This document shows, one piece after another, positions 1-32,113 of a stretch of 32,113 nt of DNA (position 1 is the first letter of the stretch; every line of letters begins with the position of its first letter). The stretch lies in the NCBI RefSeq assembly GCF_001368795.1, contig NZ_LN831198.1:3567279-3599391 (forward strand), read 5' to 3'. The notes beneath the pieces were generated by a model. That model searched no databases and had not been told where the DNA came from. It saw only the letters and a program-made list of their open reading frames with translations. Position numbers and translations under genes: made by a program. The DNA comes from Paenibacillus ihuae. Lineage in GTDB: Bacteria > Bacillota > Bacilli > Paenibacillales > Paenibacillaceae.

Positions 1-169
1 GCGAGACTTCTTTATTTTCCAGTGAGAACACCTTTTCAATCTTGTCCTCATCAAGATAATCGCCGGCATGTTTCTTGAAGGCGATTCCCCGTCCCATAAT
101 GACCAGTTCATTCTGGCTGGCGTCCATTACAGTTACAACATTGTTGTTGAGCACCTTCGCAATTTTCAT
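1..169 (-). CDS. licT: LicT/BglG-family transcriptional antiterminator, 5' end only (partial)
   Basis: This is the first 56 codons of a gene that runs off the left edge. The protein begins MKIAKVLNNNVVTVMDASQN and continues with ELVIMGRGIAF and ...DEDKIEKVF. This is the co-antiterminator (CAT) RNA-binding domain of the BglG/LicT family. The PTS regulation domains that should follow lie outside the window. LicT binds a ribonucleic antiterminator (RAT) hairpin in nascent mRNA and prevents formation of an overlapping terminator when beta-glucosides are being imported. The ATG is supported by an AAGGTG ribosome binding site. The gene sits behind bglA and has its own promoter and its own RAT, so it should be autoregulated. 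I infer LicT rather than SacT/SacY because both RATs in the window match the LicT type and the neighbour is a 6-phospho-beta-glucosidase. Confidence 0.93.
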   Translation of the reverse strand, partial: MKIAKVLNNNVVTVMDASQNELVIMGRGIAFKKHAGDYLDEDKIEKVFSLENKEVS

Positions 170-196
170 TCCATCACCTTACACCGTCAGAGTAGT

Positions 197-266
197 AAAA
201 AGGCAAAACCAAAACAGGCTCAGTATGCCGGTTTCTGGTTTTGCCTGTTAAATACAGTAACAATCC
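197..266 (-). promoter_or_regulatory. LicT-responsive RAT antiterminator overlapping an intrinsic terminator, licT leader
   Basis: On the minus strand, 266-237 reads GGATTGTTACTG, a short loop, then CAGGCAAAACC, a LicT-type RAT of 30 nt. Its 3' part (237-245, GGCAAAACC) is also the 5' arm of a terminator whose other arm is 202-210 (GGTTTTGCC), followed by a U-tract at 197-201. The two structures share bases and are mutually exclusive, the known BglG/LicT mechanism. The site controls entry into licT itself. Confidence 0.9.
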
Positions 267-291
267 AGTTATTAGTTTTCCTTGTACATGC

Positions 292-320
292 ATATTAGCA
301 CATTGTCTGCAGAATGACAA
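292..320 (-). promoter_or_regulatory. Probable sigma-A promoter of licT
   Basis: The minus strand shows TTGTCA (320-315), a 17-bp spacer, then TAATAT (297-292), preceded by TG one base upstream (extended -10). Transcription would start about 15-20 nt before the RAT. The promoter lies between the bglA stop codon and the licT RAT, so licT does not depend only on read-through from bglA. Confidence 0.6.
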
Positions 321-328
321 CGCTCTTA

Positions 329-342
329 TGAAAACGGTTTAT
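329..342. promoter_or_regulatory. Possible CcpA catabolite-responsive element (cre)
   Basis: The minus strand reads ATAAACCGTTTTCA, matching the TGWAARCGYTWWCA cre consensus at 11 of 14 positions. One half-site (CGTTTTCA) is perfect and the other poor. It lies just upstream of the licT -35 box, a plausible place for glucose repression of a beta-glucoside unit. This rests on sequence match only. Confidence 0.25.
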
Positions 343-361
343 CCTCTGAAGCTTACTCAGC

Positions 362-1969
<1,608 letters not shown>

Positions 1970-1987
1970 ATTAAACGATGAATTTAA

Positions 1988-2010
1988 GGATTATTTAGTT
2001 AAAACAATCC
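1988..2010. repeat. 23-bp imperfect palindrome upstream of bglA
   Basis: Plus-strand 1988-2010 begins GGATTATTTAG and ends AAAACAATCC. The ends GGATT/AATCC pair perfectly and most inner positions are symmetric. It sits just upstream of the bglA RAT, where the promoter should be. I could not find a convincing -35/-10 pair. It could be an operator or part of the promoter region. Confidence 0.3.
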
Positions 2011-2055
2011 TAACACAGCATCTACGAAAATTCAAACGGTAGCTAAAAATATATT

Positions 2056-2589
2056 CTATCCAAACGCCAGCATGCATATGGCGATGGCTGCGACAAAGCC
2101 GACAATATCGGAGAACAAGCCGACCTTAAGCGCGTAGCGCCCGTTGCGGATGCCCACGGCGCCGAAATAGACGGTTAATACATACAGGGTAGTGTCTGTG
2201 CTGCCCTGGATGGTGGAGGCGATCATGCCGATCAGTGAATCCGGCCCGTGGACGCGGATGAGGTCTGTCGTATAGGCAAGCGAGCCCGTGCCGGTCAGCG
2301 GGCGGAGCAGGCCAAGCGGCAGCACCTCGGGCGGCACACCAAGCCCCTGCAGCGCCGGAGCGATGAAGCCCATCAGGAAATCCAGTGCGCCGGATGCACG
2401 GAACACGCTGATGGCGACCAGCATGCCGACAAGATGCGGAATAATGGCTATGGCGGTCCCGAAGCCGTCCTTGGCCCCTTCCACGAAGGACTCATAAACA
2501 GGAACCTTGCGCGTAAAAGCATAAAGCGGAATGAATGTGATCATGACCGGAATCGCCCAGGCCGATATGAGGCTGATTAGCTGGAACAA
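2056..2589 (-). CDS. spmB: Spore maturation protein B
   Basis: 177 residues, the usual SpmB length, hydrophobic throughout, with Gate-type nucleoside-recognition-like membrane segments. Family features seen: SAWAIPVMITFIPLYAF at the N-terminus, a conserved glycine/proline stretch LRPLTGTGSLAYTTDLI, and GMIASTIQGSTDTTLY. In Bacillus subtilis SpmA and SpmB act in the mother cell and are needed for proper spore core dehydration and heat resistance. The gene starts with TTG at 2589-2587, supported by AAGGGTGA six to seven bases upstream; no earlier or better start exists. It follows spmA after 7 bp and is the last gene of a dacB-spmA-spmB operon. I see no clear terminator after it. Confidence 0.93.
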   Translation of the reverse strand: MFQLISLISAWAIPVMITFIPLYAFTRKVPVYESFVEGAKDGFGTAIAIIPHLVGMLVAISVFRASGALDFLMGFIAPALQGLGVPPEVLPLGLLRPLTGTGSLAYTTDLIRVHGPDSLIGMIASTIQGSTDTTLYVLTVYFGAVGIRNGRYALKVGLFSDIVGFVAAIAICMLAFG

Positions 2590-2596
2590 GCGCGGC

Positions 2597-3262
2597 TCAC
2601 CCTTTCATGGAGGAATGCGGGAGGGCCGGCCCCCCTCTGGCTGAATCCCCCGGCCTGATCGCCGGCGGCTTCGGCGGCCTGCGCAGCAGTGTCAGGCGGC
2701 GGAACAGCCTGTCCGCAGCAACCGCTGCCAGCGTCGCTACCGCCGTTGCAGCGAGCGTTGTGCCGACAATACCAGCCGGTTCAGCCGAGCCGTAGTTGAG
2801 CCTGATCGCAATCAGCGTGGCCGGAATGAGTGTAATGCTGGCCGTGTTCAGCGCCAGCAGGGTGCACATTGCCGGAGTAGCAGTCTCCTTATCAGGGTTC
2901 AGTGTCTGCAGCTCCTGCATCGCCTTGATGCCCATAGGTGTTGCTGCATTGCCGAGACCAAGCAGATTTGCACTCATGTTTGAGAGTATATAGCCGATGG
3001 CCGGATGGCCTTTCGGCACATCCGGGAACAGAAAGCCGACGACCGGGCCGAGCAGGCGGGCGATTTTACGCAGCAGACCTGCATCCTCCGCCACCCGCAT
3101 CATCCCCATCCAGAATACCAGTACGCTGATCAGGCCGAAGCTTACGGTAACTCCGCTTTTGGCGCCATCAAAGACAGCTGCCGTGAACTCATCCATCCGG
3201 CCGTTTACGGCAGCGAAGACGAAGCCGATCACGATCATCGCCAGCCAGATTCCATTAATCAT
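2597..3262 (-). CDS. spmA: Spore maturation protein A
   Basis: 221 residues beginning MINGIWLAMIVIGFVFAAVNG, a membrane protein of the SpmA family. It contains the family segment LSNMSANLLGLGNAATPMGIKAM and a C-terminal hydrophobic pair. The basic, proline-rich tail (RPPKPPAIRPGDSARGG) is longer than in B. subtilis. It acts with SpmB in spore dehydration. The start ATG has a double GGAGGGGAGGG ribosome binding site. It lies 33 bp after dacB and 7 bp before spmB, the same order as in Bacillus, so the three genes are almost certainly co-transcribed from the promoter ahead of dacB. Confidence 0.94.
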   Translation of the reverse strand: MINGIWLAMIVIGFVFAAVNGRMDEFTAAVFDGAKSGVTVSFGLISVLVFWMGMMRVAEDAGLLRKIARLLGPVVGFLFPDVPKGHPAIGYILSNMSANLLGLGNAATPMGIKAMQELQTLNPDKETATPAMCTLLALNTASITLIPATLIAIRLNYGSAEPAGIVGTTLAATAVATLAAVAADRLFRRLTLLRRPPKPPAIRPGDSARGGPALPHSSMKG

Positions 3263-3295
3263 GCTGTTCCCTCCCCTCCGCTATCCGCGTTCCGC

Positions 3296-4489
3296 CTATT
3301 TTCCCATTTGCAACAGCGCGCGCAGCGCACTGCCCAGCGCCTGCAGCCAAGTGTCTGCCGGATATGCAGCGGTCCCGGCCGGAGTGTATCGCTTCATATA
3401 TAAGGATTGCTCCGGCGGAAGCTGCTCCGGTGCATAAACCGGCACCCGCCCGATCTCCTTCCCGCCAAGCTGCAGCACCAGCGCCTCCCTCAGTCCAAAG
3501 CTGCTGCGGGCTTCAGTCCCGCCAGAAGCAGCCGGCTGCTCATTCAGTACGAGCTTCGTGACAATCCTGGCTTCTTCACCTTGTCCGAGCGGATAGGCAA
3601 ACTTCTTTGATGTTACGAAGCTGTATCCGCTGATGCCTTCCCCGCGTTCGATTAAGGTTTTGAGCGGGTAATGGTTAAAGCCGAAATTAAGCAGTGCAGC
3701 ATGGTCATTCCAGTCGTTGCCGTCATTCAACGTCACTGCGACCAGCTGCTGCCCGTTTCGGGTAGCGGAGCTGACCAGACACCGCAGCGCTTTTTTGGTA
3801 TAGCCTGTCTTCACACCATCCGCACCTTCATAAAGGCGCAGCATTTTATTTTTGTTAGCCCATTTGTAGTCCCATTTCTCATACGGATTGTCGGCAGTCT
3901 TCTCCTGGGTCTTCACAATCTCCTTAAACACAGGATTATGCAGCGCGTATGCGGTCAGCACAGCCAGGTCGTTGGCGCTGGAATAATGACCTTCAGCATC
4001 CAGCCCGTGCGGATTGGCAAAATGCGTATGGGTGAGGCCAAGCTCCTCTGCCTTCGCGTTCATCAAATAGACGAAGCCCTGTTCAGATCCGCCGACATTT
4101 TCTGCAATCGCAGTTGCCGCATCATTCCCTGAACGCAGCATCAGACCGTAGAGCATATCCTCCAGCTTCATTTCCTCCCCCTGCTTCAAATACAGTGAGG
4201 AGCCTTCTTTGGCAAAAGCATTCTTTCCAACTTTAACTTTGGAATCCAGATCCCCATTCTCTATAGCCACTATGGCAGTCATGATTTTGGTCAGGCTGGC
4301 AATCAGCATGGGTTCATCCCCCCGGCTGCTGTAAAGAATCCTGCCGGATTCCACATCAATCAGCGCCGCCGCCCTGGCATGAGTTGTGATAGAGAGGTTC
4401 TCCGCATGAACCGGATAAAGTGGAGTCCAAACCGCCAGCAGTGTGCACCATATCAAGATTAACGACGACCTAAAGGTTAATGTCTTCAT
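3296..4489 (-). CDS. dacB: D-alanyl-D-alanine carboxypeptidase (PBP5*-like), sporulation
   Basis: A low-molecular-weight penicillin-binding protein of about 397 residues that removes the terminal D-Ala of peptidoglycan pentapeptides. In B. subtilis DacB does this in the spore cortex and so limits cross-linking. A signal peptide (hydrophobic SLILIWCTLLAVW, probable cleavage after PVHA) sends it across the membrane. All three active-site motifs are present: SLTK (Ser about 65), SGN (about 120) and KTG (about 227), and a C-terminal domain follows. Two ATGs are close together. GGAGG abuts the first (4495) but lies six bases before the second (4489), so I start at 4489 (MKTLTFRSS). A sigma-E-like promoter lies about 65 bp upstream. 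spmA and spmB follow immediately. Confidence 0.92.
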   Translation of the reverse strand: MKTLTFRSSLILIWCTLLAVWTPLYPVHAENLSITTHARAAALIDVESGRILYSSRGDEPMLIASLTKIMTAIVAIENGDLDSKVKVGKNAFAKEGSSLYLKQGEEMKLEDMLYGLMLRSGNDAATAIAENVGGSEQGFVYLMNAKAEELGLTHTHFANPHGLDAEGHYSSANDLAVLTAYALHNPVFKEIVKTQEKTADNPYEKWDYKWANKNKMLRLYEGADGVKTGYTKKALRCLVSSATRNGQQLVAVTLNDGNDWNDHAALLNFGFNHYPLKTLIERGEGISGYSFVTSKKFAYPLGQGEEARIVTKLVLNEQPAASGGTEARSSFGLREALVLQLGGKEIGRVPVYAPEQLPPEQSLYMKRYTPAGTAAYPADTWLQALGSALRALLQMGK

Positions 4490-4554
4490 GTTCATCCTCC
4501 GGCTTTTGATCAGATCTTAGGGTTCCGTGATGAATTATCATCCTATGTTGTACA

Positions 4555-4584
4555 AGTGTATGCAGCTTGAGGAACAGGTATGTC
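4555..4584 (-). promoter_or_regulatory. Sigma-E-like promoter of the dacB-spmA-spmB operon
   Basis: The minus strand has GACATACC (4584-4577), a 14-bp spacer, then CATACACT (4562-4555). The -10 fits the sigma-E consensus CATACA-T and the spacing is right; the -35 is a partial match. The dacB operon of B. subtilis is known to be sigma-E dependent, so motif and gene content agree. Confidence 0.6.
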
Positions 4585-4607
4585 CCCCGCTTGTACCGTT
4601 CACATAC

Positions 4608-4640
4608 AAAAAGGGACACCGCCGCAAAAGGCGATATCCC
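4608..4640 (-). terminator. Intrinsic terminator after ytfJ
   Basis: An 11-bp stem (4640-4630 with 4623-4613, two G-U pairs) is followed by a T5 tract on the minus strand (4612-4608). It ends the ytfI-ytfJ transcript just before the dacB promoter. Confidence 0.85.
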
Positions 4641-4661
4641 GATGTTTGTCTGCTTGGACTT

Positions 4662-5150
4662 CTAATGGGTGGATGAATTCGAAGGTACCGTTTCAGCTTT
4701 TACCGCTGTTTTAGTAACTTTAGCGTCCACTACTTCCGCCCCTACAGGTGTACCGTTTTGAAACATATTCTGGATTTTGTCGATCAGGTTTGGTGTAGCG
4801 TCAATAATTTTCTCGAACAGATGGGTCTGATTATCCAGCGGCACAATATGTACCCCTTCTCTGCCCACTACGAGAAAAGCGATTGGACGGATCGAAACAC
4901 CGCCCCCGCTACCTCCTCCGAAAGGAAGCAATTTAACCCCGCTTCCGCTGCCGTTCACACCAGGGGCATCATCTTCCACCCGGTAATCACTGCCGCCTGC
5001 GGCAAATCCAAACGCCACTTTACTGATCGGCAGAATTACACTGCCATCCGGTGTTTCCACAGGATCTCCGACAATCGTATTGACGTCCACCATACCCTTG
5101 ATATTTTCCATCGCCGTCTGCATCAGACCTTGGATCGGATGGTCACTCAT
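4662..5150 (-). CDS. ytfJ: GerW/YtfJ-family sporulation protein
   Basis: 162 residues beginning MSDHPIQGLMQTAMENIKGM, the typical start of the YtfJ/GerW family. The body has VDVNTIVGDPVETPDGSVI, ISKVAFGFAAGGSDY, a glycine-rich loop LLPFGGGSGGGVSIRPIAFL and VPLDNQ. B. subtilis GerW is a spore protein needed for L-alanine germination; its biochemical role is not settled. No signal peptide or membrane segment is seen. The RBS (AAAGGAGG, eight bases before ATG) is ideal. It follows ytfI by about 120 bp and is closed by a terminator, so the two probably form one unit. Confidence 0.93.
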   Translation of the reverse strand: MSDHPIQGLMQTAMENIKGMVDVNTIVGDPVETPDGSVILPISKVAFGFAAGGSDYRVEDDAPGVNGSGSGVKLLPFGGGSGGGVSIRPIAFLVVGREGVHIVPLDNQTHLFEKIIDATPNLIDKIQNMFQNGTPVGAEVVDAKVTKTAVKAETVPSNSSTH

Positions 5151-5268
5151 ATTGTTAGCCTCCTTTGAATTCTAGGGATTTCTAATTCTTTCACAGGTGA
5201 TATCATCCCCCACGGGCACCATTTGTATGTAAGACGTTTCTTCGGAGGAAGTTCCCCGCCGGATCAGC

Positions 5269-5955
5269 TCAGCGCTTTTGCCTCAAAAGCTTAATCCAAT
5301 GAGACCAACCGCCCTTAACCTCGGAAATGCGGCGCAGCAGCAGCAAACCGGCAAATAAGACATATGCAACAGACAGCTTACCGGTACAGACAGCTTCTGT
5401 AGAATAGCACAGCTCATCCCGGAAAACCGGCACGACAAACATCCGCGGACGCTTCTGCAGCCGGACATACTGTGACATCCAGCCCACCAGGCTCCACTTC
5501 AGCCCCCAGAGAGCACCTGTTGCCGTGGCTGTATATGCAGCATCACCCAGCGAAAAATCCGTTGACCAGTCGAGCTTGGTAATCTTGACATGGGACAAGA
5601 GACCTTTGAGCCATTTCATTAAACCACCGGTTGCCCGCAGTGCCTCTTTCAGATCGTCCGCCCAATTCTGCACCGTTTCTTTGTCAATCTGTTCTTCTTT
5701 ATCTGAATCTTGGCGGACCGGAGCAATCCCGCTTTTTTCGAGCTTTACCTTCACCCCGCGTTGAATTCCTTCAAAGACCAGCTTTGGCAGCTCATAGTGG
5801 AATTTAACCAGCCCAAACAAGGCCTTAATGTCGAATTCCACCCGATCATCCTTGCCGAGTCTGCATAAGCGGAAGTGAAAATGGATAGAGGAAGACAGGA
5901 CAAGTACAATGACCAACAACAGCACGGCCAAGGGTATAACAAGCCATAACGTCAC
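5269..5955 (-). CDS. ytfI: DUF2953 protein, YtfI-like
   Basis: 228 residues with one N-terminal membrane anchor (LVIPLAVLLLVIVLVL) followed by SSSIHFHFRL and a soluble domain, the layout of DUF2953/YtfI proteins that accompany ytfJ in sporulating Bacilli. Within the domain, GDAAYTATATGALWGLKWSLVGW is the most family-like segment. The function is not known. The start is GTG at 5955, supported by GGAGG seven bases upstream. It lies between the scpB terminator and ytfJ. Confidence 0.85.
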   Translation of the reverse strand: MTLWLVIPLAVLLLVIVLVLSSSIHFHFRLCRLGKDDRVEFDIKALFGLVKFHYELPKLVFEGIQRGVKVKLEKSGIAPVRQDSDKEEQIDKETVQNWADDLKEALRATGGLMKWLKGLLSHVKITKLDWSTDFSLGDAAYTATATGALWGLKWSLVGWMSQYVRLQKRPRMFVVPVFRDELCYSTEAVCTGKLSVAYVLFAGLLLLRRISEVKGGWSHWIKLLRQKR

Positions 5956-6111
5956 GGATTAACCTCCAAGCTGCCTTTTTAATAGGAACCCTTGGATTAG
6001 TATGGCAAAGTCGGCTGGAAAAAATTCGGGATGACCACAAATTTCCCAAACATACTGAAGCCTCGGCTACGAAGGTTATACGGACACTTTACGGGGAACC
6101 GGAAGAAATAC

Positions 6112-6142
6112 AAAAAAAACGCTGCTCCCTAAAGGAACAACG
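6112..6142 (-). terminator. Intrinsic terminator after scpB
   Basis: A 9-bp stem (6142-6134 with 6128-6120, two G-U pairs) and a short loop are followed by T8 on the minus strand (6119-6112). It ends the scpA-scpB transcript. Confidence 0.85.
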
Positions 6143-6181
6143 CAGTAAAAAATATATAAGTTCGTAATCCGGCTGGCCTGC

Positions 6182-6784
6182 CTAAGGCTGCTCGACATCG
6201 TCGAAGGTTAATTGGCTGTCCAGCTTGTTGAACAGGAGCTGTGTCTCCTCCTCAAGGCTGTCGGAAGTATCGAAGCTCGACGGCTCCGGCAGTTCCTTCA
6301 GGCTGGCCAGGCCAAAGCTGTCCAGGAATGACTTGGTCGTGCCATACAGGATAGGGCGGCCAACAGCCTCTGCCCGTCCAACCTCATGAATCAGATCCTT
6401 GTTGTTCAGCGTATGAATCGCCCGTTCAGACTTCACTCCGCGGATTTCTTCAATCTCCACCCGGGTAATCGGCTGACGGTAAGCCACAATAGCCAGCGTC
6501 TCCAGTGCAGCTTGAGACAACGAGGATCGTGAAGGCGAGTACGCAAGGCGCTCAAAATACGGCGCATGATCAGGCAATGTAGCCAGCCGGTAATTCCCGG
6601 CAATCTGCACCACCTGCAGACCGCGTTCCTGTGAAATATAATCGTCCTTCAGCTCATCCAGCGCTCTCGTTGCCAGATCCGGGCGCTGCTCGGTAATCTC
6701 GGCAATTTGACGGGCAGACAATCCCTCATCGCCGGACAGGAACAGCAGTCCCTCAATAATCGATTTCAGCGTTTTGTAATCCAC
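6182..6784 (-). CDS. scpB: Segregation and condensation protein B
   Basis: 200 residues, the usual size. ScpB is the winged-helix kleisin-associated (kite) subunit that binds ScpA and SMC in the bacterial condensin complex, which compacts and separates sister chromosomes. Seen motifs: MDYKTLKSIIEGLLFLSGDE at the start, LSQAALETLAIVAYRQPITR (the most conserved ScpB segment) and GRPILYGTTKSFLDSFGL near the C-terminus. The start is GTG at 6784, with GAGGAG four to five bases upstream. It overlaps the end of scpA by 32 bp, so translation of the two subunits is probably coupled. Confidence 0.97.
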   Translation of the reverse strand: MDYKTLKSIIEGLLFLSGDEGLSARQIAEITEQRPDLATRALDELKDDYISQERGLQVVQIAGNYRLATLPDHAPYFERLAYSPSRSSLSQAALETLAIVAYRQPITRVEIEEIRGVKSERAIHTLNNKDLIHEVGRAEAVGRPILYGTTKSFLDSFGLASLKELPEPSSFDTSDSLEEETQLLFNKLDSQLTFDDVEQP

Positions 6785-7544
6785 TGAACTCCTCTCCCCC
6801 TCTCCACTCCATTACAATGTCATCAAATAATTTCTCCTGATAGCAAAATATCGCCTTCATTTTCATCAGCTCCAGAATTGCCAGAAAAGTCGTTACGATC
6901 TCATGCCGGTCCATACTCTCATGCAAAAGCGCAGAGAACCGCAGCCTGCCGCCCCTCCCACCCCGCATCAGCGCCTCAGAGACATCCCTTATCCGGTCCT
7001 TCACCGAAATTTCGTCACGGGTAATCCGCTGATATGACGATCTTCTGGCTGCCTTGCTTAGCGCTTTGCGGAATGCGGCAATCAGGTCAGACGTATGCAG
7101 CCCTTTCAGGGTGTTGTCCACCTGTGTCGGCACAAAAGGCCCTAAATCCTCAGGCTCCTTCGTAAAAATAAGGCTGCGCTCACTCTCCATATCCAGCAGC
7201 TGCACGGCAATGCTCTTGATTTTCCGGTATTCAATCAGCCGTTCCACCAGCTCTGCACGCGGATCATAGCCGTCGTCCTCGTAGTAATCGAAATCCTCGA
7301 TCTCAATGACCGGCGGCTTCGGCAGCAACAGCTTGCTCTTGATGGATAAGAGGGTAGCCGCCATTACGAGAAACTCACTGGTAATATCCAGCTCAAGCTC
7401 CTGCATCGTCTGCAGGTATTCCATGTACTGCTCGGTAATCTCGCTGACCGGAATGTCCTGGATGTCGATTTCCGCTTTGTCAATCAAGTGCAAGAGCAGA
7501 TCGAGCGGACCTTCGAACGTCTCCAGCTTATACAATACAGTCAC
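6753..7544 (-). CDS. scpA: Segregation and condensation protein A
   Basis: 263 residues. ScpA is the kleisin that bridges the two SMC heads. The N-terminal SMC-neck binding part reads YKLETFEGPLDLLLHLIDKA, and DIPVSEITEQYMEYL follows, both typical. The C-terminal winged helix (FLAILELMKMKAIFCYQ) binds the SMC head. The start is GTG at 7544 with AGGAGG about eight bases upstream. The gene lies downstream of the rib operon, as in B. subtilis, and overlaps scpB. In the 141 bp between ribH and scpA there is a weak hairpin (7575-7600) followed after a few bases by T8 on the minus strand (7568-7561). It may partly terminate rib transcripts; I do not see a clear scpA promoter. Confidence 0.97.
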   Translation of the reverse strand: MTVLYKLETFEGPLDLLLHLIDKAEIDIQDIPVSEITEQYMEYLQTMQELELDITSEFLVMAATLLSIKSKLLLPKPPVIEIEDFDYYEDDGYDPRAELVERLIEYRKIKSIAVQLLDMESERSLIFTKEPEDLGPFVPTQVDNTLKGLHTSDLIAAFRKALSKAARRSSYQRITRDEISVKDRIRDVSEALMRGGRGGRLRFSALLHESMDRHEIVTTFLAILELMKMKAIFCYQEKLFDDIVMEWRGGEEFSGLQNAEIDY

Positions 7545-7685
7545 GCGATTTCCTCCTGCTAAAAAAAAGTAAAGTGCAGCGCCGCTAAATGGACGCTACA
7601 CAAGTAGAAAGATTTTTTATAGACCATGCTTTCTTCTCATACTTATAAATAAGCACGATTGAGGCTGATTCGTCAAGAGGCTGTC

Positions 7686-8153
7686 TTACTTAAACAGCTT
7701 GTTCAGGTTAGCCATCTCGATGGCGGAGGTAGCTGCATCCCAGCCTTTATTGCCCGCTTTGGTTCCGGAGCGCTCAATAGCCTGCTCGATATTCTCGGTA
7801 GTCACGACACCGAAAATGGTCGGAACACCAGTCTTAAGATTGATTGCCGCTACACCTTTGGCAACCTCGTTGCACACATAGTCATAATGTGTAGTAGATC
7901 CGCGGATAACGGTGCCCAGGGCAATCACGGCGTCGTATTTGCCGCTTTCGGCCATTTTTTGGCAGATCAAAGGAATTTCGAATACGCCCGGAACCCAAGC
8001 GACATCCACCTCATCGTCGGCAACACCATGGCGTTTGAATGCGTCCAGGGCACCGGAAAGCAGCTTGCTGGTAATAAATTCATTGAAACGTCCTACAACT
8101 ACACCGTATTTCAAACCCTCGGATACTAAATGTCCTTCAAAATAATTCGGCAT
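7686..8153 (-). CDS. ribH: 6,7-dimethyl-8-ribityllumazine synthase
   Basis: 155 residues, normal for the family. The enzyme condenses 5-amino-6-ribitylaminouracil with 3,4-dihydroxy-2-butanone-4-phosphate to give lumazine, the penultimate step of riboflavin synthesis. It usually forms a 60-mer capsid around riboflavin synthase. Seen: [11 protein letters not shown] at the substrate site, [10 protein letters not shown], and [11 protein letters not shown] with the catalytic histidine (His89). The ATG at 8153 is the first in frame after stop codons. Its ribosome binding site (AAGGG) is about 13 bases away, longer than optimal. It is the last gene of the rib operon, 48 bp after ribBA. Confidence 0.98.
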
Positions 8154-8201
8154 TTGTGTTCATCAACCCTTCATGTTTAAGTTAGTAGTTTATGGTAAAA
8201 G

Positions 8202-9455
8202 TTAAGCTTTCGAATCCTCATTCTGTTCAATGTTGTCAAAAGTCAGCAGATGGCCAAGCTTGGCCTGCTTGGTATGGAGATAATTGGTGTTATCTTTATT
8301 CTCCGGCATCTGGATCGGCACACGTTCCACAACCTCTAGACCATAGCCTTCCAGCCCTTTTATCTTGCGGGGATTGTTGGTCATCAGCTTAATCTGGCGG
8401 ACGCCTAAATCCTTCAGGATCTGTGCACCGATGCCGTAATCCCGCAGGTCGGCCGGGAAGCCCAGCTTCAGGTTGGCATCCACAGTGTCCAGCCCTTCTT
8501 CCTGCAGCTTATAAGCCCGCAGTTTATTGATCAGTCCGATACCTCTTCCTTCCTGGCGCATGTAGAGCAGCACGCCTCTGCCCGCAGCTTCAATCTGGCG
8601 CAGCGCCGCTTCAAATTGCGGGCCGCAGTCGCAGCGGTGGGAATGGAAAACATCGCCGGTGAGGCATTCGGAATGCACGCGCACCAGTACCGGCTCTTCG
8701 CCGGAGATGTCGCCTTTGACCAGGGCAACATGCTCCTTGTCGTCCACCTCATTCGTATAGGCAATGGTCTGGAAGTCTCCGAAGTCTGTCGGCAGGTTCA
8801 CCGATACTTCACGGTTGACCAGATGCTCCTTCTCATTACGGTAATGAATAAGATCCTTAATGCTGATCAGCTTGAGATCATGTTTCTTTGCAATCTCAAC
8901 CAGATCCGGCAGACGGGCCATGGTGCCGTCAGCCTTGACCACTTCACAGATGACGCTGGCCGGATAAGCGCCGCACATGCGTGCCAGATCGACAGCAGCT
9001 TCGGTGTGGCCGGAGCGGCGCAGCACGCCGCCTTTCTTGGCAATCAGCGGGAACATATGGCCCGGTCTGCGGAAGTCTGACGGTTTCGCATTAGGGTCCA
9101 TTAATGCTTTGATGGTCATGGAGCGCTCACCGGCGGAAATACCGGTAGTCGTATCAATATGGTCAACCGATACGGTAAAGGCGGTGCCGTGATTGTCGGT
9201 ATTGTGGGTAACCATCGGCTGCAGATCCAGCTCTTCCGCCCGTTCCGCCGTGATCGGCACACAGACCAGACCGCGGCCCTCCGTGATCATGAAGTTGATG
9301 ACTTCCGGAGTGGAGCGTTCGGCCAAGGCGATGAAGTCCCCTTCGTTCTCACGGTCCTCGTCATCGACCACGATAATCACCTTGCCGCGCATCAAATCAT
9401 AAATGGCATCTTCAATCGAGTCCAAGACGCTGTCTTGCTTGTCATGCTCGCTCAT
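8202..9455 (-). CDS. ribBA: Bifunctional 3,4-DHBP synthase / GTP cyclohydrolase II
   Basis: 417 residues with two domains. Residues 1 to about 205 are 3,4-dihydroxy-2-butanone-4-phosphate synthase, acting on ribulose-5-phosphate; the acidic [11 protein letters not shown] motif (31-41), RPGHMFPL and [11 protein letters not shown] are present. Residues from about 210 on are GTP cyclohydrolase II, the committed step from GTP. Its zinc cysteines are in [18 protein letters not shown] (Cys264, 275, 277) and its nucleotide site is RQEGRGIGL. Both domains look intact, so one protein supplies both precursors. The ATG has AGGAGG eight bases upstream. It lies between ribE and ribH. Confidence 0.98.
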
Positions 9456-9515
9456 AGTTCTGTCCTCCTGATGACTCTACACTGGCCCGCAGGCCGCTGT
9501 AAGCCTATTTCTTAT

Positions 9516-10181
9516 TTATACAAACCCGTTCGCCGCCAGGAAATCATGGCTGATCCGGGAACTGCTCTCTTCTTCCTCACTGCCTGCTCCCCTGTAATGA
9601 AGGAGATGATCGACATATTTGCCAAGCACATCGCATTCAACGTTAATGCTGTCGCCCGGACGTTTATGGTTAAGCACCGTTTCTCCAAGCGTATGGGGAA
9701 TGATGGAGACAGTGAATGCTGATGAAGTTGTGTTTACCACGGTAAGGCTAATTCCGTCAATGGTAATGGAGCCTTTAGGGATAATATATTTAAACAAGGA
9801 ATTCTTATCCGGCGTGATCTCGAACACCACTGCATTCTGGTCTCGCTTCACACTGCGGATCTCTCCCGTACCGTCCACATGACCCTGGACGATATGCCCG
9901 CCAAAGCGCCCGCCGGCGGCCATGGCCCGTTCCAGATTCATTCTGCTCCCGCTGCGCAGCTCCTTCAGATTGCTGTTGCGGTAGGTCTGCGGCATGACAT
10001 CAACGGTAAAAGAATGCTCGCCGATCGAGGTCGCCGTCAGGCAGACACCATTGACGGATACGCTGTCGCCGATTTTCAGATCACCCATAATGAGCGATGC
10101 GCCGATATTCAGCACCATCATCTCACCGCCGCTGCTGACGCCGCGCAGTACGCCAACCTCCTCGATTAATCCGGTGAACAT
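9516..10181 (-). CDS. ribE: Riboflavin synthase, alpha subunit
   Basis: 221 residues from MFTGLIEEVG, the invariant start of the family. A longer open frame extends to 10244, but AGGAGGGG six bases before the ATG at 10181 fixes the start. The enzyme dismutates two lumazines into riboflavin and 5-amino-6-ribitylaminouracil. It has the two tandem lumazine-binding domains: the first with VNGVCLTA (about residues 43-50), the second with IDGISLTV and HTLGETVL. It is separated from ribD by 148 bp that hold a tandem palindromic repeat, unusual in an otherwise compact operon. Confidence 0.98.
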   Translation of the reverse strand: MFTGLIEEVGVLRGVSSGGEMMVLNIGASLIMGDLKIGDSVSVNGVCLTATSIGEHSFTVDVMPQTYRNSNLKELRSGSRMNLERAMAAGGRFGGHIVQGHVDGTGEIRSVKRDQNAVVFEITPDKNSLFKYIIPKGSITIDGISLTVVNTTSSAFTVSIIPHTLGETVLNHKRPGDSINVECDVLGKYVDHLLHYRGAGSEEEESSSRISHDFLAANGFV

Positions 10182-10197
10182 GTTATCCCCTCCTAAA

Positions 10198-10325
10198 AGT
10201 TTTGTTAGGATTACTACTGTGAATAAGCTTCGTACAAAACTCACATCGAAAGCGTAAACCTAGTTTTGTTGAGTTTGCTACATTGTTTATACATCTTACA
10301 AAACTCGCTTCGGAAGCATTCACTG
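10198..10325. repeat. Two tandem 64-bp units, each with an inverted AGTTTTGT/ACAAAACT pair
   Basis: AGTTTTGT at 10198 and 10262 and ACAAAACT at 10234 and 10298 occur in alternating orientation, giving two units of exactly 64 bp. The units share about two thirds of their bases. The best stretch is 27 bp starting TACAAAACTC (10233 and 10297) with 21 matches. Each unit can form a hairpin with 8-bp ends. A further 7-bp hairpin (GGAAGCA/TGCTTCC, 10313-10331) touches the ribD stop. It looks like a small intergenic repeat element that was duplicated. Confidence 0.6.
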
Positions 10326-10329
10326 CTTC

Positions 10330-11430
10330 CTAGCGGACCGGAGTCCCGCTGATACAGACATTATCTCCGAGCACTTCAACTTCCAATCCCTCCAGCATGA
10401 CCGCGTCCTTCATGAGCTCCACGCCGGGGAATTCGAAGGTTCCCGCAGCCTGGCTCCCTCCGCCGACAATCTTCGGCGCGAAGAATAACACTATGCGGTC
10501 AACCAGCCCGCTCTCCAGCATCGAGCCGTTCAGCGTTCCGCCGCCCTCAAGGAGAATGGAGCTGATCTCCATTTCGCCAAGCGTAACCATGGCGGCCTGC
10601 AGATCGACCCTCGGCCCTGCGCCGCTGACGACAACAGTAACGCCTGCTGCCTCAAGCGCAACCTTTTGGGCCGGATCAGCTGCGGCTGTGGTGACGACAA
10701 TTGTCGGCGCCTGGCCGTCAGTGACTACTGCCGATTCAAGCGGAATCCGCAAGGAGGAATCAATCACGATACGGATCGGATGGAGTCCGGGCACTTCCAT
10801 ACGGGTCGTCAGCGAGGGATTATCGGCGATGACCGTGTTGACACCAACCATTATCCCCTGGTGACGGTGCCGTAGTGTATGTACAATCTCCCGCGCTTGT
10901 CCATTTGAAATCCACTTGCTGTCACCAGTCTTGGTGGCGAGCTTGCCATCCAGTGTGCTTGCACTCTTAAGAGTCACAAACGGCTGCTTCGTCAGTATAT
11001 ACTTGATAAACTTCTCATTGAGCCGCAGTGCTCGGCTACGCAGCAGCCCCACTTCAACGTCAATGCCTGCTTCGCGCAGCATTTCGATGCCCCGTCCCGC
11101 AACCTGCGGATTCGGGTCCTCACAGGCAACGACTACCCGTGCAACACCTTCATTGATCAGCCGCTGGCTGCATGGCGGCGTCTTGCCGTAATGGCTGCAC
11201 GGCTCCAGCGTAACATAAGCGGTACTGCCCTGCGCCTTACCGGCAGCCATATTGAGTGCATGGACCTCGGCGTGGCCTGTTCCCCTCTGCAGATGAGTAC
11301 CCAGGCCGATCACAGCCCCGTCTTTTACGACTACGCAACCGACAACCGGATTGATGCCGGTCTGTCCCTGTGCTCTTTCCGCCATATCCATTGCAAGCGA
11401 CATATAAAACTGGTCGTTCATGATATCCAT
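10330..11430 (-). CDS. ribD: Bifunctional diaminohydroxyphosphoribosylaminopyrimidine deaminase / 5-amino-6-(5-phosphoribosylamino)uracil reductase
   Basis: 366 residues carrying the second and third steps of the GTP branch of riboflavin synthesis. The N-terminal zinc deaminase has HAE (His53, Glu55) and PCSHYGKTPPC (Cys78, Cys87). The C-terminal NADPH-dependent reductase begins near residue 150 with TLKSASTLDGKLAT and includes LEGGGTLNGSML. The start codon at 11430 is placed six bases after GGGAGG; the second ATG (M4) is too far from it. It is the first gene of the rib operon, behind an FMN riboswitch and a terminator. Confidence 0.97.
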   Translation of the reverse strand: MDIMNDQFYMSLAMDMAERAQGQTGINPVVGCVVVKDGAVIGLGTHLQRGTGHAEVHALNMAAGKAQGSTAYVTLEPCSHYGKTPPCSQRLINEGVARVVVACEDPNPQVAGRGIEMLREAGIDVEVGLLRSRALRLNEKFIKYILTKQPFVTLKSASTLDGKLATKTGDSKWISNGQAREIVHTLRHRHQGIMVGVNTVIADNPSLTTRMEVPGLHPIRIVIDSSLRIPLESAVVTDGQAPTIVVTTAAADPAQKVALEAAGVTVVVSGAGPRVDLQAAMVTLGEMEISSILLEGGGTLNGSMLESGLVDRIVLFFAPKIVGGGSQAAGTFEFPGVELMKDAVMLEGLEVEVLGDNVCISGTPVR

Positions 11431-11479
11431 GATCTGCCTCCCATCCTTACGAAGTCTTTATTTTTTCAGCTAAATGCAG

Positions 11480-11518
11480 AAAAACCCGTCTCAATCTCCA
11501 GGCGGAGTTCAAGACGGG
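11480..11518 (-). terminator. Riboswitch-controlled terminator before ribD
   Basis: Arms 11518-11504 and 11499-11485 form a stem with CCCGTCT/AGACGGG at its base, a few mismatches inside and ACTCC/GGAG-type pairs near the loop. A T-run follows on the minus strand (11484-11480). It lies between the FMN aptamer and ribD and is the probable expression platform: formed when FMN is bound. Confidence 0.85.
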
Positions 11519-11653
11519 ATATACGAGAGTTTACCGGAAATTCTAATAAATTGTGCGTAAATAAGCACCCTCACCCTTGATTTGTGAAAGTTCGCACATA
11601 ATATTTTGAAACACGGCTGTACGCCTGCCACCAGGTGGCAGAACGTCGATCTC

Positions 11654-11817
11654 TCCTTCTTCCATCCAGACTATACTGTCGGTCCCGGAATTGCACCGGG
11701 TCCACCGTTCGTATAATAAAATACGAAGCGGGTAGCGGACTAAGCACCCTAATGGCTATTAAAGCCATCACATAGTGACATCACCGCCGGTAGGGAATTA
11801 CACCCTGCCCTGAAGGA
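11654..11817 (-). ncRNA. FMN riboswitch (RFN element)
   Basis: The minus strand shows the conserved RFN parts in order: TCCTTC (P1 5'), AGGGCAGGGTG, AATTCCCTACCGGCGGTGAT, GCTTAGTCCGCTACCCGC, GGTGGACCCGGTGCAATTCC, GGGACCGACAGTATAGTC, TGGATGGAAGAAGGA (P1 3'). P1 pairs 11817-11812 with 11659-11654. It binds FMN and reduces rib operon expression. The gap of about 135 nt to the terminator is long and holds a 6-bp hairpin (TGCCAC/GTGGCA, 11626-11640). I could not define the antiterminator or a clear promoter by eye. Confidence 0.95.
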
Positions 11818-11879
11818 TCAAACCAGTATGAAATTAAAAAGACGACTTACTGACTAAAATAAAGTTAGCACTATACGCT

Positions 11880-11909
11880 AAAAAAAGCAAGCGTATCATT
11901 CACGCTTGC
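11880..11909 (-). terminator. Intrinsic terminator after mscL
   Basis: A perfect 8-bp stem GCAAGCGT/ACGCTTGC (11909-11902 with 11894-11887) is followed by T7 on the minus strand. It separates mscL from the rib leader. Confidence 0.92.
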
Positions 11910-11962
11910 TTCATTCTTAGCTTGTCCATATTGGGTTGGAAAGGCAGATATGTAACCAGCCT

Positions 11963-12358
11963 CTATACTTCCCCCTGTTTGCCCTTTCTCAGCAAATCGC
12001 GGATTTCCGTCAGCAAAACAATTTCCGGATCTGGTGCAGGCGACTCTACAACCTCGACTTTAACAGCTTCCTTGCGTTTAAAACGGTTCGCCACCTTGAT
12101 CACCATAAAGATCGAGAAGGAAATAATAAAGAAATCAATCACACTCTGCAGGAAAACACCGTATTTGACTGTCGCATCCAAATAAGTAAATGTAAGATTT
12201 TTCAGGTTCTTCCCGCCGCTAATCAAACCCATTATCGGCATGATAATGTCTGCAACTAGTGATGAGACAATTTTGCCGAATGCAGCTCCAATGACTACTG
12301 CAACGGCCAGGTCGAGCACATTGCCCTTCATGGCAAAGCTTTTGAATTCTTTCCACAT
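11963..12358 (-). CDS. mscL: Large-conductance mechanosensitive channel
   Basis: 131 residues, a normal MscL length. The protein opens a wide pore when membrane tension rises on osmotic downshock and releases solutes. It begins [20 protein letters not shown], continues with [21 protein letters not shown] (first membrane helix and the glycine-rich gate), and has a second helix around [16 protein letters not shown]. It ends with the charged C-terminal bundle [10 protein letters not shown]. The ATG has GGAGGG six bases upstream and its own promoter. It is a single-gene unit between the XRE regulator and the rib leader. Confidence 0.98.
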
Positions 12359-12389
12359 GTCGTTCCCTCCAATAGTTTAATTTTAAGTT

Positions 12390-12418
12390 ATTATAGCATC
12401 AGCACTGTGTGAGACCAA
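12390..12418 (-). promoter_or_regulatory. Sigma-A promoter of mscL
   Basis: The minus strand shows TTGGTC (12418-12413), 17 bp, then a perfect TATAAT (12395-12390) with TG in the extended -10 position. The mscL start codon is 32 bp downstream. Confidence 0.75.
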
Positions 12419-12446
12419 TGCTCACTTGGTTGAAGCCTGCTATCTG

Positions 12447-13667
12447 TTAATTATGCAGCTCCCGGTATGTATCCTCGATGAATTTCCTGTGTATAGAAGG
12501 CGGATAATGCTGCACCCGCTCGAATGCAATCTGTGATTGCTGGCGCGCCTCCTCCATCTTCCCTTGTCTGGCATAGATTCTGGCTTTATAGGCATACGAG
12601 GTGAACACACTGGCCCGGTCCAGCGGATGGTAGGCGTGATCCGGAAGCGTAACCTTTGACAATACCGCAAGCGCTTCCTCATCCCGTCCCAGATGATAGA
12701 GTGCAGCTCCGGTCACAAGGCAGCCGCTGGATGCATATATACTTTCCCTACCCTGAAACTTCTGTCCCATTCGTAACGCCTCCTCGTACCTCCCCTCCGC
12801 GTTAGCCTGTCTGATCTCAGCCAATTCAAGAAGCTGTACCGACAGCTCATCCTCTGTAAACTGCACAAACAGCCGCGCCTTATTCAAGTATGTTTTTGCT
12901 TCCTCCAGCTTCCCCGACATTTGGGCGAGATTGGACAACACTCGGTATAAATGATCCGTTAAATAATACACTCCTTCTTCCCGTGACAGGGCAACAGCCG
13001 CCAGCGCGGCTTCCCGGCTCCCTTCGTAATCGCCCAGAGCAGACAAGGAAACACTCTCCGCATAATGGAGGTCGAGCTCGAAGAGAAAATCATTGCCGAC
13101 TTTTTTGCCGGTATATTCCTCTCTGACCCGGAGAATCAGCTCCAGGCTCTCCTGGTACCGGCTTTGGGTGAACATGAGGGCATAGGCCAGATACTGGACT
13201 TTGGCACTCTCTACAAATAATCCGAACCGCTCGTATATTTCAACTGCTCTGCTGATCGCATCGATCCCTCCGTCTGTCCCTGTATAAAAGCAGGCATTTA
13301 CATAGAACTCCATCAGACGCGCTGCATCCACAGTCATCGGAAGCTTCCCGTCCATCAGCGGCTTTACCGCAGAAATAATCGCCTGGTAGTTTTTTTGCTT
13401 GAACTCAGCTTCGATGTCGCGGGCCATGCGGGCCAGGTCTAGACTCTGGCCGTCTTCAAGGAAATAACCCGCATCTACGCCAAGCCGCTTAGCTAATATT
13501 TGCAGACTCCGCATGGAAGGCAGTGCACGGCCGTTCTCAATTTGGCTTAGCATACTTTTGGTCATAGCCTCTCCGGCCAGCTCGCTCTGGGTAAGCCGCT
13601 TTGCCTTGCGGAGCTGTTTGATTTTATCTCCGATCATCTGTTGGGTTGTTGTCATAGGGTGACCCAT
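12447..13667 (-). CDS. XRE-family regulator with C-terminal TPR-like helical repeats
   Basis: 406 residues. Residues about 12-66 form an XRE helix-turn-helix (KIKQLRKAKRLTQSELAG, then MTKSMLSQIENGRALPSMRSL). The rest (about 75-400) is all-helical with TPR-like units such as EEAKTYLNKARLFVQF, RYEEALRMGQKF and MEEARQQSQIAFERV. This resembles RRNPP-type regulators (NprR, PlcR), which read a signal peptide; I found no small peptide gene next to it, so the ligand is unknown. It is divergent from an MFS transporter with two identical-pattern palindromes between them, so it most likely controls that transporter and itself. The start could be 13667 or the ATG at 13655; GAAGG abuts the first and is 12 bases from the second. 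Confidence 0.85.
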   Translation of the reverse strand: MGHPMTTTQQMIGDKIKQLRKAKRLTQSELAGEAMTKSMLSQIENGRALPSMRSLQILAKRLGVDAGYFLEDGQSLDLARMARDIEAEFKQKNYQAIISAVKPLMDGKLPMTVDAARLMEFYVNACFYTGTDGGIDAISRAVEIYERFGLFVESAKVQYLAYALMFTQSRYQESLELILRVREEYTGKKVGNDFLFELDLHYAESVSLSALGDYEGSREAALAAVALSREEGVYYLTDHLYRVLSNLAQMSGKLEEAKTYLNKARLFVQFTEDELSVQLLELAEIRQANAEGRYEEALRMGQKFQGRESIYASSGCLVTGAALYHLGRDEEALAVLSKVTLPDHAYHPLDRASVFTSYAYKARIYARQGKMEEARQQSQIAFERVQHYPPSIHRKFIEDTYRELHN

Positions 13668-13718
13668 CCTTCTGTCCGTCTTGATCTCAGTATAGCTTAT
13701 TATTAGTGAGCGAGAAAC

Positions 13719-13741
13719 AAAGTTAAATTAAATTAAACTTT
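13719..13741. promoter_or_regulatory. Operator 1, palindrome in the XRE/MFS intergenic region
   Basis: The 23-bp site has pattern AAAGTT-1-AATT-1-AATT-1-AACTTT and is fully symmetric except for the single spacer positions. The inner 21 bp share their pattern with operator 2. It lies on the regulator side, near where the regulator promoter should be (a TATACT box is at 13690-13695 on the minus strand). Confidence 0.65.
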
Positions 13742-13771
13742 TTGTTGCGATTTTACTCGATCAAGCATAAT
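13742..13771 (+). promoter_or_regulatory. Probable promoter of the MFS transporter gene
   Basis: TTGTTG (13742-13747), 18 bp, then CATAAT (13766-13771). A second TATAAT lies inside operator 2 (13782-13787) but has no good -35. With either choice operator 2 covers the -10 or the transcription start, which fits repression. Confidence 0.45.
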
Positions 13772-13773
13772 AT

Positions 13774-13794
13774 AAGTTTAATATAATTTAACTT
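13774..13794. promoter_or_regulatory. Operator 2, palindrome matching operator 1
   Basis: The site reads AAGTT-1-AAT-3-ATT-1-AACTT, the same half-sites and spacing as the core of operator 1. The centres are 54 bp apart, about five helical turns. It overlaps the likely transcription start of the MFS gene. Confidence 0.65.
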
Positions 13795-13812
13795 TATAAA
13801 GAGGTGGATGGT

Positions 13813-15147
13813 TTGAAAACGAAAAAAGGATATTTCGCCACTCCAAGCAGCCGTAATATGCTCCTGTTCTTTACCGGCAAGCTCGCTTCGATCCTGGGCT
13901 CAGGGATGTATACCTTTGTGGTGGGACTGTATATTCTGAAACTTACAGGCTCGGGAAGCAGCTTTGCCGTTACCATGATCTGCGGAATGCTGCCGCGGAT
14001 TGTGCTTGCGCCCTTCGCCGGTGTGATGGCAGACCGGATGAATCGCCACCGGCTGCTGATATACTCAGACCTTGCGGCCGTCCTGACACTGCTGCTAGCC
14101 TTTCTGACGGTCTCCCTGGGTGGAGTCATGCTGCTGCCCATCTATGCCTCACTGGTTCTGCTCTCCGTCTGCTCCACCTTCTATGGAATTTCTGTCTCCT
14201 CCTCCCTGCTCCAGCTCGTCGATTCCCAGTATATCCAGCGCGCCGGCTCTCTCAACCAGATGGCCGGCTCCATTGGCAACCTGCTTGCACCGGTACTTGG
14301 GGGCATGCTGTATTCCGCCGTCCCGTTCAAGCTCTTTATGCTGCTGAATGCAGCAGGTTTTACCATTTCTACCCTCATGAGCTGCGGACTCAGTTTCAAA
14401 CGAGACCCGGAGCTGACGGAATCCGCTGCAGATTCAGCTGCCCAAAGACATGCCGGGCGGGATTTATCGAATATGCTGGCAGAACTGCGCAGCAGTCTTA
14501 CTGGCGGTATCTCTTATGTATTTAAGCAACCAGTTATCCGGGCTGTCCTTATTATCGTGTTCTGGGTCAACTTTTTCGTTGTATCGCTGAACATCGTGCT
14601 GCCCTTTGTGGCCGTGGAGAATCTGTCTTTCTCCTCCGGTCAGTACGGGACCCTGAATGCCATGCTGGCTGCAGGTATGCTGGTGATGTCCCTTTTGCTG
14701 AGCGTCCGCCGCCAAAGCAGCAGCCCAGCCCGTTCGCTGATTCGGGGGCTTACGTCACTCGGTATGCTGTTTATAGCTATGGCGCTGCCGCTGATATTCT
14801 TCTTCAGTACCGGCTCCGCCTTCATGTTCCTGCTTGTGCTGATGTTTCTGACTGGCAGTACGGTCATGAATATTAACATCCCGATTCAGGTGTATTTACA
14901 GCAGACGGTGGAGGCGGATTACCGCGGAAGGGTATTTGCCGTCGTCGAGACTGCATCGGGGGCAATTGCACCGGCAGGAATGATCCTGTATGGACTGCTC
15001 GTGGACCTGCTTCCAGCTGCGTTTCTCCTAACGGCCTCAGGATTGGCAATTTTGCTCGTCACTTTGCTGGGACGCAGAGGCCTCAAGAGCGGCAGTGAGC
15101 TGGAAGCCAGGCAGAACCGGGAAGCCGAGGTACAGGTTCATGCCTGA
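13813..15147 (+). CDS. MFS transporter, drug-efflux-like
   Basis: About 444 residues with roughly twelve hydrophobic segments. It begins KTKKGYFATPSSRNMLLFFT and has the MFS cytoplasmic loop motif as VMADRMNRHRLLI between helices 2 and 3. Near the C-terminus is YRGRVFAVVETASGAIAPAG, which resembles the MFS_3/macrolide-efflux-like group. The substrate cannot be told from sequence. The open frame starts with GTG at 13804, but AGAGGTG overlaps that codon and stands six to eight bases before the TTG at 13813, so I choose TTG. Control is probably by the divergent XRE/TPR protein through two operators. A stem-loop follows the gene. Confidence 0.88.
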   Translation: MKTKKGYFATPSSRNMLLFFTGKLASILGSGMYTFVVGLYILKLTGSGSSFAVTMICGMLPRIVLAPFAGVMADRMNRHRLLIYSDLAAVLTLLLAFLTVSLGGVMLLPIYASLVLLSVCSTFYGISVSSSLLQLVDSQYIQRAGSLNQMAGSIGNLLAPVLGGMLYSAVPFKLFMLLNAAGFTISTLMSCGLSFKRDPELTESAADSAAQRHAGRDLSNMLAELRSSLTGGISYVFKQPVIRAVLIIVFWVNFFVVSLNIVLPFVAVENLSFSSGQYGTLNAMLAAGMLVMSLLLSVRRQSSSPARSLIRGLTSLGMLFIAMALPLIFFFSTGSAFMFLLVLMFLTGSTVMNINIPIQVYLQQTVEADYRGRVFAVVETASGAIAPAGMILYGLLVDLLPAAFLLTASGLAILLVTLLGRRGLKSGSELEARQNREAEVQVHA

Positions 15148-15178
15148 ACGCAACTTAATGCTTGTGAAGAAATAAGGA

Positions 15179-15217
15179 TAAAAAATAGCACACGGCAGTA
15201 TTCTGCCGCGTGCTATT
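15179..15217 (-). terminator. Terminator between convergent genes
   Basis: A 15-bp stem with one mismatch, AATAGCACACGGCAG/CTGCCGCGTGCTATT, and a TATT loop. The minus strand continues TTTTTTATCC, so it is a strong terminator for the LPXTG gene. On the plus strand the tail is weaker (TTGGATTT) but the hairpin may also stop MFS transcripts. Confidence 0.88.
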
Positions 15218-15259
15218 GGATTTGCTGATCATGGAGTCAGCTGAATGTCTTGGCAAGTA

Positions 15260-18200
15260 TTACTGGTTCCGGTTCCTTCTGAATACCCGGTTTAGTATAA
15301 ACCCGACTACAATCAGCCCAAGCCCTGCCAGATAAATCGGCATTGGACTGCTCTCGCCCGTCTGCGGCAGCGTGCCGCTGCCCGCCGGATCAGTCACCGT
15401 TCCCTTTGGAATATCATCCTCATCGATATCGACTCCCCCAAGCGGGATATCATCATCGATAGCTGTTTCATCCGGCGCTGCCGTTGGGGCTGCCGGCGGG
15501 GTTGATGGTCCAGCCGAGACTGCAGGAGTTATCGCCGGCCCGCCAGGGATCACATCATCATCGATAATCACTCCCGGAATCGGAGAGCTGGTTGGGAGAG
15601 GCGTGCCACCCGGAAGCGCCGGTGATGGTGATGGTGAAGCTGCTGCTGACGTTGTCGGCGCAGGTGAAACCTCTGCCGACGTTGTCGGAGAAACTACCGG
15701 CGATGCGGATGCCGATGGAGATTCTGTCGGCGTCGTTGACGCTGTCGGTGTTGGCGTTGGCGTTGGTGTAGCAGTCGGCACTACTGGTGTATTATACACC
15801 GTCAGATTGATACCAGTGACGGAGCTAATTGTAACAGGATACTCTCTTGGATCCAGTACATATCCGCTCGGGGCTGCAGTCTCAATCAGGATGTAGCTGC
15901 CCAGCCAGATATTATTAAATACTGCAGTGCCTGCCGCATCTGTTGTACGGGTGTTGACCAGCACCCGTTCTGTGCCGTTAAGCCGGTAAAGCTCAAAAGT
16001 AGCACCTTCGAGCACCTTTTGGCTATTCTGTGCATCCAGCTTTTGGACGGTCAGCATACCTTTAACCCCGCTGCCTGTGCCCGAACCGCTGGATACACCA
16101 ACGATCACTTCTGTGGTCGTATTCTTCTCTATCAGGATGTTGTTATTTCCGCTGAATTTCACTTCGTTTACCAGCTTATCACCCGTATTTGCTACAATCA
16201 GTGACTGGTATTCCAGCACATAAGCGGAGTCAATAGCCGAAGCAAAGCTTAATTCGAAGCTTTGTTTACCATCAGCATCAGCGATCACTTTCAGGGTATA
16301 GTCAGTACCTTTTATTAATTCGGCACTGCTTTTCGTTACCTCCCCGTTTGCTGAAACCACTGTAGGATAGAGATGGAAGGAGTCCGGCAGCAGTATTTGA
16401 TTCGTGCTTGGTGTATCTGTGATTGTAGCATCCTTCACATGGGACTGGGTCCGGTTAATGGCGATACTCCAATTCACTTTATCACCATTTTGCAGGCCAC
16501 TCTTGAATACATACTCACCGCCATGCGGAATGTTCACGGAAGCGGTCAAATCTTTGGATACCTTCTTTGTGCCATCAAACAGCTGTGCTGTATTGACAAC
16601 CTTGCTGTCAATCAGCTGTCCTGCAAGGCTGGTTTTAAAGACAACATAATAGGGTTTATTGATGCTGTCAGTAAACACAAACTTATATTCATTGCCGTTG
16701 TTGACTCGGAAACTATAGGCGTCTGGGGCTAATTCATCCCCTTTGGTATAGTCCCCGTTGGCATTCAGGTTCATCTTATACACTTTGAGTGATCCTGGAA
16801 CCAGTGTCTGCCCGGCTGTCAGAATGTCCGAAACAACAGGCTCTATTACCGCCATACTCGTATAATTGACACCTATAGTCCAGGTTATTTCTTTGGTTGC
16901 CGCATCATAAACTCCGGTCTTGAACCCGTTGTTCTTATATTCAGGACGGGGAATAAACAATCCGTTCGCACTGGCCGTCCGTTTGCCTTCAATATCCTTC
17001 CAATCGACCGTGCCCGTGTTAATGAAGTTATCGGTATTCCCTATCAGTGAGGCACTGCTGAATTGTGTAGTATACCCGATAGTATAAGTACCGGTAATCA
17101 TTGAATTAAATATCACCTTAAATCCTTTATTCCATCCGGCACCCGGCGCACTGGATTCATTATATACCAGCGTATAGGCCGAGTCATTGAGCACCGCGCC
17201 GCTGCTGTTTCGTACAACCAGTGTATCCGGTATAAACTTTAATCCGCCCTGCGGGAAGGTATCCGTCAGTACTACTCCCTTCATCGGATAATTGTCACCG
17301 TTCAGGGTGATCTTCCAGTTTACTGTCTGTTTCGAATAATCTACTCCCGACAGATTCTTATAAATAATAGCCGGACGAATCAATTGAGTAGCTGAAGCGC
17401 TGTAGGTACTGTCTGATACTGTGTTGGTAATTGTAGTATCTTTATATACCCGGCCCTGTGCCTCCGTCTTATACTCAATAAGGTAAGCGGAGGATATGCC
17501 GTTCAGGAACTCCAGCTTGAAGCCCGCCTTCTCTACTCCGGTAATACCGTTTAGCGTATAATCCACATTCTCCGTCAGAGCAGTACCCTTTGTAGCTTTT
17601 CCCGTAGAGTCAAGAGTTACCGGGTATACCGTAACTGAGTCGGTTACTAGCCGCTGTGAATCATCGAATAAATCTGTCAGCACAGCACTCTGCTGCGGGA
17701 TGACCCTCTTGTTATAATTGTATTCGATCGCCCAAGTGGTAATATGCTTACCCCATTCGTAATTGAGCGCCTTTTTGTTCAGGCTTCCGCCACGCTGCAC
17801 AGCAACTGTTGCTGATGCGCTGACAGGATCACGTCCGTCTCCGGTAAATGTAGCTGTGTTAGTGTAGCTGGCTTCGTCACCTGTAATTCCAGTGGAGTAG
17901 GCGATCCGGTATGCTCCGTTTAGCACAGAATCCGTGAAACGGACGATCAGCGTGCCCCCGGTTACCTCAGCACTATATTTGCTGGTATCAATCAATTTAC
18001 CCTGCAGGACTGTTCCATCCAGCTGTACGTTCAGCTGATAAACAGCGAGGGTAACCGTACTATCTATCGACAGTCCAGCCGGAATAGGATCAGTAACTAC
18101 GGCATTCTGGACGGATTCCTGTTTCTTATTCACATCGACTGTCCAATCGATATGGTCCGCGTTGAAGCCGCTGGACACGCCATTCTTGGCAATGGTTGAA

Positions 18201-18742
18201 CTGACCTCCGGCCTGAAATGCACCGTCACAGTCTGTACGCCTCCCTCAACCGGGAACAAGATCTGCTCGACCGTGCTGCCGTTCAATTGGGTGCGGTCGA
18301 ATTTCGTATTAACCCGCAGCGTCCCATGGATATTGCCATGATTCTCAATGTAATTATTGAAGGTCATGACCACCTGATGTGTGGATTGGCTGATCGTAAA
18401 ATCACCGACCTGCCCATCATCCGACACAAGCGCTCCGCTGATGTCATTGAACAGCTGAAACTGTCCGGGAAGCTGGAAGGTGAAGGTATCTCCGGCAGTG
18501 TAGCTGTGTCCGTCCGGCAGTGCCCAGGTATAATCCAAGGTTACCTTGGAACTAACATCATACACACTGTCCGTAACTGTGCTTCCGTCCGGCCCGTATA
18601 CTGCCATAGAAACACTGGTAATGATGTTCGTTTCATGATCAATGGCAGCTGCTTTAACCTGTGACGTGAATCCGATGCCGTAGGCATATTGTACAAAAAG
18701 CAAAAGAATCACAATGGCCAGACTTACTTTTTTTCTCATCAT
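15260..18742 (-). CDS. LPXTG cell-wall-anchored surface protein with repeated collagen-binding-like domains
   Basis: About 1,160 residues. A signal peptide (MMRKKVSLAIVILLLFVQYA, cleavage near VKAAA) is followed by an N-terminal adhesin-like domain and five similar modules of about 135 residues, each starting with a W-[TSAK]-I motif (DWTVDVN, TWAIEYN, NWKITLN, TWTIGVN, NWSIAIN) and a TD-x-P/L-type strand. These look like collagen-binding/adhesin beta-sandwiches. Next is one Cna-B/SpaA domain with likely isopeptide residues Lys (TVQK), Glu (ETAAPSGY) and Asn (VYNTP). A Pro/Thr/Ser stalk and three acidic DDD-IP-like motifs lead to LPQTGE, a hydrophobic helix and an RRNRNQ tail, a sortase signal. 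The open frame reaches 18814, but that ATG has no RBS, so I start at the Met pair (18742/18739), which has GGGGG about ten bases upstream. No sortase is nearby. Probable role: attachment to surfaces or host polymers. Confidence 0.87.
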   Translation of the reverse strand: MMRKKVSLAIVILLLFVQYAYGIGFTSQVKAAAIDHETNIITSVSMAVYGPDGSTVTDSVYDVSSKVTLDYTWALPDGHSYTAGDTFTFQLPGQFQLFNDISGALVSDDGQVGDFTISQSTHQVVMTFNNYIENHGNIHGTLRVNTKFDRTQLNGSTVEQILFPVEGGVQTVTVHFRPEVSSTIAKNGVSSGFNADHIDWTVDVNKKQESVQNAVVTDPIPAGLSIDSTVTLAVYQLNVQLDGTVLQGKLIDTSKYSAEVTGGTLIVRFTDSVLNGAYRIAYSTGITGDEASYTNTATFTGDGRDPVSASATVAVQRGGSLNKKALNYEWGKHITTWAIEYNYNKRVIPQQSAVLTDLFDDSQRLVTDSVTVYPVTLDSTGKATKGTALTENVDYTLNGITGVEKAGFKLEFLNGISSAYLIEYKTEAQGRVYKDTTITNTVSDSTYSASATQLIRPAIIYKNLSGVDYSKQTVNWKITLNGDNYPMKGVVLTDTFPQGGLKFIPDTLVVRNSSGAVLNDSAYTLVYNESSAPGAGWNKGFKVIFNSMITGTYTIGYTTQFSSASLIGNTDNFINTGTVDWKDIEGKRTASANGLFIPRPEYKNNGFKTGVYDAATKEITWTIGVNYTSMAVIEPVVSDILTAGQTLVPGSLKVYKMNLNANGDYTKGDELAPDAYSFRVNNGNEYKFVFTDSINKPYYVVFKTSLAGQLIDSKVVNTAQLFDGTKKVSKDLTASVNIPHGGEYVFKSGLQNGDKVNWSIAINRTQSHVKDATITDTPSTNQILLPDSFHLYPTVVSANGEVTKSSAELIKGTDYTLKVIADADGKQSFELSFASAIDSAYVLEYQSLIVANTGDKLVNEVKFSGNNNILIEKNTTTEVIVGVSSGSGTGSGVKGMLTVQKLDAQNSQKVLEGATFELYRLNGTERVLVNTRTTDAAGTAVFNNIWLGSYILIETAAPSGYVLDPREYPVTISSVTGINLTVYNTPVVPTATPTPTPTPTASTTPTESPSASASPVVSPTTSAEVSPAPTTSAAASPSPSPALPGGTPLPTSSPIPGVIIDDDVIPGGPAITPAVSAGPSTPPAAPTAAPDETAIDDDIPLGGVDIDEDDIPKGTVTDPAGSGTLPQTGESSPMPIYLAGLGLIVVGFILNRVFRRNRNQ

Positions 18743-18972
18743 TCCCCGGTAGCCCCCGTTTCTGAAATTAATAAATCCGCCCAAAAGCCAGTTATGTATG
18801 TCGGTAATCCGCATCCATCTTATGTCAGATTGCAGAATTCTCTTCCTTTTCTGGTCAGCTTGAGCGTTATATACTTATATCACCGAAGTATAGATCTTTA
18901 GAATCAGATTATGTTTAAAATAAAATAATTATTTTTGTGGAATTTGTTCAACATCCGGGGGGAGAGAAAATA

Positions 18973-19728
18973 GTGAACCTAACTACCTTTTTTGGGCGGC
19001 AGCATGAGACGGATTTCGTCATGTTTTCCTTGCCGCATCTCATTGCTCTGGCTTTGATCGCTTTAGCTTGTTTGCTGCTGTTCGCTTCACGGGCGGTACT
19101 CCTTTCCCGCCCTGTTCTCAGGGATACTATCCGCTTCCTGCTGGTTATTGTACTGCTGGCTTCGGAAGGCGGCCTGCATCTTTGGTACCTGTCTCAGGAC
19201 ATTTGGACCATTCAGCATTCACTGCCGCTGGAGCTGTGCGGAATCACACTGCTCTTATCCGCGATCATGCTGCTTACCCGCAGCCGGCTGCTCTACTCCT
19301 TTCTTTACTTCGCCGGTATCGGCGGCGCTTTCATCGCACTGCTCACACCTAATCTGGTCTATCCGTTTCCGCATTTCCGCTTCCTGCTGTTTTTTACCGC
19401 CCATGGAGCCATCGTGCTGGCCTCCCTGTTTATGACCTGGGCCTATGGCTTCCGGCCGGGCTTACGGTCACTGTTCTTCACCATGGGCTGCCTCAACATC
19501 ATCGCCGCCTGCGTCTTTGCCGCGGATACACTGCTGGACACCAACTACATGTTCCTGGCGCATAAACCGGATACCTTGTCCGTACTTGATTTTTTCGGCC
19601 CCTACCCCTACTATCTATTGGTCGAAGAGGTCTTTGCCTTCGTGATCTTCCTGCTGATGTATCTGATCTTTTTCAAGCTGCCCGGGTACTTCAGCTCCCT
19701 CCGCAGCCGCAGAAGCCGGAATAGTTAA
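18973..19728 (+). CDS. TIGR02206/YwaF-family integral membrane protein
   Basis: About 251 residues, mostly hydrophobic with about seven predicted membrane helices. The YwaF-like pattern is seen in ETDFVMFSLPHLIALALIAL at the start, LPLELCGITLLLSAIMLL in the middle (the conserved LPL-x-LC motif), then FFTAHGAIVLASLFM and a late NYMFLAHKPDTLSVLDFFGPYPYY. The last two give the family signatures for H-x-x-A and NY-x-FL. The function is unknown. The frame opens at 18937, but GGGGGGAGAG lies just before the GTG at 18973, which I take as the start. The gene is divergent from the LPXTG gene and convergent with ppiB. Confidence 0.85.
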   Translation: MNLTTFFGRQHETDFVMFSLPHLIALALIALACLLLFASRAVLLSRPVLRDTIRFLLVIVLLASEGGLHLWYLSQDIWTIQHSLPLELCGITLLLSAIMLLTRSRLLYSFLYFAGIGGAFIALLTPNLVYPFPHFRFLLFFTAHGAIVLASLFMTWAYGFRPGLRSLFFTMGCLNIIAACVFAADTLLDTNYMFLAHKPDTLSVLDFFGPYPYYLLVEEVFAFVIFLLMYLIFFKLPGYFSSLRSRRSRNS

Positions 19729-19734
19729 TTTATT

Positions 19735-19778
19735 AAAAAAAGACAGCACCCTGCTGGTAAACCCGCAGGGTGCTGTCT
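19735..19778 (-). terminator. Distal terminator after ppiB
   Basis: A perfect 14-bp stem AGACAGCACCCTGC/GCAGGGTGCTGTCT with T7 on the minus strand (19741-19735). It backs up the hairpin at 19781-19812. Confidence 0.9.
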
Positions 19779-19780
19779 GA

Positions 19781-19812
19781 AAAATATAAAAGAGGGCGGT
19801 TCACCCGCCCTC
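19781..19812 (-). terminator. Proximal terminator after ppiB
   Basis: A perfect 8-bp GC-rich stem GAGGGCGG/CCGCCCTC followed on the minus strand by TTTTATATTTTT, 14 bp past the ppiB stop. Two terminators in a row isolate ppiB from the convergent ywaF-like gene. Confidence 0.9.
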
Positions 19813-19825
19813 CGAAATCTAATCC

Positions 19826-20257
19826 TTACGCTTCGATGATTTCCACCGAAGTCATTTTGTCGCGTCCCTGGAAGCTGTCAACCAGCTCCATGCCTTGTAC
19901 GACTTTACCGAATACAGTGTGTACTCCGTCAAGGTGCGGCTGCGGTGCATAGCAAATGTAGAACTGGCTTCCGCCTGTGTTTTTGCCGGCATGCGCCATA
20001 GCCAGCGTTCCGCGCTCATGCTTATTAGGGTTGATCTCACAGTTGATGGTATAACCGGGACCGCCGGAACCTGTACCATTCGGGCATCCGCCTTGAGCTA
20101 CAAAACCAGGGATAACACGGTGGAATACCAAACCGTTGTAGAAACCGTCCTTAGCCAGCTTCTCAAAGTTGGCTACAGTATTTGGAGCATCCTGTTCGAA
20201 CAGATCGATCAGCACTACGCCGCCGTTTTCAAGAGTAATCTTCGCTTGCTTTGCCAT
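19826..20257 (-). CDS. ppiB: Cyclophilin-type peptidyl-prolyl cis-trans isomerase
   Basis: 143 residues from [13 protein letters not shown]. The open frame extends to 20296, but AAAGGGG ten bases before the ATG at 20257 and homology at the N-terminus set the start. Cyclophilins speed cis/trans isomerisation of X-Pro bonds during folding. The active-site motif [13 protein letters not shown] (with the catalytic Arg), the loop [19 protein letters not shown] and the C-terminal [15 protein letters not shown] are all present. There is no signal peptide, so it is cytoplasmic. The order spoVAF-lysA-ppiB matches B. subtilis. Confidence 0.97.
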
Positions 20258-20324
20258 ATGTAAATGACCCCTTTCAAAATAACAGATGTAGAACACTTTT
20301 ATTAGTTTACTATGAATTCACGCA

Positions 20325-20360
20325 CAAAGCAAAGCCAGCGGGAGTGTTTTCCGCTGGCTT
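20325..20360 (-). terminator. Stem-loop terminator after lysA
   Basis: A perfect 10-bp stem AAGCCAGCGG/CCGCTGGCTT followed on the minus strand by TGCTTTGTG. The U-tract is weak, so some read-through into ppiB is likely. Confidence 0.65.
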
Positions 20361-20402
20361 CATGCACATCTTCATAAACTGCGGTTTTCGGCAGGGCAGT
20401 AA

Positions 20403-21737
20403 TTATTTCGTAACAGCCTGCTTGGCAATACGCTCCGGTACAATATCGTTGGCGACGATGTCATGATGGGACTCGCGGCGTACAACCAGATCGCTCTGTC
20501 CATTCTGTACAAAGACCACAGCCGGACGACGAATCCGGTTGTAATTGCTGGCCATCGAATAATTATATGCACCTGTGCAGGCCACTGCAAGCAGATCACC
20601 GCTCGCAACCTTAGGAAGCTCCACGTCCCAGATCAGCATATCACCGCTCTCGCAGCATTTGCCGGCAATGGAGACTGTCTCTTCATTGGCTTCCGTAGCA
20701 CGGTTAGCCAACAGCGCCTCATACTTGGATTCATAGAGTGCAGGGCGCGGATTATCTGTCATGCCGCCGTCAACAGCCACATATTTACGGACTCCCGGAA
20801 TCTCCTTATTCGTTCCCACGGTATACAGCGTAGTGCCGGCATCACCGACGATGCTGCGGCCCGGCTCTACCCAGATCTGCGGCAGCGAGCTGCCGATTCC
20901 GCTGAAATGCGTCTTCACCGCATCCGTGATGGCTGCCACATATTCAGAGACCTGCAGCGGCGTATCGCCTTCCACATAACGGATACCAAAACCGCCGCCG
21001 AGGTTGACGACAGGGAAATCAATGTTCAGCTCTTCCTTCACTTTGCGGGTGAAGTCAGCGATCCGTTCAACCGCAAGCTGGAAGCCCTCGGTTTCGAAAA
21101 TCTGCGAGCCGATGTGCGAATGAACGCCAAGCAGCTGCAGGTTGGCTTGGTCCGCAGCCTGCTGCACTGCAGCATAAGCGGAGCCGTTGCCGATATCAAA
21201 GCCGAACTTCGAATCGGTCTGGCCGGTCGAAGCATAGGCATGGTGGGCATGGGCTTCAACGCCCGGCGTAACGCGCAGCAGCACATTTACGGTCACTTCT
21301 TTGCTGGCTGCAATAGCCTGCAGGAGGTTCATCTCCACCAGGTTGTCGACCACGAAGCAGCCGATTCCCGCTTCAATTGCCATTTCAATCTCATCCGGAG
21401 TCTTGTTGTTGCCATGGAAGTGAATGCGCTCCGCCGGGAAGCCGGCCTGCAGGGCTGTATACAGCTCTCCGTCAGACACTACATCTAGTGACAAGCCCTC
21501 TTCATCAGCCAAACGGCACATAGCCATGATTGAAAAAGCTTTGCTGGCATAGGCTACCTGAAATCCGAGCCCGGAAGCTCTGAAGGCATCCATGTATTCG
21601 CGGCAGCGGCGCCGGATTAATTGCTCGTCCATTATATATAGCGGGGTACCATATTCCGCCTTCAGTTCGGTCACATCACATCCGCCGATTTCCAAATGAC
21701 CGGCATCATTAATTCGGCTCGTCCCGTGTAAAAACAT
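20403..21737 (-). CDS. lysA: Diaminopimelate decarboxylase
   Basis: 444 residues, a normal LysA length. This PLP enzyme converts meso-diaminopimelate to lysine, the last step of lysine synthesis. In a sporulating cell it also competes with the cell wall for diaminopimelate. It is a fold-III alanine-racemase-like barrel with the PLP lysine in VAYASKAFSI (Lys66), the phosphate-binding VVNLGGGFGIRY, EPGRSIVGDAG and the second-subunit cysteine motif CCESGDML near the C-terminus. The ATG has GGAGG eight bases upstream. A TATAAT box about 48 bp before the start suggests its own promoter in addition to read-through from spoVAF. Confidence 0.97.
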   Translation of the reverse strand: MFLHGTSRINDAGHLEIGGCDVTELKAEYGTPLYIMDEQLIRRRCREYMDAFRASGLGFQVAYASKAFSIMAMCRLADEEGLSLDVVSDGELYTALQAGFPAERIHFHGNNKTPDEIEMAIEAGIGCFVVDNLVEMNLLQAIAASKEVTVNVLLRVTPGVEAHAHHAYASTGQTDSKFGFDIGNGSAYAAVQQAADQANLQLLGVHSHIGSQIFETEGFQLAVERIADFTRKVKEELNIDFPVVNLGGGFGIRYVEGDTPLQVSEYVAAITDAVKTHFSGIGSSLPQIWVEPGRSIVGDAGTTLYTVGTNKEIPGVRKYVAVDGGMTDNPRPALYESKYEALLANRATEANEETVSIAGKCCESGDMLIWDVELPKVASGDLLAVACTGAYNYSMASNYNRIRRPAVVFVQNGQSDLVVRRESHHDIVANDIVPERIAKQAVTK

Positions 21738-21784
21738 TGTTCAGTCCTCCAATTTCTGTGGAATATCTCGATTCCAACCTGTCT

Positions 21785-21790
21785 ATTATA
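21785..21790 (-). promoter_or_regulatory. Possible -10 box of a lysA promoter
   Basis: A perfect TATAAT on the minus strand, 48 bp before the lysA start codon. No good -35 lies 16-18 bp upstream, so this is tentative. I see no terminator after spoVAF in the 198 bp before lysA. Confidence 0.3.
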
Positions 21791-21935
21791 TGTTATTCAG
21801 CCCCGCAGAGTTCTAAAATTAGGCAGATTATTTAAAACTCATTCCTAACAAGGGCTATTTAGTGTATTCAGTATAGCAGACAGAGGGAACGCCATAGAAT
21901 GGACTAATTTGCAGTTGATTTGTATTTTTGTGCGA

Positions 21936-24473
21936 CTATTGATCATTCTCCTGAACGGGCGGCATCCGGGTATTATCTCTTGTTTTGTTGAAAGAAGGCC
22001 TTGTTTTGGCGCTGAGCACAGGCTGACGTACGAGAATAGCGCCAAAGGCTTTTGCATTAAACGGTATAAACGGCCACAAATACGAGGAGTTGTACGACCG
22101 GTGCATAGTCAGCAGAACAATGAGCAGTGTAGTCCCGATCATAAACCCCTGCACCTGGAACGCAGCTACCGCGAGCAGCAGAGCAAGCCTGACGATCCGG
22201 TTAGCCAGCCCCAGCTCATAGCTCGGTGTTGCAAACATCCCGATGGAGGCCACCGCCATATACAGCACCACTTCATTGACAAAAAGTCCGGTCTGCACGG
22301 CGATATCACCCACCAGAATCGCAGCAATCAGACCCATAGCTGAACCGAGCGGTGTCGGCGTATGCACCGCTGCCATCCGCAGCAGATCGACCCCAAGCTC
22401 GACGATCAGGAACTGGGCCAGCAGCGGGATTTTGGCCATTTTCTGTGGTCCGATAAAATCGAGCATGGCCGGCTTCAGCTCCGGATGAATTACGAGCAGC
22501 ATCCATAAAGGGAGCAAAAACATGGAGGCGAAGACGCCGATAAACCGTACCCAGCGCAGATAGGTTCCCATGAACGGAGTCTGCCGGTTCTCCTCTGCAT
22601 GCTGGCAGAGATCAAAAAACGTCGTCGGCAGAACAATGACGCTTGGCGAGGTATCTACAAAGATTACCAGCCGGCCTTCCAGCAGATGCGAAGCTACAGT
22701 GTCTGGGCGTTCTGAATAACGGACCAGCGGATAGGGATTCCACCCTCTGCCCACGATTGCTTCTTCCAGCTGCTTGTCCGCCAGCGGTATGCCGTCGATG
22801 TCAATGCTTTTAATCTTGTCAGTGACGGCCTTCACCTGCGTCTTGTCCACGATGTCATCAATATATGCCACACAGACATCCGTCCGCGTCCGGCGGCCCA
22901 CCTGGTGCATCTCAAATTTCAGTCCGGGGTCGCGGATTCTTCTGCGTACCAGCGCCACGTTGCTGAGCAGGGTCTCCGTAAATCCGTCACGCGCACCGCG
23001 TACTACCCGCTCAATGGAAGGCTCATCGGGACTGCGTGAAGGATACGAGCGGGTATCCATAATGATAACCTGTGTCTCCCCTTCAATGAAGAACACGCTC
23101 ATGCCCGACAGCACCTTGTTAATGCTCTCGCTTAACAGCTCGCCTTTTTCCACCTGCATGTGGGGAATATATTCGCTCATGAAGCTGGCGAGCACATCGG
23201 CGGATATATCTTCAGGCGTCAGATAGGTTAGCCGTTTCAGAATTTCGTCAATGATTGTATCCTTGGCGAATCCGCTGATGCACAGCAGTGCAGCCCTGCG
23301 GCCGCCAAAGGACATTTCCCTGAATACGATGTCAAAAGAGGAGCCGAGTCCCAGTACCTCCGTCAGCGTACCTTTCGTATCCTCCAGCCGCGCGGGAATT
23401 TTGTCATTTCCCTGCCAGTAGATAATCGATTGCTCCAGGGAATCAGAGTGTTCAGTGTCGCGCTTCTTCTGCTTCGGATCGGCCTTTTGGGGTTCCTGTG
23501 ACTGAGCTTGCTTTTTGTCGGTCTTGGACTTCCCGGCCTGATCCTTCAGGCCGTCGGCTTCCGCTTCTGCCTGCTGCTTGCTTTGCTTATCCATCCCCAG
23601 ATCCTCAGCGGATTCTTCCTCCTCCGTTTCCGGATCATCTCCGAACAGTCTGGCAAAGAACCCCCTTTTGGCAGGTTCCGGTTCCTCTGTCCCCAGCTCG
23701 CTTGACGCCTCTGCATCCTGCGCCTGTCCGTCTGGATCCATATTTCCGTCTTGTTCGCTGTCGGCTAATGCCTTATTGTCTGTCTCCGAATTGCCTTCCT
23801 CAGTGCTCTCAGCACCCTCTGGCTCATTGGCATCTGCCTCCAAACTTTCTTCGGTATCAGAACTGCCTTGGACCTCCGGCTCTTCTTCCTGCTGCGAATC
23901 CGGTCCCTCCTGATCCGGCGTGCCCGCACCATCCGAAACCTGCAAATCATGATCGCTATAGCCGGTCGCACCGGCATCAACACCAATATCCGTCCCAAGC
24001 TCAGCGGAGGCCTCAGCATCCTGGTTGCCGGATATTTCGGTCTCAGGGATATCCTCTGTTTCTGAATCGCTGTCTAACAGTGTGAATATAAACTCCTTCC
24101 CGGACTGTCCGCTGCTCTGTCCACTTGCGTGTACCTCGTCAACACCGGATAAATCCGGTTCAGCCTCCTCTTGAGGCGAAGCTGAGCGATCTCCCTGAAG
24201 CCGGTCCGCCTCCGTATCAGAACTGCCCGAAGCTTCTGGCTCCGCTTCCTGCTTCGGCTCTTCGTCTTCCTGATCCGGCGAGCCGTCTCCAACCACTGAA
24301 CGGTCGCCTTCGGGAACGGTTTGCCCATGGTCAAACAGCATCCCCGGTTCTTCCGCCGCTTCCGCTTCACCCGGCGGGCTGTCAGCAGAGACCTTTTCAT
24401 CGGAGTCTGCCTGTTTATCTTTAACGTGATCGTTATCTTCAACGTGATCTCCACTATGAATATACCTTACCAC
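21936..24473 (-). CDS. spoVAF: Stage V sporulation protein AF, GerA family, with a long acidic N-terminal extension
   Basis: 845 residues, against about 490 for SpoVAF of B. subtilis. The GerA-type part starts near residue 349 (SIIYWQGNDKIPARLED, FREMSFGGRRAALLCISGF) and ends in five to six membrane helices (LRWVRFIGVFASMFLLPLWM, LIAAILVGDIAVQTGLF). SpoVAF is an inner spore membrane protein made in the forespore and involved in germination. The first 347 residues are highly acidic, disordered-looking and contain internal repeats. The GTG start at 24473 has an ideal RBS (GAGGAGG, seven bases), so the extension is translated. An internal ATG at 23594 (residue 294, GAGGATCTGGGG just before it) could give a 552-residue form nearer the usual size. 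It is the third gene of the unit, 80 bp after spoVAB. Confidence 0.9.
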   Translation of the reverse strand: MVRYIHSGDHVEDNDHVKDKQADSDEKVSADSPPGEAEAAEEPGMLFDHGQTVPEGDRSVVGDGSPDQEDEEPKQEAEPEASGSSDTEADRLQGDRSASPQEEAEPDLSGVDEVHASGQSSGQSGKEFIFTLLDSDSETEDIPETEISGNQDAEASAELGTDIGVDAGATGYSDHDLQVSDGAGTPDQEGPDSQQEEEPEVQGSSDTEESLEADANEPEGAESTEEGNSETDNKALADSEQDGNMDPDGQAQDAEASSELGTEEPEPAKRGFFARLFGDDPETEEEESAEDLGMDKQSKQQAEAEADGLKDQAGKSKTDKKQAQSQEPQKADPKQKKRDTEHSDSLEQSIIYWQGNDKIPARLEDTKGTLTEVLGLGSSFDIVFREMSFGGRRAALLCISGFAKDTIIDEILKRLTYLTPEDISADVLASFMSEYIPHMQVEKGELLSESINKVLSGMSVFFIEGETQVIIMDTRSYPSRSPDEPSIERVVRGARDGFTETLLSNVALVRRRIRDPGLKFEMHQVGRRTRTDVCVAYIDDIVDKTQVKAVTDKIKSIDIDGIPLADKQLEEAIVGRGWNPYPLVRYSERPDTVASHLLEGRLVIFVDTSPSVIVLPTTFFDLCQHAEENRQTPFMGTYLRWVRFIGVFASMFLLPLWMLLVIHPELKPAMLDFIGPQKMAKIPLLAQFLIVELGVDLLRMAAVHTPTPLGSAMGLIAAILVGDIAVQTGLFVNEVVLYMAVASIGMFATPSYELGLANRIVRLALLLAVAAFQVQGFMIGTTLLIVLLTMHRSYNSSYLWPFIPFNAKAFGAILVRQPVLSAKTRPSFNKTRDNTRMPPVQENDQ

Positions 24474-24553
24474 TCCATAACCTCCTCAAGTTCAATGAGC
24501 TTTATCTCACAACATTTTCACTCCCGGCTCCGGCCAGCTCCGGAACCCCTGGT

Positions 24554-24979
24554 TTACCTCTGGTATACAAACCAGTCAAACATAGAGCCCGCAACCTTCC
24601 CGCATACCATCGCCATCAAAAGGCCAAACAGATAATGGGTCATGTACAGACGTTTAGCCAGAATAGGCAGCACGTTCAGCACTTCTGTCAAGGCGGCCGC
24701 CAGCATTCCGACAAATATTCCGTCAAGCAGCCCTACTCCCAGCTCAGCTATAGGACCGGCGTAAATTTTCCAGTTCCAGAAATCACTCATGGTTCCAAGC
24801 AGCGAGCCTCCTACCATCGCACCTTCGTACCAGTGCACCTTGTCATAGGAAGAAGTCAGCTGGGCCAGACGGGGCACCATATCCAGTACAATGAACAGGG
24901 CAATAACCCCTCCGCCAACTGCGATTCCTCCCGCAACCCCAAGCAGCAAATGCAGGCCAAGTAGGATTGGCGCTGTCAT
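24554..24979 (-). CDS. spoVAB: Stage V sporulation protein AB
   Basis: 141 residues with about four membrane helices. SpoVAB-like features: LLLGVAGGIAVGGGVIALFIVLDMVPRLAQLT near the start, YEGAMVGGSLLGTMSDFW and GLLDGIFVGMLAAALTEVLNVLPI. The SpoVA proteins of the forespore membrane handle uptake of dipicolinic acid during sporulation and release in germination; the specific role of AB is unclear. Its ATG overlaps the spoVAA stop codon (ATGA), a sign of translational coupling. Confidence 0.93.
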   Translation of the reverse strand: MTAPILLGLHLLLGVAGGIAVGGGVIALFIVLDMVPRLAQLTSSYDKVHWYEGAMVGGSLLGTMSDFWNWKIYAGPIAELGVGLLDGIFVGMLAAALTEVLNVLPILAKRLYMTHYLFGLLMAMVCGKVAGSMFDWFVYQR

Positions 24980-25635
24980 GAGGAATCCTCCTTACGCCTG
25001 GATGGTTCAGTATGGTTATTCATCTTGCTGTATTCTTCATGCACAACATAGTGATCGATATTTTTTTGATACAGAAACATTTCTACTTCCAGCGGGGTCG
25101 GCTCCTCATTCCATTTTTTCTTGAACAGATGATTGAAAAAAATCACCATCCCAAACCCGATTCCCAGTGAATAGGCAATCTGGAACATATAGGGATGCTC
25201 ATCCCGCCGTCCGGTCAGCATCTCGACTACCCGGATGTGCACCTCTAGCATGTTGACGTCGGCATGGAAATTCATAATGGTCAGCGCCGATCCGAAGAAC
25301 AGCAGAAGCCATACGAGGACGAACAGGGCAACCGATGGCTTGCGGGCCTCGGCCGGCCCTTCAATCTGTACAATGGTCCGCCCCTCGCCGATCGGCTGGA
25401 TATCAGCATCCGGTACAAGCTCCTGGATACGGGGAATAATGGTCAGCAAATCGATTAGAATCAGATTCCCGTCGCTTTGCTCCGGCTGGAGCAGCAGAAT
25501 TGAATACAGCGGTTCTCGCCACTGCGGTTCAGCAATCAGATAAGCCACATCCCGCAGCATGACCCCCTGCCCCTTAGGCACCGACAAGCGGTTCTTAAGC
25601 TGTATGTAAATTACGGGCGCTGATTGGCTATTCAT
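24976..25635 (-). CDS. spoVAA: Stage V sporulation protein AA
   Basis: 219 residues. The N-terminal half is soluble (VIYIQLKNRLSVPKGQGVMLRDVAYL, LIDLLTIIPRIQELVPDADIQPIGEG) and two membrane helices follow (SVALFVLVWLLLFFGSALTIM and MFQIAYSLGIGFGMVIFF), the SpoVAA layout. The C-terminal tail is charged. It is the first gene of the forespore unit spoVAA-spoVAB-spoVAF, with AGGAGGTG seven to eight bases before the ATG and a sigma-G-like promoter 29 bp further upstream. It overlaps spoVAB by four bases. Confidence 0.94.
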   Translation of the reverse strand: MNSQSAPVIYIQLKNRLSVPKGQGVMLRDVAYLIAEPQWREPLYSILLLQPEQSDGNLILIDLLTIIPRIQELVPDADIQPIGEGRTIVQIEGPAEARKPSVALFVLVWLLLFFGSALTIMNFHADVNMLEVHIRVVEMLTGRRDEHPYMFQIAYSLGIGFGMVIFFNHLFKKKWNEEPTPLEVEMFLYQKNIDHYVVHEEYSKMNNHTEPSRRKEDSS

Positions 25636-25663
25636 CTCCGTGCACCTCCTGCCAGAATAACGG

Positions 25664-25693
25664 TAGTATGGGAGAAAAGCCTTATTTTTACTC
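25664..25693 (-). promoter_or_regulatory. Sigma-G-like promoter of the spoVA operon
   Basis: The minus strand has GAGTA (25693-25689), 18 bp, then CATACTA (25670-25664), a perfect sigma-G -10 with a 4 of 5 match at -35. In B. subtilis spoVA is transcribed in the forespore by sigma-G, so the motif fits the genes it precedes. Confidence 0.65.
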
Positions 25694-25776
25694 TCATGCA
25701 GCGGATTTCATCTTAGATGTATCCCGGACACTGCCTGTATCCCCAGTAAAAGTAAATCCTCCATCAGCGGCAGCGC

Positions 25777-25813
25777 AAAAAGGCAGACCGGAGCTTCCTC
25801 CGGTCTGCCTTTT
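25777..25813 (-). terminator. Terminator after the GH53 gene
   Basis: A perfect 16-bp stem (25778-25793 with 25798-25813) and CTTC loop with A/T runs on both sides. On the minus strand it ends the permease-GH53 transcript with T5. It is symmetric enough to work both ways. It cleanly divides the sugar module from the spoVA operon. Confidence 0.93.
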
Positions 25814-25836
25814 CCTATAGAACTTATACATGTAGG

Positions 25837-26889
25837 CTAGTTCAAAACATCCAGTGAAGCCAGTGCCCGTCCCTCATAATCGAACAGGGTGAGGTTGGAC
25901 CAGTTGTTCGCATGGCCGACGGACCACTCGTGCTGTGAGGGAATCCAGGCCGGTTCCCAGTAATAGCAGCCTATGCCCCTATCATGCCGGGTACGGCGGA
26001 TCAGTTCGTGCAGCTCCCGCAGGTATGCAGCTTGTCCCTCTACGGTAGCCGGATAACCTTCATGCAGCTGCTCTGCTTCCTTCACGATAAGCGGGAACCC
26101 TTCCGGTCCTGCCAATGTCCACGGATAAGCGGTTTCCACCACAATGATATCTTTATCATAACGCTGTGCCAGGTCGCCCAGATTCAGCTCCAGATCAGCC
26201 AGAGTACCGTGCCACCAAGGGTAGAAGGAGAGGCCGATAACGTCATACTCTACGCCGTGCTCCTCGAAGCGGTCGAAAAACCTGCGGCTGGCGTCATTGT
26301 CTCCGCCCCGGTCAATATGGATCATAACCGGCAGCTCCGGTGCGATCTCCTTGGCTCCAGCAATCCCGGCCTTCACCAGTTCGGTAAACCGGATCCACTG
26401 CTCCTGCGTATCATATTGGCCGTCTACCCGGCCCTCTTCCCACAGAAAGCCCGGTGTGATCTCGTTTCCGATCTGCACCATATCCGGCAGCGTCCCCTGA
26501 TACTGGAGGGCCTCCAGCACTTCCAGTGTATATTCATAGACAGATAAGCGCAGCGCCTCGAAGTCGAGTCCCGTCCAGATCTGCGGCTTCCACTGATTCG
26601 CGGGGTCGGCCCACTTGTCCGAATAATGAAAATCGAGCAGGAAGCCAAGCCCGGCCGCTTTGATCCGTTTCGCCATGACGAGCGTACGTTCCAGATTACA
26701 GAAGCCGCCGGGCGGATCGTTCCAGATCCTCAGCCGGATAGAATTCACACCGCTGTCCCTCAGAATCTCCAGAAGGTCTGCGGCTTGTCCGGCCTGCGGG
26801 CCGGAGCCGTACCTGAAGACCCCGCCTCCCTGTTCAATCTCATCCAGAAACGAAACATCCATTCCGTTGGTATAATCTCCTGTCATCAC
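25837..26889 (-). CDS. GH53 endo-beta-1,4-galactanase, no signal peptide
   Basis: 350 residues covering the complete (beta/alpha)8 catalytic domain of family GH53, which cuts beta-1,4-galactan of pectin side chains. The start NGMDVSFLDEIEQGG, IRLRIWNDPP and DFHYSDKWADP are family signatures. The acid/base is Glu143 (QIGNEITPGFLW) and the nucleophile Glu252 (VVETAYPW). Most GH53 enzymes are secreted; this one has no signal peptide or anchor, so it probably acts in the cytoplasm on imported galacto-oligosaccharides. GTG (26889) and the adjacent ATG (26886) are both possible starts behind AAGGAG. That RBS lies inside the last codons of the upstream permease gene, so the two are tightly coupled. 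Confidence 0.9.
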   Translation of the reverse strand: MMTGDYTNGMDVSFLDEIEQGGGVFRYGSGPQAGQAADLLEILRDSGVNSIRLRIWNDPPGGFCNLERTLVMAKRIKAAGLGFLLDFHYSDKWADPANQWKPQIWTGLDFEALRLSVYEYTLEVLEALQYQGTLPDMVQIGNEITPGFLWEEGRVDGQYDTQEQWIRFTELVKAGIAGAKEIAPELPVMIHIDRGGDNDASRRFFDRFEEHGVEYDVIGLSFYPWWHGTLADLELNLGDLAQRYDKDIIVVETAYPWTLAGPEGFPLIVKEAEQLHEGYPATVEGQAAYLRELHELIRRTRHDRGIGCYYWEPAWIPSQHEWSVGHANNWSNLTLFDYEGRALASLDVLN

Positions 26890-26892
26890 CCA

Positions 26893-27771
26893 CTACTCCT
26901 TCACTGAGCCGAGTGTCATTCCTTTAACAAAATATTTCTGCAGGAACGGATAGACCAGCAGGATCGGAGCCGCTCCGATAAATATCTGCGCTGCACGTAC
27001 CGTGGTCTGCGAGATCAGCTCCATCTCCTTCGGATTAATACTCATGGAGCTCATATCCCGCTGGATAATGACGGTCTGCAGGAATGTAGCGAGCGGAAAC
27101 TTATCGGAATTATTCATGTACAGCAGCCCGTCGAACCAGGAGTTCCAGTGGAACACCATACTGAACAGGGCAATCGTAGCAATGGACGGCAGCGAGATCG
27201 GGAGATAAATACTGAACATGGTGCGGAAATGATTCGCCCCGTCGATCAGTGCTGCCTCCTCCAGCTCTTTCGGTACACCGCGGAAGAAGTTGAGCATCAG
27301 AATAATCAGGAAGGTGTTAACTGCACCCGGCAGCACCAGAACCCAGAAGGAATTCATCAGGCCGAGCTTCTGAATAACGATATAGAACGGGATCATTCCG
27401 CCGTTGAATACCATGGTGAAGACAAACAGCCAGGAGTAAATCGTCCGGCCTTTAAAGGCCGAATTTTCTTTGGACAAGGGATAAGCCGCAAGGAACGTAA
27501 TGAGCAGCGTAAGGGCTGTTCCTAGAACCGTACGTTGCACCGAAATCCAGATGGAATGAAGAAATACAGGGTTATCGATGGTCTTTTTATAGGCTTCCAA
27601 CGAAAACTGCTTCGGCCACAAACCGACCAGATTGGCATCCGCCGCTGATTTGGCGCTGAACGAAACCGCAAGCACATGAACGAGCGGAATGATACACATA
27701 ACAGCCAGAATAATTAGAAAACAGGTATTAAGTACGCTGAATACGCGGTAGCCTCTTGTTTTGTAATACAT
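26893..27771 (-). CDS. ABC sugar transporter permease, YtcP/AraQ-like
   Basis: 292 residues with about six membrane helices; family of the second (MalG-like) permease in CUT1 sugar ABC systems. It begins YYKTRGYRVFSVLNTCFLIIL. The cytoplasmic EAA loop that docks on the ATPase reads EEAALIDGANHFRTMFSIYL, and PIFLVYPFLQKYFVKGMTLGSVKE-like C-terminus (seen as LVYPFLQKYFVKGMTLG) is typical of the YtcP group. No ATPase gene is near, so a shared MsmX-type ATPase is probably used. The ATG has GAGGG six bases upstream; it lies 24 bp after the other permease and 3 bp before the GH53 gene. Confidence 0.93.
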   Translation of the reverse strand: MYYKTRGYRVFSVLNTCFLIILAVMCIIPLVHVLAVSFSAKSAADANLVGLWPKQFSLEAYKKTIDNPVFLHSIWISVQRTVLGTALTLLITFLAAYPLSKENSAFKGRTIYSWLFVFTMVFNGGMIPFYIVIQKLGLMNSFWVLVLPGAVNTFLIILMLNFFRGVPKELEEAALIDGANHFRTMFSIYLPISLPSIATIALFSMVFHWNSWFDGLLYMNNSDKFPLATFLQTVIIQRDMSSMSINPKEMELISQTTVRAAQIFIGAAPILLVYPFLQKYFVKGMTLGSVKE

Positions 27772-27795
27772 AGGTTTCCCTCTTTCCCGGTTGAT

Positions 27796-28686
27796 TTAGA
27801 AGATGCGGTAGCCCGCCCATTTTTTAGCCAGCTGATATGAGACCAGAATCAGAACCATGCTGATCGCAGACTTGAACAATCCAATGGCTGTTCCGAAGCC
27901 CATCTCGCCGTTTTGGATCGCTGTACGGTAGACGAAGGTGTCGATAATATCACCCTTTTGGTAGACCAGCGGGTTGTACAAGTTAAAGATTTGGTCAAAG
28001 CCGGCATTCAGCACGTTCCCGAGCGCAAGCGTGCCTACTACCACAACCATCGGAATCAGGGATGGCATCGTGATGAAGCGGGTCTGCTTCCAGCGGTTTG
28101 CACCGTCGATCTCCGCCGCTTCATACAGTGAAGGATTGATGCCGGCAAGCGCAGCCAGGAAGACGATGGTATTGTATCCGAATTCCTTCCACACATCTGT
28201 CAAAATCACCGTAAAGCGGAACCAGTTGTTATCCCCGAGGAAGAAGATTGGCTGCACCCCGAAGCTGCCGAGAATCTGATTGACAAAGCCGTCCGTGGAC
28301 AGCAGGTCCAGGAGAATCCCGCCAAGAATAACCCAGGACAGGAAATGCGGCAGATAAACCAGTGTCTGAATGGTACGCTGTATAGCCAGCTTGCGGACCT
28401 CATTCAGCATAATCGCGAAAATAAACGGTACAAGCAGATTGAAGATCATCTTCAGCACCGCAATGATCAGTGTATTCCAGATCACCTGCATGCTGTCCTC
28501 ACGTTCAAAAAGATACCTGAAATTATCAAGGCCTACCCACTCCGAACCGGAGATATGCAGCCATGGTTTGTAATCCTGAAAGGCCATTACAATGCCGCCC
28601 ATCGGGATAAAGCTGAACAGAATCAGCAGTATCATCGCAGGAATCAGCATTACATGGAATTGCCAGTTTTTTCTTAGTGTTCTCAT
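27796..28686 (-). CDS. ABC sugar transporter permease, LplB/YteP-like
   Basis: 296 residues with about six membrane helices; the first (MalF-like) permease. It starts MRTLRKNWQFHVMLIPAMIL, followed by FSFIPMGGIVMAFQDYKPW, typical of LplB/YteP proteins. The EAA loop reads YEAAEIDGANRWKQTRFITM. With the next permease it would form the membrane channel for an oligosaccharide, probably galactan-derived given the GH53 partner. The ATG at 28686 has GGGGG eight bases upstream. The gene has its own promoter and is separated from the lipoprotein gene by a terminator. Confidence 0.93.
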   Translation of the reverse strand: MRTLRKNWQFHVMLIPAMILLILFSFIPMGGIVMAFQDYKPWLHISGSEWVGLDNFRYLFEREDSMQVIWNTLIIAVLKMIFNLLVPFIFAIMLNEVRKLAIQRTIQTLVYLPHFLSWVILGGILLDLLSTDGFVNQILGSFGVQPIFFLGDNNWFRFTVILTDVWKEFGYNTIVFLAALAGINPSLYEAAEIDGANRWKQTRFITMPSLIPMVVVVGTLALGNVLNAGFDQIFNLYNPLVYQKGDIIDTFVYRTAIQNGEMGFGTAIGLFKSAISMVLILVSYQLAKKWAGYRIF

Positions 28687-28732
28687 CCTTTAAGCCCCCA
28701 ACCTAGTCGATTTCTTCTGTCTTCATAATCAA

Positions 28733-28741
28733 ATTATAGCA
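28733..28741 (-). promoter_or_regulatory. Promoter (extended -10) of the permease-GH53 unit
   Basis: The minus strand reads TGCTATAAT, a perfect extended -10, about 47 bp before the first permease start codon. The -35 region is poor. Two direct repeats, CAAAACCAAT (28767) and CAAAAGCAAT (28787) on the plus strand, lie 20 bp apart just upstream and may bind an activator. Confidence 0.5.
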
Positions 28742-28845
28742 ACGGTGAAATGGGGCTAGTAGACAGCAAAACCAATATAAATGGTACAAAAGCAATGTCT
28801 TTGTCCCATCCGCGGCGACCCGCGGTACATCCCTCTTTCCCCATG

Positions 28846-28904
28846 AAAAAGCAAACAGGACCGCCTCCTGCTGGCGGAAATCTCGCCGCAGGAAACGGTC
28901 CTGT
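28846..28904 (-). terminator. Long terminator hairpin after the solute-binding protein gene
   Basis: Outer arms ACAGGACCG/CGGTCCTGT (28855-28863 and 28896-28904) and inner arms CCTGC/GCAGG and GGCG/CGCC make a long stem with small bulges. A T-rich tail (TTTGCTTTTTC) follows on the minus strand. It lies 29 bp after the lipoprotein stop and should keep most transcripts out of the permease genes. Confidence 0.85.
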
Positions 28905-28932
28905 ATCTGTCTTAAGCTTGTAAGCGCCGTGT

Positions 28933-30627
28933 TTATTTTACGCTGTCATACCACTCGTTGACTTCTTTGGTAATCTGCTCGCCGCCGCCTGCATTCCAGG
29001 TAGTAACGAAGCTGTCGAACGAATCCAGCGGCTGTTTGCCGTAGATGATTTCGTTAAACGTCTGGTTCTCAATCTTGTTCAGATAATCCAGCTTCGCTTT
29101 CATGGTTTCCGTAGTCGGACCGGTGAACATATTCTTGAAGGATTTGTCTTCCTGCTGCAGCAGCACCTTGGCAGCCGCAGGTGTTCCCTTACCATAGTTA
29201 ACCGCTACATCCTTCTCAAGTCTGGTTGTTGGCTCAGCACCATTAGCCAGGTTAAGCAGGGCTTTCATCTGGGCATCAGGAATACGTGCGCCGTCGCGTA
29301 CCAGCAGGTAACGGACACTGTTCACATAACCGCCGCTGATCTGATCATTAGCGATCATTTTGCCGCTTGCGTCCAGTTCATAGTCATAACCGGCGAAGAG
29401 GCCGTTGTCCAGTTCGCTGCCCGGCTGCGGGTTAGCGAAATTGTCGTAAAGGTAGTTCTCATACGTAAAGAACGCTTCCGGATTCTTCATTTTGGTGCTG
29501 ATCAGTGTAACGCCGTTGGTGAACTGTGTCCCATGGCGCATAACGGTTCCGTCCGGACCGGCCGGAATGTTGATTGGTGCCCAGACAGCATCCGGTGCGT
29601 TCTTCACCGTATCCTGCAGCGGCCAGCCGCTCATCCAGTAAGGTCCAGGAATAATACCGGCTGTTCCCGCAACAGCATGCTCAGAGGTTTTGTTCTCATC
29701 CCAAAGCGCGGCTTCCTGCGGAATGTAGCCTTTGGCGAGCCAATCCTTCAGCTTCCCGAGACCTTGCTTCATCCCGGCGTTCACGGAGCCGTATTCCAGC
29801 TTGCCGTCAGCCGCTACATTCCACTGCTGCGGAAGGGTTCCGTAAGCGCCGAAGATCCAGGATGGGTCACCCATCCAGGTGTTCATGCTTGTCTTGAAGC
29901 CAATGCTGAGCGGAATCACTTTGTCCGGAGCCAGACCGTCCGGATTCTGGTTCTTGAAGGCATCCATTACTTTTTCCAGCTCATCGATGGTTGTCGGTGC
30001 TTTCATGTTCAGCTTATCCAGCCAGTCCTGGCGGATCCATAGAATGTAATCATGGTTATATGCGTAATCGAGAACCGGAAGCCCCATTTTCTTGCCGTCG
30101 CGGCTGTATTGGTTCCAGACATTAGGGTCCTGGGCCATCGCTTCTTTCCAGGTATCAGAAGCATATTGGTCGAACAGTGTACCTACTTCCCGGTACATTC
30201 CAGAATCAATCAGATCCTGGGCGATGGTGGCATCGCCTGTCCCGATGGTAACTACATCAGGCATTTCCTGTCCGGAAGACATCGCCAGACGCAGCTTCGT
30301 GCCGAAAGCGCCATTCGTATCCGTAATGGACCAGAGCGATTTAATGTTGATGCCGAATTTCTCTTTGGCCCATTTGGTAGAGACGTTATTCTCAATGGTT
30401 TCACCGTTCTTGAATTTCAGCTCGGGGTCAACCCCCCAGACGGTGGTAATGGTTACTTCAGGATCATATTTATCCTTGTAGGCGTTTTCAGTTTCTACCG
30501 GTGTATTGGCGGCATTACCGGAAGGGTTATTTCCTCCGGCTGCATTATTATTTCCTGAGCAGCCGGCGATACTGCCTGCCAGCAGTACGCTCATGCCCAG
30601 GAGCGGCAGCATTTTTTTTGTCTTCAT
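28933..30627 (-). CDS. Extracellular solute-binding lipoprotein of a sugar ABC transporter (LipO/YtcQ-like)
   Basis: 564 residues, typical for the large family-1-type binding proteins of Paenibacillus oligosaccharide importers. The N-terminus MKTKKMLPLLGMSVLLAGS is a lipoprotein signal and IAGC is the lipobox, so the protein is tethered outside the membrane. A Gly/Asn-rich linker follows, then the binding domain (PEVTITTVWGVDPELKF, MPDVVTIGTGDA, DYILWIRQDWLDKLN). The open frame reaches 30759, but the signal peptide and AAGGGGG upstream of the ATG at 30627 set the start. The ligand is not known; the GH53 neighbour suggests a galactan oligosaccharide. The promoter has two direct repeats likely to bind the adjacent regulator. 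Confidence 0.93.
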   Translation of the reverse strand: MKTKKMLPLLGMSVLLAGSIAGCSGNNNAAGGNNPSGNAANTPVETENAYKDKYDPEVTITTVWGVDPELKFKNGETIENNVSTKWAKEKFGINIKSLWSITDTNGAFGTKLRLAMSSGQEMPDVVTIGTGDATIAQDLIDSGMYREVGTLFDQYASDTWKEAMAQDPNVWNQYSRDGKKMGLPVLDYAYNHDYILWIRQDWLDKLNMKAPTTIDELEKVMDAFKNQNPDGLAPDKVIPLSIGFKTSMNTWMGDPSWIFGAYGTLPQQWNVAADGKLEYGSVNAGMKQGLGKLKDWLAKGYIPQEAALWDENKTSEHAVAGTAGIIPGPYWMSGWPLQDTVKNAPDAVWAPINIPAGPDGTVMRHGTQFTNGVTLISTKMKNPEAFFTYENYLYDNFANPQPGSELDNGLFAGYDYELDASGKMIANDQISGGYVNSVRYLLVRDGARIPDAQMKALLNLANGAEPTTRLEKDVAVNYGKGTPAAAKVLLQQEDKSFKNMFTGPTTETMKAKLDYLNKIENQTFNEIIYGKQPLDSFDSFVTTWNAGGGEQITKEVNEWYDSVK

Positions 30628-30673
30628 GCTTCTGTCTTCCCCCTTGAATTCCTTAAGTATTGGTGATGTCTTC

Positions 30674-30679
30674 ATTATA
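30674..30679 (-). promoter_or_regulatory. -10 box of the solute-binding protein promoter
   Basis: A perfect TATAAT on the minus strand 47 bp before the start codon, without a recognisable -35. This is typical of promoters that need an activator bound at about -35. Confidence 0.55.
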
Positions 30680-30682
30680 GGG

Positions 30683-30727
30683 AACAACGGTTTGCACGAA
30701 TACGTCATTAAAACAAGGTTTCTGCAC
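30683..30727 (-). promoter_or_regulatory. Two direct repeats, probable AraC-type activator sites
   Basis: The minus strand has GTGCAGAAACCTTGTT (30727-30712) and GTGCAAACCGTTGTT (30697-30683), 30 bp apart (about three helical turns). The second ends three bases before the -10 box. Paired same-face direct repeats at the -35 position are the usual binding pattern of AraC-type activators, and such a regulator gene ends 13 bp upstream. Confidence 0.5.
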
Positions 30728-30739
30728 CTTTGCCAACCT

Positions 30740-32113
30740 CTATCCGTCCCGGAATTCATTTGGTGTCATCCCGTAGTGCTTTTTGAACATTTTGCTGAAA
30801 TATTGCGGATTCTGATAACCCAGCTCGGTCGTAATCTCATAAATCTTCTTATTGGTGTTCTTCAGCAGGTAGAGTGCCCGCTCCATCCGCATGCGGATGA
30901 TATAATCGCCTAATCCTTCACCTGTCTCGGCCTTGTAAACCTTCGACAGATAGACCGGGTGGAGATAGACATGATCTGCTATCGTCTTGACCGACAGATC
31001 ATGGCCGGTATGATTGCCCACCAGTTCATGGACCTGCTTAATTACATAACTCTTCGTATACTGGTCGCTTTCCGAGAGCTCCTTCTCCAGCTTGCCGAGC
31101 ATATCGAGCGCCCAGTCCTGCAGTCTGTCATTAGAGACGATAATGCTCTGTGTGAGCAGCGGATCCAGCGCATACTGGTCGATCTGTGAGATAAATTGAC
31201 CGCCCTTGTGGGCAATATACATGAAGGCATTCGTGATCGACAGAAACACTTCATACAGATGCTCTCTGGAGAACCGGGCGCTTTCCATATCCCGGAACAC
31301 ATCCGTGATCTTCTCACGGGCAGTAGCCCACTGCTTCGATTCCAGCAGATGAATCAGTGTCGGCGGACGGTACAGGCTCTCCAGCGACTTAATAGCCACC
31401 CGCTCCTGAATATGTTTGTCTTCCAGAAATAACACCGAGCCCGCTTCGTTGTGGGCTGCCAGAAACATAGAGCTCAGCCCGCTGCGGTAAGCAGCCGGCA
31501 ATCCTTCCGGGAACGCAAACCATTCCGTTACAATCAGCGAAATGTCTCCCTTGAGATAATTGCTCACACTCGCCCGGAAGCTGTCAATTATATCTTTAAG
31601 CGTCTGCTGGCGGAGCGTTTCATATTGCTCCGATAGCCCGATAAGCTGCTGCATTTGCGCATTCGGCTCCACCAGCAGAATTAGGCAGTCATGCGGCGCT
31701 TTGCAGAACCAGACACGGAAGCTCTCCTTGAACAGCTCTTCGGCGATATTGCCGATAGCATATTCCATCAGCGTGATGGAATGATGGTCCATAGCCGTAT
31801 AATGCTTGCCGAGCTGGATCATCAGCATTGCCGCCTGTGTCTCCGTATCAAAAGCAATTTCGTACTCCGCAAGCTTGGCAGCCAGCGCCCGTTCGGACAT
31901 GACCCTGCCCAGCAGCAGATCATGCATCAGATTGGCGCTCAGCACACTGTAGCTGGCTTTGCGGTTATACATCAGCATATGGTATTTATCATGAGCTTCC
32001 CATTCATCCCTGAGGGACTCAATCGCGCCGGATATACTTTTGATGAACTCATCGTCATTAACCGGCTTCAGAATATAATCGAAGGCCTGTAGCTGAATGG
32101 CTTTCTTGGCATA
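30740..32113 (-). CDS. AraC-family response regulator, YesN-like (C-terminal part, cut by window edge)
   Basis: 457 residues are visible and the frame is open to the right edge. The first visible residues, YAKKAIQLQAFDYILKPVND, are the end of a CheY-like receiver domain, including the conserved lysine (KPV). The phosphorylated Asp lies outside the window. A long helical middle domain follows (about 60-340), then a two-helix-turn-helix AraC domain (SVKTIADHVYLHPVYLSKVYK and IYEITTELGYQNPQYFSKMFKKHYGMTPNEFR). Such regulators pair with a YesM-type sensor kinase, expected beyond the right edge. It probably activates the adjacent lipoprotein gene and perhaps the permease-GH53 unit. Confidence 0.95.
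   Translation of the reverse strand, partial: YAKKAIQLQAFDYILKPVNDDEFIKSISGAIESLRDEWEAHDKYHMLMYNRKASYSVLSANLMHDLLLGRVMSERALAAKLAEYEIAFDTETQAAMLMIQLGKHYTAMDHHSITLMEYAIGNIAEELFKESFRVWFCKAPHDCLILLVEPNAQMQQLIGLSEQYETLRQQTLKDIIDSFRASVSNYLKGDISLIVTEWFAFPEGLPAAYRSGLSSMFLAAHNEAGSVLFLEDKHIQERVAIKSLESLYRPPTLIHLLESKQWATAREKITDVFRDMESARFSREHLYEVFLSITNAFMYIAHKGGQFISQIDQYALDPLLTQSIIVSNDRLQDWALDMLGKLEKELSESDQYTKSYVIKQVHELVGNHTGHDLSVKTIADHVYLHPVYLSKVYKAETGEGLGDYIIRMRMERALYLLKNTNKKIYEITTELGYQNPQYFSKMFKKHYGMTPNEFRDG

Follow-up and report, generated by a model that had tools for sequence, protein, structure and literature searches.

Is the long acidic segment that precedes the GerA-type part of SpoVAF in Paenibacillus ihuae a genuine part of the protein, and if so, what could it do there? 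According to excerpts of PMC11841064, germination is accelerated by an ion channel that SpoVAF forms with FigP. This pair amplifies germination by ion release, and the tail is of interest for how its core-facing part may be regulated. The window, by which we mean the whole 32,113-nucleotide stretch of DNA that was analysed, contains one spoVAF gene (21936..24473, minus strand), which encodes a protein of 845 residues with a GTG start (open reading frame; PF03323 GerA, E 1.2e-153). Residues 1-348 (23430..24473, minus strand) form the segment in question, called the tail below and characterised by composition, pLDDT and dN/dS.

The spoVAF gene and its start

The genome (6.72 Mb in 13 contigs) has the gene order spoVAA, spoVAB, spoVAF on the minus strand of the window, which is the spoVA context of SpoVAF. 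The two upstream genes are spoVAA (24976..25635; PF12164, E 6.3e-14) and spoVAB (24554..24979; PF13782, E 9.6e-33), which overlap by 4 bases, and the downstream open reading frame (20403..21737, minus strand) is a candidate lysA, which by inspection we take to encode diaminopimelate decarboxylase. Homologues of the spoVAC/AEb type are sited elsewhere in the genome, as is the gene for the FigP/YqhR partner (PF11085, E 5.3e-25). One simple Sigma-G promoter pattern, searched before spoVAA and spoVAF, gave no match. The closest named relative of this SpoVAF is that of Paenibacillus auburnensis (98% over the GerA part).

The GTG start is preceded at 7 nt by a GAGGAGG ribosome site, in agreement with the earlier note, which had called this site ideal, and the tail is apparently translated. 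The same note had proposed that an in-frame internal ATG (codon 294, position 23594) may give a short form. The nearest GAGGAGG lies 23 nt before that ATG, which is too far, only a weak GAGG being closer, and by eye a Met at this spot is present in two relatives (L040 and L042) and absent from most others; the short form is thus unsupported. The existence of this ATG is also what speaks for reading the tail as an annotation artefact, produced either by taking the wrong start or by a local sequence error that fuses the tail to the gene. We consider this very improbable, given the ribosome sites, the few near relatives that keep the Met, and the presence of the tail in all 25 relatives, where the starts are of a like kind.

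The GerA part of SpoVAF

The remainder of the protein is an ordinary GerA part. The Pfam match (PF03323) spans residues 376-827 (21993..23348, minus strand) and covers profile positions 7-465 of 466. The N-terminal domain of the GerA part is of the A-subunit type by sequence (GerK3A 6o59, E 3.5e-34; GerIA 9prb, E 4.7e-19) and also by Foldseek (6o59, E 3.1e-12; 9prb, E 1.1e-7), where the top five hits are all A-subunit N-terminal domains, with low TM-scores (0.24-0.27 by query). Excerpts of PMC13170314 place A-subunit N-terminal domains in the spore core, and on the basis of this published topology the tail would likewise face the core.

Composition, repeats and predicted disorder of the tail

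Glu (16.1%), Asp (13.2%), Ser (10.6%) and Gln (7.8%) dominate residues 1-348, from which Trp and Cys are absent, and the net charge is -77 in the tail vs -3 in the other 497 residues of SpoVAF. The acidic extension before the GerA part described in the earlier note is borne out here, in its open frame and composition as well as in the places of its two repeats and two hydrophobic spots. A 23-residue repeat (PDQE...GSSDTE) occupies residues 66-88 (24210..24278, minus strand) and 186-208 (23850..23918, minus strand), and its copies are 76.7% identical in DNA over 73 columns (self-blastn E 3.7e-6); it is an internal duplication. An 11-residue repeat (QDAEAS-ELGT) is weaker at the DNA level (self-blastn E 0.008), with its first copy (QDAEASAELGT) at residues 151-161 (23991..24023, minus strand) and its second (QDAEASSELGT) at residues 252-262 (23688..23720, minus strand). 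The hydrophobic spots are FIFTLLDSD (residues 128-136; 24066..24092, minus strand) and KRGFFARLFG (residues 269-278; 23640..23669, minus strand). Comparison within the branch of relatives described below adds a block common to part of that branch (DIGVDAGATGYSDHDLQVSDGAGTPDQEG, residues 162-190; 23904..23990, minus strand) and a conserved N-terminal YIHSGD (residues 4-9; 24447..24464, minus strand). A search of the genome found no second copy of the tail at E<=0.01, and an origin by copying from elsewhere in this genome was rejected.

In an AlphaFold2 model of SpoVAF built with 38 aligned sequences, residues 1-326 are unfolded, with a mean pLDDT of 29-47 in ten-residue blocks up to residue 330, and confident folding begins with the GerA domain at about residue 331. 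The overall confidence of the model is low (mean pLDDT 52.9, pTM 0.34) and the membrane part is also poorly modelled; low pLDDT is therefore not peculiar to the tail, and the case for disorder leans on composition too. Taken together, pLDDT and composition predict more than 200 disordered residues ahead of the N-terminal domain, as in regions of the GerIA type. The extension more than doubles the cytoplasmic region, as the earlier note had it. No credible Pfam or NCBIfam domain, calcium-binding families included, was found in the seven tails scanned. Weak hits of low complexity, rep_pAB02_ORF2 among them (E 0.0025, 18 bits vs a cut-off of 85), were rejected.

The acidity of the tail invites its interpretation as a reservoir that binds cations or Ca-DPA near the channel mouth. 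Acidity is indeed general: the tails of the branch (n=25) carry a net charge of -9.8 to -22.6 per 100 residues, and short tails are acidic too, being net negative in 51 of 52. Against this, the two long tails of the P. taiwanensis type (L114 and L116), which lack the conserved module described below, are near neutral (-1.9 and -5.1 per 100 residues), the seven tails scanned have no match to a calcium-binding family, and acidity alone leaves the conserved module unexplained. We regard such a reservoir as improbable, and the earlier suggestion that the extension binds calcium or DPA is left with acidity as its sole argument.

Distribution and origin of long tails

Comparison of SpoVAF lengths across Paenibacillus, as the earlier note had proposed, was made on 80 named loci with starts set by rule, from which one (L056), whose contig breaks off within the tail, was excluded when tails were counted. 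On a tree of GerA parts (81 rows), the branch that contains the window's protein comprises 27 rows, including L056, with an SH-aLRT support of 100. Tails of 191-600 residues are present in all 25 scorable named members of this branch. The other 54 named genomes have tails of 34-103 residues in 51 cases and of 126 residues in one (L093), the remaining two being P. taiwanensis and sp. ACRRX (L114 and L116), which lie outside the branch and have tails of 262 and 254 residues. The extension is thus not missing from close relatives, and its presence in 25 of 25 scorable branch members, against short tails in 51 of the 54 others, shows that it is not a local sequence error. It appears to be a genuine feature that evolution has preserved in one Paenibacillus branch.

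Long vs short tails require two changes on the 81-row tree, with no reversion to a short tail within the branch (L056 being not scorable). By parsimony, the long tail would have arisen a single time, at the base of the branch, most probably from a short acidic one that was lengthened by internal duplication.

A wider set of 100 genus genomes gives a similar division. Open frames of at least 690 residues are found in 64 genomes, none falls between 620 and 690, and 34 genomes have spoVAF open frames of 521-612 residues uncut by contig ends; in two further genomes (G043 and G037) a contig end truncates the frame. The figure of 64 is an upper count, since open-frame length can mislead: on inspection, the 706-residue frame of G051 is a read-through upstream of a short tail. 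SpoVAF can evidently do without a long tail, as in these 34 short-framed genomes and G051. In the wider family, with matches in 133 of 148 genomes, long hydrophilic tails also occur in other genera, with sequences unrelated to this one (20 regions inspected); in three g13 genomes, the open frames of 677-729 residues seem to be short-tailed proteins with read-through upstream. A class-wide search gave matches in 80 of 121 genomes; outside the family there were 87, GerA paralogues perhaps among them, and none of their open frames exceeds 607 residues, vs 849 here. The two changes on the tree and the unrelated tails of other genera indicate that long tails are recurrent in the family and were gained more than once.

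A conserved module within the tail

Across the branch, the second copy of the 11-residue motif and the KRGFFARLFG stretch are joined as the two halves of one module, which reads [DE]-x-E-[AVI]-[SA]-x-E-[LP]-G, about nine residues, K-[KR]-G-F-F-A-R-L-F-G and an acidic run, and is present in one or two copies per tail, the second copy occurring in several species. These are the elements stressed in the earlier note that proved to be conserved; the double 23-residue repeat and a FIFTLLDSD-like string, which it had also stressed, each occur in 2 of 25 named branch relatives, in both cases L040 and L042. The module is thus a better target than the repeats.

Its position is fairly regular. The distance from the FF of the last module copy to the position of residue 349 is usually 67-93 residues (77 for KGFFARLFG in the window's SpoVAF), and 109-164 in L048, L052 and L054. 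Strings of the form [FLIW][FLW]x[RSK]LFG number 28, in 21 of 28 tails (the window and 27 named), and none arose in 300 shuffles; the FFxRLFG-type half is present in 21 of 26 branch tails. Five branch members (L060-L063 and L065) lack [FLIW][FLW]x[RSK]LFG but all retain the module's first half in some form, and four of the five have another hydrophobic patch after [DE]xEAxxE, such as GFIRSILPG or GFVALMDKWFG; L065 keeps a weak remnant of the module only. Genome G048 has GFLNFLFG at the position of the second half, and in P. jilunlii the 11-residue unit occurs five times in tandem, once with EPG.

A 43-residue module query matches 53 of the 100 genus genomes at E<=1e-3, in every case within spoVAF-length open frames. 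Outside spoVAF frames, the same 100 genomes gave module hits at E 0.25-0.96 only, in eight genomes, and the module was accordingly rejected as an element of other proteins. Among five of these weak-hit regions inspected, one contains an FF-type string, in an LCP-type protein (KRGFFARLMRLLL, before a membrane helix). Since unrelated proteins contain GFF[AS]RL[FM] strings as well (a BamC tail, and the LCP-type protein before its membrane helix), the FFARLFG motif may be generic.

Selection on the tail

Over nine pairs of close relatives, dN/dS is 0.21-0.36 for the tail (tail dS exceeds 1 in two of the nine pairs, which makes those values less reliable), 0.03-0.05 for the GerA part, and 0-0.19 for the 33-codon module. 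The tail therefore evolves several times faster than the rest of SpoVAF, yet is constrained by purifying selection. The start of the protein is kept too: all 25 scorable named members of the branch have [YF][IVF]HSG there.

These values bear on the reading of the tail as a tolerated, nearly neutral expansion of low complexity that drifts in length and has no specific role. Such drift would fit the range of tail lengths within one branch (191-600 residues), the fast change of the repeats, a long Glu run in L057, the several-fold higher dN/dS of the tail relative to the GerA part, and the unrelated sequences of the tails in other genera. It sits poorly with a tail dN/dS well below 1 and still lower values in the module, with the retention of the FFxRLFG-type half and of the N-terminal [YF][IVF]HSG across the branch, and with the lack of any return to a short tail on the tree within it (L056 not scorable). 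On balance, a neutral tail seems unlikely.

Possible cleavage by GPR

SASPs are spore-core proteins that are cut by the protease GPR in germination. Excerpts of PMC8452069 name the sequence 'EIA' as the place of SASP cleavage by GPR, and the excerpts of PMC7985256, PMC3416734 and PMC11392383 contain nothing on GPR specificity. The gpr gene is present in this genome, and its SASPs carry sites such as YEAAQELG, YEVAQELG and YEVAKELG, one SASP having both YEIATEFG and DTEFASELG. The spacing E-x-[AS]-x-E-[LF]-G is common to these sites and to the first half of the module, where tail sites read DAEASSELG, DTEAADELG, DAEISGELG or KMEASAELG. GPR might thus clip the tail at core rehydration, with [DE]xE[AIV][SA]xELG as its site, so retiring the channel or freeing a tether, and the tail might also serve as an amino-acid store. 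We judge this unlikely, and consider the particular form of it in which GPR, activated by core rehydration, acts as a timer that ends or alters the work of the channel by clipping the tail to be a little less likely again.

The pattern E[IFAVLM][AS]xE[LF]G occurs in 37 copies in 22 of 28 tails (shuffle mean 0.06). When tails are scored with a matrix of SASP sites (14 distinct sites from 34 loci of 13 genomes; control of 100 shuffles per tail), the best site of 20 of 28 tails lies above the 95% level of the shuffles, and for seven of the 28 the score is within the SASP range (at least 16.1), as for KMEASAELG vs KMEAAQELG. Genome-wide, the motif has 38 DNA matches (9 in the reversed control), six of them in SASPs and two in the SpoVAF tail; the other 30 lie elsewhere, so the string is not specific.

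The residues at the putative cleavage site argue the other way. P2' is Ser in 34 of 43 ExxxELG tail sites and Ala in six, but Ala in all 14 distinct SASP sites, and both sites of the window's tail have Ser; P3' in tail sites is mostly Asp or Gly, not Gln. None of the 28 tails contains the stricter SASP-like pattern E[IFV]A[SQTR]E[LF]G, the best site in the window scores 13.8 and falls short of all the SASP sites used (minimum 16.1), the best site fails to beat the shuffle level in 8 of 28 tails, and some motif copies have EPG. Co-variation at P3' between SASPs and SpoVAF tails was not seen: Arg occurs there in SASPs (G028 and G030) and in SpoVAF tails (the P. forsythiae group), never in the same species. 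None of the seven tails scanned has a Pfam SASP match (PF00269, E<=5). Cleavage by GPR is accordingly offered as a lead suggested by shared spacing and not as a result; if true, it would link the SASP-degradation programme to the germination machinery via a membrane ion channel.

A possible core-facing tether

When a disordered acidic chain changes fast but keeps a short hydrophobic-basic motif well, the usual meaning is docking, on a membrane surface or on a partner. The explanation we tentatively prefer, while giving it somewhat less than an even chance, is that the tail is a core-facing acidic tether. As the true N-terminus of SpoVAF, the 348-residue segment would remain unfolded at the core-facing side of the inner membrane of the spore, the amphipathic KGFFARLFG peptide would dock either to the surface of that membrane or to a germination protein nearby, and the acidic chain would serve as a spacer and as a cation-attracting brush beneath the SpoVAF/FigP ion channel. 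Docking, its partner and any effect on ion release are all inferred.

Such a tether is favoured by the disorder prediction, the branch-wide retention of the tail, purifying selection, the conservation of the module and the presence of a FigP/YqhR gene in the genome. Weighing against it are the absence of a known partner, the weak structural model, the possibly generic nature of GFF-type strings, the weak remnant in L065, the short-tailed genomes and the module-less P. taiwanensis pair. Docking on SpoVAF's own N-terminal domain is not predicted either: when the fold was predicted a second time, the motif took no settled position on that domain (motif pLDDT <50). The idea of the earlier note that the segment could be a disordered tether or bind other germination proteins may still hold, fitting as it does the conserved short motif.

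Relation to known systems

A long disordered tail on a GerA-family protein is already known from GerIA. According to excerpts of PMC13170314, B. cereus GerIA has about 240-260 disordered N-terminal residues before its A-subunit N-terminal domain, with a function that 'remains unknown', the crystallised piece begins at residue 245, and B. anthracis GerHA has a similar N-terminal disordered region. The layout resembles that of SpoVAF here, the difference being that GerIA and GerHA belong to germinant receptors with B and C subunits whereas this tail is on the partner of FigP; the likeness is one of layout. What the present case adds is such a tail on SpoVAF, together with a conserved module. Our search of titles and abstracts (including partial text of PMC3533761), in which subscription literature was sparsely covered, covered Paenibacillus SpoVAF, N-terminal extensions of SpoVAF and disordered germinant receptors, and found no publication describing such a tail. 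With its well-kept short module, the tail offers a definite peptide for deletion, mutation or bait experiments, through which one can ask whether the disordered tails of germination proteins, GerIA's included, act as tethers or are cut by GPR.

B. subtilis SpoVAF belongs to the same GerA family, and FigP/YqhR is also encoded here; the difference in frame length given above holds for the class-wide matches as a set, in which B. subtilis was not singled out. Alpha/beta-type SASPs share with the tail the E-x-[AS]-x-E-L-G spacing and, if the tail faces the core as inferred, exposure to the spore core, but the tail lacks a SASP domain, and most of its copies carry Ser at P2' where SASPs have Ala.

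E. coli FtsY has an acidic flexible A domain followed by an amphipathic membrane-targeting helix with a GFFARL-type stretch. The combination of an acidic flexible region with such a stretch recalls the SpoVAF tail, although the protein, position and process are different and no homology is claimed. The N-terminal targeting sequence of FtsY is degraded by an unknown protease, according to excerpts of a review (PMC8082313).

SpoVAF homologs and their N-terminal tails

SpoVAF has matches at E<=1e-100 in 17 of the 19 genera covered by the wider family search; in the genus coded g8, the same search gave a match at this threshold in none of the 13 genomes. The SpoVAF tail of Paenibacillus sp. HOT.CON.154 (locus L057) contains a long, nearly pure Glu run and carries EEPEEKPKKKPKK-type repeats. 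The tails of genus g5 (L138-L144) are also long and differ in sequence from those of the window branch; in these, a conserved hydrophobic patch adjoins a motif resembling the window-branch one (e.g. DWMEALLLEASAEPG or DWMEAFLLEGAGELG).

Related genes in the P. ihuae genome

The genome encoding the window SpoVAF contains 20 GerA-family matches (e.g. C1:3343449-3344833), and one pair of GerA-family pieces is split, with internal TGA stops, and is perhaps a decayed receptor gene. The spoVAA-spoVAB-spoVAF cluster (window 20403-25635) includes no spoVAC, spoVAD or spoVAEb. Genes of the SpoVAC/AEb type are located in two places away from it (C1:1006859-1008858 and C7:55125-56858), with an additional piece at C7:68235. 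The same genome also encodes an alpha/beta SASP (L129, C2:142835-143086) with a Gly-rich insert, which contains a second GPR-type site, DTEFASELG, in addition to YEIATEFG.
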